Origin: Phycisphaerales bacterium
Lineage (GTDB): Bacteria > Planctomycetota > Phycisphaerae > Phycisphaerales > UBA1924
Assembly (NCBI GenBank): GCA_029260495.1
Contig: JAJDDD010000008.1
Location: forward strand, 1 to 64,000
Length of the DNA: 64,000 nt
Reading direction: 5' to 3'
Notes under the pieces: generated by a model
What the model was told of the DNA's origin: nothing
The model's database searches: none
What the model saw: the letters and a program-made list of their open reading frames with translations, nothing else
Part shown: positions 1 to 64,000 of the stretch, piece by piece
Layout: each line of letters starts with the position of its first letter
Position numbering within the stretch: the stretch's first letter is position 1
Position numbers and translations under genes: made by a program

Positions 1-710
1 GCGTCGGCCATGATGCGCACGCCCCAGGCATCGGACTCAAGCTCATCGTCGCGGCCGTACTTCATATTGACGAGTGAACCGATGGCAGCGGCGATGGCGG
101 CGGCGTATTGAGAGCCGGGGCGGTTGGGGTCATAGGCGGCAACGCCTGCGGCGCCGACGAGGCCTTGCGTGAGTTTGCCTTTGGCGAGGTGCTCTGCGCC
201 GTGTCTTTCGATGACGTGTCCGATTTCATGCGCGAGGATGCCGGCGAGTTGTCCTTCGGTATCGAGACGGGAAAGGAGGGCGCGAGTAATGAAGATTTGC
301 CCGCCGGGCAGGGCGAAGGCGTTGATGGTTTGGGGATCAGCGAGCGCGTGGAAGTTGAAGTCGTAGGGGACATCGGACTTGAGGCTTGCCTGGACAAGCT
401 TGGCGCCGACGGTGGCGACGAGGGCGCGGGTTTCAGGGTCGGGGTCTTCGCCGCCGTGTTGGGCGGCCATTTCGGGGGCGGCCTGCAAGCCAAGTGCGAT
501 TTCCTGATCGATACTGAGCGCGACGAACTGGGATTGGCCGGTGACAGGATTTGTTGATCGCATGTTGAGGTAGGAGACGATGGCGAAGATCGCGATGACG
601 CCGGCGATGATCAGGCGCATTTTGGGCGAGCCGCCTCGTCTAGAGCGGCGGGCGCCTGGTGCGGCGCTTTGCCTTCGGTTGGCGCCAAATCGCGTTGTGT
701 ATCGAGCCAT
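1..710 (-). CDS. M48 family zinc metalloprotease, C-terminus beyond window
   Basis: The open frame runs from an ATG at 710 off the left edge, giving about 236 residues. A basic N-terminus is followed by one membrane segment (about residues 32-48, MRLIIAGVIAIFAIVSYL), so the catalytic domain probably lies outside the cytoplasmic membrane. The zinc motif HEIGHV is near residue 162, and the downstream DELESDAWG supplies the third ligand Glu expected of M48 (Oma1/BepA/HtpX-like) peptidases. The family degrades or chaperones envelope proteins. A TACAAT -10-like box ends about 7 nt before the ATG with no clear Shine-Dalgarno, so the transcript could be leaderless (inference). It is divergent from rdgB. 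The family call is firm; the exact subfamily cannot be told because the C-terminal part is missing. Confidence 0.9.
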   Translation of the reverse strand, partial: MARYTTRFGANRRQSAAPGARRSRRGGSPKMRLIIAGVIAIFAIVSYLNMRSTNPVTGQSQFVALSIDQEIALGLQAAPEMAAQHGGEDPDPETRALVATVGAKLVQASLKSDVPYDFNFHALADPQTINAFALPGGQIFITRALLSRLDTEGQLAGILAHEIGHVIERHGAEHLAKGKLTQGLVGAAGVAAYDPNRPGSQYAAAIAAAIGSLVNMKYGRDDELESDAWGVRIMAD

Positions 711-836
711 GGTGGCGATTGTACCGGATGGCACCATGTCGTCGTGCTGAGTTCTATGAGTGGAGTGGGGGGGCGATAGCCTCTGCAGGTGGGAGCTGAG
801 TTCGATGACGCACGCCAAGCGGGAGGCTGGTTGAGT

Positions 837-1481
837 ATGTTCTGGGGTATGGCAGAGGTATTGATCGCGACATCGAACCCGCACAAGGTTGACGAGATCG
901 GCGCCGTGCTGGCGTTGGCGGGCGTGCGGGCGATTGGGCTGAGTGAGGCGCCGGGGGCGGATGGGATTGCTGAACCTGTTGAGGATGCGGATACATTTGC
1001 GGGCAATGCTCGGATCAAGGCGGCGGCGTATGCGCGCGCGACGGGGCGGCTGTGTTTGGCGGATGACTCCGGGCTTGAAGTTGATGCGCTCGGTGGGGCG
1101 CCTGGCGTTTACTCTGCGCGGTATGCGGGTGTTGGCGAAACGCGGGCGGAGCGCGATCGGGCGAATATTGAGAAGCTGCTGTGCGAGCTTGCGGAAGTCG
1201 CTGACGAGGATCGGACAGCGAGATTTGTGTGCGCGATGTGTCTGGCTGCGGCGGATGGAAGTGTTGTCGCGATGAGTCGGGGCGAGTTTGCGGGCAGCAT
1301 CGGGCGGGAGGCTCGCGGGGAGAATGGATTTGGGTATGACCCATTGCTTGTGCTCGAGGATGGGAGAACGAGCGCTGAGCTCTCTGCGGATGAGAAGAAC
1401 TCACGAAGCCATCGGGGAGCCGCGGTGCGGGGGATTGTGACGGAGGTTGTGAAAGCAATGAGGCGTGAAGACGGGGCGTAG
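837..1481 (+). CDS. rdgB: RdgB/HAM1-family XTP/dITP diphosphatase
   Basis: House-cleaning nucleotide pyrophosphatase that hydrolyses non-canonical purine triphosphates (dITP, XTP) to monophosphates. It starts with the family signature VLIATSNPHKVDEI and contains ADDSGLEVDALGGAPGVYSARY (quoted in part: DDSGLEVDAL, GVYSARYAG), the GENGFGYDPL substrate loop, and the conserved SHRGAA near the C-terminus. The length of about 210 residues fits. GGGAGG at 821-826 lies 10 nt before the ATG at 837. An ATG at 849 is the alternative start and would give the more usual N-terminus; 789 is unlikely. It is followed by the initiator tRNA. Confidence 0.93.
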   Translation: MFWGMAEVLIATSNPHKVDEIGAVLALAGVRAIGLSEAPGADGIAEPVEDADTFAGNARIKAAAYARATGRLCLADDSGLEVDALGGAPGVYSARYAGVGETRAERDRANIEKLLCELAEVADEDRTARFVCAMCLAAADGSVVAMSRGEFAGSIGREARGENGFGYDPLLVLEDGRTSAELSADEKNSRSHRGAAVRGIVTEVVKAMRREDGA

Positions 1482-1548
1482 CGAATGGTGGAACGTTGGC
1501 GTCCGGCGCGGGTGGGCGAGGGTGCGGCTGTTTGTTGGGGCGAGTTGC

Positions 1549-1576
1549 TTGACAGTGGTGGTGGGGGGCCTACAGT
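1549..1576 (+). promoter_or_regulatory. Sigma-70-type promoter of tRNA-fMet
   Basis: A perfect -35 TTGACA (1549-1554) and a -10 TACAGT (1571-1576) are separated by 16 nt. The -10 ends about 15 nt before the mature tRNA, as expected for a tRNA promoter. Confidence 0.7.
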
Positions 1577-1591
1577 CTCGTCTTCAAGGAT

Positions 1592-1665
<74 letters not shown>

Positions 1666-1944
1666 TTACCCGGTCGGTTGCAAACGCACCCGACCTCCTC
1701 GGCTTACGAACGACGTCCAGGCTCGATGGCTCGGGTGTAGGCCACGCGTTCGGATTTCGAGGATCGATCCCAGCTAGACGGGCCTTTAGGATGGCTCGCC
1801 AGCCCCGCAGGCTCCTGAATCAGTCAGTTTGGACTTGCATGTTTCAATGGGCTGCACTGCATTCCACTCCATTTGTTCGCATTATGGTCGGAATTTGAGT
1901 CCGGTTTGATATTCTCCGATTGGAAGTTTGACGAATAAAGGGAA

Positions 1945-2370
1945 ATGCTCGGCCGATATACTTATGTGCTGATGCTGCGATTTCTCTTCATCCTGCCGTT
2001 GGTCTTTCAGTTCCTGGCGCTGCCAGGAGTTGGCGCGCCGAGCGCGCCGACGTCGGAATGTCTGGCGACAGTTTGCTGTGAAGTTATTCAAAGTTCATCC
2101 TGCTGTTCGGAACAGGTTGTTGTTGAGCATCATTGCGGGAAGACAGACGGTGAATGCATTTGCGGCGTCGCGCCCAGCGAGCCGGCGCCAACACCCAGGG
2201 CTCCGATGCCGCCGCGGGGCGCTGATTTTATTGCCGTTTTCCTGACGAGCGCGCCCTGCGTTACAGTCGATCTGCCGAAACACGCTGGCATGATGGCGGC
2301 TGCGGCAGATCCGGTCGCGCTGAAAACTCACAATCAGACACAAGCTCTTCTGGGCATCTGGCGAACGTAG
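1945..2370 (+). CDS. Small Cys-rich exported protein upstream of metal efflux genes
   Basis: 141 residues, not recognised as a named family. A hydrophobic N-terminal segment (about residues 10-30, LRFLFILPLVFQFLAL) looks like a signal peptide. The mature part begins with a cluster of eight Cys within about 40 residues (TVCC, SSCC, HHC, CIC) and adjacent His, which suggests soft-metal binding. The C-terminal half is Pro/Ala-rich. It lies 99 nt upstream of the TolC-like gene in the same direction, so it probably belongs to the metal operon. AAAGGG sits only 2 nt before the ATG at 1945, so the ATG at 1972 is an alternative start. A periplasmic metal buffer or sensor role is inference. Confidence 0.68.
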   Translation: MLGRYTYVLMLRFLFILPLVFQFLALPGVGAPSAPTSECLATVCCEVIQSSSCCSEQVVVEHHCGKTDGECICGVAPSEPAPTPRAPMPPRGADFIAVFLTSAPCVTVDLPKHAGMMAAAADPVALKTHNQTQALLGIWRT

Positions 2371-2469
2371 ACCGTCGTTCCTGCAGAGAAGGTGCGCGCA
2401 CTGTGCACCCGCCTGTCTTGGCGCCAACGGTTAAATTGTTCCTTACCAGTTTGCTCGGGAGTCCGTCCC

Positions 2470-3900
2470 ATGAAGTGTTCTCTGATGCGCTGTTTTTCTG
2501 GCAGCGTAATGGCTGCTGTTCTCCTTTCCGGGTGCAACGGCGGGCCGCTTGACTCGAACTCACTTTCTCAGCGTGTTCATCACATGGCGCCTTCACACGC
2601 GCCCATCCGCACTGCGCAGCGCGGGGAGCAGAGTGTGAGTTCAGACCGCGACCCGCTCCCAGAGCTCGGCGATTCAGCCACACTCAGCGACTATTTGCGC
2701 TACGCAGCATTGAACAACCCGGGCCTCGAGGCAGAGTTTCAGGGATTTCGAGCTGCAATCGAGCGCTTGCCCCAGGTTCGTGCGCTCCCCGACCCGCGTT
2801 TCACATACGGGTATTACATCGCTGAAACTGAGACGCGCGTCGGACCTACTCAGCACACACTCGCCCTCTCACAGACATTTCCCTGGTTTGGAAAACTTCA
2901 GGACAAAGAAGACGCTGCAGCAAGAAACGCCAACGCCGCCTACCAACGATTTGAAGCAGCGCGGCTTGCTCTCTACTTCCGTGTCGAACGCGCCTATAAC
3001 GAGTTGTACTTTCTCAAGCGTTCAATCGAAATCACGCGGAGCAACATTGAACTCCTTCAGCAGTTTGAGCGCATTGCTCGGGCCCGGTATCGCGTCGCGA
3101 CGGCAAGCCATCCGGATGTCATTCGAGTTCAGGTGGAGTTGGGAAAAACCGAAGATCAACTCCGGCAACTCGTTGATCTACGAGATCCCTACATTGCCCG
3201 TCTCAACGCGGCGCTCAACCGTCCATCTGATGCAGCGATTGCGTGGCCAGAAGCGGTGTCGGATCGCGTCTCGGATGATGACGTCAAAAAACTGCTCAGC
3301 TTACTCAGACAGCGCAATCCCGACTTGATCGCGCTCCAAGAGGAGATCGAGCGCGAGCGCATCAACGCAGAGGTTGCAAGAAAGGACGGCCTGCCCGATC
3401 TCACGCTTGGTGTGGGGTACACCATCATTGGCGCGCGCGACGGGGTTGATGTTGCAGAAAACGGTGACGATGCTGTCCTCGCGAGCTTCTCCGTCAATAT
3501 TCCTCTCTGGCGTGACAAGTATGAAGCAGGTGTTCGAGAGGCTGTCGCGCGCCGGCTTGCGATAGCAAATCGTCGTCAGGAACAGACAAATATGCTCACG
3601 GCCGACCTGCAGGACGCGATGTTTGAGCACCGTGATGCTCGCCGCCGGGTTGAACTTTACCGCGACACACTGATACCGAAGTCCACTGAGTCACTGCAGG
3701 CTTCGCTGGCGGGATTTGAGCAGGGCGCCTCTGACTTTCTCGATCTTGTCGACACAGAACGCACGTTGCTCGAATTTCAGCTTGGTCTTGAGCGTGCACT
3801 CGTTGATCGCGCGACTTCGTACGCCCGCATTGAACGCCTGGTTGGCATGAGGCTATCGGAGATCCACTTGGATGAAAGCCGCGAGGAGAACAAGCCATGA
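2470..3900 (+). CDS. TolC/CusC-like outer-membrane efflux lipoprotein
   Basis: Outer-membrane channel of a tripartite heavy-metal efflux system. The start at 2470 is set by GGGAG 8 nt upstream, and it yields a lipoprotein signal peptide with lipobox LLSGC (Cys near residue 22). The rest is long amphipathic helices typical of the outer-membrane efflux protein family, with the duplicated pattern around LSQTFPWFGKL (about residue 130) and the second repeat around FSVNIPLWRDKYEAGV (about residue 345). The length of 476 aa is normal. It overlaps the adaptor gene by ATGA. The metal specificity comes from the neighbours, not from this protein. Confidence 0.9.
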   Translation: MKCSLMRCFSGSVMAAVLLSGCNGGPLDSNSLSQRVHHMAPSHAPIRTAQRGEQSVSSDRDPLPELGDSATLSDYLRYAALNNPGLEAEFQGFRAAIERLPQVRALPDPRFTYGYYIAETETRVGPTQHTLALSQTFPWFGKLQDKEDAAARNANAAYQRFEAARLALYFRVERAYNELYFLKRSIEITRSNIELLQQFERIARARYRVATASHPDVIRVQVELGKTEDQLRQLVDLRDPYIARLNAALNRPSDAAIAWPEAVSDRVSDDDVKKLLSLLRQRNPDLIALQEEIERERINAEVARKDGLPDLTLGVGYTIIGARDGVDVAENGDDAVLASFSVNIPLWRDKYEAGVREAVARRLAIANRRQEQTNMLTADLQDAMFEHRDARRRVELYRDTLIPKSTESLQASLAGFEQGASDFLDLVDTERTLLEFQLGLERALVDRATSYARIERLVGMRLSEIHLDESREENKP

Positions 3901-5933
3901 GCACGAGGATCAAGAGACTTCAACGAATCGGAGCCATCATCTGGAAACACACCTCCGCGCTCGTTGCGGTCGTGCTGATCGTTCTTGCGTTGATTGTTGG
4001 ATATCGCATGGGTCAGCCAGACCGCGAAGCAGTCGGCGCAGCGGCGCCCAAACCCGCGAGCGCACAAGAGGCTCTCTCGCAGATGTACACATGCTCAATG
4101 CACCCGCAGGTGCGGCTGTCCGATCCTGACGCCAAATGCCCTATCTGCTTTATGGACTTGATTCCCGTCACCGAGCACTCGGGCGATGGAGACGAACGCC
4201 GCTTGGTGTTATCTGAAGCTGCAGCGAAGCTCAGCGAAATTGAAACAACACACGTTGTCCGGTTCTTCCCGACGGCGCAAGTGCGTCTCTACGGCAAGCT
4301 CACTTACGACGAAACGTCCGTCTCGCGCATTACCGCATACTTCCCCGGACGCCTTGACCGTCTCTTCGTGAACTACGTCGGAGTTCCGGTCGCTCGTGGC
4401 GATCATGTCGCAGAGATGTACAGTCCGCAACTTCTCGCAGCCTTTGAAGAGCTTCGGCAGGCGCGCCATTCTGTCGATGCAAGCAGCACAACAAGCGACA
4501 TCGTCCGTATATCAACGGAACGAGTGCTCGATGCAACAAGAGAAAAACTCCGGCTCTTCGGTCTGACTGAAGCGCAGATCAGTGCAGCTGAGGCAGGCCA
4601 ATCCTCCGATGATCGGCTTACCGTATTTTCGCCCATCACAGGCATTGTCACTAATCTCGCCGCCCGCGAAGGGGACTATGTCGAGACCGGATCGCCGATA
4701 GCAACGGTCGCGGACTTGTCCCGGCTTTGGCTTGACATGGAGGCGTACGAGTCACAGCTTCCGCTGGTGCGTTGGGGTCAGCCGGTCACATTTGTAGTTG
4801 AAGCGCATCCCGGCGAGATTTTCAAGGGTCGCATCGCATTTATTGAGCCACTCGTTGATGATCGCACACGCACAGCAGTGGTTCGCGTTGCGGTCGACAA
4901 CACTGATCGCAAGCTCAAGCCGGGCATGTTTGCAACAGCCATTGTTCAGATGCGCATCGCAGGCAGCGGCGCCGTGCTCTCTGATGAACTTGCAGGCCGG
5001 TGGGTGGGTCCGATGCACCCCACGATCGTGAAAGACGAGCCCGGACAATGCGATATTTGTGGGATGGAACTCGTATCCGCTGAGTCGCTTGGCGTTGTAG
5101 GCGACCCATCTCTCACGACCGAACCTTTAGTGATCCCGCGCACTGCTGCCCTTCTCACCGGCGCCAGAGCGATCGTCTATGTCAAGGTTCCTGAAGCACA
5201 AAGCCCAACCTATGAAGCCCGTGAGGTCATGCTCGGCTCGCGAGCTGGTCAGTTTTACATTGTTCAAGACGGCCTTCACGAAGGTGAAGAGATCGTTGTG
5301 AAGGGCGCATTCCGCATCGACAGCGCCATGCAGATCGCCGCCAAGCCGAGCATGATGGCGCCGAGTGGCGGGCCTTCAGGAGCAGGCCATCACCACGGCG
5401 GGAGTATGAAAATGCCTCCGCCTGCTGCGGCGCTAGCGCCTGCGACGCCCGACCAGTTTGTCTTTGGTTTGATGCCTATTTTTGATGGATATCTGGAGGC
5501 GCAGCGAGCTCTCGCTGCAGACAACCTACCCAACTTCATTCGCGCCGCTGACAATCTCAAGTCCGCCATCGGACTTGTGGACGAAGCTGGGCTCGTTGGT
5601 GATCCACTCGCCACATGGCGTAGCGCTGCGTCCACACTCAGTCTTGATTCTCCCGTCACAACGATTGAAGACGCTCGCGCACGCTTCGAGGGTATGAGCG
5701 GCGCCATCATCAGTCTCGAACGCAGCTTTGGGCACACGGGAAGCGCCACCGTACACATCGCATTCTGTCCGATGGCCTTCGACAACAAGGGCGCCGAGTG
5801 GCTCCAAGTGGGCGCAGAGATCAACAACCCATACTTCGGCGCCTCCATGCTGCGCTGTGGAAGCGTGCGCGAATCCTTTCCACCTGTTCATGCTGCGCCT
5901 TCAAGAGTTCACGAGGGTCATCGCCATGAGTGA
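3897..5933 (+). CDS. CusB-like RND periplasmic adaptor with two heavy-metal-binding motifs
   Basis: Membrane-fusion subunit linking the CusA-like pump to the outer channel. It has an N-terminal membrane anchor (about residues 19-39). A first heavy-metal-binding motif, YTCSMHPQV followed by CPICFMDL, is at about residues 63-90. The lipoyl/barrel adaptor core (FSPITGIVTNLAAREGDYV) follows, and a second motif, VGPMHPTI followed by CDICGMEL, is at about 366-395. Then come a His/Met linker (HHHGGSMKM, about 495) and a C-terminal DUF3347-like segment with FCPMAFDNKGAEWLQ and NPYFGASMLRCG. The motifs match the Cu/Ag/Zn adaptor family. At 678 aa it is much longer than E. coli CusB. It overlaps the TolC-like gene by 4 nt and the pump gene by 8 nt. 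Confidence 0.92.
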   Translation: MSTRIKRLQRIGAIIWKHTSALVAVVLIVLALIVGYRMGQPDREAVGAAAPKPASAQEALSQMYTCSMHPQVRLSDPDAKCPICFMDLIPVTEHSGDGDERRLVLSEAAAKLSEIETTHVVRFFPTAQVRLYGKLTYDETSVSRITAYFPGRLDRLFVNYVGVPVARGDHVAEMYSPQLLAAFEELRQARHSVDASSTTSDIVRISTERVLDATREKLRLFGLTEAQISAAEAGQSSDDRLTVFSPITGIVTNLAAREGDYVETGSPIATVADLSRLWLDMEAYESQLPLVRWGQPVTFVVEAHPGEIFKGRIAFIEPLVDDRTRTAVVRVAVDNTDRKLKPGMFATAIVQMRIAGSGAVLSDELAGRWVGPMHPTIVKDEPGQCDICGMELVSAESLGVVGDPSLTTEPLVIPRTAALLTGARAIVYVKVPEAQSPTYEAREVMLGSRAGQFYIVQDGLHEGEEIVVKGAFRIDSAMQIAAKPSMMAPSGGPSGAGHHHGGSMKMPPPAAALAPATPDQFVFGLMPIFDGYLEAQRALAADNLPNFIRAADNLKSAIGLVDEAGLVGDPLATWRSAASTLSLDSPVTTIEDARARFEGMSGAIISLERSFGHTGSATVHIAFCPMAFDNKGAEWLQVGAEINNPYFGASMLRCGSVRESFPPVHAAPSRVHEGHRHE

Positions 5934-8900
5934 TGCTAGCCCCAGCTACACACGCGGGCCTTTGGCTGCGCTCATCCGCTTCTGTCTGGAACAGAAGCTG
6001 ATTGTTGCGATTGTCGCGGTTGGCGTCATCATGTGGGGCGTCCTCGTCGCGCCGTTCGACTGGAATCTGGGAAACCTGCCGCGCGACCCCGTGCCCGTCG
6101 ACGCGATCCCCGACATCGGCGAAAACCAACAGATCGTGTTCACCGAATGGCCCGGCAGAAGTCCGCAGGACATCGACGACCAAATCAGCTATCCACTCAC
6201 AGTCGCGCTGCTCGGCGTGCCGGGCGTCAAAAACATTCGCAGCTACTCAATTTTCGGCTTCTCCACGATTTATATCGTCTTCGAGGATGGCGTCGAGTTC
6301 TATTGGTCCCGCTCGCGCGTGCTGGAGAAGCTCAACTCACTATCCGCTGGCACGCTCCCATCGGGAGTCTCGCCCGCGCTCGGACCGGACGCGACCGCGC
6401 TTGGGCAGGTCTTCTGGTACACACTCGAGGGGCGAGATCCCGAAGGCGTCCCGACCGGAGGGTGGGGGCCGGATGAGCTGCGCTCGATTCAGGACTTTAT
6501 CGTGAAGTACAAGCTCGCCGGCGTGGAGGGCGTGGCTGAAGTCGCGTCGATCGGTGGTTTCGTGCAGGAATACCAGGTCGATGTCAACCCGGATGCGATG
6601 CGCGCCGCCGGCGTGACGCTTCAGCAAGTCATCGCAGCCGTGCGCAAGAGTAATCTCGACGTCGGCGCGCGCACCATTGAAGTCAATCGCACCGAATACA
6701 TCGTCCGAAGTCTGGGATTCATCGAAGAGGTCGCAGACCTTGAACAGACAGCGATCACCGCTCGTGACGGCCAGCCCATCCTTATCGGCGACATTGCTTC
6801 CGTCACGCTCGGCCCCGCTCTCCGCCGCGGCGTGCTGACCAAGGCCGGCGTCGAGGCTGTCGGCGGAGTGGTCGTTGTGCGCTATGGCGAAAACCCGATG
6901 GCGACCATCCAGCGCGTGCGCCAACAGATTGAAAAAATCGCATCGGGCATGCCGAGCAAGACACTTCGCGACGGCACAGAAAGCCGCGTCACCATTGTTC
7001 CCTTCTACGATCGCACCAGTCTCATCAAGGAAACACTCGGCACATTGAACTCCGCCATCGCACAGCAAACGCTCGTCACCATCATCGTCGTCGTGCTGAT
7101 GGTCATGCACCTGCGCAGCAGCTTCCTCATTTCTTCCATGCTCCCGCTCGCAGTCCTTATGACCTTTATCGGCATGAAGCTCTTTCATGTGGACGCCAAC
7201 ATTGTCGCCCTCTCAGGCATCGCGATCGCCGTGGGCACGATCGTCGACATGGGCATCGTTCTGACTGAAAACATCCTTCGGCGCCTTGAAGAAGCCCCGC
7301 CTGATGCGCGCCCGCTGGAAGTTATTCACAGCGCAAGCTGTGAGGTCGGGAGCGCCGTGCTGACCGCTGTGCTCACCACCATTGTTAGTTTTCTTCCCGT
7401 ATTCACAATGGAAGCCGCCGAGGGAAAGCTTTTTAAGCCTCTCGCGTATACAAAGACCTTTGCTCTCATCGCGTCGATCATCATCGCGCTCACGATCATC
7501 CCCCCCACAGCCCACCTTCTCTTTTCGATCCGCGTGCGATCATCGTGGATTCGTCGCGCGGGATCGATTCTCCTTGTGCTGGCCGGCGCAGCGCTAGCGA
7601 TCCTAGCGAATGTCTGGGCAGGCTCGACCATTGCTGCGTTCGGGCTCTTCTATCTCTTGCAGCCCGCCGTGCCCAGCTGGCTTTCGACGGCGCTGCGCCG
7701 CTCCGCCAATTTCATCGCGGTGCTTCTCGTCCTGTTCGTGCTCGCCGGCGCGTGGGAGCCGCTCGGCCCTGATCCCGGCGTGATCGGCAACGCCTTCTTT
7801 CTCGGCATTCTCGTCGGCTGCGTACTGCTCACCTTTTGGCTTTTTCGACTCGCCTATCCCGCGATGCTCACGTGGGCGCTGCAACACAAAATTGTTGCGC
7901 TCTCACCGGCCGCTTTCATTGTCGTTGTTGGCGCTACAGCGTGGCTGGGCTTCGAGCGCACATGGGGATGGTTGCCAGATGGCCTTCGCCAAAACGCCAG
8001 TGTTGTTGAAGTTGCGCATGCCTTCCCGGGGTTCGGGAGCGAGTTTATGCCCTCTCTCGACGAAGGCGCCTTCCTCTCCATGCCCACCATGATGCCACAC
8101 GTCTCGATCGGAGAGGCGACCGACATCATTAGGGAACTCGATCTTCGCATCATGAGCATTCCGGAGGTCGAACTCGCCGTAGGCAAAATAGGACGTGTGG
8201 ACAGCCCCCTCGATCCCGCGCCGGTGTCCATGGTCGAAACAATCGTGCATTACAACAGTGAATACATCACCGATGACTCCGGCCGCCGGTTGACGTTTGC
8301 TGTTGACTCGGAAACAAATAAGTTCCTCCGAGATGAACAAGGCCAGCTCATCGAAGATTCCGACGGCAAACCCTATCGCCAGTGGCGCGATGAGATCACT
8401 TCACCCCAGGACATCTGGGATGCGATCGTCGTTGCGGCGGAAATGCTCGGCGTCACCAGCGCCCCCAAACTCCAGCCCATCGAGACGCGCATCGTCATGC
8501 TCCAGTCCGGGTTCCGCGCCCCGATGGGTGTGAAAGTCTACGGCCCCGATCTCGAAACAATTGAGTCGTTCGCGCTTGAACTCGAACGCCTACTGAAGGA
8601 CGTTCCCTCGGTGCAGCCGGCGGCCGTCTTTGCTGACCGCGTCGTCGGTAAGCCCTATCTTGAAATCGATATCAACCGCGAGAAGATCGCTCGCTATGGC
8701 ATCCAGATCGCCGACGTGCAGGAGGTTATCGAAGTCGCCATCGGCGGCAAGCCACTCACCATGACCGTCGAAGGACGCGAGCGCTACCCGGTGCGTGTTC
8801 GCTATCTACGCGAGCTGCGCGATCAGCCCGAAACGCTGGGCGACATCCTCGTCCCGGCGCCAGATGGATCGCAAACTCCCCTTCGCGAACTCGCGACGAT

Positions 8901-9729
8901 CAACTATCGCCGCGGCCCGCAGATGATCAAGAGCGAAGACACCTTCCTCGTAGCGTATGTGCTCTTCGACAAGAAGCCAGGCTATGCCGAAGTGACTGTC
9001 GTTGAGAGCGCCAAGCAATTCATCCAAAGCAAGATCGACTCAGGCGATTTGCTCGTTCCCGCCGGCGTGAGCTATGACTTCGCCGGCTCATATAAGAATC
9101 AAGTTCGTGCCGCCAAACGGATGAGCGTTGTATTGCCGCTCGCCTTGGGTGTGATCTTCCTTCTGCTCTACTTCCAGTTTCGGCGTGTCGGCCCGACACT
9201 CATCGTCTTCTCCGGCGTCTTCGTCGCGTGGGGTGGAGGGTTTCTCATGCTCTGGCTCTACGGCCAGCCATGGTTCCTGGATTTTCATCTTCTCGGCACG
9301 AATCTCCGCGAGTTGTTCCAAGTTCGACAGTTCAATCTGAGTGTCGCCGTGTGGGTGGGTTTTCTCGCCCTCTTTGGCATCGCGACCGATGACGGCGTAG
9401 TCATGGTGACGCGCATCGAGCAATCCTTCGCAGAGGAAAAACCTGATTCAATTGAAAAAATCCGCCACGCCACCCGAGAAGGCGCAACACTTCGCATCCG
9501 TGCCGCGCTCATGACTTCCGCGACGACTATCCTTGCACTTCTGCCCGTGCTCACCAGCACAGGGAAGGGCTCGGACATCATGGTCCCCATGGCGATTCCA
9601 ACGTTCGGCGGCATGGCTGTCGCACTGATTACACTGTTTGTAGCCCCCATTCTCTACTGCTGGACGCAGGAATGGAAGCATCGAATCTCACACAAAACCG
9701 TGTCCAGCAATCAAGGAGCTTTAAAGTGA
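5926..9729 (+). CDS. CusA-like heavy-metal RND efflux pump
   Basis: Proton-driven inner-membrane pump of 1267 aa. The start at 5926 (MSDASPSYTRG) is chosen because it overlaps the adaptor stop; the open frame extends further upstream inside the adaptor gene. Family features include FTEWPGRSPQDIDDQI near residue 72, the porter and docking domains, and the TM4 proton-relay segment (SGIAIAVGTIVDMGIVLTEN) with its conserved Asp. E. coli CusA is about 1050 aa. The extra length is mainly a central block (about residues 530-700) with additional hydrophobic segments between the two halves, plus an insertion near 785-825. With the metal-binding adaptor, copper, silver or zinc is the likely class of substrate. 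Confidence 0.93.
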   Translation: MSDASPSYTRGPLAALIRFCLEQKLIVAIVAVGVIMWGVLVAPFDWNLGNLPRDPVPVDAIPDIGENQQIVFTEWPGRSPQDIDDQISYPLTVALLGVPGVKNIRSYSIFGFSTIYIVFEDGVEFYWSRSRVLEKLNSLSAGTLPSGVSPALGPDATALGQVFWYTLEGRDPEGVPTGGWGPDELRSIQDFIVKYKLAGVEGVAEVASIGGFVQEYQVDVNPDAMRAAGVTLQQVIAAVRKSNLDVGARTIEVNRTEYIVRSLGFIEEVADLEQTAITARDGQPILIGDIASVTLGPALRRGVLTKAGVEAVGGVVVVRYGENPMATIQRVRQQIEKIASGMPSKTLRDGTESRVTIVPFYDRTSLIKETLGTLNSAIAQQTLVTIIVVVLMVMHLRSSFLISSMLPLAVLMTFIGMKLFHVDANIVALSGIAIAVGTIVDMGIVLTENILRRLEEAPPDARPLEVIHSASCEVGSAVLTAVLTTIVSFLPVFTMEAAEGKLFKPLAYTKTFALIASIIIALTIIPPTAHLLFSIRVRSSWIRRAGSILLVLAGAALAILANVWAGSTIAAFGLFYLLQPAVPSWLSTALRRSANFIAVLLVLFVLAGAWEPLGPDPGVIGNAFFLGILVGCVLLTFWLFRLAYPAMLTWALQHKIVALSPAAFIVVVGATAWLGFERTWGWLPDGLRQNASVVEVAHAFPGFGSEFMPSLDEGAFLSMPTMMPHVSIGEATDIIRELDLRIMSIPEVELAVGKIGRVDSPLDPAPVSMVETIVHYNSEYITDDSGRRLTFAVDSETNKFLRDEQGQLIEDSDGKPYRQWRDEITSPQDIWDAIVVAAEMLGVTSAPKLQPIETRIVMLQSGFRAPMGVKVYGPDLETIESFALELERLLKDVPSVQPAAVFADRVVGKPYLEIDINREKIARYGIQIADVQEVIEVAIGGKPLTMTVEGRERYPVRVRYLRELRDQPETLGDILVPAPDGSQTPLRELATINYRRGPQMIKSEDTFLVAYVLFDKKPGYAEVTVVESAKQFIQSKIDSGDLLVPAGVSYDFAGSYKNQVRAAKRMSVVLPLALGVIFLLLYFQFRRVGPTLIVFSGVFVAWGGGFLMLWLYGQPWFLDFHLLGTNLRELFQVRQFNLSVAVWVGFLALFGIATDDGVVMVTRIEQSFAEEKPDSIEKIRHATREGATLRIRAALMTSATTILALLPVLTSTGKGSDIMVPMAIPTFGGMAVALITLFVAPILYCWTQEWKHRISHKTVSSNQGALK

Positions 9730-10670
9730 AGACACTCTGTCTCTCTATCGTTCTCGCGTCCATGAGCCTCGCGGGCCCAGCCGCCCTCGCTCAGCACGAC
9801 GCCCACCACATCGCCGGCGCCAAAGCACAGGATTCGAAGCCGGTCAACGCCATGTGCCCCGTCGGCAAAGAAGCCATCGTTTTGTCCGCTGGAACGGTTG
9901 ACTACAAAGGGAACACCATCGGTATTTGCTGCCCAGGGTGCGGCGAAGAGTTCCTCGCTTGGGATGAAAATCGCAAAGACCAGTTCATTACCCTCGCGAT
10001 GGCTGGCAAAGAACCCGGCCAGCTTCTCAAAGTTCAAACCGAAGTAAATGAAGTAGACGAAAAGGTCTGGACCGAGCCCTACGCGCTCAATATGTGTCCT
10101 GTCTCCGGCGAGGAGCTCGGCTCAATGGATGACACCATTATTAAATCCTACAAAGGCCGCGAAGTTCGCTTCTGTTGTGAAAAATGCATCGGCATGTTCG
10201 AGGCTGACCAAGCCGCGTACATGAAGAAAATCGACGAGCAGATCATCAAGGACCAACTCCCGTATTATCCAATGCAGACATGCATCGTTTCAGGTGAGTC
10301 ACTCGTCGAAGACGGCGAGAGCATCGCCACTGACATGGTCTATGGCAACCGGCTCGTGCGACTTTGCTGCAAGATGTGCAAACGCGAGTTCAAGGCCGAT
10401 CCTGAGAAATTTATCGCGAAACTCAACCAGACGACCGCCGACGCTCAGCGCGCAGACTATCCGCTCAATACCTGTGTTGTCGGCGGCGGCGAACTCGGTT
10501 CGATGGGCGAGCCATTCGAGACTGTCATCGCTGGCCGGCTCATGCGCTTCTGCTGCGAGGGCTGCGAGCCCAAAGCCAACGCGAATCCGCTGAAGTACAT
10601 CGCAATGGTCGATCAGGCGTGGCGGTCGGAAGGCAAGTTCATGCCCGTTGCCAATGCCGATCAAGAATAG
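9726..10670 (+). CDS. Periplasmic protein with four TRASH/YHS-like Cys repeats
   Basis: 314 aa. The GTG start at 9726 is supported by AAGGAG 7 nt upstream, by a GTGA overlap with the pump stop, and because it begins a clean signal peptide (VKTLCLSIVLASMSLAGPAALA). After it come four tandem repeats of about 70 residues, each with an N-terminal C-P-V/x-V-G/S-G-E turn and a C-terminal pair of the type CCxxC: ICCPGC, FCCEKC, LCCKMC and FCCEGC. This is the TRASH/YHS-type metal-binding pattern. Four copies in one exported protein behind a metal pump suggest a periplasmic metal-binding or delivery component. That role is inference. The fourth copy is the most divergent (GCEPKANANP). Confidence 0.83.
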   Translation: MKTLCLSIVLASMSLAGPAALAQHDAHHIAGAKAQDSKPVNAMCPVGKEAIVLSAGTVDYKGNTIGICCPGCGEEFLAWDENRKDQFITLAMAGKEPGQLLKVQTEVNEVDEKVWTEPYALNMCPVSGEELGSMDDTIIKSYKGREVRFCCEKCIGMFEADQAAYMKKIDEQIIKDQLPYYPMQTCIVSGESLVEDGESIATDMVYGNRLVRLCCKMCKREFKADPEKFIAKLNQTTADAQRADYPLNTCVVGGGELGSMGEPFETVIAGRLMRFCCEGCEPKANANPLKYIAMVDQAWRSEGKFMPVANADQE

Positions 10671-10685
10671 CCCACGAATCACAAC

Positions 10686-10717
10686 GAAGACGTCAATCTC
10701 AACAGCTTGGCGTCTTC
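10686..10717. terminator. Possible bidirectional terminator hairpin
   Basis: GAAGACG (10686-10692) can pair with CGTCTTC (10711-10717) in the short gap between the convergent TRASH-repeat and GT2 genes. There is no clear T-run, so support is weak. Confidence 0.3.
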
Positions 10718-10756
10718 ATTCATGTATCGAAGCAGCCACACTATCATTCAGCGTTG

Positions 10757-11824
10757 TCACGGCAATGCCGAAGCGTCTCTGAGTAGCGACCAGCGCATTG
10801 GCTCCTCGTGCGCCGCGTCATAGAGCCCCCAGCGCCAGAGGTACCTTTTCAACGGCGTCCACTGTTCAGCCAGCACGCTCAGCAGATCATCATCCGCCAT
10901 CCCCGCGGGCTTCTCCGAGAGTGACAGGAAAGATCGCTCAATCCGCTCTGCATCAAGTCGCTCGCGAGCCAGGGCGCGGTCGATGTAGTCCAGCTCATCC
11001 GCAGTTCGGATGTCGCGCCGGAAAATATCTTGCGCAAAGGCCGGGTTGTAGTCAGCAAACGACCACGCAGATCGCCCCAGCAGGTATTCGCGCCGATGCA
11101 GATCGGTCGGCGTCATCCGATGGTCATGAACAACCTGCGCATCAGGAGCATGAATAATTGCGGCGCCCCCCTGGTGCTGCAAACGGTGCGCAAGTTCGGT
11201 GTCGTCATACCCGTAGGCATTGGCAAAATCCGGAAAACCCCCCAGCCGGCGAGTCAGATCAGTCGACGCTGACATGTTCAGCCCAAAGCAATTACGGTAA
11301 TCAACCGCGTAAGGCGAACTCGCGTGGGGCTTTGGCGGCGGAAAAAAAAGAATGGCTGTCCGCTGGATCATCACATCAAAAAGATTCGGCTCCGCAATGC
11401 TCAGCCACTCCGCTGGTCCCGTCGCCACCACCGGCTCCGCACCAGCATGAAGATTCAGATGAGTTCGCAACAACCCCGGCTGTGCGTAGGCGTCGTCGTT
11501 CAGCGAGAGAAAGATCGCCCCCCGCGCCGCATCCAGCATTCGCTGACGAATCGCAATCAGCCCAATCTTCGGAAAAAGCTCGACGCGCATTTTGTCAGCA
11601 AGCCTTTCCGGAATCTCCAAAGTCGCCCCGCCATGCTCCGCACCCCCATCCACACCCACGATCACCTCAAAATCTGCGTCAACATCCTGCTCTGCAAGAC
11701 ATTCAAGGCAGAGGCGAAGCTTGCTCGCTCGCTGATACGTCGGGATGAGCACGCTCAGTTTCAAAGGGGAATCCTGTGCAAGGTTGCGGGATGCTAGAGG
11801 ATGCAGCAAGTGTTCACGCGACAT
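10757..11824 (-). CDS. GT2 family glycosyltransferase
   Basis: A GT-A fold glycosyltransferase of 355 aa. The nucleotide-binding start LSVLIPTYQRASKLR is at about residues 23-37, then VIVGVDGG, and the metal-binding acidic motif is SLNDDAY (about residue 108). A second acidic region, YGYDDTELAHRL, is typical of the GT2 acceptor-side loop (E/D-D). The family transfers a sugar from a nucleotide donor to a glycan or protein. It has no membrane segment, so it probably acts in the cytoplasm. It is divergent from the glycosyltransferase operon at 11895 with a 70-nt gap and is the left border of the glycan cluster. Donor and acceptor cannot be told. Confidence 0.9.
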   Translation of the reverse strand: MSREHLLHPLASRNLAQDSPLKLSVLIPTYQRASKLRLCLECLAEQDVDADFEVIVGVDGGAEHGGATLEIPERLADKMRVELFPKIGLIAIRQRMLDAARGAIFLSLNDDAYAQPGLLRTHLNLHAGAEPVVATGPAEWLSIAEPNLFDVMIQRTAILFFPPPKPHASSPYAVDYRNCFGLNMSASTDLTRRLGGFPDFANAYGYDDTELAHRLQHQGGAAIIHAPDAQVVHDHRMTPTDLHRREYLLGRSAWSFADYNPAFAQDIFRRDIRTADELDYIDRALARERLDAERIERSFLSLSEKPAGMADDDLLSVLAEQWTPLKRYLWRWGLYDAAHEEPMRWSLLRDASALP

Positions 11825-11894
11825 CGACGAAGCTCATTTTAGAGGATACGCAAGAATTTCCACCGTCGGGCCCGGCGTGTCCGATAAGGTCAAA

Positions 11895-13910
11895 ATGCCT
11901 GCTGCTGTCGTCGAATCTTCTGAGGTGTCGCTGCGCCGTTCGGTCTCGGAGTTGATTCCGGGCTTCGTCCCGCCCGCCGACGGTCGCGTGCGCGGAGTCG
12001 TCATCGTTGGGCTGGATGACCCCGGGCTCGTAAATCAGGTGCTCGCCACGTTTCCACCAACTGCTGACGGTTACGAAACACCCATCTTCGTCATCGAGCC
12101 TCGGTCCGAAGTCGTCACCCCCGCCATCGAGCAAGGCGCCTTCACACCCTCACCCCGCGTGCGAGTCTTTACAGATGAGCGGTGCATCGAAGATTTTCTA
12201 AATCACTGTCGCAGTCGAATTGCGCTATCTCTCCCAAAGCACCTCGTCTCAGGCGCCGCCACTTCATCTCGCTGGGGAGGCGCCATTGCAGAAGGATTAC
12301 GCGAACTTGCGCGCACACAACAGCATGAGGATCAACGAGCTCGCGCGCGCCTGAACGCCCTGTGGGCGACTCGGGGCATTGACCACTGGAAGCGCCGTTA
12401 CGAAGACATTCTCGCCGGGCGAGAGCCAGCCCGCATCCTGATGCTCACTTCCCGATATTCGACCTTCGTTCAGCACGCTGCCAAAGACCTCGCCGAAGCC
12501 TTCAGCGAGATGGAGTGCGAAGCTCGCGTTCTCATGGAGCCCGATGAGCACGCCACACTCACAACTCTCTACTACCTGGGTGAAGTCGAGCAGTTTGACC
12601 CCGATCTCATTGTCAGCATCAACTTCCCCCGCGCAGCGCTCGGCAATGTGCTTCCCGATGGCTGGCCGTTTGTGTGCTGGGTCCAGGACGCGATGCCCCA
12701 CCTCTTCAGCGGCGCCTACGCACCAAAGACTCCCCTCGACTTCATGGCTGGACACATCTACGCCGACGCAGCCGCCCGCGCCAGGTACACATCGGAGTCG
12801 CTGTTACAGCATCCGGTGTGTGTCTCGACGAAAAAATTTCATCCCGGCGCGCTGAACAAACAACACGCCGACCAGTTTCAATGCGATATCGCTTATGTGA
12901 GTCATCGCGCCCAGACTCCTGACATATTCCACGAGCGGTTCGTCGCCGGCGCCGGGATTCCCCCTTCCCTTTTGCCCGCAGTCCAGCGATGCCGCACCAG
13001 CGTAAGAGAAGCAGTGTCAGCCTGGCCCACGGAATCGCGCACCAGTGCATTCAACGCTGCCGCTGCTGAGCTAGCCAAAGATCTCGGACGCCCCGGCGAT
13101 GCGCGCATGGCGGATCTGTTCCTGTATCAATACGTCCTTCCACTTGGAGAGCTTCTCCTCCGTCACGAAACGCTCGAATGGGCAGCTCAGATTGCGCAAA
13201 CTGCTCGCCTGTCATTTAACATCTACGGTCGAGGCTGGGAAGAGCATCCGACACTCAGCCTGTTTGCAGCAGGCCCCGTCGGTCATGGTGACGAACTGCG
13301 CGCCTGCTATCAGTCAGCAGCTGTCCATCTTCACGCCTCGGTACTGGGTTGCGGCCACCAGCGCGTCTGGGAGTGCGCGCTCTCCGGAGGGCTTCCATTG
13401 TGCCGTCGCTCGTGGGATGAGCTCTACTGGCACGACTGGATGGAGTCACGCGCCTTCGTCACAAGCGGAATTCCAAATGATGTCAGTTTTTACAAGCCGC
13501 GCTGGCCTGCCTACATCATCGCCGACCACCCGAAACTCATGCACATGGTCCGCCGCCGTCAGCTCACGCCCCCTCCGCCTGGCGGCTGGGATCATGACTA
13601 CATGCACGGGCTCTATGCACAGATCGAGTACGACGAAACAAATAGGCCGCTTGATGCCCCGGTTCCACCGGAGCACGCGCGGCCGATCCGACTCCTCGGC
13701 GATCCGCAAAACCTCATGTTTTCCACTATTGACGAGCTGCAAGAAAAGATACTGTGCGGCGTCGAGAGATCCACATGGCGCACGTCATTATCCCGTGGAG
13801 TCGCACATCGCGTTCGAGCGACGGTCAGCACCGCCTGCTTCGCTCAACGTTTGCTCGATCTTGTGGCCAGCGGAATCAATAGTGCAGATACAAAGGAGCG
13901 CATCGCGTGA
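11895..13910 (+). CDS. GT-B glycosyltransferase, CgeB-like, with long N-terminal extension
   Basis: 671 aa from the ATG at 11895, which is preceded by AAGG; the longer frame from 11745 would run into the divergent GT2 gene. The first 200 residues are of unknown type. The middle resembles the N-domain of CgeB-like glycosyltransferases (ARILMLTSRYSTFVQHAAKDL; DPDLIVSINFPR; VCWVQDAMPHLFSG). The C-terminal segment SVLGCGHQRVWECALSGGLP matches the donor-binding pattern of the glyco_trans_1_2 type. It is the first gene of a four-gene run joined by overlapping stop and start codons. It is probably a cytoplasmic enzyme of surface-glycan or protein-glycan synthesis; the substrate is unknown. Confidence 0.8.
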   Translation: MPAAVVESSEVSLRRSVSELIPGFVPPADGRVRGVVIVGLDDPGLVNQVLATFPPTADGYETPIFVIEPRSEVVTPAIEQGAFTPSPRVRVFTDERCIEDFLNHCRSRIALSLPKHLVSGAATSSRWGGAIAEGLRELARTQQHEDQRARARLNALWATRGIDHWKRRYEDILAGREPARILMLTSRYSTFVQHAAKDLAEAFSEMECEARVLMEPDEHATLTTLYYLGEVEQFDPDLIVSINFPRAALGNVLPDGWPFVCWVQDAMPHLFSGAYAPKTPLDFMAGHIYADAAARARYTSESLLQHPVCVSTKKFHPGALNKQHADQFQCDIAYVSHRAQTPDIFHERFVAGAGIPPSLLPAVQRCRTSVREAVSAWPTESRTSAFNAAAAELAKDLGRPGDARMADLFLYQYVLPLGELLLRHETLEWAAQIAQTARLSFNIYGRGWEEHPTLSLFAAGPVGHGDELRACYQSAAVHLHASVLGCGHQRVWECALSGGLPLCRRSWDELYWHDWMESRAFVTSGIPNDVSFYKPRWPAYIIADHPKLMHMVRRRQLTPPPPGGWDHDYMHGLYAQIEYDETNRPLDAPVPPEHARPIRLLGDPQNLMFSTIDELQEKILCGVERSTWRTSLSRGVAHRVRATVSTACFAQRLLDLVASGINSADTKERIA

Positions 13911-15286
13911 AACAGCGCCCTCTCTGCCTGGCGCTGGTGAGTCGCGAGTATCCTCCCTTTTACGGCGGCGGAATCGGCACATACGCCCGATGGATCGTTC
14001 CCGCACTTGCAAATGCTGGCGTACGGGTCCACGTGGTCACCGAAGTCCATGACGCCACGCACCCACGTGTCGAAGTTAGCGGGAATGTCACGACTCATCG
14101 CGTTCCTCTCGCGATCGGTCGTGGCGGATGGACCAGCGGCGCCGCTAGGTTCTCTATCAACGCCGGGCGCAAGATCGATGAACTCAAACGCCGGGGAGAA
14201 ATTTCAATCGCCGAGTTCGCAGAGTGTGAAGCAGCCGCTGCGGCGCTGCTCTTGCTCCAAAGCAGCCGGCGAATAGGCCAACGAGTTCCAACGCTGATTC
14301 ACTTGCACACGCCCTCTGAAATGCTCTTCGTCTTGCGTTCGCTCTCGTCACGCGCGTTGGATCAATCACTCAGCTCCTACTTCATCGCAGAGCGCCTGGC
14401 GCTCCGACTTGCCGACCGCATCGGCGCTCCATCCCGCTTCATCGCGGACTGGGCCCACGAGCATTATGATCTTTCCGAGCACCCCGCTGTCATCCCATAT
14501 GCACTCCCCCCCGCACATCGGGCGCCCCCACCAGCGCGCGCACCAACGGTGCTGTATGTCGGTCGCATCGAGCCAAGAAAAGGTGTCGAGCCTCTGCTCC
14601 TCGGGTGGAAGCGCGTCTTGGCGCAGCATCCCGGCGCTCAACTGCGCCTCGCAGGCGCCGACACCGCCGGCGCACCGGATGGTGGCTCTCTCCGCGCCTA
14701 CCTGCTCGAACTGCTCACTCCAGACGAACGGCGCTCCGTCCGATTTCTAGGTCGTCTCAACTCCGATGCGCTCCATGAAGAATATGCAAACGCAGCCATC
14801 TGTGTTATTCCCTCACTCTGGGAAAACTTTCCCAACACCTGCATCGAATCCATGACGCACGCCCGCGCCGTCGCAGTTTCCGATCACGGTGGCATGATCG
14901 AAATGATCGAAGGAACAGACGCCGGCCTCGCATTTGCTGCAGGAGACCCACAAGATTTAGCGAACTGTCTCAGCAGCATGCTCAACGAAGGGCTACCACG
15001 CCTCGCCCAACGCGGCCGGGCGGCGCGCCAGCGCATCACAAACCTCTGCGATCCTGACCGCGTCGCTGAACAGCGAATCGAACTGTACTGCTCAACCATC
15101 GCCCGCAGCGCTGCAAACAAAAACGATGCAAATTCATCCCAATTCCAAACAATGTTCACAGAATGGAAGCGCGCCGAGAGTGTCGTCGCAGGCAATCTTG
15201 ATGATATTGACTTGCCCACGCCAGGCCCGGAGATTGCGCGGTGGGTCGAGCGTCAAGAGCGCGAGTTATCGGAGATGACGGCGTGA
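13907..15286 (+). CDS. GT4 family glycosyltransferase
   Basis: 459 aa with a GTG start at 13907, set by AAAGGAG 8 nt upstream and a GTGA overlap with the preceding stop. The N-terminal acceptor domain begins SREYPPFYGGGIGTYAR, with the Gly-rich loop of GT4 enzymes. The C-terminal donor domain has VLYVGRIEPRKGVEPLL and the EX7E motif ENFPNTCIE inside SLWENFPNTCIESM. Retaining glycosyltransferases of this family use nucleotide sugars. A helical tail of about 80 residues after the catalytic domain (from about residue 380) is unassigned. It is translationally coupled on both sides. Confidence 0.93.
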   Translation: MKQRPLCLALVSREYPPFYGGGIGTYARWIVPALANAGVRVHVVTEVHDATHPRVEVSGNVTTHRVPLAIGRGGWTSGAARFSINAGRKIDELKRRGEISIAEFAECEAAAAALLLLQSSRRIGQRVPTLIHLHTPSEMLFVLRSLSSRALDQSLSSYFIAERLALRLADRIGAPSRFIADWAHEHYDLSEHPAVIPYALPPAHRAPPPARAPTVLYVGRIEPRKGVEPLLLGWKRVLAQHPGAQLRLAGADTAGAPDGGSLRAYLLELLTPDERRSVRFLGRLNSDALHEEYANAAICVIPSLWENFPNTCIESMTHARAVAVSDHGGMIEMIEGTDAGLAFAAGDPQDLANCLSSMLNEGLPRLAQRGRAARQRITNLCDPDRVAEQRIELYCSTIARSAANKNDANSSQFQTMFTEWKRAESVVAGNLDDIDLPTPGPEIARWVERQERELSEMTA

Positions 15287-16401
15287 AAACAGTCGTGCTC
15301 ATCACTCAGCGCTATGCAGAAACGGAACATCCCGCCGCCCTGTGCGCACAGGTGCTGACAAAGGCCCTGAGCGCACACGGATACAACGTGCATGTCATAT
15401 GCAGGCCCGGCCGCATTCCCGCGCCAATGCACGAATGCTGCAGATCCATCACAATTCATCGCCTCAATGTGCGCCGTGATGCTCCCGAGCGCCTCTTTGC
15501 TGTCGAAGCGTCCCGTCGTCTGCGTGGACTGGCGGCGCGCCGCATGTGCGACGCCATAGAGTGTGTCGATGCCCCAAGTTGCGCGCTCGCAGCTACACTC
15601 CTGCGCGAAGCAGGGGGGCATCGGGCGCCAGTCATTTCAATCTGCATCGGAGCTTTGCATACAGCACGAGCGCGAACTGCCCACTCATTTGCCGATCGCA
15701 CTCTCTTTCTCTCCGAGCATTCGCGTCGGTGCGCAATCAAATCTGGAGTTCCCGCAGAAACAACACAGGTGATCCCACTCCCTATCGAAACCAACGCATG
15801 GGCCGGCCCGGACCACGACTGCCCAGCCTTTGTTCTCGCGTCTTCGCTGGAACAGCATGTCCATGCTGCTATCTCCGACGCTTTTGCCCAATCCGGCGCA
15901 GACAAATACGGATGGGCTCTTGCGGCGCCAGGCGCCAGCGGGCACTGGCTCGTCTCCGCCGAGCAGCGCAGCCAATCAATACAGAACAACGATTCTGTCA
16001 TCATCGTTCCTGCAGCCGATAGGCATGAGCCGATCGCCGCCATGCTCGCCATCGCAGCCGGCCACATCTTCATCGTGAGCGATCAATCACAACTCGTCGA
16101 TCAACTCCCTAAGTCTTCGCAAAAACTACTGGTCTATCGTGAAGGTGACTCCGCCTCTCTGGCTGATTGCATGCGAACCATCGCACAAATGACGAGCGCC
16201 CATCGCAACGAGATCGCACAAGCCATCAGCGCCGCCATCCGTATCGAAAGCGAGCCGGTGGATATAGTCGCTCAACACGAAGCCTGTTGGATCGATTCGC
16301 TTCATCGCCATTTTCCACATATTTCGATGCACAAAACATGGAAGCTGGCAGAACACGCCATGGTCGCCCGAGCCGCTGGGAAAATGGAGACATCGCAATG
16401 A
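15283..16401 (+). CDS. Divergent GT4-like protein, no EX7E motif seen
   Basis: 372 aa. The GTG at 15283 is chosen for GGAG 8 nt upstream and a GTGA overlap with the preceding stop. The N-terminus VVLITQRYAETEHPAALC followed by HGYNVHVICRPGR is a GT4-type acceptor Rossmann half, and TLFLSEHSRRCAIKSGVPAE with VIPLPIE resembles the usual start of the donor half. The second half is short, and I cannot find the EX7E motif or a convincing phosphate-binding loop. It may be an inactive or strongly diverged partner of the neighbouring glycosyltransferase (inference). It overlaps the next gene by ATGA. Confidence 0.7.
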   Translation: MKTVVLITQRYAETEHPAALCAQVLTKALSAHGYNVHVICRPGRIPAPMHECCRSITIHRLNVRRDAPERLFAVEASRRLRGLAARRMCDAIECVDAPSCALAATLLREAGGHRAPVISICIGALHTARARTAHSFADRTLFLSEHSRRCAIKSGVPAETTQVIPLPIETNAWAGPDHDCPAFVLASSLEQHVHAAISDAFAQSGADKYGWALAAPGASGHWLVSAEQRSQSIQNNDSVIIVPAADRHEPIAAMLAIAAGHIFIVSDQSQLVDQLPKSSQKLLVYREGDSASLADCMRTIAQMTSAHRNEIAQAISAAIRIESEPVDIVAQHEACWIDSLHRHFPHISMHKTWKLAEHAMVARAAGKMETSQ

Positions 16402-17252
16402 GTGCACGAGCAAGCGATTCACTTGTCATATCACTTGGTGCGAAGGATGGCGCGTCGCAAGTATCGATTCCACTCTCACACAAGAGCTGCTGGGCAAATC
16501 TGCTCGGTCAATGGCCACTCCCCGAACAAGGCGCACTTGATCTTCTCGCCCATGCGATCAGCCAGTGTCATACGCCACTGACTGATGTCACACTCGAAGC
16601 CTGCCCGTCGGCCTGCCTTCTCCCGGTGTTGTGGCTTCGCTCCATCTGGCTTGCGCCCGAGGCAACACTGCGCATCAAGTGGAATCACGTTGACGATCCG
16701 AAGGAGGCCCGGGGACGCCAAGCCGCCGGCCGCCTCGCATGCCTGCTGGCTGACGAAGTAATCTGCAACGATCCCGATCGCGCCCAGCGATTTTGGGGAT
16801 TCGCGACAGGCGCCGTTAACGATCCCCTCGGTGAATCGTTTGACCTGCTGACCAACCTGATCGATCTTTGGGACACTGATCTTCGTCACTTCTCACCCGC
16901 CGCTGACTGGGCTGAAGCCGCCCGCAAAGCTTTCGTCACTTGTGAATCTCTCGATCTCACCCGCGTCGCTATCTACGGCGCCGGCACCCACACACGCGCG
17001 CTCGGCGACGTGCTCGCTGAGCCCGGCGTCGAAGTTGTTTGCATTATCGACGATGACCAACGCCGGCACGGCGACCGCATGTGGGGGCATCCGATCGTAT
17101 CACGCGAAACTGCACTCGAACTCAAGCCCGACGCCGTCGTACTGAGCGCAAACTCAATCGAATCGCTGCTCTGGTCTCGTTCTTCCATCTTTCGGGATGC
17201 GGGGATACGAGTCGCCAGATTGTACGGCCAGGCCCAGGACAACATTGAATAA
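16398..17252 (+). CDS. Glycan-cluster protein ending in a GAGxHT Rossmann module
   Basis: 284 aa. The start at 16398 overlaps the upstream stop by ATGA, and the longer frame runs inside that gene. Residues 1-180 are unrecognised; segments such as DVTLEACPSACLLPVLWLRS recall an N-terminal region without a known motif. Residues about 186-281 form a PglD_N-like Rossmann domain: VAIYGAGTHT loop, strand VVCIIDDD, then GHPIVSRETAL and KPDAVVLSAN. The same module is found in three other proteins of this cluster. It lacks the left-handed beta-helix acyltransferase that follows PglD_N in classical PglD. A nucleotide- or cofactor-binding role is inferred from the fold only. Confidence 0.72.
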   Translation: MSARASDSLVISLGAKDGASQVSIPLSHKSCWANLLGQWPLPEQGALDLLAHAISQCHTPLTDVTLEACPSACLLPVLWLRSIWLAPEATLRIKWNHVDDPKEARGRQAAGRLACLLADEVICNDPDRAQRFWGFATGAVNDPLGESFDLLTNLIDLWDTDLRHFSPAADWAEAARKAFVTCESLDLTRVAIYGAGTHTRALGDVLAEPGVEVVCIIDDDQRRHGDRMWGHPIVSRETALELKPDAVVLSANSIESLLWSRSSIFRDAGIRVARLYGQAQDNIE

Positions 17253-17297
17253 AGCGCACTGTCAATCAATGATCTTCAGTTGACATGCGAATCATTG

Positions 17298-19160
17298 TTA
17301 ATGTCGATCAAAATGGTAGTTATATATTGAAGCGTTGTATCCCGCCGCAAACTGCGGCGAATGAAGCTTGGCTGTCTGGACGAGCCCGCCCGCATTCATC
17401 GCAGCTGTCACACGCTCAATAAGATCCGCTCGCGAGTCATCAAGCTCAAGTGAAACAGACTTCAGCGCTGGGTTTGCCAGTGTGACGACTGCGCCCGCAA
17501 GAACGCGTTCCTCTGCGCCGTCCACATCGATCTTCAGCCGGTTTGGAGTCGGGGCGCCCCACCGCACCATATCATCAAGGCGCACGCCCAGTGCCGCCTG
17601 TTTGAACTCGGGTTTGAATGTCTCACCAAACTCGCCCACGGGCTCTGCGAAACTTGAACCTGCAGACGCGGGTTCGGTGTGCCTCATAAAGAGCGACCCC
17701 GGGCATGTCTCACTATTCAGCGCAATGGAGTACGCTTCAATTCTGTCTGCAAATCCGTTTGTCTGAATGTTTTCCGCGAGCAGTGCAGCATTCCACGGCG
17801 AAGGTTCGAACGCAAGAATCCTGCTCGGCTTTCCAGTCGCAGCGGCATACAGCGTGTAAGGACCAACATTTGCGCCGACATCCCAGAAGACATCTCCCAC
17901 ATCGAACCGCTCAATCCATTTCAGCGTCTCTGGTTCCTTGGTGAGAAGCGTTTCCGCCCGCCATCGCGCCAGATCCGACGGGCACGCAAAAAGAATGGGT
18001 CCGTGTCGTGTTTCAATCCTGCACACACCGGGATCAGCTGCCGCCGCAACCGGCGCACTGCACACCGCGATCAGCGCATGCGGCACGCGACCATGCCGAT
18101 CAGGCTCACCTGCGCGCACCGAACCAGGATCAAGCTCAAAAATCCCCGGTGGAAGCTCTGCGTCATACACCTCATCAACCGGGAGTTGTCCAAGCCATCG
18201 ATCAACCTGAAACCACCTTCTCAGCGCCGCCCCAAAGCTTGCAAGATCAAAATCATGCACATGGTGCGGCGTCGGTCCCAGCTTATTTGGCGTGCTGATG
18301 ATCAGCGCTCCCCCCGGACAAAGCACACGCGCAAACTCCCGAAGAACTTCATCTACGCCTTCGATATGTTCGATTGTTTCAAAGCTCGCAATGAGATCAA
18401 CACTGTCGGAATCAAACCCCGTAGCCACTGCAGAACTATTGCGAAAAACAACATGCTCGCCATCTCCATGCCGCCGCCGTGCGTAATCCACTGCCTGCGC
18501 ATTAAGATCAACTCCCACATACATTTCTGCCTGACCATGCGCACAAAGCATCCGTGCGCCATAGCCAACGCCACATGCAATATCCGCGACACGCCTCCGT
18601 TCAAGCTCGCGAAGCACATCCGCCGCCAACTCATAACGCCGAAGATGAAACTCGGTCCGCTCAGGAGGAATCATCGTCAGCGTCGCGTCATGACGTTCGT
18701 CCCGGTTCAAGACAAGCCATTCTGCGTCAGCCTCAGATATGCCCGGCACTTCGCACAAGCGCATGCGCACAGTCTCTGCCTCAAACTCCAGAAACGAGCC
18801 TTCGTAAGGGCGCACGATTCGAACGCCCTTCGCGTGCAGCGCATCTCCCAGCGTCTCCACCGCACGCCGCGCCAGCCTCTCCTCATACGCAAATGAACTC
18901 ACAACCAGCGCATCAAACCCCGGACCCTCGCCTGCGTCATATTCAGCTAACCACTCCGCCGGCGAGCAGACCCGAACTCCCGACAAGGTCGCTGCCGCCG
19001 GCTCGTCGTCGAAGATCAAACTGACAGTCATCCCATGCTGCGCCCACGGCTGGCGAACGATCGGCTTCGTATGCCGTCCCGCTCCAAACAGGGCAATCTT
19101 CGAGCACCCTTCCGCAGCCAGCGCTCGCGCGGTCCACTCTATCACTCGTGCGCCCAACAT
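17298..19160 (-). CDS. Three-domain protein: GAGxHT module, SAM methyltransferase, FkbM methyltransferase
   Basis: 620 aa. An N-terminal Rossmann module (KIALFGAGRHT at about residues 20-31; LIFDDEP) is followed by a class I SAM methyltransferase (ADIACGVGYGARML about 198; FETIEHIEGVDEVLREFARV; LIISTPNKLGPTPHH). The C-terminus is an FkbM-type methyltransferase (FWDVGANVGPYTLYAAATG; ILAFEPSPWNAALL; LKIDVDGAEERVLAGA). FkbM domains O-methylate sugars or small molecules. The ATG at 19160 has GAGGAG 6 nt upstream; a TTG at 19202 with AGGAGG 7 nt upstream would add 14 residues and is a real alternative. It is convergent with the glycosyltransferase operon and divergent from the gene at 19404. Confidence 0.88.
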   Translation of the reverse strand: MLGARVIEWTARALAAEGCSKIALFGAGRHTKPIVRQPWAQHGMTVSLIFDDEPAAATLSGVRVCSPAEWLAEYDAGEGPGFDALVVSSFAYEERLARRAVETLGDALHAKGVRIVRPYEGSFLEFEAETVRMRLCEVPGISEADAEWLVLNRDERHDATLTMIPPERTEFHLRRYELAADVLRELERRRVADIACGVGYGARMLCAHGQAEMYVGVDLNAQAVDYARRRHGDGEHVVFRNSSAVATGFDSDSVDLIASFETIEHIEGVDEVLREFARVLCPGGALIISTPNKLGPTPHHVHDFDLASFGAALRRWFQVDRWLGQLPVDEVYDAELPPGIFELDPGSVRAGEPDRHGRVPHALIAVCSAPVAAAADPGVCRIETRHGPILFACPSDLARWRAETLLTKEPETLKWIERFDVGDVFWDVGANVGPYTLYAAATGKPSRILAFEPSPWNAALLAENIQTNGFADRIEAYSIALNSETCPGSLFMRHTEPASAGSSFAEPVGEFGETFKPEFKQAALGVRLDDMVRWGAPTPNRLKIDVDGAEERVLAGAVVTLANPALKSVSLELDDSRADLIERVTAAMNAGGLVQTAKLHSPQFAAGYNASIYNYHFDRH

Positions 19161-19403
19161 CGAAGACTCCTCACCCTGACTCTTCCCACTCACCGAATTC
19201 AAACATCCACCTCCTGCGCTTGAGCGCCGTCCCTATGCAGGGGATATCGACAAAGCGGACTCCCCAGCCGCACACACAATCGCCCGCAGCCCGAAAACCA
19301 TCACAAGAAATCTGCAACGCCCCCCCGATGTCGACCGATCCTCAGTAGCGAGTGCGCGCCGATTCAGCTCGCCCTGGCCTATTCACCACAAACCGGAGCT
19401 GCC

Positions 19404-21896
19404 ATGCCCGCCTCATTGCAGACAACCCCCTCCCTCCGCGAACGACTCACCGACGATCAAGTCCTTGATTCATTGGGAAACCCCATCGATCCTGGTGACG
19501 CCCTGCCCCTGCCCCTCGGCCTGCGCGTCCCGACCATGCTCGTCGAACGTGAACTCAACTACCTCCACTGGCTTGGCGCCTCACTCAAGGGCGCCGGACG
19601 CGTCGTCGAGCTCGGCTGTTTTCTCGGCGGCTCCACCGCCGCCCTCGTCGAAGGCATGAAGCGCTCCACCGCGCCCCACAAACCCGTTCTCGTCTACGAC
19701 GCCTTCGAAGCTCCCAACGACGAAGCCGTCACCAACAGTTGGTGGATGAAGCAGTTCAACCTCGCGCCCGGCGAGAACTTCCGCAAGCGCTACGAAGTCC
19801 TCCACCACAATCGCCTCAATCACCTCACCATCCGTGAAGGCTGGCTCCCGCCCAAAATCTCGCCAGAAGACGAACGAAGCCTCTACCCCGAGCAGGAGCC
19901 CATCGAGCTTCTCTTCATCGACGCCGCCAAAACCTCGGACGTCCATCGCACCATTTTGCGCACCTTCGGACGCCACTTAAAACCCGGCAGCATCGTCGTT
20001 CAGCAAGATTTCGTTGAGATGATGGTCCCCTGGCTCCCCCTCCACATGTGGCAACTGCGCCATGTCTTTGAGCCGCTCGACGCCGTCCGCCGAACACCAA
20101 CCGTCGCATTCCGATGCGTCGCCGACCCCGCTCCCGCCATCGAACAGCTCTGGGCCGAATCGGACCTCCTCGACCCCATCGTCAGGCACAATGCCTGGCA
20201 GCGCGTGCATCAGTATTGGTCTGATGTTGTCGGCCCCAACGCCGCCGGGTTCGTCCACGGCCACGCAGCCCGTCACGCAGAGATGGTCGCTGACGCCGCC
20301 TCCACGGTTGACGCCTCCCGCGCTTACGAAGCGTGGGTCCGCTCCGCCGGATGCGCGCAGGTCTACGTCTCTCCGTTTTGGGATGAATACATCGTCTCAC
20401 TTCACGATCGCCTTCTCAAAACCGTGAGCACGCAATCGCCTCTCTTAGACAGGCTGCGCATTCTTGCCGCCGAGTCCGCTGTGCGCTGTTCCGTCTCGCG
20501 CAAGGAGGATTTGTACGCTCAGGGGTATTGCCTGCCCCTGGAACATCGGGATGAAATTTGGAATGCGGTCAGTGCGCATCTGCAATCTTCCGGTCATCAA
20601 AAAATTGCACTCTTTGGCGCAGGAGCGCATACAACGTGGTTGTTTGAATCGGGATGGCCCAAAGGGAATGTCGAAATCACCTGCATCCTCGACGATTGGC
20701 CCCGCGAAGACTCACTTAATGACATTCCAGTCGTCATGCCCGGCGAAGCTGGCGACCTTCTCAACGGCGTCACTGCAATTGTTCCTTCCTCCGATGCGCA
20801 TGAGTTGCAACTAATCGCCCAGGCCCAGGAACGATTCGGCTCAACTTCTTACGAAATCATTCCTGTTTACACGCGCCCCGGTGTTGCCAGCGAACAATGT
20901 GTCCAAGCGATGGAAGATTACCTGCCAACCGCCTCCGTTGAGGATGATCAGCTCGAAGGCATTCCTCCTTCATTTGTCCCATCCGAGGCGCCAGAGCGCA
21001 CGCAACTGGGGCTTTCTGCAACTCGCTCGTGGACCCATGCCTTCGTGGACAGATTCGCTTCACCACAATGGGCCAGAGGATTTGTCCGATTTTCAGATGC
21101 GTTGTTCCTGTGGGATGTGATCGAGGCAGCCAAACCTCGCCGCGCTGTCGAGATCGGCACAGCGTCAGGCGTCTCAACTGCGGCGCTCATCTCCGCCATC
21201 GCCCATTTCTCCAGGCTTGAAGAAATGGAAGGACAAACACTCGTTTCAACCTTTGATATCGCCTCGCGCTGCTATTTTGATGGAACACGCCCCATCGGCG
21301 CTGCAGTCGCGCAGGTCGTCCCGGATCTTGTGAACTATGTGTCCATACATCCGGGAACAACTGCCATAGACGCTGCAAAACACTTCAACATTGGCCAAAT
21401 TGATTTTGCGTTCATTGACGGCGACCATCGTCACCCTATCCCGACCATCGATCTGATCGCCCTGCTCTACGCCCTCAAGCCCGGCGCCTTCGTCGTCCTG
21501 CATGATGTGGAAATGCAAGCGCTCGGCGCTTCCGTCGGTGCTTCTGGGTGGGACGTCGTCACCGGCGCCGAGCAACTCTTCAAACGCTGGCCTTTCGAAA
21601 AAATCCAGCCCTGCAACGATGATCCGGCGCTCAACAACATCGGCGCCATCCGCATGCCTGCAAACCCCGCCGACGCCGCCGAGTTTCTCGTCACGCTGCT
21701 TCACGAACCCTGGGAAACGCACGAGGCGCCACCTGAAGCAATTGCAGATGCGCTGGAGCCGCTTGGCCTGACCTTAAGTGCTCAAACAAACGAGGCGCAT
21801 GGAGTCGCTAAGAATTTGGGTTGTTCTCAGCGGTGTGTTGAACCCGCTCTACCGCAAAAGCTCAGCACCCCAATGGCGCCTCCTGCGGCAACATAA
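19404..21896 (+). CDS. Two class I methyltransferases flanking a GAGxHT module
   Basis: 830 aa. Residues about 40-220 form a TylF/CmcI-like methyltransferase (VVELGCFLGGSTAALVEGMK; VLVYDAFEAPND; ELLFIDAAKTSDVH; SIVVQQDF). A linker follows, then the Rossmann module at about 395-490 (KIALFGAGAHTTWLF; ITCILDDWP; DIPVVMPGEAG). A second methyltransferase fills about 560-760 (RRAVEIGTASGVSTAALISA; IDFAFIDGDHRHPIPTID; AFVVLHDVE). Members of these families methylate sugar hydroxyls in antibiotic or glycan pathways. The domain order differs from the 17298 protein, so the module has been shuffled. Its 3' end overlaps the convergent oxygenase gene by 35 nt. Confidence 0.88.
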   Translation: MPASLQTTPSLRERLTDDQVLDSLGNPIDPGDALPLPLGLRVPTMLVERELNYLHWLGASLKGAGRVVELGCFLGGSTAALVEGMKRSTAPHKPVLVYDAFEAPNDEAVTNSWWMKQFNLAPGENFRKRYEVLHHNRLNHLTIREGWLPPKISPEDERSLYPEQEPIELLFIDAAKTSDVHRTILRTFGRHLKPGSIVVQQDFVEMMVPWLPLHMWQLRHVFEPLDAVRRTPTVAFRCVADPAPAIEQLWAESDLLDPIVRHNAWQRVHQYWSDVVGPNAAGFVHGHAARHAEMVADAASTVDASRAYEAWVRSAGCAQVYVSPFWDEYIVSLHDRLLKTVSTQSPLLDRLRILAAESAVRCSVSRKEDLYAQGYCLPLEHRDEIWNAVSAHLQSSGHQKIALFGAGAHTTWLFESGWPKGNVEITCILDDWPREDSLNDIPVVMPGEAGDLLNGVTAIVPSSDAHELQLIAQAQERFGSTSYEIIPVYTRPGVASEQCVQAMEDYLPTASVEDDQLEGIPPSFVPSEAPERTQLGLSATRSWTHAFVDRFASPQWARGFVRFSDALFLWDVIEAAKPRRAVEIGTASGVSTAALISAIAHFSRLEEMEGQTLVSTFDIASRCYFDGTRPIGAAVAQVVPDLVNYVSIHPGTTAIDAAKHFNIGQIDFAFIDGDHRHPIPTIDLIALLYALKPGAFVVLHDVEMQALGASVGASGWDVVTGAEQLFKRWPFEKIQPCNDDPALNNIGAIRMPANPADAAEFLVTLLHEPWETHEAPPEAIADALEPLGLTLSAQTNEAHGVAKNLGCSQRCVEPALPQKLSTPMAPPAAT

Positions 21897-22680
21897 TGAA
21901 GTACTGCAGGCTCCGCCTGGGAACACCCTCCGGATTCGGACGCACTCCGTGCCAGCTCTCATTCGTCACAGCAAATGTAAAGAGAATATTAGGCTTGAAG
22001 GGCACTGTCGCCGCTGCCGTGTATCCCTCCCACGCTTCTTCGAACGGTTCGCAGATGTCAACATGGGAGTCAGACTTTACCAACACAGATGCAGCGTTCA
22101 GATCATCGCGCTCTTCTGAAGGCAGATAGAAAATCAAACTCACGATCTTGTAATGAATATCAACGTGCGGCCCAATTCCGTATGAATCCACATCGCTGTG
22201 CAGGTAGATGTGCGGCTCGGCTATTTCACCGAATCGATGCTCCATCAATGGATCAAACTGTCTCAGCACAAATCGCATGAACGACCGAGAGCCAAGATTC
22301 TGTCCCAGGGCTCTCCAGAACGGACGGTCCTGCTCAGGGAGCCCGTCCAGTTGGTCAGGGACGCCAATGCGAAGGCTCAGCCTCTTGGGATATATGTCAT
22401 TAAGTGGCGGCAGATACTTGTCCGCCGGAAAACGACGAATCATTTCTCCATAGAACGCCTTCGGAAACACATCCTCACACACAAAGTGCGGGTACGGCCA
22501 GATGCGTTTCGCTGTGTTCCCCAGTTGATATTTGATGTGCTCACACGGATCGTCGCCTTCGAGTGGAGTCGGCGAGACCAGCGGGTGATGAACCTGCTGC
22601 GGCTGTGCGCACGCACACGAACCACTGCAAGGCTTCTTCGTGGGCTCAATAACGACATGGGAATTGGCGACAGCGCCCAT
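21862..22680 (-). CDS. 2-oxoglutarate/Fe(II)-dependent oxygenase
   Basis: 272 aa. The start at 22680 is chosen for GGAGG 9 nt upstream; an ATG at 22719 is possible. The double-stranded beta-helix core has the iron triad HVD in GIGPHVDIHYK (about residues 171-173) and a distal His in ESWHGVRP (about 242), with the 2OG-binding Arg likely in VPRRSLQYF. The family hydroxylates proteins, sugars or small molecules. A short Cys-rich N-terminal stretch (SGSCACAQP) precedes it. The position between methyltransferase and glycosyltransferase genes suggests glycan or acceptor modification (inference). Confidence 0.87.
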   Translation of the reverse strand: MGAVANSHVVIEPTKKPCSGSCACAQPQQVHHPLVSPTPLEGDDPCEHIKYQLGNTAKRIWPYPHFVCEDVFPKAFYGEMIRRFPADKYLPPLNDIYPKRLSLRIGVPDQLDGLPEQDRPFWRALGQNLGSRSFMRFVLRQFDPLMEHRFGEIAEPHIYLHSDVDSYGIGPHVDIHYKIVSLIFYLPSEERDDLNAASVLVKSDSHVDICEPFEEAWEGYTAAATVPFKPNILFTFAVTNESWHGVRPNPEGVPRRSLQYFIMLPQEAPLGC

Positions 22681-22749
22681 GAGCGAGATCCTCCATGGAG
22701 AGAAAGCGACGGCGACCACTCAACGCAAAAGTGACACACGCCTCCATGA

Positions 22750-25700
22750 TTATCGAGCGCTTGCTGCTGCGGGTTGAATATTTTTACGCCCGCTCCGCAG
22801 TTGGTGCATCCGCAACACCCCACCCGCCGCTTGCCATGCCCGAGCTTCCTCCAAAATGGTCACAGGGGGCGCCGCCATCAGCACGCCAAGAACATCCCCC
22901 GTAACGCCCGCCATCTCGCGCGCCGGCGCCGAAGGATCACTGATTTCAATCACTTCAACACCCTGCCCGAGCGCCGACGCGAAAAAATCTCCGGACCCGC
23001 GATCTGTCAGCGCCGTGACGCGTTTTCCCAACGCCGCATCTTCGCTCAGTTCATCAATCACCGCGGCGCATGACGGCAGATCATCCGCCGGCACATCAAC
23101 TGAATAAATGCGCACGCCCTGTTCGACGATTGGCTGACATGTTCGAAACAGAACCGCCTCCGCCGCACCGCCCACTAGGATCACCGCATCGGGCCTGAGT
23201 TCCGCGATCGCTCGCTCCGGCGACCACGCCGGCAAACCCATGTGCGAATCTCCCGGCTGAGCAACTCTGTCAATAAACCCGACCACGCGAGGCTCGTGCC
23301 CATGTTCAATCCACCGCGCAACCCGCTGCGTGTGCCCCGGCGCTGCGCACAGCGCAATGCGCTCATTTCCCTCAGCATAAACGTCGCCAATCAACCGTTC
23401 GACGGCAACCGCAGCCTTGTCAATGCACAGATTGGGCGACACCGCCACGCCAAGTCCGCTCGCGCGCCACGCATCTATTTCCGATGCCTCCGGCCTTGAA
23501 TCTGCTGCTCGCACGAGCACCGCATCGCAATTGAGAGTCGGACGCCCAAACGCTAGCCTCCGATATCCCCCATGCATCAGTCCATTCCGCAACCATTCAT
23601 CGCAAGCGATCGGATCATCAGGATGCCGGATCACCTTTTCGTCGTTGTGCAGCCGTACTCCAAGATCACTTGGCCTCCGATCTCTCGGCGCCGCGATCAC
23701 TGCATCAAAGACCTGAGCGTATCGCTCCACCATCCGATCGACACCGAGCCCGAGATCCCGCACGCGCGCACACACTGACTGCGAAAGAGCGCACAGGTCG
23801 TCAGTGTGCGCCGCCAGGTGGGCAATCCGATCCGCCATCAACTCCATGTCACCAACAGGCGTGACGATCCCGTCCACACCATCGCGAATCAGGTGTGCAA
23901 GCCCCGACCCAAAAGTTGTGATGCAAGGCGCCACACCAGCGCCCATCGCCTCCAGCATCGCTACGCTCGCTCCCTCACGCTCAGAGACAAGCACGCTGAT
24001 ATCGAGTTCAGCAAGGAACCGTTCCATCTGCGCCGAGTCCAGCCGGCCGTGAACAGTCACTCGTGATGCGCGCGCTTCGTCTGACTGAACTTTTTCAACC
24101 CATTCCGTCAGATCAGGACCATCTCCAACAAGGTGAAACTCATACCCAACCTCGCGACGATTGAGCGCGTCTAGAAGGTCGATCAAGTCAAAAACACGCC
24201 GCCGATCCTGAATAATTGTACCAACAAATCCTATTTTCAAAGGCGAAACACCCATACATGCGGTTCGATCAGTAAGAATAGGCACGCCATACGGAATGTG
24301 AGAAATATCGCTGCCGCGCGCGATCTTCGTCAGCCAGCTTGGCGCCGCTGCTCCGTGCGGACCCGCGAACACCATCGCGTTCCAGCGATCGTACACGCCA
24401 AGATCATCATGCATCGACCACGCGTCATTGTGCGCAACCACAACCGTCTTTGTTCCTTTGGATCGAAGTTGTGCGCATGCTGCGAGGGCAAGATCACCTT
24501 CATTAGGGATCACGATGTCAGGATCTAACTTCTCAAGCGCCTCGACTATGCGCGCAAGTCGGGTATGAGCGCTGTCTGTCAGCTCCAGAGTCACGATGTG
24601 CTGACGCGAGTCCATCTCATCGTAAGGCGCACCTGTTTGCGAATAGTTTTCCGGCGCTGTCGCGACGTGAAGTGTGTGGAAACAATACCCATGTTCTGGA
24701 TGGTTCGTGAATGTTCTGCCAAGTCGGTGCGACCATGTTGTTATCGCGTGCGCCGGCCATGATCGGGAGACGATAATGCTTACCACTGTGCGCAAATTAT
24801 GATTATGTGTGCGCACGATCGTTGGTCCAATTGGCTCAATCGGCGTCGGGGTCTTGTGATTTGTGGCATCAAGCGCTCGATCATTCCGGGCGCTCACGTC
24901 CGCCAGCGCGCGCGCAACACGCTGTGACGCATCTGGAACATGCATCAACGCGAGCAATCGATTTTGTGCTTCAAGATGCTTCTGTGTTGGCGAGAGAAGG
25001 GAGTCGATTACATTAGCTGCCTGTTTCGTGAGTGGCTGGCTCGTTGATTCGACCACAGTTCCAACACCCTGAAGCGCCCGATCAATCGCATTCTGCGCGA
25101 CCTCACACGCGTTCGCGCTTTCTACGAGACGGCGCTCCACGCCGCGCATTTCTTCTGCGTCTATCAGCGGGGCCGGCGTCCATCGCCACGCGGCCGGAAC
25201 CCATAGCGGCCACGGATGCGGGTGAAGCACGCACGTCGGCGTCCGGGCGAGCATCCCCTCAATCGCAATCGTGGACGCGGTTGTGATGAGCGCGTGGGCG
25301 CGCGCAAGCGACGCATCAAGCGGCTGCGTATCCGGTTTGACGTCCAACTCATCGCACAATCCCGCTGTCAGCCGCCAGACTGGTTGGCACGGCATCGTGC
25401 GCATCGCGTCGCGCAGAGCGAAGAGGCACGGCATGATTCGCTGACGCGCAGGCTTACTCCCGGCTGGAAAATTTGCCGTCGCGATTAGCACCTGAGGCGG
25501 ACCTGAGTCATCGGCTTGTGCGCGCAGGTTCACGATGTCAGATGCAAACCCGGTCAGCCGTGGCAGCCCAGTCGCGAGAGCATGATTCCCCATTGCGCCA
25601 AGAATGTCCCTGTGCAATGGACCGGAGCAAAGAACAACATCTTCTGGCGCCGGCCGTAAGTGTTGGAATCCAAGCCACGGATTCATCATCACATTGGCCC

Positions 25701-25989
25701 ACTCGACAACGCCGTCAACCAGCAATACGCTGGGCGCTGCGAGTTGCTGCGCCAGCCGAATCACTCGAGCATGACCATTGTGCGTCAGGTCTGCGCATGC
25801 AACGACGTTCGCCTGCTTGATCACGCACGGATGGGCATGGCCGCCCCAGGCCACCTCTTTGGACCACAGGCGCTCATAGAGCGTATCCAGCCCAAGTTCG
25901 CGCAAAGACTCTGGAACACCGCAGAACTGGTCCATTCGGGCTCGGTAGCCATAAAGCAGTGCGGTGCGAGATTGAGAAATTGGCTCCAC
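22750..25989 (-). CDS. Large multidomain glycosyltransferase with degenerate GAGxHT module
   Basis: 1079 aa with a GTG start at 25989; an in-frame TAA lies just upstream. Residues 1-330 look like a GT-B-type domain of the capsule/CDP-glycerol kind (ALITTASTIAIEGMLARTPT; PLWVPAAWRW). Residues about 400-780 are a GT4 domain (IGFVGTIIQDRRRVFDLIDL; FHLVGDGPDLTEWV; VSEREGASVAMLEAMGAG, with the EX7E pattern in EGASVAMLE). After about residue 860 comes the cluster's Rossmann module in a diverged form (RIALCAAPGHTQRV; VVGFIDRVAQ; GLPAWSPERA; RPDAVILVGG). Such two-glycosyltransferase proteins usually build repeating glycans. It is transcribed toward the oxygenase gene and lies 69 nt upstream of it. 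Confidence 0.83.
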   Translation of the reverse strand: MEPISQSRTALLYGYRARMDQFCGVPESLRELGLDTLYERLWSKEVAWGGHAHPCVIKQANVVACADLTHNGHARVIRLAQQLAAPSVLLVDGVVEWANVMMNPWLGFQHLRPAPEDVVLCSGPLHRDILGAMGNHALATGLPRLTGFASDIVNLRAQADDSGPPQVLIATANFPAGSKPARQRIMPCLFALRDAMRTMPCQPVWRLTAGLCDELDVKPDTQPLDASLARAHALITTASTIAIEGMLARTPTCVLHPHPWPLWVPAAWRWTPAPLIDAEEMRGVERRLVESANACEVAQNAIDRALQGVGTVVESTSQPLTKQAANVIDSLLSPTQKHLEAQNRLLALMHVPDASQRVARALADVSARNDRALDATNHKTPTPIEPIGPTIVRTHNHNLRTVVSIIVSRSWPAHAITTWSHRLGRTFTNHPEHGYCFHTLHVATAPENYSQTGAPYDEMDSRQHIVTLELTDSAHTRLARIVEALEKLDPDIVIPNEGDLALAACAQLRSKGTKTVVVAHNDAWSMHDDLGVYDRWNAMVFAGPHGAAAPSWLTKIARGSDISHIPYGVPILTDRTACMGVSPLKIGFVGTIIQDRRRVFDLIDLLDALNRREVGYEFHLVGDGPDLTEWVEKVQSDEARASRVTVHGRLDSAQMERFLAELDISVLVSEREGASVAMLEAMGAGVAPCITTFGSGLAHLIRDGVDGIVTPVGDMELMADRIAHLAAHTDDLCALSQSVCARVRDLGLGVDRMVERYAQVFDAVIAAPRDRRPSDLGVRLHNDEKVIRHPDDPIACDEWLRNGLMHGGYRRLAFGRPTLNCDAVLVRAADSRPEASEIDAWRASGLGVAVSPNLCIDKAAVAVERLIGDVYAEGNERIALCAAPGHTQRVARWIEHGHEPRVVGFIDRVAQPGDSHMGLPAWSPERAIAELRPDAVILVGGAAEAVLFRTCQPIVEQGVRIYSVDVPADDLPSCAAVIDELSEDAALGKRVTALTDRGSGDFFASALGQGVEVIEISDPSAPAREMAGVTGDVLGVLMAAPPVTILEEARAWQAAGGVLRMHQLRSGRKNIQPAAASAR

Positions 25990-26148
25990 ACTGACTTATC
26001 GACCGAGACTCCTTTTCAGCCTCAGTCTCGCACCGACAGCCGGTTTTACAGAGCGAACTGCCCACCTACGCTGTTCACACGTGTGCGCGACATGGCGCCT
26101 GACGCTGCTTTCTTGCGTTGTCGTCACTGATCCCTTCAACTACTCGCC

Positions 26149-26736
26149 ATGCCTGCCAAAACCAGCACTCGCGAGCGATACACCATCCGACGCCAGGTCT
26201 TCAAGCTCCTCGGCGCCGGCTTTGATATCTACAACCACGACGGCGTGTCTATCGGCTATTGCAAGCAGAAGGCCTTCAAGCTCCGCGAGGACATTCGCAT
26301 TTGCACCAACAAGTCCTGCACGGAGGAACTTCTGCTGATCAGCGCCCGGAGCATTGTTGACTTTGGCGCCTCATACGATGTTCGCCTCCCGACTGGTGAA
26401 ACTATTGGCTCATTCCGTCGCCGCGGTCTCAAGAGCATGTTGCGAGATTCCTGGGGAGTTTTCGATCCTGCTGGCACGGAGATCGCCCGCATCACGGAGG
26501 ATTCCGGAGCCCTTGCAGTGCTTCGCCGCCTTCATGAGGGCTTGGCTGCGTTTATACCCCAGAAACACGGCCTCAAGCTCGTGAGTGGTGAAGAGATCGC
26601 GACCTATCGAACACACTTTAATTTGTTTGTCTACCGCCTCGGCATCAGCGTTCATGATGAACATGAATCCCTCGATGATCTCATGATCCTCGCCGCCGGC
26701 TGCCTCCTTGCCGCTATTGAAGGTCGCCAGGGCTGA
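26149..26736 (+). CDS. LURP-one-related (tubby-like fold) protein
   Basis: 195 aa. It matches the LURP-one/DUF567 pattern closely: YTIRRQVFKLLGAGFDIYN, SIGYCKQKAFKLREDIRI, ELLLISARSIVDFGASYDV, and TIGSFRRRGLKSMLRDSW. The fold is a tubby/phospholipid-scramblase-like beta barrel around a central helix. The bacterial members have no settled function; lipid or nucleic-acid association has been proposed for relatives. It has no signal peptide, so it is cytoplasmic. It stands alone between the glycan cluster and a secreted protease. Confidence 0.85.
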   Translation: MPAKTSTRERYTIRRQVFKLLGAGFDIYNHDGVSIGYCKQKAFKLREDIRICTNKSCTEELLLISARSIVDFGASYDVRLPTGETIGSFRRRGLKSMLRDSWGVFDPAGTEIARITEDSGALAVLRRLHEGLAAFIPQKHGLKLVSGEEIATYRTHFNLFVYRLGISVHDEHESLDDLMILAAGCLLAAIEGRQG

Positions 26737-27105
26737 TTCTCGTCTCGGGGCATCATGTTCTCGAACGGCGATCTTCTTGCAAGTCGGAGTTCAGGCACGT
26801 TGCCAGCCTGGGTGTACACGGTGGCGATGCGACTTCATCAGCCCTGTTTGTTTGGGCATTGATCGGGTTATCTTGCTGGCATGTTCGTCAAACTGCGTAA
26901 AGAGCTTGTTTCATTGCCGCCACGGCCTTTTTTTCTTCCTTGGGAGGGCGGCGGGCGCCCTATGATCGCTGCAAGAGAGAGCGCCACGGACGGGTTTCGG
27001 GGCCAGAAAGAGCAACGGTTGAGTTTGCTACAGAGCGAGTTGCAAAGGCGCAGTGTGATCGCTGCGCCTCAACGCGTAGCGGCGAAGCCATCAGGAGCAA
27101 TGACA
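26737..27105 (+). other. Intergenic region upstream of the dockerin-tailed protease
   Basis: I see no gene here. The open frame of the following protease continues upstream to 26881, but that stretch reads as low-hydrophobicity, non-signal sequence and has no family pattern. It contains a T-run (26929-26936, after GGCC). The Shine-Dalgarno AGGAG for the real start is at 27093-27097. It is probably 5' untranslated or promoter DNA. Confidence 0.5.
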
Positions 27106-29403
27106 ATGAAGAATCGTTTTGCCAGCCTGCCGCTGGTGTCTGTAGTTAGTCTGACCGCGTTGGTCGGCGTCGCCCATTCAGAAGAGAAGGCGCCTGATCA
27201 GGTCGCCGCCAATCATCTTGCAGAGCTTGGGCCGGATGTTCAGGTATTCCGCAGGGGCACACATGACGATGTTGTGGTCCGCCAGGGACCGGTGATGCCG
27301 GCGACGCTTTACGCGACCGGGGAGCGCATCCAGCTTGAGACCGAAACAGTGCTCCGCCCCATGTGCGGCACTCGGCCCGGCGCGCTGACCGCGGGCGATC
27401 TCATCAAGATCGACGCTGCCCATCGCGCCCAGATGGCGGACCTGGCCAATGTGACCATCATCAACCGTTCGGGTCCGAGCGCACTCGGGCAGCGGGGCGG
27501 AACAGGCGGGCTTGATCTCGTCTTCAATGCCTCCGGCCTTCCTGCGGGCGCCGCTGACGCCCTCGCCGATGTCGAGGCGTATATCGAAAGCCAGTTCGGC
27601 GATCCGGTAACAGTGATCATCACCGTTGGCTTTGCGAATCTGGGCGGCGGCGTTCTTGGGTCGACGGGAAGCAACTATGCTTCAAACATCACCTGGGCCA
27701 CCGCACGCGCGGGCCTGCAAGCGGACATGGATTTCGATGACACGATCCAGACGTCGCTGCCGGCGGGTTCAACATTGCCCGTGCGCTACAACGGGAACTC
27801 GGATGCAGTCACCAACGAAGACCGAGTCTTCTTCACCGTCGCCAACTTCCTTGCGGCGATCGGCTCCGTCGGTGGAACAGCCGCGGGGATGACCTTTAAT
27901 AGCGAGTTCCCGTGGGATTTCGACCCCAGCAATGGCATCAATGGCGGCACGCACGACTTCCAATCCGTCATCGCCCATGAAGTTGGGCATGCGCTCGGCT
28001 TCACATCTGCTGCGGACTTCCGCCCGAACGATGTTGAAGCGCTCGATATCTACCGCTTCCAGTTCAGCGACGGCGCCTCGGATTTCAACCCCGACGACCT
28101 CGCTGAGTTCGGCACGACGCCGCGGATGGTTGATCAGAACGCGCCGGGCACAGCTGATGACGTTATTTCCGACATCATCTCAGATGAGCACCGCATGTCT
28201 GATGGCAGCCCCAACCAGGCGTCGCACTTCAGCACGCTTGAGCCTTTCCTGATGGACCCCAATCTCGGGACGGGCGAGAGCTTCTTCCCCAACTTCCTCC
28301 GCCTTGGCGACACAGACATGTTCGACGCCATCGGCTGGGACTTCCCGCGCATTCTGCCTCTGTTTGTCGGCGCAACGCCGCCCGCACTGGTGGCGCCAGA
28401 GGTAACAGCGGTCTTTACTGTCACGGTTGATCCCAATGATGAAACGCTTGTGCCGGGAACTGAAACACTCTTCTATCGGTTTGACGGCGGGGTGTTCCTT
28501 TCTACGCCGCTCACGCTTGTCAGCGGCACAACCTATGAAGCGACCCTCCCCGCGCCGATGTGCGGCGACACACCTGAGTTTTACGTCTCTTCCGAGAGCG
28601 TCGAGTCCGGCGTCGTCACCGATCCCACTGGAGCGCCCGCAACATTCTTCACTGCTGAGGTTGGCGTGAGCACGGTCGTCTTCACAGACGATGTTGAAGT
28701 TGACGACATGACCTGGACGCTTGGCGAGCCGGGCGACACCGCGACAACTGGCATTTGGGAGCGCGTCGATCCTGTCGGCACCGCGGCCCAGCCGGAAAAC
28801 GACAACACCGATCCCGGCGTCTTTTGCTTTGTGACCGGGCAGGGCTTGGTCGGCGGCGGCCTTGGCGATAACGATGTTGACGGCGGTTTCACCACGCTAC
28901 TCTCGCCTATCGTCGCGACGAATCCTGCGGATGATCCCATTGTCAGCTACTGGCGCTGGTATTCCAATGACTCGGGCGCGGGGCCCAATGACGATGTCTT
29001 CCTTGTGGAGATCGCTGCAGACGGCGGCGCGTGGATCAACGCGGAAACAGTCGGCCCGGCTGGCGCTGGCGTCTCGGGAGGATGGATTTTCCACTCCTTC
29101 CGCGTGCTTGATTTTGTCACGCCTGTGTCCAGCATCCAGGTTCGCTTTATCGCTGACGATGGCGGCGCGACAGGTTCGCTCGTTGAGGCCGGCGTCGATG
29201 ACTTCGATGTCAGCTTTACGACCTGTAGTGTGATGGCCAGTTGCCCAGCTGACTTCAACGGCGATGGCTTTGTTGGCTCAGCCGACTTTGCCACGCTGCT
29301 CGGCGCGTGGGGCGGCAGCGGCGCGCCTGATCTTGACATGGATGGATTCGTCGGCAGCGGCGATCTGGCGCTACTCCTCGGAGCGTGGGGCGCCTGTCCC
29401 TGA
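27106..29403 (+). CDS. Secreted zinc metalloprotease with dockerin-like C-terminal tail
   Basis: 765 aa. The ATG at 27106 has AGGAG 8 nt upstream and begins a signal peptide (MKNRFASLPLVSVVSLTALVG). The catalytic core has the zincin motif HEVGHALGF (about residue 290) preceded by NGINGGTHDFQSVIA, with a Met-turn candidate at FDAIGWDF. This matches the NF038122-type metalloproteases seen in Planctomycetes. Beta-rich domains follow. The last 55 residues hold two Ca-loop repeats, DFNGDGFVGSADFATLLGAWG and its partner with GFVGSGDLALLLGAWG, probably an anchoring or sorting tail. A strong terminator follows. Substrate unknown. Confidence 0.86.
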   Translation: MKNRFASLPLVSVVSLTALVGVAHSEEKAPDQVAANHLAELGPDVQVFRRGTHDDVVVRQGPVMPATLYATGERIQLETETVLRPMCGTRPGALTAGDLIKIDAAHRAQMADLANVTIINRSGPSALGQRGGTGGLDLVFNASGLPAGAADALADVEAYIESQFGDPVTVIITVGFANLGGGVLGSTGSNYASNITWATARAGLQADMDFDDTIQTSLPAGSTLPVRYNGNSDAVTNEDRVFFTVANFLAAIGSVGGTAAGMTFNSEFPWDFDPSNGINGGTHDFQSVIAHEVGHALGFTSAADFRPNDVEALDIYRFQFSDGASDFNPDDLAEFGTTPRMVDQNAPGTADDVISDIISDEHRMSDGSPNQASHFSTLEPFLMDPNLGTGESFFPNFLRLGDTDMFDAIGWDFPRILPLFVGATPPALVAPEVTAVFTVTVDPNDETLVPGTETLFYRFDGGVFLSTPLTLVSGTTYEATLPAPMCGDTPEFYVSSESVESGVVTDPTGAPATFFTAEVGVSTVVFTDDVEVDDMTWTLGEPGDTATTGIWERVDPVGTAAQPENDNTDPGVFCFVTGQGLVGGGLGDNDVDGGFTTLLSPIVATNPADDPIVSYWRWYSNDSGAGPNDDVFLVEIAADGGAWINAETVGPAGAGVSGGWIFHSFRVLDFVTPVSSIQVRFIADDGGATGSLVEAGVDDFDVSFTTCSVMASCPADFNGDGFVGSADFATLLGAWGGSGAPDLDMDGFVGSGDLALLLGAWGACP

Positions 29404-29463
29404 CTGATGCGTTGCGGTCACCTATAATATGACGCACTCAATGTGTAGAGCGTCAACATGATT

Positions 29464-29524
29464 ACACCTCCGGGGTCCGATCGCCTGGTCTATATGGCCA
29501 GGCAATCGGGCCCCGGTGTTTTTT
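29464..29524 (+). terminator. Strong rho-independent terminator
   Basis: A long hairpin: ACACC (29464-29468) and CCGGGG pair with CCCCGG and GGTGT (29515-29519), and an inner stem CGCCTGG pairs with CCAGGC, with a few mismatches between. It is followed by a run of six T (29519-29524). It ends the protease transcript 61 nt after its stop. Confidence 0.88.
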
Positions 29525-29599
29525 CAGCTCATCAGCAAGACACGCAATGCGCGCAAGTCATGCGATGGCGTCAAAGGAGACTTCATCGAAGCAATGCAT

Positions 29600-31645
29600 T
29601 CAGATCAGAGCAGCATCCGTGAGGACTTCAACTGTTGCGGGCCCAGTGTGGGTCAGCGCCTGCTGCAATGCTTCTTTCAGTTGGCTCCGCTGATTTACGC
29701 GAATGCCGAGTCCGCCGCAACTTGTGACGAAGTCAGCGATATTCGGATTCACCAGCGCTGTGTTCCAGACTTCCCACTCACCGGCGCGCTGCTCCTTTGA
29801 GATCTTGCCCAGCTCGTTGTTGTTGAGCAGCACATGGGTCAGGTTGATCCCGTGCTTGGCGGCTGTCGTCACCTCCCACGGATATTGCCCGAACCCGCCG
29901 TCGCCTGTCACGACAACCACGGGTCGGTTTGCGAACAGTTTCCAAAAAGAGTCCTTCGAAACTTTGTGCGCCTGCGTGGCGGCCCAAGCGCCAAGCCCCG
30001 CCGGGTACCCAAATCCGATGGAGCCAAGATATCCCGACATCAGCACGGCCTGCTTGCCGCTCGCTTCAAAATACCGGCCGAAGCTGTATGTATTGTTGCC
30101 GACATCGACACAAATGATTGCGTTTTCAGGCACAGCGCGGTTCATCTCATCAAAAACCGCGATTGAACTGACGCCCTCTCCGCGGTCATCTGTCAGCCGG
30201 CTCACCTTTTCTTCGCGCCAGATGCGCCAACGCTCTGCGATTTCGTCAGTGTGGTCAATGGTCGCGTGGTTGCCCTTCAGTTCGTCGAGCAGGATCCGCG
30301 CGGTGACGCCCAACTCACCCCAAACCGGCACATCCACTGCGTGAAACTTGCCCAGGTGCATGCGGTCGTAGTCCACCTGAATGGTTGGCTTTTTGGGCGT
30401 AATTCCGGTGTGGTTTGAAAAGCTGGCGCCGAAGACAAGCAGCACATCAGCTTCATTCATGAACCAACTTGCAATTGGCGTGCCTGAGCGGCCGAGAACA
30501 CCGCAGCCGAGCGGGTGTCCGTCATTGCTCGCGGCGCCATGATCACCAATCAGCCCCTTGCCCTTGAATGTGGTTAGCACGGGGCACTTGAGTTCTTCAG
30601 CCAGCGCACAGATTGCGCTCATCTCAAATCGCGCTCCATGCCCAATTATCATAATTGGTCGATTGGCTTTTCGAAGTAGATCAAGCGCGGCTTCGATTGA
30701 CTCTCGCGCAGGTGTAATGGTCAACGGCGCCAATCGACCGGTGGAAGTTCCTGCCTTCTCATCCTCTTTGGCTGGGTTTGTTTGCACGTCATCTGGAAAT
30801 ATCACATGTGAAACGCCTTGCTTCACCAGCGCATTCTTGATCGCCAGCGACATCAACTCAGCATGATTCGATCCAGGCAGGCAGAGGTGGCTGAACTCAG
30901 CGACCGCGCTAAATGCATCCTTGAGTGGGAGCTCCTGAAATGCGCCCGGTCCGAAGACTTGCTGGTTCACCTGGCCCGTCAGCGCAAGAAGCGGAGCGCG
31001 ATCCACCCGGGCGTCCCAACATCCGGTGAGCAGGTTGGTCGCGCCGGGGCCTGCGATGGTGAGGCACGCCGCTGGCCGACCGGTAAGCTTGCCGAAGGCT
31101 GACGCTGCAAACGCCGCGGCGCCTTCGTGCCTGATGCCGATATAGCTGAGTGTCCCTGCCTGCTCCTGACGGCGCAGTGCGTCTGCCAGGCCAAGATTCG
31201 AATGCCCAACCATCCCGAAGACATGCGTGACGCCCCAGTTCACCATTGTCTCTGCCATTACGTCGGTGACTGTGCGCTCATGTTCGGGTTCAGTTTCAAT
31301 GCCGACATAGATGCCATCTTCGCGATCTTCAACCGGATACGTCTCGATGCCATCATCAAAGCCACCCGGGGGTTTGCCGGTCAGGGGGTCAAAGTCCCAC
31401 CCATGCCACGGACAGCGGAGGTAGCAATCGCCCTTTTCGTTGCACTCGATCGAGCCTTCACCCAGCGGCCCGCCCTGATGCGGGCAGGCGTTATCAAGCG
31501 CCGCATATTGACCTTGATGGTGCGTCAGACAAATTTGTTTGACGGAGTCGCCCCGGTCAATCACCACCGTCATGACCCGTCCTTCGGGCAGCTCGTCTTT
31601 GCCCGCGACGCGGCGCCAGGTAAGAGATACAGGAGTTTCAGGCAT
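29600..31645 (-). CDS. Rieske domain fused to a ThDP-dependent enzyme
   Basis: 681 aa. The N-terminal Rieske [2Fe-2S] domain (residues about 10-115) has all four ligands: C54 and H56 in CPHQGG, C78 and H81 in CPWHGW. From about residue 122 it is a full ThDP-dependent enzyme of the acetolactate synthase/pyruvate oxidase superfamily. The PYR domain contains GIRHEGAAAFAASAFGKLTG with the catalytic Glu. A central domain (PIMIIGHGARFE) comes next, and the PP domain has the ThDP/Mg motif GDGGFGQYPWEVTTA to NNNELG near residue 578. The fusion suggests electron transfer between a Rieske centre and a ThDP-bound intermediate (inference). The ATG at 31645 has GAGAGG upstream and overlaps the DUF1622 gene by 8 nt. 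The substrate is unknown. Confidence 0.9.
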   Translation of the reverse strand: MPETPVSLTWRRVAGKDELPEGRVMTVVIDRGDSVKQICLTHHQGQYAALDNACPHQGGPLGEGSIECNEKGDCYLRCPWHGWDFDPLTGKPPGGFDDGIETYPVEDREDGIYVGIETEPEHERTVTDVMAETMVNWGVTHVFGMVGHSNLGLADALRRQEQAGTLSYIGIRHEGAAAFAASAFGKLTGRPAACLTIAGPGATNLLTGCWDARVDRAPLLALTGQVNQQVFGPGAFQELPLKDAFSAVAEFSHLCLPGSNHAELMSLAIKNALVKQGVSHVIFPDDVQTNPAKEDEKAGTSTGRLAPLTITPARESIEAALDLLRKANRPIMIIGHGARFEMSAICALAEELKCPVLTTFKGKGLIGDHGAASNDGHPLGCGVLGRSGTPIASWFMNEADVLLVFGASFSNHTGITPKKPTIQVDYDRMHLGKFHAVDVPVWGELGVTARILLDELKGNHATIDHTDEIAERWRIWREEKVSRLTDDRGEGVSSIAVFDEMNRAVPENAIICVDVGNNTYSFGRYFEASGKQAVLMSGYLGSIGFGYPAGLGAWAATQAHKVSKDSFWKLFANRPVVVVTGDGGFGQYPWEVTTAAKHGINLTHVLLNNNELGKISKEQRAGEWEVWNTALVNPNIADFVTSCGGLGIRVNQRSQLKEALQQALTHTGPATVEVLTDAALI

Positions 31646-32027
31646 GGTTCACCTCTCGCTCGACTTCATTCAGTTCCTTTCCCAGCGCGTACCCGATCGC
31701 GATTCGAATCAGTGAAATGACGCCAAGGATCCCCAGGTGTTCAAGGGTGGGGTAGAGCATGGTTTCGACAACATCCGCCGCAATGAGCAGCTCCAGCGCA
31801 AACAACAGGTAAAACCCAACCTGCTTGCGAAGCTTGGCGCGTTCATGCTCGCATTCCGTCCCGACGATTCGCTTCATCTCCGTGGCGATAAACCGCACCA
31901 CGCCAAACAGTACTCCCCACACCAGCACCGCAACTGTGATCGCGTACACGATCAGGACGATCAATCTCAGCGTCTCACGAAAAACAAGTGGCAGCGCGTT
32001 GGCTGTTTCCGAAGCGAGTGTGAACAT
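31638..32027 (-). CDS. DUF1622 family membrane protein
   Basis: 129 aa with three hydrophobic segments (about residues 20-44, 70-88 and 97-114). It matches the DUF1622 pattern: RLIVLIVYAITVAVLVWGV, LRKQVGFYLLFALELLIAADVVETM and LIRIAIGYALGKELNEVE. Function is unknown. Its ATG overlaps the upstream DUF2721 stop as TGATG, and its end overlaps the Rieske-ThDP gene, so it is a tightly coupled operon member in the cytoplasmic membrane. Confidence 0.85.
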   Translation of the reverse strand: MFTLASETANALPLVFRETLRLIVLIVYAITVAVLVWGVLFGVVRFIATEMKRIVGTECEHERAKLRKQVGFYLLFALELLIAADVVETMLYPTLEHLGILGVISLIRIAIGYALGKELNEVEREVNHA

Positions 32028-32584
32028 CAGAATCCGGTTCCTTCAACGTTTGGGCTTGGCGATCCTTCGATCTCATCTGGCGAGCATTCGCTACAGAGCG
32101 CTTCGATACGTTTGTGTTCGTATGTTACTGCCTCCGTCACATACGCAACCTCAATAAAGCTGGTGATCATCGCGATGACCATCAGAAAAATACCCACCAT
32201 GAATATGCCCATCGCAATGTTTGGAATCACGCTACCCGCATCATCGACGACAAACCTCGTCGCAAGACCAATCACCGCGAGAAGATTGCAAGCAACCGCT
32301 GTGAAGAGCAGAAGCATCGTCAACCGAATGAACCTCGCTCGACGCAGGAGTCGGTGGGCCTGATTATCAAGACCTTGAAGCCGAATATTACGCACGGTGT
32401 GTTCGCGTGAGTTTGGCTCCGGTTCGAGCTTCCAGATGTTGATCCGCTCGGTATGAAAGGCGCGAATTCGAGTAAGAACCATGTTCATTCGCGCACTCGA
32501 TGAAAGAATAAGGAGGCCGCATGCTGGGATCATTGTGGCCGGAGCTATGATCTGCTGAATGATGGCGGTCTCTGCGATAGTCAT
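32027..32584 (-). CDS. DUF2721 family membrane protein
   Basis: 185 aa. The start at 32584 (MTIAETAIIQQIIAPATMIP) has AGGA 8-9 nt upstream; an ATG at 32608 is in frame but has no ribosome site. The N-terminal helix (about 8-28) is followed by a basic cytoplasmic segment (ARMNMVLTRIRAFH) and two more helices (about 88-110 and 118-140). The pattern ISPAxMIxAxGLLxLSxxxR is that of DUF2721. It is a membrane partner in the Rieske operon. Function unknown. Confidence 0.82.
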   Translation of the reverse strand: MTIAETAIIQQIIAPATMIPACGLLILSSSARMNMVLTRIRAFHTERINIWKLEPEPNSREHTVRNIRLQGLDNQAHRLLRRARFIRLTMLLLFTAVACNLLAVIGLATRFVVDDAGSVIPNIAMGIFMVGIFLMVIAMITSFIEVAYVTEAVTYEHKRIEALCSECSPDEIEGSPSPNVEGTGF

Positions 32585-32614
32585 TGGCGCATTCCTGGAG
32601 AGGAACATTCGAAC

Positions 32615-32791
32615 TCAGAACATGGCGGGGTCATAGTAGAATTTAATGCGCTTGGCTTTGTCTACAACCCGATCGCCGGAGGCTCCTTCGTTGACCGCAT
32701 CGCCAGCGTAGCAATCCTCCATGCCCTTCACGAACTCGCCTTCCTTGAGTTGCTCTATAATGGTTTTCTGGATGTCAATCAGTAGCTTCAT
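32615..32791 (-). CDS. Small 58-aa operon protein, possible truncated SnoaL-like fragment
   Basis: The ATG at 32791 follows CAGGAG by about 7 nt. The product (MKLLIDIQKTIIEQLKEGEF, then VKGMEDCYAGDAV and RIKFYYDPAMF) has no certain family. It weakly resembles the first helix pair of SnoaL/NTF2-like proteins (length-reduced, LKEGEFVKGMEDCYAGDAV). It lies between the glutamate-synthase-like and DUF2721 genes with short gaps (40 and 30 nt), which supports a real gene in the operon. It could also be a relic of a longer SnoaL gene. Confidence 0.6.
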   Translation of the reverse strand: MKLLIDIQKTIIEQLKEGEFVKGMEDCYAGDAVNEGASGDRVVDKAKRIKFYYDPAMF

Positions 32792-32831
32792 ATCTTGCTC
32801 CTGTTGGATTGTGTGAGACAGTGTCAACAGG

Positions 32832-34463
32832 TTAGTAGTCGGGCCCCGCAAAACGCACGCCCGCCAGCTCTGCGACTTCTCGCTTCCAACTGGTGAGGTC
32901 GTCAGGATTGAACCCTGAAACCGAGTCGTGCCCGCACGCCCGCGCAAGCACCGCTATCAGATCCGTCGCCGCCCGGAAAAACCGTTCGAGCCTTTTGGCT
33001 GATTCCTCAACGATCAGCCGGGCTCGCAGATGATCCTTCTGCGTTGCGATGCCGACGGGGCAGTTGTTGGAGTTACACGCTCGCATTCCCAGGCACCCAA
33101 TCGCCTGGATCGCAGCGTTTGAGACTGCGATCGCATCCGCACCGAGCGCCAACGCCTTGGCAAAGTCTGCGGGCGTGCGCAGCCCGCCGGTGATGACCAG
33201 CGTTGTTTCCGGGCTTACGCGATCCAGATGCCGGCGCGCCCGCGCGAGCGCGGGGATCGTTGGAACGGAAATGTTATCCCGAAACAGAGTGGGCGCCGCT
33301 CCCGTGCCGCCGCCGCGCCCGTCAAGAATGATGTAGTCAGCCGACGCCTCAAGCGCGAAGTCGATGTCGGCTTCAATGTGCTGCGCGCTCAGTTTGAACC
33401 CAACAGGAATGCCGCCGGTCGTTGAGCGAACCTCCTCAGCCAGCTCCTTGAAATCCGCAGCCGTGTGCAAGTCGAGGAACGTCGCCGGGCTGATCGCGGG
33501 CTTGCCCACCTCGATGCCGCGAACCCGTGCGATCGTGACATCAACTTTATCACCAGGCAGATGTCCCCCCGTGCCCGTCTTCGCGCCCTGGCCTCCTTTG
33601 AAGTGAAATGCTTGACATCGCGCCACCTTGTCCATGCTGAAGCCAAACCGCGCCGAGGCCAATTCGTAAAAATACCGCGAGTTCGCTTCCTGCTCTTCAG
33701 GAAGCATGCCTCCCTCTCCTGAGCAAATCCCGGCGCCAGCGCGTTCGGCTCCCATCGAAAGCGCTACCTTCGCCTCTTTCGACAGCGCGCCAAAGCTCAT
33801 GTCGCTCACAAAGAGCGGGATCTCAAGCACAAGCGGCTTCTTCGCCCGAGGGCCAATCGTCACACTTGTTGAAACGGGGTGGTCATCGAGCAGCGGCTTC
33901 GTCGCGAGCTGCGCCGTGAGAATCTGAAGGTCATCCCAAGTGGGAAGATCCTTGCGCGGCACGCCCATCGCCGCCGACGGCCCATGATGGCCGAACTTCG
34001 AGAGCCCGTTCTTCGCTAGCTCCTGAATAAAATTGACGTGCGGCTCCTCTGGCGCGCCATGAACATCCGCATACGTCCCCAGATATTCATCTCGTTCGTA
34101 AGGCTGCGGGTTCTTCTTCTCCCACGCAGCGATCTCATCCTCATCCACAAACACAGCCCGTTCGCCGTCATGGGCCTCGACCCATGCGTTGAACTTATGA
34201 AGGCGTTCTTCATTGTTGTATGCGGAGACGCCCGTATCAAATCGGTAATCCCAGCCGTGAACGCCGCAAATGATATTGTCACCATCGATAGAGCCGTCAG
34301 CCATGAGCGCGCCACGGTGCAGGCACCGACCATAGAGAACGGACACACGATCATCGCCATCGCGCTCATAGCGGATGATGACGAGGTCCACATTCGCAAC
34401 CAGCGCTGGCGCCGGCTCTCCGGGCGTGAGCTCGTCCCACTTCGCAACGGGGATTTTCTTCAC
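32832..34463 (-). CDS. Rieske domain fused to a glutamate-synthase-like FMN enzyme
   Basis: 543 aa with a GTG start at 34463 preceded by GAGGAG. The N-terminal Rieske domain has ligands C47 and H49 (CLHRG) and C66 and H69 (CGVHGW). From about residue 150 it is a glutamate synthase-type (GltB2) FMN/Fe-S domain: VSDMSFGALSKEAKVALSMG, ARAGAGICSGEGGM in part (GAGICSGEGG), KTGTGGHLPG, ILDGRGGGTGAAPT, and the cluster motif CLGMRACNSNNCPVG (CX5CX4C). It lacks the GltB amidotransferase domain, so a stand-alone glutamate synthase is unlikely. It probably oxidises or reduces an unknown substrate with electrons passed through the Rieske centre (inference). It is the first gene of the five-gene operon that ends in the second Rieske fusion. 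Confidence 0.9.
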   Translation of the reverse strand: MKKIPVAKWDELTPGEPAPALVANVDLVIIRYERDGDDRVSVLYGRCLHRGALMADGSIDGDNIICGVHGWDYRFDTGVSAYNNEERLHKFNAWVEAHDGERAVFVDEDEIAAWEKKNPQPYERDEYLGTYADVHGAPEEPHVNFIQELAKNGLSKFGHHGPSAAMGVPRKDLPTWDDLQILTAQLATKPLLDDHPVSTSVTIGPRAKKPLVLEIPLFVSDMSFGALSKEAKVALSMGAERAGAGICSGEGGMLPEEQEANSRYFYELASARFGFSMDKVARCQAFHFKGGQGAKTGTGGHLPGDKVDVTIARVRGIEVGKPAISPATFLDLHTAADFKELAEEVRSTTGGIPVGFKLSAQHIEADIDFALEASADYIILDGRGGGTGAAPTLFRDNISVPTIPALARARRHLDRVSPETTLVITGGLRTPADFAKALALGADAIAVSNAAIQAIGCLGMRACNSNNCPVGIATQKDHLRARLIVEESAKRLERFFRAATDLIAVLARACGHDSVSGFNPDDLTSWKREVAELAGVRFAGPDY

Positions 34464-34685
34464 CGTGAGTTTCTCCTCAGATCAAAGTTCAGCAGCATAA
34501 CTCACATCGGGATGCTGGTGAGATGATCCATTGCGGTCGACGGATACACAACCGGACGAAGTCAGGCGGCAAGATGACTCAAATGGCTGAGGTGTGCCAT
34601 AGCTCGCTGCCGGGCATAATCACTGCCTGGATCGCTCCAGCGATGTATCTAAACAGGAATAGGGGATGTGCGCCATAATGCAGCG

Positions 34686-35432
34686 ATGACTTTTCAAGAT
34701 CACTTCTCCGCACACGCGGGCGAGTACGCAGCCCATCGCCCGACGTATCCGGATGAGTTATTTGTATTTCTTGCGGAGATGACGCCTGCGCGGGAGCTGG
34801 CGTGGGATGTGGGGGCTGGATCAGGGCAGGCGGCGGTCGCGCTCGCTCGGTTCTTTGATCGCGTGGTGGCGACAGATGCGAGCGCCGAGCAGATAACGCA
34901 GGCAAAGAATCATGCTGGTGTTGAATATCGCGTTGCGCCGGCGGAGCGATCGCCTCTCGCTGATGGGGCCGTGGATCTTGTGACCGTTGCGCAGGCGCTG
35001 CATTGGTTTGATCGTGAACCATTTTTTACTGAGGCTCGGCGTGTGCTCAAGCCCGGGGGCGCGCTGGCGGCATGGTGCTACGGACTGCATCGTGTGACGC
35101 CGGAAGTCGATGCAGTGATTGGTTACTTATACGATGAGGTTCTTGCGGGCTTTTGGCCGGCGGAGCGGGCGCTGGTGGACGGCGGCTATGCGACAATCGA
35201 GTTTCCCCTTGAGCGACTTGAAACGCCAGAGTTTGAAATGGCTCATCAGTGGACGCTTGTAGAACTGATGGCGTACATCAGCACGTGGTCCGCTGCGAAG
35301 CGGTATGAAACTGCGCATGGAAAGTCGGCAAGCGCCCTAATTATAAAGGAGTTATGCACAGCATGGGGCAATGCCGAGCGCAGCCGGCAGGTGACATGGC
35401 CTCTCTACTTGCACGCCAGGCGAAAAAAATGA
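34686..35432 (+). CDS. Class I SAM-dependent methyltransferase
   Basis: 248 aa, about as long as UbiE/Tam-type small-molecule methyltransferases. Motif I is AWDVGAGSGQAAVALA, motif II VVATDASAEQITQA, then VDLVTVAQALHWFD and the post-motif RVLKPGGALAAW. The N-terminus MTFQDHFSAHAGEYAAHRP is typical of this group. The ATG at 34686 is preferred over a GTG at 34668, whose AGGGGA is too close. It is divergent from the Rieske operon and convergent with the metal-lipoprotein operon. The substrate cannot be told. Confidence 0.88.
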   Translation: MTFQDHFSAHAGEYAAHRPTYPDELFVFLAEMTPARELAWDVGAGSGQAAVALARFFDRVVATDASAEQITQAKNHAGVEYRVAPAERSPLADGAVDLVTVAQALHWFDREPFFTEARRVLKPGGALAAWCYGLHRVTPEVDAVIGYLYDEVLAGFWPAERALVDGGYATIEFPLERLETPEFEMAHQWTLVELMAYISTWSAAKRYETAHGKSASALIIKELCTAWGNAERSRQVTWPLYLHARRKK

Positions 35433-35448
35433 TTGACGATGGTTCGAG

Positions 35449-36276
35449 TTAGAACTGAATGCGGACGCCGACTCCGATGATGAAGTCTCGTTCCACTCGA
35501 TGATCCAGCTGCTGTTGGATGGGGATCTGGACTGTGGCTTCGATCACCCATTGGGTTGTGGCGTATTGAATGCCCGGCGAAATGAAAAGTTCATGGTCTC
35601 CGTTGGTTTCGTAGAAGCCATTCAGTTCCAGCGATCCGAAGATTGCGACCGGACGATCTGAGGCATACGTTTCGGGCGCCAGGCGATAGAGGTATGACAG
35701 ATCGTATCGGAGCAGGTCTTCTCCATCGCCCCCGCCACCTGTGTTGAACTGCCATAGGAGGTCAGCGTTGAACGTATGGCGATTTTCGACGTGAGTGAAG
35801 ACGCCGCCAAAGATTGGATCGAAAGAATCTGAACTGAACTCATCTCTGCCGGTTGGAAACTCCAGCCCGCCAATAAGATCAAATCGGGTTGTGTTCGTCG
35901 GGCCAAAGTCATCCCGGTACAGGCGCAGTTTAGAGAGCAGGCGCATGTCACCAAACCCTGCATGAGAACTGTCGTCGCCGGTCGTATTGTTTTCAACTCG
36001 ACTCGAAAGCGCTAGGGGTGTTTCAAGAACGAGTGTGAACTTTTCCGATACGCCGTAAGCGAGCGTTGTGTTCGAGGAATACAGATCAACGTCGACGTCT
36101 GAGGCGGCGTTGTTCAGATCGCCCTCGGAATACCGGAGCTGCTGACGAACGATCAGGCCGCCTTTGGACGGCTGCAGGGCGATGTTGGAGTTGATCGGCG
36201 CCTGGGCGTGCGCGGGCATTCCCATCGCGAGCAGAAGCAGGAGAGCAAATAAAATGGATCGCACTGTCCCTGTCAT
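35449..36276 (-). CDS. Outer-membrane beta-barrel protein, MetA/phenol-degradation transporter-like
   Basis: 275 aa with a signal peptide (SILFALLLLLAMGMPAHA, cleavage about residue 24). The rest alternates in the way of a beta barrel and ends in an aromatic Phe (VGVRIQF). It resembles the Phenol_MetA_deg type of outer-membrane proteins: LTLVLETPL-like strands, FGDMRLLSKLRLYR, GLEFPTGRDEF. Its ATG overlaps by ATGA the end of the putative selenoprotein frame, so the two form an operon. It is probably a passive outer-membrane channel or an envelope component linked to metal handling (inference). Confidence 0.8.
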   Translation of the reverse strand: MTGTVRSILFALLLLLAMGMPAHAQAPINSNIALQPSKGGLIVRQQLRYSEGDLNNAASDVDVDLYSSNTTLAYGVSEKFTLVLETPLALSSRVENNTTGDDSSHAGFGDMRLLSKLRLYRDDFGPTNTTRFDLIGGLEFPTGRDEFSSDSFDPIFGGVFTHVENRHTFNADLLWQFNTGGGGDGEDLLRYDLSYLYRLAPETYASDRPVAIFGSLELNGFYETNGDHELFISPGIQYATTQWVIEATVQIPIQQQLDHRVERDFIIGVGVRIQF

Positions 36277-36644
36277 TCCGGCATCTCAATTCGATCGAGC
36301 GTGAAACCGCTGTCTTTGATTGCCTGAGCGAGTTGGTCTCGGGTGGCGGGGTCGTTCGGGGAAAGTTCGACGTAAACCTTTCCCGTTGAAAGTTCGACGC
36401 GAACATCTTCAACACCTGGAGCGTCGGCAAACTGCCGATTGATGCTATGGACTCAGAAGGGGCATCCGATTCCTTTGACCCAGAGCGTCGCGGTGTTGCC
36501 CGCCGATGTTGGCGCGCCCGAAGTCACAAGTGTTGACGCTGCATCAATCGAAGTCGGCGGCTTTGGCGAAGTCGAACAGCCCAACATTGTTGATGTGACA
36601 ATAACGCCAAGAGTAAAGCATTGCATATGATGATTGGTGCTCAT
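36273..36644 (-). CDS. Probable selenoprotein: HMA-domain lipoprotein with CxxU (in-frame TGA read as Sec)
   Basis: 123 residues if TGA at 36455-36453 is decoded as selenocysteine (residue 64). The ATG at 36644 has GGAG 9 nt upstream. The N-terminal part looks like a lipoprotein signal (MQCFTLGVIVTSTMLGCS). Residues about 53-120 are an HMA metallochaperone domain: TLWVKGIGCPF-U-VHSINRQF, where GIxCxxU replaces the usual GMxCxxC. VEDVRVELSTGKVYVEL and AIKDSGFTLDRIEM follow. Three sequence facts favour read-through: the frame continues as a complete HMA fold, it ends in an ATGA overlap with the next gene, and a hairpin of bacterial-SECIS type follows the TGA. If TGA were a stop, the product would be 63 aa with no metal site. 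A pseudogene is the alternative. No Sec machinery is visible in the window. Confidence 0.75.
36424..36455 (-). promoter_or_regulatory. Bacterial SECIS-like element just after in-frame TGA
   Basis: Immediately after the TGA (36455-36453, minus strand) there are 14 nt, then a perfect 6-bp stem TCGGCA/TGCCGA closing a 3-nt loop GTT. The loop G is the 21st nt after the TGA. From known bacterial SECIS rules (small apical loop starting with G, about 16-37 nt downstream, inside the coding sequence), this geometry fits. No energy calculation was run. Confidence 0.65.
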
Positions 36645-36792
36645 GAACAGGTGCTCCGCATCCTCTATATGGCACGTGTTTCAACATAGACGTAAGAGTC
36701 AGCGCCGCAACTCTCAAGTCGGTGACTGGTTCGTGTCGCATTGTATCAATGACAGGTATTCTACAATTGACACTGTGATCCGCATGCTCGAT

Positions 36793-38610
36793 CTACTCCC
36801 CCTGATCCAGCACCGCCATGAACGCCTCTTGCGGAATATCCACCGATCCGATGGATTTCATCCGCTTCTTTCCTTCTTTTTGCTTTTCCAGCAGCTTGCG
36901 CTTGCGTGAGACATCGCCGCCGTAGCACTTCGCGGTGACGTTCTTGCGCATGGACTTGATGGTTTCGCGCGCGATGACTTTGCCGCCGATGACTGCCTGG
37001 AGGGGGATCTCAAACTGGTGGCGGTCGATTTCTTTGCGCAGGCGAACGAGGAGCGTTCTGCCTCGTTTGTCAGCGTTGTCGCGGTGGCAGATAAGTGAGA
37101 GCGCCTCAACCTGCTCGCCGTTGACGAGAATATCCACCTTGGCGAGTCGATCGGTGCGATAGCCGACGAGGTCATAATCCATCGTGCCGTAGCCTCGCGT
37201 CATGGACTTCAGCTTGTCGTAGAAGTCGTAGATGATCTCCGCCATCGGGATTTCGTATTCAATGATTTGGCGCGTGTCGGAGATCATCTGCTGGTGTTTG
37301 AAGACGCCGCGACGAATGGTGCACAGCGCCATGATGTCCCCGATGTTTTCCGTCGGGACGATGATTTCGAGTTTGACGATGGGCTCGCGCAGCTCCTTCC
37401 AGATCGAGGGGTCGGGAAGGTCAGCCGGGTTGGTGATGAGCATGGTCCTGCCATCTGTGGTTTCAAGCTCATAGGTGACGGTGGGCGCCGTCTGGATGAT
37501 TTCGACGCCGCCCTCGCGTTCGATGCGCTCCTGGATGATCTCCATATGAAGAAGACCAAGAAAACCACAGCGGAAGCCAAAGCCCAGCGCTTCAGAATGC
37601 ACCGGCAGATAGGTAAAGCTTGCGTCATTGAGGGCCAGCCGTTCGATGGAGTCGCGCAGCTCCTCGAAGTCCCCGCCTTTCTTTGAGCCTGCGGTCGTTG
37701 TCGCGGGGTAGAAGTCACAGAAGACCATCTGCCGAGGCTCTTCGTAGCCGGGAAGCGCCTTCTCAGCTGGGTGAAGATCACTTGTGATGGTGTCGCCGAC
37801 GCGCACGTCCTTCAGCGTTTTGATTGAGGCGATGAAGTACCCGGTTTCACCAGTGCCGAGCGTTTGAGCCTTGGTGGGCTTGGGCGTGTATTTACCAAGC
37901 TCGGTGACGTTGTAGGTTCTGCCCGTGCCCATCATGCGCACTTTGTCGCCCACGGTGATGGATCCATCGAAGACTCGGATATAGATCACGACGCCGCGAT
38001 AGTCGTCGTAGTGACTATCGAAGACGAGGGCGCGCAGCTTGTCCGTCACCTGCTCGCGCGGCGGAGGCAGCCGATCACAAATAACGCTCAAGAGTTCATT
38101 AAGGCCTTCGCCTGTCTTGGCCGAGCAGAAAATGCAATCCTCAGCGGATAACCCGAGCACATGTTCGATTTCCAGAGCGATGTCCACCGGGCGTGCGGTG
38201 GGAAGGTCGATCTTATTGACAACGGGGATAAGATCCAGATCCTGCGCGATCGCGAGATATGCATTGGCGACAGTCTGTGCCTGCACACCCTGGGCCGCAT
38301 CCACCACCAGCAGCGCCCCTTCGCATGCAGTCAGCGCACGGCTGACCTCGTAAGCAAAGTCCACATGACCAGGTGTGTCGATAAAGTTGAGCATGTACTC
38401 CTGGCCGTTGTGAACATGCTTAACAGTGACGGCAGACGCCTTAATGGTGATCCCGCGCTCGCGTTCGAGATCCATCGAATCGAGCAGTTGCTCGCGGGCC
38501 TCGCGGTCGGAGACAGCGTGCGTAGATTGCAGCAACCGATCCGCCAGCGTGGACTTGCCGTGATCGATGTGAGCGATGATTGAGAAGTTTCGGATGATTG
38601 GTTTGGACAT
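36793..38610 (-). CDS. lepA: Elongation factor 4 (LepA)
   Basis: 605 aa, the full family length. Ribosome-associated translational GTPase thought to act on back-translocation or initiation. The G domain has AHIDHGKSTLADRL (G1), the RGITIKA switch, DTPGHVDF (G3) and NKIDLP (G4). The later EF-G-like domains and the C-terminal LepA signature (GGDVSRKRKLLEKQKEGKKRMK) are intact. It lies downstream of the nitrilase-family gene, which ends in a hairpin, so it probably has its own promoter; a TACAAT box lies at 38659-38664 on this strand. Confidence 0.97.
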   Translation of the reverse strand: MSKPIIRNFSIIAHIDHGKSTLADRLLQSTHAVSDREAREQLLDSMDLERERGITIKASAVTVKHVHNGQEYMLNFIDTPGHVDFAYEVSRALTACEGALLVVDAAQGVQAQTVANAYLAIAQDLDLIPVVNKIDLPTARPVDIALEIEHVLGLSAEDCIFCSAKTGEGLNELLSVICDRLPPPREQVTDKLRALVFDSHYDDYRGVVIYIRVFDGSITVGDKVRMMGTGRTYNVTELGKYTPKPTKAQTLGTGETGYFIASIKTLKDVRVGDTITSDLHPAEKALPGYEEPRQMVFCDFYPATTTAGSKKGGDFEELRDSIERLALNDASFTYLPVHSEALGFGFRCGFLGLLHMEIIQERIEREGGVEIIQTAPTVTYELETTDGRTMLITNPADLPDPSIWKELREPIVKLEIIVPTENIGDIMALCTIRRGVFKHQQMISDTRQIIEYEIPMAEIIYDFYDKLKSMTRGYGTMDYDLVGYRTDRLAKVDILVNGEQVEALSLICHRDNADKRGRTLLVRLRKEIDRHQFEIPLQAVIGGKVIARETIKSMRKNVTAKCYGGDVSRKRKLLEKQKEGKKRMKSIGSVDIPQEAFMAVLDQGE

Positions 38611-38707
38611 AAGCAGGCACAGAGGCAGTGGGGCGGTTAAAAATAAATCAGGCTGGGCATTGTATCGGCGAGGCCGGCCCCGGAAGACAGATCAATAGGC
38701 AGCATGA

Positions 38708-38727
38708 CGCAAACGGGGGCGTTTGCG
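38708..38727 (-). terminator. Terminator-like hairpin after the nitrilase gene
   Basis: A perfect 8-bp stem CGCAAACG/CGTTTGCG with a 4-nt loop begins directly next to the nitrilase stop codon. The minus strand has no T-run after it, so termination may be partial. Confidence 0.5.
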
Positions 38728-39579
38728 CTATGTTTTCTGTGCAGACGCTGTAGCCGCCGGTGCTGCATGACGCCAGGCTTCAGCGTACATCTCCGCCCGG
38801 ACTGACAGGTATCCCGGATATCGGGTGCGAGCCTCCCGAACGACGTTGCGATCCAGTGTCACAATGCCAACCGGGTCTTCGGTTTCGAGAAGCACCTCGC
38901 CGCTCGGGGACACCGCGATCGAGGGCCCTCCGATCAAGACGCCATTCTCAGGCGCCGGGCGATTCACGGACAAAACATAGAGACAACTCGTAAGCGCATT
39001 GGCGATGAAGACGTGACGCCAGCGCTCATAGGTGGCTCGTTCGGTCGATCGCGGATTCAGCACAGCTTCCGCTCCGAGCGCGCCGAGCAGGTGTGAGCCT
39101 TCAGGGCGGTTCACATCCGAGCAAATCTGGACGCCGAAGGGCATGCTGAAATCATCGAAGACAGGAGCGAGGCTCTCGCCGGGTTCGTAATGGCTTGACT
39201 CCCAAAAGCCCGGCTCCTCCGGGATATGGCATTTCTCAAAAGTTCCGCGCAGTTCGCCGTGCGCGTCAAAAACAAGCGCTGTATTGAACCGCTGACCTGA
39301 TTCGGGGCGCTGCACAATTGCTCCGCCGACAAGTCCGATGCCGACGTCGCGCGCCGCTCTCGCCTGCATTTCATGGCGTTCGCCACGTGGCGCTTCAGCG
39401 TCTTCGTCGCGAGCAATCTTCGTTGCTGGAACCCATGGCAAGACAGCTAGCTCGGGAAGCACCGCGAGTTGTGCTCCCTGCCCTTGCGCCTGGCGCAGCC
39501 GGGCGTGCAGCCGCTCGGCGCCATCGTCCTGATAGAAACACTCGCTTATCAAAGCAACGGTCAGTGTGTCGGCCGCCAT
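38728..39579 (-). CDS. Carbon-nitrogen hydrolase (nitrilase superfamily) amidase
   Basis: 283 aa. It has the full Glu-Lys-Cys catalytic triad: E43 in LAVLPELAVL, K116 in RGTFEKCHIPEE, and C153 in GVQICSDVNRPEG. The class hydrolyses non-peptide C-N bonds (amides, ureides). The sequence after the Cys (LLGALGAEAVLNPRS, ERWRHVFIANALTS) has the normal core layout, and no signal peptide is present. The closest subfamily by eye is the N-carbamoylputrescine or beta-ureidopropionase type (LPWVPA loop), but this is uncertain. Monocistronic, upstream of lepA. Confidence 0.88.
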   Translation of the reverse strand: MAADTLTVALISECFYQDDGAERLHARLRQAQGQGAQLAVLPELAVLPWVPATKIARDEDAEAPRGERHEMQARAARDVGIGLVGGAIVQRPESGQRFNTALVFDAHGELRGTFEKCHIPEEPGFWESSHYEPGESLAPVFDDFSMPFGVQICSDVNRPEGSHLLGALGAEAVLNPRSTERATYERWRHVFIANALTSCLYVLSVNRPAPENGVLIGGPSIAVSPSGEVLLETEDPVGIVTLDRNVVREARTRYPGYLSVRAEMYAEAWRHAAPAATASAQKT

Positions 39580-39645
39580 GAAACTCTCCTCAGATTGCGG
39601 AGGGGAAAACGATCAAGCCTGCAATCGCGCTATATATCCTTTGCA

Positions 39646-41466
39646 TTACTCATCAACAGGCGCCGTCGACTTAATATAGACCTCCGCCAACTGCTCCGCC
39701 GCGATCACGCTCGGCGCCCCGGCCATCATGTCGGCGCCCGTCTGCGTTTTCGGGAACGCAATCACATCACGAATGTTCTCTGTCCCGCACAGATGCATCA
39801 CCACGCGATCGAGCCCCATCGCAATCCCCCCGTGCGGCGGCGCGCCATGCCGAAGGGCATCAAGCAGGAACCCAAACTTGCTCCGCGTTTCATCCTCGGT
39901 CAGGCCGAGCAGTCCGAAGACCTTCTCCTGGATGACATTGTCATGAATACGAATGCTCCCGCCGCCAATTTCGGATCCATTTAATACAAGGTCATACGCG
40001 AGGCTTCGCACCGAGCCGGCGTCGGAGTCCATCGTCGGCACATCTTCCGGCGCCGGGCTGGTGAACGGATGATGCAGCGCGTCAAACCGTTTTTCATCCT
40101 CGTTCCAAGCCACCATTGGAAAATCAACAACCCAAAGGAAGCTCCACTGCGCCCCATGCGCTGGCATAAGCTCCAGCTCTCGCGCAATCTTGAGTCGCAG
40201 TTCACCCAGCGCCCGCGCGACAATCTTTTCAGTGTCGGCGCTAAAGATCACAAGATCTCCATCCTCGAGGCCAAGTCGTTCAATCAGCTCTTCCTTTACA
40301 TCTCCCAGGAACTTTGCGACGCCCGTTGTGAACTCGCCGCCTTCGAGCTTCACCGTCGGCGCGCCCCCGGCGCCAAACTGCTTGACAAAATCCGTGTATG
40401 AATCCGTCACCTTCCGCGTCGCCTTCGCTGCGGCGCCGGGAACCCGGATCGCCTTGACAACGCCCCCCGCCTCAACGGCTCCTGTAAACACACGAAAACC
40501 CGTTTTCGTCGCGAGGTCAGAAATATCCACAAGCTCAAGCCCGAACCGTATGTCAGGGCGATCCGTCCCGAATCGGAGCATCGCCTCCTGATACGTCATC
40601 ACAGGCATCTCGCCGACCTGCACATCGAGGACTTCCGCCCAGATTTGCCGGAACATGTCTGAGATCAACCCCATGACATCTTCGCGATCGACGAAGGACA
40701 TCTCAATATCGAGCTGTGTGAACTCCGGCTGCCGATCGGCGCGCAGATCCTCATCGCGAAAACAACGCACAATCTGAAAGTACTTATCCAATCCCGAAAC
40801 CATCAAAATCTGCTTCAGAATCTGCGGGCTCTGCGGCAGCGCATAAAACGTTCCCGGCTGATGTCGCGACGGCACGAGAAAGTCCCGCGCGCCCTCCGGC
40901 GTCGCCTTAAACAAGCACGGCGTCTCAACTTCTATAAACCCGCGCTCATCAAGAAACCGCCGCATGATCTGCGTCACTCGATGTCGCGTGCGCAAAATGC
41001 TTTGCATTCGCGGCCGGCGCAGATCAATGTGCCGATAGCGCAGCCGAGTCTCTTCCCCAGGCAGCGCCTCTTTGTCCGTCGGGCGGAAGGGCGGGTTCTC
41101 CGCTCGGTTCAACACCTCCACCTCTGACACCACAACTTCAATCTCGCCTGTCTCCAGCCTCGGGTTGACACCTCCGTCGCGCTTGCGCACAACGCCGTGC
41201 GCTCGGATCACATCCTCCCCGTGGAGCGTCCCCGCCGCTTCCATCACCTCCTTCGGGCAATCCTCCAGATCGAAGACAAGCTGCGTCACGCCATCCCGAT
41301 CGCGCAGATCAACAAAGACCAGCCCTTCGCCATGATCCCGCCGCGAGTCCACCCACCCCGCCAGCGTCACCGCGGCGCCGACATCTTCACTTCGAAGCTC
41401 GCCGCAGGAATGGGTTCGACGCCCCGTGGCGGATGTTGAAACAGTCGTCGTCATGGTTGGGCTCAT
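39646..41466 (-). CDS. aspS: Aspartyl-tRNA synthetase
   Basis: 606 aa, the length of bacterial-type AspRS. It has an N-terminal OB-fold anticodon domain (VTLAGWVDSRRDHGEGLVFVD in part: GWVDSRRDHG), class II motif 2 FRDEDLRADRQPEFTQLD, a bacterial GAD insertion domain (about residues 300-410), and motif 3 GIAMGLDRVVMHLCG with IRDVIAFPKT near the end. It charges tRNA-Asp. An alternative start is the ATG four codons in. Whether it is discriminating or also charges tRNA-Asn cannot be judged from sequence alone. Confidence 0.97.
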   Translation of the reverse strand: MSPTMTTTVSTSATGRRTHSCGELRSEDVGAAVTLAGWVDSRRDHGEGLVFVDLRDRDGVTQLVFDLEDCPKEVMEAAGTLHGEDVIRAHGVVRKRDGGVNPRLETGEIEVVVSEVEVLNRAENPPFRPTDKEALPGEETRLRYRHIDLRRPRMQSILRTRHRVTQIMRRFLDERGFIEVETPCLFKATPEGARDFLVPSRHQPGTFYALPQSPQILKQILMVSGLDKYFQIVRCFRDEDLRADRQPEFTQLDIEMSFVDREDVMGLISDMFRQIWAEVLDVQVGEMPVMTYQEAMLRFGTDRPDIRFGLELVDISDLATKTGFRVFTGAVEAGGVVKAIRVPGAAAKATRKVTDSYTDFVKQFGAGGAPTVKLEGGEFTTGVAKFLGDVKEELIERLGLEDGDLVIFSADTEKIVARALGELRLKIARELELMPAHGAQWSFLWVVDFPMVAWNEDEKRFDALHHPFTSPAPEDVPTMDSDAGSVRSLAYDLVLNGSEIGGGSIRIHDNVIQEKVFGLLGLTEDETRSKFGFLLDALRHGAPPHGGIAMGLDRVVMHLCGTENIRDVIAFPKTQTGADMMAGAPSVIAAEQLAEVYIKSTAPVDE

Positions 41467-41580
41467 TTACTCGTTGACAATCGTGAAACGTCCAGCAAAA
41501 CGACGGAGTATAGCTTCGCCCCGCGCGCCGGCTCGCGCCCTGCGGTTGACATTCCCCCTCCCACGCGGTCAAGTCCAGCG

Positions 41581-42735
41581 GTGACCACCGATTCCCCATC
41601 CAAACCGCTCCTCTTCACCGCCTTTGAGCCCAGCGGAGACGAGCACGCCGCCCTCGTCATCCGCGAACTCAAACGAAGAGACCCCGCCCTCTCCATCTTC
41701 GCCTGGGGCGGCCCTCGCATGAAAGAGGCCGGCGCCACAATCATCTGCGAAACCGGGGCTGACGCCGTCATGGGCCTACCCGGCCCTTCCAAAATCCTCG
41801 AGCACATCCGCCTGAACAAGTCCATCGCCAGGTGGCTCGATGAAAACACTCCAGCCGCCCACATCCCTGTCGATTCCCCGGGCGCCAACTTCTCCGTCTG
41901 CAAGCTCGCCAAAGCCCGCCAGATTCGCGTTATCCATCTCGTCGCGCCTCAGCTCTGGGCCTGGGGCTCATGGCGCATCGGCAAGCTCCGCCGGCTGACC
42001 AATCATGTGCTCTGCGTGCTCCCCTTTGAGGAGCGCTGGTTCCAGCGTCGCGGCGTCTCCGCAACCTTTGTCGGCCACCCCGTCTTCGCCGACCCTCTCC
42101 AGATCGACGCCCCCGACCAAACCGCCAATCTTCCATCCGGCGCCCCCCGCCTCGCCCTTATGCCAGGCTCGCGCCCCAGCGAAATCACGCGCAACGCCCC
42201 GCTGCTGATCGCGGCCTACCGCAAGCTCAAGCGGCGCCAGCCGCGCATCTGCGCCGCCATCGTCGCTGCCAGTGACTCTATTGCAGAACGCCTCCGCGCC
42301 ATGATGGCGGAAACCGGTGGCGAGCCTGATGATCTTTCCATCATCACGCGCGCCGTTGACGCCGTCGTCAACTGGTGCGATCTCGCTGTCACCGTCTCGG
42401 GCACCATTACGCTGCGCATCGCGCGCCAACGCAAACCCATGGTTGTTCTCTATCGCATGAACCCCGCCCTCTATCACGGCCTCGCCCGCTGGCTTCTCGC
42501 GACCGACCACATCGCGCTGCCCAATATCGTTGCGGGTCGGCGGATTATTCCCGAGCTCATCCCCTACACCGGCGGCCCCCGGCGACTCGTCGAAGAAGTC
42601 GAACGCCTCGTCGACGACGAAACCGCCCGGGCAGAACAATCCCAGGCCCTGGGTGTAATGATTAAACAGTTCGAGTCACGATCCGCAGCGACACTTGCGG
42701 CGGATGAAATAGAGCGGATTGCGCTGCGCGGGTGA
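41581..42735 (+). CDS. lpxB: Lipid-A-disaccharide synthase
   Basis: 384 aa with a GTG start. GT19 enzyme joining UDP-2,3-diacylglucosamine to lipid X in lipid A synthesis, a peripheral inner-membrane protein. Family motifs include TAFEPSGDEHAA at the N-terminus, GPRMKEAG, VDSPGANF, HLVAPQLWAWGSWR and the donor loop LMPGSRPSEITRNAP. It shows that this organism makes lipid A-type lipopolysaccharide. It is divergent from aspS and convergent with the TPR gene. Confidence 0.93.
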   Translation: MTTDSPSKPLLFTAFEPSGDEHAALVIRELKRRDPALSIFAWGGPRMKEAGATIICETGADAVMGLPGPSKILEHIRLNKSIARWLDENTPAAHIPVDSPGANFSVCKLAKARQIRVIHLVAPQLWAWGSWRIGKLRRLTNHVLCVLPFEERWFQRRGVSATFVGHPVFADPLQIDAPDQTANLPSGAPRLALMPGSRPSEITRNAPLLIAAYRKLKRRQPRICAAIVAASDSIAERLRAMMAETGGEPDDLSIITRAVDAVVNWCDLAVTVSGTITLRIARQRKPMVVLYRMNPALYHGLARWLLATDHIALPNIVAGRRIIPELIPYTGGPRRLVEEVERLVDDETARAEQSQALGVMIKQFESRSAATLAADEIERIALRG

Positions 42736-42754
42736 AGGGTGATGGCACGCCGCT

Positions 42755-44509
42755 CTACTCAGACGGGAATTCGTCAATCCACCCTTGCAGCTTCTCTACC
42801 ATGTGTGTGGCGGCAAGCTGTGCAAACAAATCCCGTGATTGAATCCACAATCGCCGCGCCTCGTCAAGCTCGCCGCGCGTTCGGTAGATCAGCCCGAGGT
42901 TGGCGCAGTCTCTAGCCATGCCCTCCCGGTTCCCCAGCTTTTTGTCGATGGCGAGCGCCTTGCGGAGCATGGTTTCCGCCTCGTCGAGGTCGTCTTGCCT
43001 TCGATGGATCAGCCCGAGGTTGCCGTAGTTGACGGCCATATTTTGCCGGTATCCCAGCTTTTCGTGAATGGCGAGTGACTTGTGGTGCATTTTTTCTGCT
43101 TCGTCGAGCTCACCTCGCTTGTGATGGATCACCCCGAGGTTGCCGTAGGCGCTGGCCATGCCCTTTAGGCACCCCAGCTTTTCGAAGATGGCGAGCGCCT
43201 TGCGCTGCGTCACTTCAGCCTCGTCGAGCTCGCCGCGCGTTTGATAGATCAGCCCGAGGTTGGCGTAGGCGGAGGCCATGTCCTCCAGGCGCCCCAGCTT
43301 TTCGTAGGTGGTCAGCGCCTTGCGGAACATCTTTTCCGCCTCGTCGAGCTCGCCGCGCGTGTGATGGATCACCCCGAGGTTGCCGTAGGCGGCGTCGCGC
43401 CAGGCATCATCGTCAGGCGCCAGCTCCAGCAGTTTGCGATATTGCGTCTCAGCCGCTGACAATTCGCCACGCAGATCAAAGATAACCCCTAGGCGATTGA
43501 TCGCATCAAGATCGTCAGGCAAGAGCGCGAGAATGCGGTTGATTGAATCCAGGGCCCGGTCGATATCGCCCACAACATAAGCGACCGCAGCCCGCTCTCG
43601 ATGATGCTCTATGAGTTGCGATTCATGGTCTGCTACACGCTGATCGAGAAACTCAAGAAGTTCCTCTGGATCGCCGCGGCGCAGTCGCTCAAGCATCGCA
43701 TCCACCGAGCCGCCCGCAGCCCGTTCCGCTTCGACCTTTGCCATAATCGCGTCATGCACCTGCTTGCGCAGTGAGGCGATCTCCGTATCCCTTTGGCCAA
43801 GTTGTGCGATGTAGTTTTCTGTAATCTGCTTGATCGCAGCTTCTAAGCGTTGAGTTGCATCAAGAATATCAGTCTGCCCCTCGCGCAGCGCCGATGTGTC
43901 CTCCTTCACCGCCACCATCAACTTGCGCTGCTCAGCCATCTCGGCCTTCACATCATCAACAGTCCCCTGCAGTTCCACCCCCGCAGCCAGCAGCTCATCA
44001 AAGTTCTCCTCAAGAAACCCGCCCAGCGAAAGAAACAGCCCATCGTGCTTCTGGAGATATTCCAGAATCTCTTGGTCGCTGCCGCCCTGCAGCTTCACCA
44101 ACCCCTCGATCTCTTCAAGCCGTTTCAGCGTCTTTTCAAGATCGAACCGAAGGTCAAACCCAAGCACTTCCAGCTCGCCACTGATGTCATCAAGCTGCAC
44201 ATCCTCTTTCTTCGCGTGCCGTTGAAGAATGTCCAGCGCCTTGCGCAGATCCTCTGCCTGCTTCGCCTCTGATTTTCTCGCCTGATAGTTCAGCCCGATT
44301 TGAGCAAGAATCAAGGCCCCCGTAAGGACGATTGGCACAGCGCCGCCTGTCGCAATCCCCGCCGCCCCCGCTGCGACAGTCGCCGTATGCATCACTCCAG
44401 CCGCCGAAAACTCGGGCAGCAACTGCCTGATGCCATCTACCAAACAGCCTGCTGAATGCTTCACAACCACCTCTTTCAGCCCAAGAGAAACCCGTGCCGC
44501 CCCGCACAC
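42755..44509 (-). CDS. Coiled-coil/TPR repeat protein
   Basis: 584 aa. A hydrophobic stretch at about residues 37-72 (TATVAAGAAGIATGGAVPIV, GALILAQIGLNYQ) is followed by a helical coiled-coil-like region (about 80-270, rich in Glu/Lys/Leu). From about residue 290 there are some seven tetratricopeptide repeats. The last five are nearly uniform 40-residue TPRs of the form ANLGLIYxTRGELDEAExxxRKALAIxEKLG. Such proteins act as assembly scaffolds. They resemble the regular TPRs of NB-ARC/CHAT-type systems, but no such effector domain is seen. The repeats are near-identical at DNA level (120-nt period). Confidence 0.82.
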   Translation of the reverse strand: MCGAARVSLGLKEVVVKHSAGCLVDGIRQLLPEFSAAGVMHTATVAAGAAGIATGGAVPIVLTGALILAQIGLNYQARKSEAKQAEDLRKALDILQRHAKKEDVQLDDISGELEVLGFDLRFDLEKTLKRLEEIEGLVKLQGGSDQEILEYLQKHDGLFLSLGGFLEENFDELLAAGVELQGTVDDVKAEMAEQRKLMVAVKEDTSALREGQTDILDATQRLEAAIKQITENYIAQLGQRDTEIASLRKQVHDAIMAKVEAERAAGGSVDAMLERLRRGDPEELLEFLDQRVADHESQLIEHHRERAAVAYVVGDIDRALDSINRILALLPDDLDAINRLGVIFDLRGELSAAETQYRKLLELAPDDDAWRDAAYGNLGVIHHTRGELDEAEKMFRKALTTYEKLGRLEDMASAYANLGLIYQTRGELDEAEVTQRKALAIFEKLGCLKGMASAYGNLGVIHHKRGELDEAEKMHHKSLAIHEKLGYRQNMAVNYGNLGLIHRRQDDLDEAETMLRKALAIDKKLGNREGMARDCANLGLIYRTRGELDEARRLWIQSRDLFAQLAATHMVEKLQGWIDEFPSE

Positions 44510-44729
44510 CCGCCAGCCATTTTACTATCCCCCCCGACAGGCTTCGATCCCCTTGTGAGTTCCCGCGAGGCCTGCGATTGGCCCCTTCACTCCTATCCAA
44601 ACACACATTTTCGCTCACTTTGAGCTGGAGTCGAATAAATCCCATCAGGACTGCGATTGGAGTAGAATAGGATTGGTGCGCGTTTGGGCAATCGGGACGA
44701 GCCGGACTTCAGTGAGGACACGAACAGGC

Positions 44730-46640
44730 ATGGGCAGCAACCACTCGAAAAACGGATCCCCCGGTACCCCCGGATCCCCAGAGACGACAATCGACTCTGC
44801 AGTCATTCGCTTTTGCGGCGACTCCGGCGACGGGATGCAGCTCGCGGGCGGGCAGTTCACGAATACATCCGCTCTCTTCGGGAATGACTTCGCAACCTTC
44901 CCCGACTTCCCGGCTGAGATCCGGGCGCCGCGCGGTACGACGTATGGCGTCTCCGGGTTTCAGGTGCAGTTTGCCAGCGATGATGTCTACACACCCGGCG
45001 ATCAAGTCAATGCGCTCGTCGCGATGAATCCCGCTGGGTTCAAGATGAATATCGAAGACGTCGAGCCCGGCGGGCTTGTGATTGTCAACGAAGACGAGTT
45101 CTCCAAACCCAACCTAAAAAAGTGCGGCTATCCGGATGGGTACAACCCGCTGACCGACGAAAATCTCACCACCAGCTACAACATCATCCCAATTCCAATG
45201 AGCCGGCTGACGCGCGAATCGCTCGCGAAATCCGGCATGGGCACGAAGGTGGTCGACCGAGCGCGCAACATGTATGCGCTCGGCATCGTCTACTGGCTCT
45301 ATGAGCGGCCGATCGAGACGACGGTGCGGTATCTTGAAAAGGTGTTTTCGGAGAAGAAAGGCCAGCCGGAGATCGCGGAGCTGAACGTGCAGGCTTTGAA
45401 GGCTGGCTATTACTTCGGCGAGACGGCGGAGATGATCCCGCGCTATCGCGTTCCGCCGGCGGTGCATGAGCCGGGAACGTATCGGCGCGTCAGCGGCAAT
45501 GAAGCGCTCGTGCTCGGACTTGTCACCGCAGCCCGCAAGGCGGAGAAAGAGATTCTGTACGCCAGCTATCCCATTACGCCGGCGTCAACCATTATTCACA
45601 GCATGGCCTACCTGAAGCAGTTCGGCGTGAAGACGTTTCAGGCTGAGGACGAGATCGCCGCTGTCTGCTCCGCGCTCGGCGCGAGCTTTGCGGGGAATAT
45701 CGGCATCACGGGGACGTCGGGCCCGGGGATGGCGCTGAAGGCCGAAGCGATCAGCCTTGCGGTGATGTTGGAGCTTCCGCTCGTCGTTATAGACGTGCAA
45801 CGGGCCGGCCCTTCGACAGGCATGCCGACCAAAACGGAACAGGCGGACCTGCTGCAGGCGTTCTACGGGCGCCCCAGTGAAAGCCCGTGCATTGTGCTCG
45901 CTGCGCAGAGTCCAGCGGATTGCTTCGACATCGCGTTTGAATCCGTTCGTCTGGCGGTCGCAGCGATGTGTCCGGTGATTGTGCTATCCGATGCGTATCT
46001 AGCTTCTGGCGCCGAACCGTGGCGTATCCCCAACGTCGATGAGATTGCGCCGATCAAGATCGTGCATCCGCAGGCTGACCAGCTCAACGGCGAAGAGTTC
46101 ATGCCCTACCGGCGCGATCCCGAGACACTCGCCAGGCCGTGGGCGATTCCCGGCGCCCCGGGGCTGGAACATCGAGTCGGTGGTTTGGAGAAAGCCGAAG
46201 GAACCGGCGATGTTTCCTACGACCCGGACAATCATCATCGCATGATGAAGATTCGCAACGAGAAGGTGCAAAGGGTCGCGCGCCTTATCCCGCCGCTCAA
46301 AGTGCGTGGGCCCGAGACCGGCGACGTGCTCGTGCTCGGCTGGGGCGGAACGTACGGCTCGATCGTCACAGCGGTCGATCGCCTTCGCGCTGAGGGGTGC
46401 TCCGTTTCTTCGGCTCACCTGCGCTATCTCAATCCGTTCCCGTCGAACCTTGGCGACGTCCTCGCGCGCTTCGAGAGGGTCGTTGTCCCGGAGATCAACC
46501 TCGGCCAGCTCAGCATGCTCATCCGCGCGAAGTACCGCATCGACACTGTGGACATCAACATCCTCCGCGGGCGCCCGCTGGTCACCAGCACGCTCGTTGA
46601 AACCATTCGAGGCATCATCGAATGCGCAGCAACCGTATGA
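44730..46640 (+). CDS. korA: 2-oxoacid:acceptor oxidoreductase, fused gamma-alpha subunit (KorA)
   Basis: 636 aa. It forms 2-oxoglutarate (or another 2-oxoacid):ferredoxin oxidoreductase with the next gene. The N-terminal gamma domain is VIRFCGDSGDGMQLAGGQFT with FPAEIRAPRGTTYGVSGFQV. The alpha domain has YASYPITPASTIIHSMAYL, AEDEIAAVCSALGASFAG, and SGPGMALKAEAISLAVMLEL. The ATG at 44730 is the likely start, with GAGGA upstream. No separate ferredoxin-like delta subunit is present, as in KorAB-type enzymes. It supplies reducing power or CO2-linked metabolism in the cytoplasm. Confidence 0.92.
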   Translation: MGSNHSKNGSPGTPGSPETTIDSAVIRFCGDSGDGMQLAGGQFTNTSALFGNDFATFPDFPAEIRAPRGTTYGVSGFQVQFASDDVYTPGDQVNALVAMNPAGFKMNIEDVEPGGLVIVNEDEFSKPNLKKCGYPDGYNPLTDENLTTSYNIIPIPMSRLTRESLAKSGMGTKVVDRARNMYALGIVYWLYERPIETTVRYLEKVFSEKKGQPEIAELNVQALKAGYYFGETAEMIPRYRVPPAVHEPGTYRRVSGNEALVLGLVTAARKAEKEILYASYPITPASTIIHSMAYLKQFGVKTFQAEDEIAAVCSALGASFAGNIGITGTSGPGMALKAEAISLAVMLELPLVVIDVQRAGPSTGMPTKTEQADLLQAFYGRPSESPCIVLAAQSPADCFDIAFESVRLAVAAMCPVIVLSDAYLASGAEPWRIPNVDEIAPIKIVHPQADQLNGEEFMPYRRDPETLARPWAIPGAPGLEHRVGGLEKAEGTGDVSYDPDNHHRMMKIRNEKVQRVARLIPPLKVRGPETGDVLVLGWGGTYGSIVTAVDRLRAEGCSVSSAHLRYLNPFPSNLGDVLARFERVVVPEINLGQLSMLIRAKYRIDTVDINILRGRPLVTSTLVETIRGIIECAATV

Positions 46641-46671
46641 CTCATGTCATCACATTAAAGAGAACCACGCG

Positions 46672-47706
46672 ATGATCCAGCCCCAACAGCAGGCGACAAG
46701 CCTTCCCGTCTACACGCCCAAGGACTTCACGTCTGATCAGGACGTTCGTTGGTGCCCGGGTTGCGGCGACTACGCGGTTCTTACTGCAGTGCGAAAGACT
46801 CTTCCGAATTTGCTGCACCGCAAGGAAGACTATGTGCTCGTCTCCGGCATCGGCTGCGCCGCCCGCTTCCCGTACTACATGGACACCTACGGCATTCACT
46901 CCATCCACGGCCGGGGTCTCGCGGTCGCGACGGGCGTCAAGCTCGCCAACCCGGATCTTCAGGTCATCGTCGTCTCCGGCGACGGCGACCTGCTCTCCAT
47001 CGGCGGCAACCACACCATCCATCTCATGCGCCGCAATCTCGATATCACCGTCATGCTCCTCAACAACCGCATCTATGGGCTGACGAAAGGTCAGTATTCC
47101 CCGACAAGTGAGGTCGGCAAGGTCACCGCCTCCACGCCCGACGGTTCGATCGACAATCCGATCAATCCCATCGCGCTTGCAGTCGCTGCAGGATGCACAT
47201 TCATCGCGCGGTGCATCGACATCGATATCAAAGCGACGAACGCCATCCTCGAGCGCGCGATCGCGCATAAGGGAACATCCTTCATCGAGGTCTACCAGGA
47301 CTGCAACATCTACAACCACCAAGCCTGGTTCTACGCATCACAAAAAGACTCGCGCCCGGAAACAACCGTCGAACTCGAACAAGGCAAGCCGCTCATCTTC
47401 GGCAAGGACCGTGACAAAGGCGTGCAACTCATCAACGGGCAGCCGCAGGTTGTGCGCCTGAATGAAAACGGCGTCAGCGAGAGCGATCTGCTGGTGCATG
47501 ATGAGAAGAACCCGTCGCTCGCGTTTCTCTACAGCCAGATGATGCAGCCGGATTTCCCCGAGCCGCTCGGCATCCTCCACGCCAACACAAGCCGCCCCAC
47601 CTACGACGCGCAGCTCCGCCAGCAACTCGACGACACAGTCGCAGCCAAAGGCCCGGGCGACCTGCGAGAGCTTCTCCGCGGCGATCAGACCTGGGAAGTG
47701 ACCTGA
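46672..47706 (+). CDS. korB: 2-oxoacid:ferredoxin oxidoreductase beta subunit (KorB)
   Basis: 344 aa, 31 nt after korA. The ThDP-binding beta subunit has VRWCPGCGDYAVLTAVRK, GIGCAARFPYYMDTYGIHSI, the GDGDLLSIGGNH ThDP motif and MLLNNRIYGLTKGQYSPTS. The Cys set WCPGCG, GIGC and DCNIYNH (with another Cys) can hold the 4Fe-4S cluster of this subunit. The ATG at 46672 is used; the longer frame upstream overlaps korA out of frame. Together with korA it completes the enzyme. Confidence 0.94.
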   Translation: MIQPQQQATSLPVYTPKDFTSDQDVRWCPGCGDYAVLTAVRKTLPNLLHRKEDYVLVSGIGCAARFPYYMDTYGIHSIHGRGLAVATGVKLANPDLQVIVVSGDGDLLSIGGNHTIHLMRRNLDITVMLLNNRIYGLTKGQYSPTSEVGKVTASTPDGSIDNPINPIALAVAAGCTFIARCIDIDIKATNAILERAIAHKGTSFIEVYQDCNIYNHQAWFYASQKDSRPETTVELEQGKPLIFGKDRDKGVQLINGQPQVVRLNENGVSESDLLVHDEKNPSLAFLYSQMMQPDFPEPLGILHANTSRPTYDAQLRQQLDDTVAAKGPGDLRELLRGDQTWEVT

Positions 47707-47798
47707 GCGTCGTCGCGCGCAGAGCCGGGGCAGGTGCTCATAGCGCCATGTAAGTTTCGCATTTTATAACTGGCCACCGAACGGGGCGATCGCGCGAT

Positions 47799-49562
47799 TT
47801 ATGTGCCCCACGAACCAAGCAGGAGTGCCAGGTCGCCTGATCCAACAAAGCCGTCGCCGTCGAGGTCTGCCGCGCACATATTCGGAGCGGGCGGGCACGG
47901 ACCCCAGCTTCCGAGAAGCAGCGAGAGGTCGCAGGCGCCAACGACGCCCACACCGTCAAGATCCGCCGGGTTGTTTGGCCGACCGAAAACAACGTATGAC
48001 TCACCGGTGACGACCTGCGGGATCGGATCGGCCAAGAACGCACCGATAATGATGTCGTCGATCCCGTCGCCGTTCACGTCGCCGCTGGCGGAGACGGACG
48101 AGCCACTCCTATCACCCGCATCGATTCCGTTGAGCATGAAGCCGTTGGTTCCGTTGAGGGTGGAGAGTTCGAACGATCCTCCCGCACCAAGGTTCTCTGC
48201 GCCGAAGACCACATAGGACTCACCAGCGCCGGAATAAATACTCGGGCCGGCAGAGGACGCGCCGATGATGAGGTCGTCGATCCCGTCGCCGTTGATATCG
48301 CCAGCGCTGGAAACGGATCGACCACTCAAATCGTTCGGATCGATCCCATTCAGGACGAAGCCGTTCGTTCCGTTCAATGAAGAGAGCTCGATCGAGCCGC
48401 CCGTGCCCACATTCGTTGCGCCGAAGACGACATATGATTCGCCGGCGCGGTCCTGTCCGTTCGGGTCGGCGTAGTATGCACTGATGATGATGTCGTCGAA
48501 CCCATCGCCGTTGACATCGCCGGCCAATGAGACGGCCCGTCCGCTCCTGTCATCCGCATCGATCCCGTTTAATACGAAGCCGTTGGTCCCGTCGAGGGAG
48601 GAGAGCTCGATCAAGCCGCCCGCGCCAAGATTCGTTGCTCCGAAGACAATGTAAGACTCGCCGGCATACGACCCGTTCGGGTCCGCCTTCATCGCGCCAA
48701 TGATGATGTCGTGGATGTTGTCGCCGTTGATATCACCAGCCGATGAGACGAAATAACCGCTCCAGTCCCTTACGTCGATTCCGTTCAACACAAAACCATT
48801 GGCCCCGTTGAGGTTGGAGAGTTCGATCGAGCCGCCTGCGCCAATATTCGGTGTGCCGAAAACAACGTAGGACTCGCCGGTGTCGGTTTTCCCGTTTGCA
48901 TCTGCGTAGGGTGCGCCGATGATGATGTCATCGATCCCGTCACCGTTCACGTCCCCGGCCGAGGAGACCGAGCGGCCGCTTTTGTCACTTACGTCGATTC
49001 CGTTCAAAACGAACCCGATACTCCCGTCGAGAGAGGAGAGGTTAATAGCGCCGCCAGCGCCGAGGTTCGCCGCGCCGAAGACGACGTAAGACTCGCCAGC
49101 GTAAATCTGCGCGTTCGGGCGGGCGTTTTGGGCGCCGATGATGAGGTCGTCGATCCCGTCGCCGTTGACATCTCCGGCCGAGGAAACGGAGATGCCGCTG
49201 AAGTCACCCCCGTCGATCCCGTTTAGAACGAAGCCATTGGTCCCGCTCAGAGAGGAAAGGTTGAAGATGCCGCTAGTGCCCACAGTTTCCCTACCAAAGA
49301 CAACGTAGGACTCGCCGCGGTTGGTCCCATTCGGAGCAAAGGCGGCGCCGATGATGATGTCGTCGATTCCGTCTCCGTTGACATCCCCGGCTGAGGAGAC
49401 GGAGACACCGCTCTTGTCGCCGTTATCGATTCCTTTCAAGGCAAAACCGTTAGTCCCATTGAGGGAGGAGAAATCAATCGATGCCGGGAAGGCGGCGATG
49501 GCCTGTGTCGAGCCGGCAAGGACGACGAGAGCAGCGGAAGAAGTGAAAACGTATCGTTTCAT
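47799..49562 (-). CDS. Secreted FG-GAP seven-repeat beta-propeller protein with dockerin-like tail
   Basis: 587 aa. The ATG at 49562 begins a signal peptide (MKRYVFTSSAALVVLAGSTQ). Seven tandem repeats of about 70 residues each carry the Ca-binding integrin-alpha type pattern SSAGDVNGDGIDDIIIGA and GESYVVFG, consistent with a seven-bladed propeller. The C-terminus has two Ca-loop repeats (GVVGACDLSLLLGSWG and GFVGSGDLALLLGSWG) of the same tail type as in the nearby proteases. It is probably cell-surface or extracellular. The decayed copy at 50902 is a close paralogue. Confidence 0.9.
   Translation of the reverse strand: MKRYVFTSSAALVVLAGSTQAIAAFPASIDFSSLNGTNGFALKGIDNGDKSGVSVSSAGDVNGDGIDDIIIGAAFAPNGTNRGESYVVFGRETVGTSGIFNLSSLSGTNGFVLNGIDGGDFSGISVSSAGDVNGDGIDDLIIGAQNARPNAQIYAGESYVVFGAANLGAGGAINLSSLDGSIGFVLNGIDVSDKSGRSVSSAGDVNGDGIDDIIIGAPYADANGKTDTGESYVVFGTPNIGAGGSIELSNLNGANGFVLNGIDVRDWSGYFVSSAGDINGDNIHDIIIGAMKADPNGSYAGESYIVFGATNLGAGGLIELSSLDGTNGFVLNGIDADDRSGRAVSLAGDVNGDGFDDIIISAYYADPNGQDRAGESYVVFGATNVGTGGSIELSSLNGTNGFVLNGIDPNDLSGRSVSSAGDINGDGIDDLIIGASSAGPSIYSGAGESYVVFGAENLGAGGSFELSTLNGTNGFMLNGIDAGDRSGSSVSASGDVNGDGIDDIIIGAFLADPIPQVVTGESYVVFGRPNNPADLDGVGVVGACDLSLLLGSWGPCPPAPNMCAADLDGDGFVGSGDLALLLGSWGT
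47990..49480 (-). repeat. Seven tandem 210-nt coding repeats (FG-GAP)
   Basis: The FG-GAP gene holds seven direct repeats with a period near 210 nt. Each includes the block GACGTCAACGGCGACGG-like (Asp/Asn/Gly loop) and GGAGAATCGTA-like segments, and pairs are highly similar at DNA level. Recombination between copies could change the propeller blade number. Confidence 0.7.
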
Positions 49563-49705
49563 GAGAATATCTCTTGGATCAGAAAAAGAACACAATTCAG
49601 CAACAACACTCGATTTAAAGCGCATTATCTTTGTCTTGAGGTTGAAAACCTCTCTCTCAAAGTCGTTTCCGAAGTATCTCGAACATGAATTGTTAAGCTA
49701 CAGAC

Positions 49706-50827
49706 ATGTCACAAGCATCTTCACAACCCCCGCAACAACCCAGCCTCGCCCTCACCGCCTCGCGCGGCCTCGTCAGTTGGATGGCGCGCGAGCGCGTCAG
49801 CCTTGCTTTCACGACGTACCAGGTCGGCAAGCTTTTCATGGTCGGCCTCCAGCCCGACGGGCGCCTCTCCGTCTTCGAGCGCACGTTCAACCGCTGCATG
49901 GGCCTGCACGCCAGCGACGATGCGCAAACGCTCTGGATGACATCGCTCTTCCAGCTTTGGCGCTTTGAGAACTACGTCCCGCCGGGCGCCGCAACCGCCG
50001 ACGGCTACGACCGGCTCTACGTCCCAACGCTCGGCCACACCACGGGCGACATTGACATTCACGACTTACATGTGCGCACAGATGGCACACCGGTCTTCGT
50101 CGCGACGCTCTTCAACTGTTTGGGAACGGTCAGCGCCGAGCGAAGCTTTGTGCCGCTATGGAAGCCGCCCTTTGTGTCGGCGCTGGTGGCGGAAGATCGC
50201 TGTCATCTCAACGGAATGGCTGTCGATCCCGCGACGCGCGAGCCCGCCTACGTCACGATCGTAAGCAAGTCTGATGTCAGCGACGGCTGGCGCGACCGGC
50301 GCGACGCCGGCGGCGTGCTCATGGATGTGCGCACCAACGAGGTCATCGCAGATGGGCTCTCCATGCCGCACTCACCCCGCGTGCATTCCGCCTGGCCTAA
50401 CCGGGTCTGGCTACTCAATGCAGGAACCGGCTTCCTCGGGTATGTGGATGTCGAAGCGGGCGCCAGTCAGTTCCACGAAGTTGCATTCTGCCCGGGATTC
50501 CTGCGCGGCATGAGCTTCATCGGGAAGAAAGCAATCGTCGGCCTGAGCGCAAGCCGTGAGAACCGAACATTCAGCGGCCTGCCTCTTGATGAAAATCTCA
50601 CCAAGCGCGACGCCGAGCCGCGCTGCGCGATTCATGTGATTGATCTTGAAACCGGCGCCACAGACCACTGGTTGCGCGTCGAGGGCGTTGTGCGCGAGCT
50701 CTACGACGTGGTGGCCCTGCACGGAGTTGTGCGCCCCAAACTGCTTGGCTTCAAGACAGATGAAATCCGCCGCACGCTTCGAGTAGATGAAGAACAGATG
50801 AATGAGCGAATGACGCCTCGGCAATGA
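49706..50827 (+). CDS. TIGR03032 family protein
   Basis: 373 aa with an ATG at 49706 and no signal peptide. It matches the TIGR03032/DUF4915 family of unknown function: LVSWMARERVSLAFTTYQVG, GKLFMVGL, GRLSVFERTFNRCMGLHA, HPRVHSAWPNRVWLLNAG-like (PHSPRVHSAWPNRVWLL), and CPGFLRGMSFIGKKAIVGLS. The pattern suggests a beta-propeller-like fold, and such genes often sit near surface or secretion loci. Here it is between an FG-GAP gene and its decayed paralogue, on the opposite strand. Function unknown. Confidence 0.85.
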   Translation: MSQASSQPPQQPSLALTASRGLVSWMARERVSLAFTTYQVGKLFMVGLQPDGRLSVFERTFNRCMGLHASDDAQTLWMTSLFQLWRFENYVPPGAATADGYDRLYVPTLGHTTGDIDIHDLHVRTDGTPVFVATLFNCLGTVSAERSFVPLWKPPFVSALVAEDRCHLNGMAVDPATREPAYVTIVSKSDVSDGWRDRRDAGGVLMDVRTNEVIADGLSMPHSPRVHSAWPNRVWLLNAGTGFLGYVDVEAGASQFHEVAFCPGFLRGMSFIGKKAIVGLSASRENRTFSGLPLDENLTKRDAEPRCAIHVIDLETGATDHWLRVEGVVRELYDVVALHGVVRPKLLGFKTDEIRRTLRVDEEQMNERMTPRQ

Positions 50828-50901
50828 CACTCACCGCCGATGAAATGGAGCCCATCGCATCACGCAGACAACCACTACCGGCAACGCGCTTTCTAGCTCG
50901 C

Positions 50902-51361
50902 TTATGTGCCCTACGAACCAAGAAGTAACGCAAGGTCTCTTTGATCCTATAAAACCATGACCAGTAAGATCGGCAGCGCATGCGTTCGGCGCAGGCTGAC
51001 ACACGCCCCAACTCCCGAGCAGCACAGCCAGATCCCCGGCTCAAACATTGCCATCCCCACTCAGGTCCACCGGATTTGTAGGACCGACGCCAAAGACCAC
51101 ATAGCTCTCGCCTGAACGGAGGCCGTTCGGAGCGGCGCGTTTGGCCCCGATGATGATGTCGTCAACGCCGTCGCCGTTCACGTCGTCGACGGCGGAGACG
51201 GAACGGCGGCTGAAGTCGTCCATGTCGACGCCGTTGATGACAAAGTCGTTCGTCCCATCAAGGCTCGAAAGCTCGAACACTGCCGGGAAGGCGCCAAGCG
51301 CCCGGGTCGACCCTGCCAAAACAACAAGAACAGCAGCGGAACTCAACGCATGCTTCTTCAT
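50902..51361 (-). pseudogene. Decayed paralogue of the FG-GAP secreted protein
   Basis: The ATG at 51361 opens a signal peptide (KKHALSSAAVLVVLAGSTRA) and one FG-GAP-like repeat (SVSAVDDVNGDGVDDIIIGA), then the frame reaches a TGA in the tail repeat at DLSGDGNV. In the same frame after this stop the tail continues as AGDLAVLLGSWGVCQPAPN and DLTGHGFIGS. A frameshift follows, then DLALLLGS with a TAG where the paralogue has Trp. The final 'GT, stop' matches the end of the FG-GAP gene at 47799. The original probably had several blades, most now lost. A readable ORF for 51041-51361 remains, so a short secreted peptide is not excluded. Confidence 0.75.
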
Positions 51362-51691
51362 GGGAGATCCTCCGGGGTTGTGGCGCGAACAGCCTGCCCG
51401 CAAGGAATCTCTTGTTACAAGTAGAATTTCGGCGCCGGAGCACCGCCTGCTCAGCCTCATCGCTACCCTCTCACTCACGCTCGCCTCCCCCAGCGTCCGC
51501 GCGATGAAGCGCGTGGCCATCCGGTTCGTTTCGTAACATCCGAGCGGCAAGATCGCGAAGCCCAGAAAGCACAAGCGGAAAAACCCGCTCGGTCGGCTCC
51601 GCGCCGGCATGCACACGAGACAACCGAACCATGAGATGGCGCCCCGAGCTTGGGCACGGAAAGAGATCGGCGCCCGAGCGATTGCGAGCGT
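51362..51691 (-). other. Intergenic region between the decayed gene and the M36 protease end
   Basis: I see no gene. It holds the upstream region of the decayed FG-GAP gene (GGAG just before 51361) and the space after the convergent-side protease stop. There is no hairpin with a T-run. Confidence 0.45.
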
Positions 51692-54600
51692 TTATCCCCA
51701 ACTTCCAAGCAGGGCAGCAAGATCCGCTGCGCCGACGAAACCGTCGCCGTTGAAGTCCGCAGGGCAGAGCGCAGGCGGCATTGGGCATGGTCCCCAACTG
51801 CCAAGTAGCATCGCGAGGTCGGCGGAGCCAACAAAGCCGTCGCCGTTGAGATCAAACTGTGACGGACTGAAGTTGCACACGAGTACGGTGACGCGAACGT
51901 CATCGACGCCAGCTTCGACGATAGAGCCTTCGGGCAGATCACGGGCGAGGAAGCGCACGCGCACCTGCGAGCTTGGCGCCGGAAAGATGTCATTAAGATT
52001 CCAGTTCTTGAAGACCCAGGCGTTGGCGTTCTCGGTGACATCTTCAAGGAGCGTCCACGTCATGCCGTCATCGTTGGAGACTTCGATAGGCATCGTGTCT
52101 GTGTTGGGGTTGGCGCCCTGATCGTTGGAATACCAGCGGTAGTAGCTCAGGAAAGCGTCGCCTCCGGTCGCATCGAAAGCGGGCGAGGTCAGTGTAGTCG
52201 TGCCGCCGTCGACATCATCGGCGCCGATGGACCCACCGATGATTCCCTGACCGGTGATGTAGCAGAGGGCGCCGGCGCCAGGTGTGTTGTCGAAGGCGGG
52301 CTGAGCTTCGGTGCCGACAGGATCAACGAGCATCCAGACGCCGGTAGTCGCGTCATCAGTCGGGGAGCCGACAATCCAGCCCGTGTCAAGGCCCTCGAAG
52401 TCATCATCAAAGCGGATGTCTTCGATGTTGGAAACGAAGAGTGAGAATGTCTCCGCCGGCGCCAATGGCGGATCAACGAACGTCGCCGTATCTGTCTGGG
52501 CTTGAATGTAGAACTGCACATCTTCACCGCACAGGAACGAAGGCAAGGTCGCGGTGTACTGGCCCGGCGAGTCAAGCGTGAGTCCGAACGCCTGGAAAGG
52601 AGCGCCATCAACGGAAACGAGGAGTGTTTCTGAGCCTGGGAACAGCGAACCCGCGCACGGGCCACTGATCTGGACGGCGAAGGTTTCCTGAACAGCAGGC
52701 GCCGCGACAGTTGGTGGCAGGCCGTTCGGGTAGCGAATGAAGAGTGTGTCCGGGAGGTCGAATGCCTCGATAACGCCAACGGTGTCTTCCGGAGGCGGAG
52801 CAAAGGCGCTGGAGCCAAGCCCGCGCGAAGCAAACCCGGACCAGACCTCACACAAGTCGTCGCCGCCCGAGACAAGCTCCGCAACGATGATCGCGTCACG
52901 CGATTCAACGTATGTGGGATTGGAATGAGAGAGCTTCATGCCATTGGTGACGAGTTGGAGCGCCCTTTCATTTCCAGCAAATCCGTGCTTCGCAATAAGA
53001 TTGGCTCGCACCTGCCACAGCGCACTGCACCAGACTTCACCAATATTGTGAACGGTGACCGGCGTAGCAGGTCCGAAGGCGGGATTGCGCGGAATCGATC
53101 CATCCGCCGCAAACTGGACAGCGTCAATATCAGCGAAAGTCAGTGGGCTCCGCATCTGATCGGTCGTATAGGGATAACGACGGATGCCGAAGTAAGCATT
53201 GTCGACATACCCCGGTTCACCAAGGAATGTGGCGTAGGCGCCGAGCGCGTAGATGGCGTTGGGATCATCGCCAGGCTCCGAGAGTAAAGAGAGCGCGTAG
53301 AAGTCGCTCCACCCTTCACCCATTCCGGCGCCCTGAAGCGTATTAAGCACACCATGCAAGCGGGTGCTTAGCCCGTGGGCAAGTTCGTGGATGACGACCT
53401 GAATGTCGAGGTCGCCATCGCGTGCAGGAACGGGATCAGGCCAGAGAAACATTTGCATTCTGCCGATCGATCCATCTGTGAAGGTAAGAAAATTAGCGTT
53501 CTCAGAGCCAACGCCATCCTGTGCCTGTGCCATCACCGCGTCACCGCCGATGCCGCCGCGCCCGAAGTTATTTGTCTGGAAGTTCGCGAAGTCTTCGGTG
53601 AAGCCGAGCCCGTACATGCGATCATGGAACCAGTTTGTCCAATAGAAGATGTTGGCGATCGCAGCGTCTGTGTATGTCGAGGGGTCTTGCGCAAGATCGA
53701 GTGGAAAATCGAAAGTTCGAAAAGGGCTGCCCTGCGTTCGGGGGAGGTCTGGTAGATCGTCGCCGTTCACGTCGGCAAAAGCATCGACATTGTTGCCGAT
53801 GAGTTCATTTTGACCGTCGGGAATCCAGCCGTCCGGGCTGGCGACGGGGTCCATCGAGACGAGTGTGTCGATCATGCGCGCAACGACGGCGCCTTGTGTT
53901 CCATCAGGCGTCGCAGGTCCGGGTGAGATCGGTTCAGGACTATCGCCCGCATAGAACGAGTAGGTGGCGGACTCAACGCCGCCGTAGACCGTGTGATTAT
54001 GCCTTGAGAGCACGGCGCCGTCGGCAGCGTCGACATAAACGCGATAGACATCAGCGCTTTGGACGGCGCCAATCGTGATTTCAAAAGCAGCGCGAACACG
54101 CGAAGGCGCCACCGGAAAATAGACAAATCGTGTGAATACAGGAAGCTGCAAATCTGCGCTGCGCGCAAAGACCTGGCGATGCTCAGTATCCGGCGCCGGA
54201 GTCATCGCACGCAGCGGCTCCTTAAGTTCTGCACCGATCGCCTTGGCTGCAAGCCCCACTGCCTCCGCGCGCGAAAGCAGCGCCTGAGCGCCGCCGATCT
54301 TCTCCGCCGGACTCTCAATCATGGTGCTTGAGACGGTCACCATTCGCCCCGCTCGATCGACATTGGCCCGGAGCTCAGCGCCAACGACATCAACTTCGCC
54401 AACACGCTGCTGACGCCAAATTGTCGTCACGCCGTTGGCGCTGACGCCGCGCCGGGTTGTGCGGGCGGTGAGCAGCGAGTTCTCGTCAATACGCATCAGC
54501 TCACGGTTGGCGCGGACAAAGTCCAGCATGACCTGCTCGGGATTGACAGCGCCAATGACAGCAGGAGTCAGCATCTGACGCGTTGAGCGGATGAACTTCG

Positions 54601-54916
54601 GCGTGCCAAGGTGATCATCGAAGCTGATCGCCGCACCGGGGATTGAGGCGGCGAACGCCCGGCCGGCTTGAAGCCTGGCGACCTGCTCAGGCGCCGCCAG
54701 GTCTTGGGCGATGAGCGCGGCGATGGCAGGCTCATCTCGACGGATGTCGTAGGGCGCCAACCCGGAGAAAAATGGATTGGCGTGGGGATCCAGATGCTTC
54801 ATTTCGGGCCCGTGCCCAGCAAGGTCTTCATGCTGGGCTGTCGCGAAGCTCGCAGTCAAAGCCACACCAGCTGCAGCTGTCAGCCACAGCGACATCGATG
54901 CCGAACGCATCTTCAT
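51692..54916 (-). CDS. Secreted M36 fungalysin-like metalloprotease with dockerin-like tail
   Basis: 1074 aa. The start at 54916 (GGGAG 7 nt upstream) opens a signal peptide (MSLWLTAAAGVALTASFATA). It has an FTP/propeptide-like region (about 40-330) and a zinc catalytic domain with HELAHGLSTR (about residue 507) and the third ligand in GEGWSDFYAL (about 532), plus NIFYWTNWFHDRMYGLGFTE. This is the fungalysin (M36) pattern. C-terminal beta domains (CBM- or P-domain-like) and two tail repeats follow (NGDGFVGSADLAMLLGSWG and NGDGFVGAADLAALLGSWG). It is probably an extracellular protease. The longer frame up to 55141 overlaps tRNA-His and is not used. Confidence 0.9.
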   Translation of the reverse strand: MKMRSASMSLWLTAAAGVALTASFATAQHEDLAGHGPEMKHLDPHANPFFSGLAPYDIRRDEPAIAALIAQDLAAPEQVARLQAGRAFAASIPGAAISFDDHLGTPKFIRSTRQMLTPAVIGAVNPEQVMLDFVRANRELMRIDENSLLTARTTRRGVSANGVTTIWRQQRVGEVDVVGAELRANVDRAGRMVTVSSTMIESPAEKIGGAQALLSRAEAVGLAAKAIGAELKEPLRAMTPAPDTEHRQVFARSADLQLPVFTRFVYFPVAPSRVRAAFEITIGAVQSADVYRVYVDAADGAVLSRHNHTVYGGVESATYSFYAGDSPEPISPGPATPDGTQGAVVARMIDTLVSMDPVASPDGWIPDGQNELIGNNVDAFADVNGDDLPDLPRTQGSPFRTFDFPLDLAQDPSTYTDAAIANIFYWTNWFHDRMYGLGFTEDFANFQTNNFGRGGIGGDAVMAQAQDGVGSENANFLTFTDGSIGRMQMFLWPDPVPARDGDLDIQVVIHELAHGLSTRLHGVLNTLQGAGMGEGWSDFYALSLLSEPGDDPNAIYALGAYATFLGEPGYVDNAYFGIRRYPYTTDQMRSPLTFADIDAVQFAADGSIPRNPAFGPATPVTVHNIGEVWCSALWQVRANLIAKHGFAGNERALQLVTNGMKLSHSNPTYVESRDAIIVAELVSGGDDLCEVWSGFASRGLGSSAFAPPPEDTVGVIEAFDLPDTLFIRYPNGLPPTVAAPAVQETFAVQISGPCAGSLFPGSETLLVSVDGAPFQAFGLTLDSPGQYTATLPSFLCGEDVQFYIQAQTDTATFVDPPLAPAETFSLFVSNIEDIRFDDDFEGLDTGWIVGSPTDDATTGVWMLVDPVGTEAQPAFDNTPGAGALCYITGQGIIGGSIGADDVDGGTTTLTSPAFDATGGDAFLSYYRWYSNDQGANPNTDTMPIEVSNDDGMTWTLLEDVTENANAWVFKNWNLNDIFPAPSSQVRVRFLARDLPEGSIVEAGVDDVRVTVLVCNFSPSQFDLNGDGFVGSADLAMLLGSWGPCPMPPALCPADFNGDGFVGAADLAALLGSWG

Positions 54917-55101
54917 ATCCACGCTCCCAATTCTGAGGACTCTCTCTCGGAACTCGCCGGCGTCACGGGGCGGCCTTCCGGCCACAACGGACGCCACATG
55001 GAGTCTACCAGCCCGCAACCGGACTCCCAAGAAAAGAACCCCGGAAAGAGGGAAGAACGGCCATCCATCAAAATGAGAGGAGCACATCGGCGAGGAAAAA
55101 G

Positions 55102-55176
55102 GGTGGCTAACGGGACTCGAACCCGCGACCTCCGAGATCACAACCCGGCGCTCTAGCCAGCTGAGCTATAGCCACC
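55102..55176 (-). tRNA. tRNA-His (GTG)
   Basis: A 75-nt cloverleaf with anticodon GTG in the loop TTGTGAT. It carries the encoded extra G at position -1 opposite C73, the identity signal of tRNA-His. The acceptor GTGGCTA pairs with TAGCCAC. The T-loop is TTCGAGT. CCA is not encoded, and a T-run lies just after the 3' end. Confidence 0.97.
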
Positions 55177-55280
55177 ATCCCTTGTCAGAATCACGTCCAA
55201 CAATACGCCGATGAGCGTCGCCAGCGACGATACGCCGGCCCGCCGGCTGCGTCAACGGCTGCGCGCGAAGACGCCGTCGG

Positions 55281-55289
55281 CTTGCTATA
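55281..55289 (+). promoter_or_regulatory. Extended -10 promoter upstream of pckA
   Basis: TGCTATAAT (55281-55289) is a perfect extended -10 (TGnTATAAT). No good -35 is seen. It lies about 100 nt before the pckA start. Confidence 0.5.
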
Positions 55290-55392
55290 ATTTGACCTTC
55301 CTGCGTTTATTCGGGCCTTTGCCTGCGAGCGGTCCGCCTGAACCGTTGACCAATCCAACTCTGTCACGCTTAATCGCGGAGTCGCCTTCCTT

Positions 55393-56982
55393 ATGAGCAC
55401 TTCTCCCGCAGCCATCGGTATCGACCTTTCCGCCAACAATGTTCTTCGCAACCTCTCCGCGCCTGCCCTGATCGAAGAAGCGATCCGGCGCGACGAGGGC
55501 GATCTCGCATCGAATGGCGCCTTCGTTGTCGCGACGGGGAAATACACCGGCCGGGTCCCCGATAGAAAACGCCTTGAAGACACACCTGAAATCCACGACA
55601 ACATCTGGTGGGGCAAGGTCAATCAGCCCATCACAAGCGAGACTTTTGAGGCGCTGGAGCGGATCGCCCAGGACTATCTCGAAACTCGGGACGAGATCTT
55701 CGCGTTCGAGGGCTTCGTCGGCGCGGACCTTAAGCGCCGGCTCGGCGTCACTACCATTACCGAGCACGCATGGCAGAGTCTTTTCGTTCGCACGCTCTTC
55801 ATTCGTCCCACTCCTGAAGAGCTGGCGAGCTTCTCCTCTGACTGGCTTATCCTCAACTGTGGTTCACACTCACTCACGACGGATGAACAACGTCGGGCGG
55901 GCTATGACCACCCCGTATGTGTCGCTCAATCACTCTCGAAGAAAGTTGCTGTCATCTTCGGCACCGAATACGGCGGCGAGATGAAGAAGTCAATGTTTTA
56001 TGCGATGAACTATGACATGCCCGATGTCGGCGTCTGCCCGATGCATTGCTCATCAAATGTTGACAACGATGACGATAGCAACGTCACACTCTTCTTTGGC
56101 CTCTCCGGAACAGGAAAAACAACGCTTAGCGCCGATCCCAACACCCACCTCATCGGCGACGACGAGCATGGCTGGTCTGATGACGGCGTCTTCAACTTCG
56201 AGGGCGGGTGTTACGCCAAGGCGATCAATCTTTCGGAAGAAGGTGAGCCGCAGATTTGGGACGCCATCAAATTCGGATCTGTGCTTGAAAATGTGGTGAT
56301 CGATGAAGAAACGCATGTTCCCGACTACACAGATTCCTCACTCACCGAAAACACACGCGCCACCTACCCCGTCGAGCACATTCCCGGCGCACAAATCCCC
56401 AGCGTCGGCAAACATCCTAAGAACGTCGTTTTCCTGACGGCGGATGCATTCGGCGTGCTCCCGCCCATCGCCAAGCTCACTCGCGAGCAGGCGATGTATT
56501 ACTTCATCAACGGCTACACCTCCAAACTCGCTGGCACCGAAGCGGGCGTTACCGATCCCGTCCCCAACTTCAGCCCCTGCTTTGGTGGGCCCTTCCTTGC
56601 CCGCCCGCCGCACGTCTACGCCGACATGCTCGCCGAACGCATCGACAAGCACGGCGCCGATGTCTGGCTGCTCAACACCGGCTGGTCCGGCGGGCCTTAC
56701 GGCGTCGGCGCACGCTTCAAACTCGCGTACACGCGCGCGATGGTGAATGCGATCCGCGAAGGGTTGCTATCGAACGCGAGCTTCGAGCAAGATCCCGTCT
56801 TCGGCCTCCACGTTCCAACCAGCGTGCCAAACGTCCCCAGCGAGGTTCTGATGCCCCGCACTGCGTGGCATGACAAAAACGCATACGACACCAAAGCCGG
56901 CGAACTTGCAGCCAAGTTCTGCGAGAATGATCAGAAGTATGACATGCCCGACGCCGTCCGCGCAGCAGGACCGCAAGGCTGA
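55393..56982 (+). CDS. pckA: ATP-dependent phosphoenolpyruvate carboxykinase
   Basis: 529 aa, the usual length. It converts oxaloacetate + ATP to PEP + CO2 in gluconeogenesis. The ATP P-loop GLSGTGKTTLSADP (about residue 236), DDEHGWSDDGVFNFEGGCYAK (metal/oxaloacetate side, quoted in part: DDEHGWSDDG), and TDSSLTENTRATYPV match the ATP-type enzyme. The substrate-binding Arg is in GKYTGRVPDRK. It is cytoplasmic. An extended -10 lies about 100 nt upstream. It is convergent with the following minus-strand gene. Confidence 0.96.
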   Translation: MSTSPAAIGIDLSANNVLRNLSAPALIEEAIRRDEGDLASNGAFVVATGKYTGRVPDRKRLEDTPEIHDNIWWGKVNQPITSETFEALERIAQDYLETRDEIFAFEGFVGADLKRRLGVTTITEHAWQSLFVRTLFIRPTPEELASFSSDWLILNCGSHSLTTDEQRRAGYDHPVCVAQSLSKKVAVIFGTEYGGEMKKSMFYAMNYDMPDVGVCPMHCSSNVDNDDDSNVTLFFGLSGTGKTTLSADPNTHLIGDDEHGWSDDGVFNFEGGCYAKAINLSEEGEPQIWDAIKFGSVLENVVIDEETHVPDYTDSSLTENTRATYPVEHIPGAQIPSVGKHPKNVVFLTADAFGVLPPIAKLTREQAMYYFINGYTSKLAGTEAGVTDPVPNFSPCFGGPFLARPPHVYADMLAERIDKHGADVWLLNTGWSGGPYGVGARFKLAYTRAMVNAIREGLLSNASFEQDPVFGLHVPTSVPNVPSEVLMPRTAWHDKNAYDTKAGELAAKFCENDQKYDMPDAVRAAGPQG

Positions 56983-57020
56983 GCTGTAAAAACTGCATGT
57001 GGCTATTCGCAATTGAACAA

Positions 57021-58220
57021 TTACGGCGAAGCGTCAATGCGCTGCGCCGCGATATCCTTGACAACCGTGAGTGTCAAATCATTCGGCACCGGGATCGACA
57101 GGCTGTACTGGGTGATTCGCCACTCGCCATCTTCTTTGCGCAGCGCGCCCGTGCCGCGACACTCGCCGTAGCTGGCGTGCTCAAGGCGTTCATCGAACCA
57201 TGCGGCTGTCCCGTCTGGTGAAACAGTAATGTTGCGCTTGGTCGGATGGTACACCCAGGCGGACTCACGTTGAAAATGAGGGGTCGCAAAAGCCTGGAAC
57301 TCCGGAAGGGTCCATCGCTCGGCGCCGTCGGTGCCAAGAAAGACCGCATCGTAGGTGTAGAGGTTGAAGTATGTTTCTTCGTCTGCATGCGCAGCTGCTT
57401 GGTGAAGATCTGTAAGAACCTTACTCACAGCAAGAGCCTCAGGATCCAGGCGGGCGGGCTGCTGGCTGCGCGTGTGAAGTCCAAGGATCGTGAAAAATCG
57501 CTCCGGGGAAACGATGCCATCTTTCAGTGCAGGCTCTTCAGCGGGATCAACTGGATAGAGCCGATATGGCAAATTCTTGGCCTGCGCCGTTTGGACATAA
57601 CTCTGCAATATCTTCTGTCGAGGTTCGTCGGTCTGATCGATGAGCACTGACACAGGCTGGTTCTTGAAGAGTTGGATGTTCGCAACCACATAATTGTTCG
57701 GCAGCACACCCGGGAAGGCCACAATGGACGCGAGATGGTCAACATTCTCGATGCCAACCGCAAAAGCGCTCACGCCTCCAACAAAACCGCCCGCGAGATG
57801 AAAGCGATCATCACGAATGTTGTAGATACGCGTGAGGTGCTCAAAAAATGCAGGGGCGAGAACGTAGGCTCTCGCGTCCCACTTCGCCCCCATCGGAGCC
57901 AGGGGTGAGATAAGTATCCAGCCGCGACGTTTCGCTTCGTCAGCGTAAGTGTCCATGATTTCAGCGATATCCAACTCCATCTGGTCGCGCTGGGCGAAGC
58001 AAATGACTGCAGGAGCTGGGATAGCAGGGTCATAATCGGGCGGAAGGGCGACCGCGTAGCGAAGATCAACTTCGACGCCGGAGTAGTTGAGCTTCAGCGT
58101 CTTGATGCTGAAAGCAGGTTGCTCCGCATCTGCCTCATCTGCCAAAACAGGGGTGGCGGTGATAAGCAAAACGATTGCGAAGCTTGCGAGGGCTAGAACT
58201 GCGGATCTACACATCAACAT
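57021..58220 (-). CDS. Exported alpha/beta-hydrolase-like protein with C-terminal SnoaL-like domain
   Basis: 399 aa with a signal peptide (about residues 1-27). Residues about 60-250 resemble a PHB-depolymerase/esterase alpha/beta hydrolase: AVICFAQRDQME; RFHLAGGFVGGVSAFAVG, where the nucleophile elbow GxSxG is GFVGG, so the catalytic Ser is missing. From about residue 280 a SnoaL/NTF2-like domain (SnoaL_3 type) follows: DLHQAAAHADEETYFNLY, FLGTDGAERWTLPEFQAFA, WFDERLEH, WRITQYSLSIPVPN. The SnoaL part looks intact. It may be a non-enzymatic binding protein (inference). Convergent with pckA. Confidence 0.75.
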   Translation of the reverse strand: MLMCRSAVLALASFAIVLLITATPVLADEADAEQPAFSIKTLKLNYSGVEVDLRYAVALPPDYDPAIPAPAVICFAQRDQMELDIAEIMDTYADEAKRRGWILISPLAPMGAKWDARAYVLAPAFFEHLTRIYNIRDDRFHLAGGFVGGVSAFAVGIENVDHLASIVAFPGVLPNNYVVANIQLFKNQPVSVLIDQTDEPRQKILQSYVQTAQAKNLPYRLYPVDPAEEPALKDGIVSPERFFTILGLHTRSQQPARLDPEALAVSKVLTDLHQAAAHADEETYFNLYTYDAVFLGTDGAERWTLPEFQAFATPHFQRESAWVYHPTKRNITVSPDGTAAWFDERLEHASYGECRGTGALRKEDGEWRITQYSLSIPVPNDLTLTVVKDIAAQRIDASP

Positions 58221-58329
58221 GGGCGAGTTCTCCTTTTCAGCAATGCAAAATCAACCCGGGAAAGTGTACCGACGAATCGCGGATGAAGATGCGTATGGGG
58301 ACGCTGGCCCGAGAAGTGCGAGGCGCCGG

Positions 58330-59580
58330 TCAGGCGGCGTCGACAGCGCTGTGGCCGCTGACAGCCTCAGTGGTGATGCGGCTGGCGAGGCCGATCGCAG
58401 CGCGCAGCTCGGAAGCGATCCAGCGGAGCTCATCATCATTTCTGGAGGTGAAGAAGCCGTGCATTCGTGTCTTGCCGTCCAGATCATGCGTATGCACCTG
58501 AAGGTTATAGACGGGCCGATCGTTGACCTCCATCCCGCTGGGCGCAAAGTGGATATCGGTAATTTCAGCGGTTCGCCATTGTTTGGTGTCAGTCTTGAAG
58601 AGTCCGGCGCGATTGATCATGAGCGTGTCGCTCATAACGTCAATGATCGCTACCCGACGGGCGAGACTAAAAGCGTACAACGCTGTGCTAACCCCGATCG
58701 CCCAGAACACAGCGATAAGAACCCATACAAACAATGACGACGCAGCGTGAGTGGCCGAGCCTTGGTTGATCGAGAAGACAAAACCTCCGGTGAAGAGCGC
58801 CATGAAGCTGTTCCACATGATCGAAAAACCAAGCATGGCCCGGTTTGCCCCCTTGAAGCCGCGCGGTGGCAACGTGATGGTAAGTTGATTCTCTCCGCGC
58901 ATGACGGTCGCATCGCTTGAAGCAGGCTGCAACAGGTCCGTGTCGTTGGCGCCAGGTGATGACGTCGCTGCCGAAACCACAGCGACTTCGGGAGCGCTCG
59001 CGCCGGGCGTGAACGACGTCGCATTGGCGCATCGCTCGGAAATCGTATGGGCGATAGGCTCAAGCAGGCTCCGCGGGTATCCAAATGTTATCATCCGACG
59101 GCGCTTGCGCGTTCGGACGTGCGCAATCAAAACCGCGAGGTCCGCGAGCGGGCTGCCGCTGCGAACAGGTTGACCATTGACCCGAGCAGAGCCGACATGC
59201 ACGTCGAGGCGCTCAATCTGATCAAGCAGCTGCCGACGGGTCCATCGCAAAAAAACCAGCCGATCTATAACGCGGAGGGACTGATCGTCCAGTTCAATCG
59301 TGGTGACGCCGAACGCAATGCTGAGGACGATCAGATCAAACACCACACTAAAAATGAGAAAAGGCGCCGCGACAGCGATCCCAAAGAGGCCTGATCCCGC
59401 TCCAAATGAGTGCATAAACTGCCAAGCCCCAAATCCTGCGGGGACAGCTCCGAAAACAGTCATAAAGAGGGCGATCCAGCCGAGGGGGCCGAGCTGGCGT
59501 CTGGGCAACTCAAAAACGAGCGATCGACCTATTTGTGTGGGTTGAATGACGGCGGGACTCTTTTGCATGGTCGCGCTCAA
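58330..59580 (-). CDS. Four-TM membrane protein with internal duplication
   Basis: 416 aa, not recognised as a named family. Two halves share the same layout: a two-helix hairpin (about residues 32-90 and 252-315) followed by a beta-rich soluble domain (about 92-185 and 320-400; each begins with strands such as TTIELDDQSLRVID and VAIIDVMSDTLMINR). The soluble parts resemble bacterial PH-like domains. The halves are joined by a polar linker rich in Ser, Ala and Asn. The duplication could let the protein work as a one-chain dimer. Function unknown; the neighbours give no clue. Confidence 0.7.
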   Translation of the reverse strand: MSATMQKSPAVIQPTQIGRSLVFELPRRQLGPLGWIALFMTVFGAVPAGFGAWQFMHSFGAGSGLFGIAVAAPFLIFSVVFDLIVLSIAFGVTTIELDDQSLRVIDRLVFLRWTRRQLLDQIERLDVHVGSARVNGQPVRSGSPLADLAVLIAHVRTRKRRRMITFGYPRSLLEPIAHTISERCANATSFTPGASAPEVAVVSAATSSPGANDTDLLQPASSDATVMRGENQLTITLPPRGFKGANRAMLGFSIMWNSFMALFTGGFVFSINQGSATHAASSLFVWVLIAVFWAIGVSTALYAFSLARRVAIIDVMSDTLMINRAGLFKTDTKQWRTAEITDIHFAPSGMEVNDRPVYNLQVHTHDLDGKTRMHGFFTSRNDDELRWIASELRAAIGLASRITTEAVSGHSAVDAA

Positions 59581-59657
59581 TCCGGGTGGCGTAGGAAATT
59601 TGAGGACTGCGTTTTACAGGATCGGCCATCTCACCGCGTCCCGAAAGCGTTATCCTC

Positions 59658-60368
59658 ATGCGCATGAGTGAGAACAATCGTAAGTTGCTTGAGAGTTTGC
59701 CGCAGCCGGAGTGGGTCGAGCACAAGCCCTACGACCCCGGTGCAGCCCCACTGGAAGGCGCCAGGCGTTTCTATGAGATCATGCGTCAACGGCGGACGAT
59801 TCGGGAGTATTCGAGCAGGCCGGTCTCCCGCGAGACAATCGAAATGATCGTCCGCGCCGCAACGACCGCGCCAAGCGGGGCGAACAAGCAACCCTGGCGG
59901 TTCGTCTGTGTGCAAAATCCCGAGTTGAAGCGCAAGATTCGAATCGCTGCCGAAGAAGAGGAACGTGAGTTTTACGAAAAGCGAGCGAGTGAAGAATGGC
60001 TCCGCGATCTCGCCCCACTGGGCACCGATTCAAACAAGGAGTTCCTCGAGATTGCGCCCTGGCTGATTGTCGTCTTCAAGCTGGTCAAGACAGACGACGG
60101 CGGCCAGGTGTACTACCTGAACGAATCCGTCGGGCTCGCATGCGGCCTGCTCATCGCAGCGGCACATCATGCAGGGCTCGCAACGCTCACACATACACCC
60201 AGCCCAATGGGGTTCTTGACTAAAGTCTTGAAGAGACCCGCGCACGAGCGGCCCTTCCTGCTCATCCCGGTCGGGTATCCAGCAGAGAACATTCGCGTGC
60301 CAAAGAAAGCAGTTGAACGCCACAACCTCGAAGACGTCATGGTGATTGACCTGCACAACGAAAAATAA
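59658..60368 (+). CDS. Nitroreductase-family flavoprotein, iodotyrosine-deiodinase-like
   Basis: 236 aa (ATG at 59658 or 59664). An FMN-dependent nitroreductase fold: RRTIREYSSRPVSRETIE, TTAPSGANKQPWRFVCV, LACGLLIAAAHHAGLATL. It carries the deiodinase-type active-site lid: EEEEREFYEKR with the Glu, Tyr and Lys that grip the halotyrosine substrate, then LRDLAPLGTDSNKEFLEIAPW, as in iodotyrosine deiodinase. So it may reductively dehalogenate halotyrosine or similar phenols using NAD(P)H (inference). Bacterial homologues exist. It is convergent with leuS, 3 nt apart. Confidence 0.82.
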   Translation: MRMSENNRKLLESLPQPEWVEHKPYDPGAAPLEGARRFYEIMRQRRTIREYSSRPVSRETIEMIVRAATTAPSGANKQPWRFVCVQNPELKRKIRIAAEEEEREFYEKRASEEWLRDLAPLGTDSNKEFLEIAPWLIVVFKLVKTDDGGQVYYLNESVGLACGLLIAAAHHAGLATLTHTPSPMGFLTKVLKRPAHERPFLLIPVGYPAENIRVPKKAVERHNLEDVMVIDLHNEK

Positions 60369-60371
60369 GCA

Positions 60372-63300
60372 TCAGTTCGCGACGATGTTGACCGTTCTTC
60401 CGGGCACAACAATCACCTTGCGCACCGTCTTGCCTTCAAGGAACTTCTGCACTCGTTCGTCGGCGAGCGCCGCCTCCTCTACGGCATTTGGATCAGCGTC
60501 GGCGGCAATCGTAATCTTCGAGCGAACCTTGCCCAGGATCTGAATTGGAATCTCGATTGTCGCTTCAACGAGAAGCGCTGCATCGGCCTCCGGGAATGGC
60601 TCAAAGGCAATAGTCTTCTCATGACCCATCCGTGACCAGAGCTCCTCAGCAATGTGCGGCGCCAGCGGAGCCAGCATCTGCGCAATTGGCGTCGCGACCT
60701 CAACCGGCAAGGCGCCGTGCTCAGCCACTACCTGAGTCAGATGATTATTCAGCTCAATGAGCTTGGCGATCGCGGTGTTGAATGCAAGCGACTGAAAATC
60801 CTTGCGAACGCCGGCAATGGTCTTATGAAGCAGGCGTTGAGTCTCATCATCAGCGCAAGCAGCGTCGCCCTCACTCGCGACGCAAAGATCGCCCGTCTCT
60901 TCATCGATGAAGTTGCGCCAGACGCGCTGCAGAAACCGATGAACCCCGACAATGTCACGCGTATTCCAAGGCTTGGAGGCATCCAGCGGGCCCATGTACA
61001 TTTCATACAGGCGAAGTGTGTCTGCGCCATACTCATGGCAAATCTCATCCGGCGGAATGATGTTCCTCAGGCTCTTGCCCATCTTCCCGAACTCACGGGT
61101 GACAGGCTTGCCTTGATAAGTGAACTGATCATTTGTGCCAGCGACAGCCTCAACCTCAGCAGCTTCAACATATACGCCGCGCTCATCGGTGAAGGCCGGC
61201 GCCTGGATATAGCCTTGGTTAAACAGCTTGCCGAACGGCTCAGGCGTCGAAATATGCCCCAAGTCGAAGAGAATCTTGTGCCAGAATCGCGCGTAAAGAA
61301 GATGGAGCACAGCATGCTCAGCCCCGCCAACATAAAGATCAACGCCGCCGAAGTGGTGCTGGTCGGGATCAAATGGCGCCGCCGTTGATGCCGGCGCGCC
61401 GTCCTTCCGGCTCAGCATCCAGTATCGCTCGACATCAGACGAGCAAAGCAACTCATCATTCGCAGGGTCAAGATACCGCAGGTAGTACCAGCATGAGCCA
61501 GCCCACTGCGGCATCGTGTTCAGCTCGCGCGTGTATTGCTTAGGGCCCTCGCCGAGATCAAGTGTCACCGTCCGCCATTCCTTCGCCCGACCCAGCGGCG
61601 GCTCCGGCGCAGCGGTTTCATCATCGGTGACACGCGGCGCGTAATCATCAATCTCAGGAAGCTCCACAGGGAGCATGGACTCACGCAGAGCGATCGGACG
61701 CCCGGATTCATCGTAAACAATAGGAAAAGGCTCGCCCCAATAGCGCTGCCGGCTGAAAAGCCAGTCGCGGAGCTTGTAGTTGATAGCCCGGCTGCCAAAC
61801 TTCTTTTCCTCAAGCCAATCAATCATGCGATGCTTGGCCTCCCCAGTTGGAAGCCCATCGACAACAGGCGAGTTGACCGCAATGCCGGGCTCAGGAGAAG
61901 CGGCGCCGACAAGGCGTGTATACCGAGCTTTTTCAAATGATTTCGTAGCCCCAGCTCGACCAAGCTCAATGACATTCGCAAGAGTTTCGAGCCACTGCTG
62001 CTGAACAACACCCCGTTGCGCGCCAACGCCGCCGGGGCGATCAGGCGTATCAACAGCCGAGACCCCATCAGGATCTTCCAAAGCCTTGCGCTGCTTGGCG
62101 ATGCGCATAAGCGCTTGCGGGTATTCATCAACGGAAGCGCCTTTCGCCGTGACGAAGCCAACAAAATCTGCAAGCGCAAGCTCCCAGCCCATGGGGAAAT
62201 CTGTAGCCGGCGCCTGGGTCAGGAACCAGGACGCAGCGTGGATCGCGCGCGGATACACAACATCACGAATAGGAAGCCCGAACTGCTCCGCAAACTCAAA
62301 GTCGCGCTGATCATGCGCAGGAACCGCCATAATCGCGCCCGTGCCATACGCCATCAGAACATAATCAGCAATGAAAATCGGAATGCTCTCACCGTTGACA
62401 GGATTCGTGGCATAAGCGCCGGTGAAAACACCTGTCTTCTTGCGCGATTCCACCTGGCGCTCAACATCGGACTTGCTTGCAGCAAAAGCGCGATAGGCAG
62501 CCACCGCGTCCCGCGGAGTCTTCGCCACCTGTTCATGGCCGCGCCATTTTTCAGGCGCCTCCTGAGGCCACGAACGAGCAACGAGCTTGTCGACAAGCGA
62601 ATGCTCAGGCGCGAGCACCATATAGGTGGCGCCAAAGAGCGTATCCGGACGTGTCGTAAAAACAACGATCGGACCAGCGCTTAATTCAAAGCTGACATGC
62701 GCACCCTCAGAACGGCCAATCCAGTTCCGCTGCATAAGCTTGATAGGCTCAGGCCAATCGACGCGCTCAATATCCTCCAAAAGGCGCTCAGCGTATTTCG
62801 TAATGCGCATTTTCCACTGCTTGAGTGGTCGTTTGTAGACGGGATGGTTCCCTCGCTCGCTTTTGCCATCCGCGGTCACTTCTTCGTTCGCCAACACAGT
62901 CCCAAGCGCCGGACACCAGTTGACCGGAGCCTCGCTGAGATACGCCAGCCGGTGCGCGTCGACAGCGGCGCGCCTTTCATTGTCGGTGAGGGCAGCCCAC
63001 GGCTTGCCGACAGAAATCTCATCGCATTCAGGCTCAAGATCGCCGGACTCAAAGGCGCCGATCAGTTCTGAAATTGGACGGGCTCTGTTTTCGCGCTCGT
63101 CAAACCACGAGTTGAATATCTGGAGAAAGATCCATTGCGTCCATTTATAGAACGCGACATCCGTCGTCGCGACGGAGCGCGCCGCGTCATGTCCCAGGCC
63201 GAGACGGCGCAGCTGCCGACGCATATTGGCGATATTCGTCTCGGTCGTGACGCGCGGATGCTGACCCGTCTGAACGGCGAATTGCTCCGCAGGGAGGCCG

Positions 63301-63641
63301 AATGCGTCGTACCCCATCGCGTGCAGAACATTGTGCCCCGTCATCCGGCTGAATCGAGCGAAAATGTCCGTCGCGATATACCCAAGCGGATGCCCGACAT
63401 GCAGGCCCGCGCCGGAGGGGTAGGGGAACATATCGAGGATGTATTTCTTAGGCGCGCCGATAAAGCTATCGAATCCGCTCTCGCCTGGGTTCGGCGAATG
63501 GAAGGTCTGGTTGGCATCCCAGAAGTCCTGCCAGCGGGCTTCGATCTTGTTCGCGAGCGCCGCGTTGTAGCGGTGGGCAGGCGCGCGTCCGGCGACAGCG
63601 GAGGAGCCGGAGCTGGGTTTGATGGCGTGTGCTTCTGACAT
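60372..63641 (-). CDS. leuS: Leucyl-tRNA synthetase with large editing-domain insertion
   Basis: 1089 aa, compared with about 860 in E. coli. It has the class I HIGH-like motif in [20 protein letters not shown] (about residues 73-92), the CP1 editing domain ([19 protein letters not shown]), and [13 protein letters not shown] (KMSKS). The connection [25 protein letters not shown] and the C-terminal anticodon-binding domain are intact. Extra length lies mostly in the editing domain, about residues 460-600, with Ala/Pro-rich sequence ([34 protein letters not shown]). A folC terminator ends about 40 nt upstream. Confidence 0.96.
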
Positions 63642-63678
63642 GGCGATGCTGAGTGTATCGGCTGAATGGAGGCAATAG

Positions 63679-63704
63679 AAAAACGCCGGTCATGCAAGCC
63701 GGCG
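63679..63704 (-). terminator. Rho-independent terminator of folC
   Basis: On the minus strand CGCCGG (complement of 63699-63704) pairs with CCGGCG (63684-63689), with a 9-nt loop, followed by five T (63683-63679). It ends the folC transcript before leuS. Confidence 0.8.
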
Positions 63705-63749
63705 CTGGCGGGGTCGGGTCTGGCTGAAAATCCGCTAAAACAGAAAGAT

Positions 63750-64000
63750 TCAGGCAGTGCGTTTTCGGCGATTTTCAAGCGCGATGATGTGCTTCTTGGC
63801 CTCGCCAACGAGATAGAAGCTGCCTGTGATGCAAATCAGATCGTCTCGACTGACAGCCCGAATCGCGATATCAAGAGCCTCGGTCAGATTCTCCGCCACC
63901 TGCGTCATCTTGCCCGAAATCTCCCCGAACCGCTGCTGCAGCTCGTGCGGATCCATCGCCCGGCTGTTCGCCTTGGCGCGAGTGAATATGAGCTTGTCGG
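63750..64000 (-). CDS. folC: Folylpolyglutamate synthase (FolC), C-terminal end only
   Basis: The frame is open through the right edge (DKLIFTRAKANSRAMDPHEL) and ends at 63750. The C-terminal ligase signature RDDLICITGSFYLVGEAKKHI (quoted in part: ITGSFYLVGEAK) and the DKLIFTRA strand identify a FolC/Mur-ligase-type protein, which adds glutamates to folate. The N-terminal ATP-binding part lies outside the window. The call is firm from the C-terminal motif; whether it is a bifunctional dihydrofolate synthase cannot be seen. Confidence 0.85.
   Translation of the reverse strand, partial: DKLIFTRAKANSRAMDPHELQQRFGEISGKMTQVAENLTEALDIAIRAVSRDDLICITGSFYLVGEAKKHIIALENRRKRTA

Follow-up and report, generated by a model that had tools for sequence, protein, structure and literature searches.

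We begin with the question that this locus raises: is a TGA codon that stands exactly where a metal-binding motif has its second cysteine read as selenocysteine (Sec), and, if so, what would the selenium be for? The window, by which we mean the whole stretch of 64,000 nucleotides that was analysed, carries on its minus strand a gene (36273..36644) whose frame starts at an ATG (36644-36642), meets an in-frame TGA at 36455-36453, and then stays open for 59 codons up to a second TGA (36275-36273), which overlaps the ATG (36276-36274) of the next gene. Read through, the frame predicts a lipoprotein of 123 residues with Sec at position 64: a hydrophobic N-terminus that includes MLGC is followed by a linker and then by an HMA domain with the metal motif GIGCPFU. 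The lipobox-like TSTMLGC23 was judged by eye, and its Cys23 is invariant in our alignment A1. With the TGA translated as Cys, residues 53-114 match the Pfam HMA domain (PF00403, E 8.9e-9) at 36.1 bits, above the gathering cut-off of 24.8 bits. The upstream neighbour, lepA (36793..38610, minus strand), is given for context only; its product finds its best matches, at 72% identity, in Phycisphaerae/Phycisphaerales MAGs, which gives the lineage of the organism. The original prediction, made from the sequence, had the TGA on the second Cys of an HMA motif, the rest of the domain encoded past it, and an ATGA overlap at the end of the gene; all three hold. We estimate the probability that the gene is a selenoprotein gene, with UGA64 read as Sec, at about 0.92.

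The plainest competing account is an ordinary cysteine gene in which a nonsense mutation or an assembly error has changed TGC or TGT to TGA, leaving a truncated product of 63 residues or none. A single base change would be enough, the base calls are known from a 22-contig assembly alone, and the closest Cys-type homologues (in genomes G286 and G128) come from organisms without selA. The frame beyond the TGA argues the other way. Taken by itself, the post-TGA segment is recognised at E 2e-20 by a family profile from which the window protein was left out, and the frame therefore shows none of the decay that the original prediction had named as evidence against Sec. No Cys-type member of the family in the alignment departs from cysteine at either motif position, which places an invariant Cys at the TGA codon itself. 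A genome-wide reassignment of TGA to sense was also considered and is ruled out, because the same gene stops at a TGA within which the next gene's start overlaps.

Can the organism decode Sec at all? The window belongs to an assembly of 3.2 Mb in 22 contigs, 97% complete, and the genes that the original prediction would have us look for lie together in one cluster (contig C9:557087-561717): tRNA-Sec with anticodon tca as called by ARAGORN (68.9 bits), selA (494), selB (353) and selD (338), all above their curated cut-offs. At least three further genes of the same genome have an in-frame TGA. One is SelD itself (NCAGUAGKL); the other two, beside tRNA-Sec, are an AhpC/TSA gene (RAFWUPFC; L081:961, equal to G000:C9:554960) and a redoxin/deiodinase-like gene (GCLTUPPF; L081:2685, equal to G000:C9:556684), which are likely to be two further selenoprotein genes. 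All three TGAs are followed by perfect hairpins with 3-nt loops that begin with G, the loop G being at +33 in SelD, at +22 in AhpC/TSA (loop GTT, as in the window) and at +26 in the redoxin, and the stems of the latter two having 7 bp each. Given the cluster and these genes, Sec decoding in this organism is very probable, and the hairpin of the window gene, described below, resembles its siblings. Searches of this genome for two other selenoprotein families gave nothing further: matches to the formate dehydrogenase alpha subunit were below the cut-off with no TGA inside, and no match to the DF-family selenoprotein was found.

We turn to the signal that would direct the recoding. Among the marks by which a bacterial selenoprotein gene was judged is a SECIS hairpin close behind the UGA whose loop begins with G, and the window gene has one at 36424..36438 on the minus strand. 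It is TCGGCA-GTT-TGCCGA, the 6-bp stem and GTT loop that had been predicted, with the loop G at +21 after the UGA, and its energy is -7.2 kcal/mol as a bare hairpin and -7.8 in the local fold. Taken alone it exceeds chance moderately: an equally good hairpin occurs in 0.8% of 20,000 synonymous recodings of the gene (about 1 in 120) and after 2.5% of the window's 2,396 TGAs. Folding of the roughly 50 nt past the TGA, which the prediction had proposed as a check, finds the hairpin, while the energy of the whole 52 nt is ordinary (z -0.55). The terminal TGA (36273..36275, minus strand) acts as an internal control, being a stop with no comparable SECIS-like hairpin after it; screening the window against Rfam at gathering thresholds gave no RNA family at the internal site.

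The hairpin was then compared among relatives. All 13 genes with a TGA at the second motif position (that of the window included) have the loop G exactly at +21 and a stem of 5-7 bp, whereas among 68 Cys-type sequences only 2 have, between +16 and +25, a hairpin at least as stable as -6 kcal/mol (Fisher p 3e-13, Mann-Whitney p 1e-11), both values being optimistic because related species are phylogenetically clustered and their independence is overstated. In the relatives the hairpin is GCGCTC-GGTC-GAGCGC or a near variant, which codes RSVER; in the window it is formed by another stem, coding NRQFAD, and its loop G is still at +21, so that the position is kept and the sequence is not. The one UPFC gene of the window's own family (G266), where the TGA is at the first position, has no canonical hairpin under the strict rule.

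The next question is how far the TGA and the capacity to decode it go together in other genomes. Homologues were sought in 201 genomes of the order and then, by profile, in 163 genomes of the family and 397 of the class; a protein-query scan of the genome contig database found no relative of the HMA protein. A TGA (read as U) falls exactly at the motif cysteines in 13 other genomes. The motif is CPFU, with the TGA at the second position, in three of them (G571, G426, G593), UxxC in two (UPFC in G266, UGGC in G061) and UxxU in eight (G386, G477, G480, G541, G367, G468, G522, G565). Apparent TGAs near the C-terminus in G113, G188 and G106 proved to be terminal stops. The gene selA is present in all 14 TGA-type genomes and in 6 of the 56 with the Cys type only (p 2e-10), and within the window's own family in 2 of 2 against 0 of 39 (p 0.001), values that are again optimistic for clustered species; of the 41 genomes tested in that family, only the window genome (G000) and G266 have selA, exactly the two with a TGA. 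A chance mutation or an assembly error would have to coincide with same-motif TGAs in 13 further genomes, each with selA, with a hairpin that 12 other TGA genes have at exactly the same SECIS position, and with a full Sec machinery, and we regard it as very improbable. The selenoprotein reading put forward in the original prediction is thereby supported from several sides (machinery, Cys homologues, undecayed frame, homologous TGAs and a positionally kept SECIS).

In a midpoint-rooted tree of the concatenated HMA and barrel proteins (the barrel is discussed below), the window gene stands among Cys-type relatives, with G266 on an adjacent branch and the remaining Sec genes in a third group of their own. 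By parsimony, three Cys/Sec changes are needed on this tree, a pattern that we read from the sequences as repeated exchange, of the kind already described for bacterial selenoproteins (PMC1794560). Outside the class, a search of the phylum yields further motifs (UPIU, CPIU, UAVC, USPU), several in proteins with a C-terminal extension, as in the UPIU-type lipoproteins at L231, L232 and L235 (G644, G629, G889). One locus (L115, G565) has a second HMA frame with UxxU (GVTURGU...RSVERV) and so may hold two such genes, and the UPFC-type homologue at L078 (G266:C123:6000-10500) adjoins a FeoB-like gene.

HMA-domain selenoproteins are already known as a kind: recent reviews mention MerT-type transporters and cation ATPases that contain Sec, as well as a UxxU protein of the HMA type (PMC13188914, PMC9312934). 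One of the closest described systems is NF041115 (UxxU_metal_bind, metal-binding (seleno)protein), which likewise has Sec in the metal motif of an HMA-type domain; its model, however, has 74 positions, covers no more than the domain and does not extend to the lipoprotein part, and against its cut-off of 95 bits the window protein scores 27.7 and the best relative tested 43.4. NF045683, the MerT/CopZ fusion-like heavy metal transport selenoprotein, shares an HMA/CopZ-like domain and Sec with the window protein, yet is a 235-position MerT fusion with a cut-off of 375 bits, against which the window protein scores 17.2. MerP (TIGR02052), too, is a small HMA protein of the envelope whose metal site has two chalcogens, and relatives of the window gene lie beside MerT and MerR; unlike MerP, the window protein (21.5 bits, cut-off 92.55) is a predicted lipoprotein with a CPFU motif and an outer-membrane barrel gene next to it. 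The best NCBIfam scores are to CopZ and TIGR00003 copper-binding HMA proteins (43.9 and 40.1 bits, below the cut-offs), which have the same domain with CxxC in place of Sec and are not secreted lipoproteins; PDB sequence matches are likewise to copper ATPase domains and CopZ. By its scores the window protein is thus an HMA selenoprotein outside NF041115, MerP and MerT/CopZ-Se as those models define them; the relatives tested also fall far short of the cut-offs for such selenoproteins. A lipoprotein family with Sec at either or both ligands is apparently undescribed, no description of the lipoprotein-plus-barrel pair having been found in the literature searched, whose coverage leaves out most subscription papers and preprints.

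The partner gene (35449..36276, minus strand), joined to the selenoprotein gene by the ATGA overlap, encodes a predicted outer-membrane beta-barrel of 275 residues. It adjoins the HMA gene in 72 of 73 homologous loci and is kept at 27-67% identity across relatives; in L232 and L235 a barrel-like gene apparently stands before the HMA gene and not after it. The partner of the window gene has no family match in Pfam or NCBIfam, and a PDB sequence search with the barrel profile returned irrelevant low-complexity matches only. AlphaFold2, given an alignment of 25 sequences, models it with confidence as an all-beta barrel (pLDDT 89, pTM 0.83), which we predict to be a 12-stranded outer-membrane barrel. 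The best PDB matches by Foldseek are FapF (5o65/5o67) and the COG4313 outer-membrane channel 4rl8 (E 7e-9 to 6e-8); their barrel fold is like that of the partner at a TM of about 0.6, with only 9-14% identity.

What would such a pair be for? The genes around the homologues give a direction. A MerR-type regulator lies upstream of the HMA gene in the closest relatives (G286, G128, G212, G274); in G128 the gene directly downstream encodes DF-family, MerT and HMA segments in one protein; MerT adjoins the HMA gene or lies no more than about 3 kb from it in G106, G274, G426, G386 and G571; and G571 has AcrB-type RND and CusB-like efflux genes close by. The mercury link rests on these relatives, because MerT, on which assignment to a mercury-resistance operon turns, has no match anywhere in the window genome, and a motif search of the window found no MerR. 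Several relatives also have, between the MerR and HMA genes, a small secreted Cys-rich protein with DCPGxxxCPxTGxxxCxDxC units and no family match (L121:11882-12115, L122:8972-9340, L123:7527-7847). Near the selenoprotein gene, the window itself contains two minus-strand genes (29600-31645 and 32832-34463) with an N-terminal Rieske domain each, which is joined to a TPP-dependent enzyme in one of them and to a glutamate synthase FMN domain in the other.

That the selenoprotein binds metal is, judging from the motif, the fold family and these neighbours, probable. It could instead serve in thiol/selenol redox chemistry, for example in periplasmic disulfide or peroxide handling: most bacterial selenoproteins are thought to be redox-active (PMC9312934), and CxxU, UxxC and UxxU motifs are known from redox folds as well. 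The domain here, though, is HMA and not thioredoxin-like, the relatives' neighbours are MerR/MerT and CusB/RND-type genes, and the double-Sec forms fit a metal site with two ligands, so that a redox role seems unlikely. Returning to metal binding, whether mercury is the main metal is about an even call. Handling of copper or silver at the envelope, in the manner of CusF or CopZ, is a possible though less likely alternative, to which the higher scores of the window protein on copper-chaperone HMA models than on MerP and the RND and CusB-like genes of G571 would point; against it are the MerT genes beside the HMA gene in near relatives and the exceptional tightness with which selenolates hold Hg(II). 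A role with Hg(II) or another soft metal in the envelope is our best guess, because the close relatives adjoin MerR and MerT genes.

The mechanism that we propose runs as follows. SelB and Sec-tRNA, directed by the SECIS hairpin, would read UGA64 as selenocysteine, giving a secreted lipoprotein (signal peptide with lipobox, linker, and one MerP/CopZ-like HMA domain) with a C-P-F-U metal site. The selenolate/thiolate pair would hold soft metal ions, most likely Hg(II) and possibly Cu(I) or Ag(I), more tightly than CxxC does, and would remain in the deprotonated state that selenolates have at neutral pH. Together with the 12-stranded barrel, the lipoprotein may then act in metal capture, sequestration or passage at the envelope. 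The recoding signal, the machinery, the homologous TGAs, the HMA fold family, the conserved gene pair and the MerR/MerT context of close relatives can be read from the sequences; incorporation of Sec in the cell, the identity of the metal, the direction of any transport and the function of the barrel are what we infer.

More broadly, we suggest with some reserve, at just short of even odds, a phylum-wide and undescribed group of Planctomycetota envelope selenolipoproteins with an interchangeable Cys/Sec pair (CxxU, UxxC, UxxU) and a dedicated barrel, acting on mercury or another soft metal, in which selenium is a ligand and not a redox center. Standard gene callers would truncate such TGA genes. 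The MerR and MerT genes of the relatives and the conserved barrel suggest an envelope system for mercury or soft metals outside the family models tested, and the series CC, CU, UC and UU in one HMA site offers a natural set for asking what selenium does to metal binding. Selenocysteine is mostly treated as a redox residue; if the proposal is true, selenium in these organisms would serve as a metal ligand in detoxification or outer-membrane passage and not in redox catalysis.
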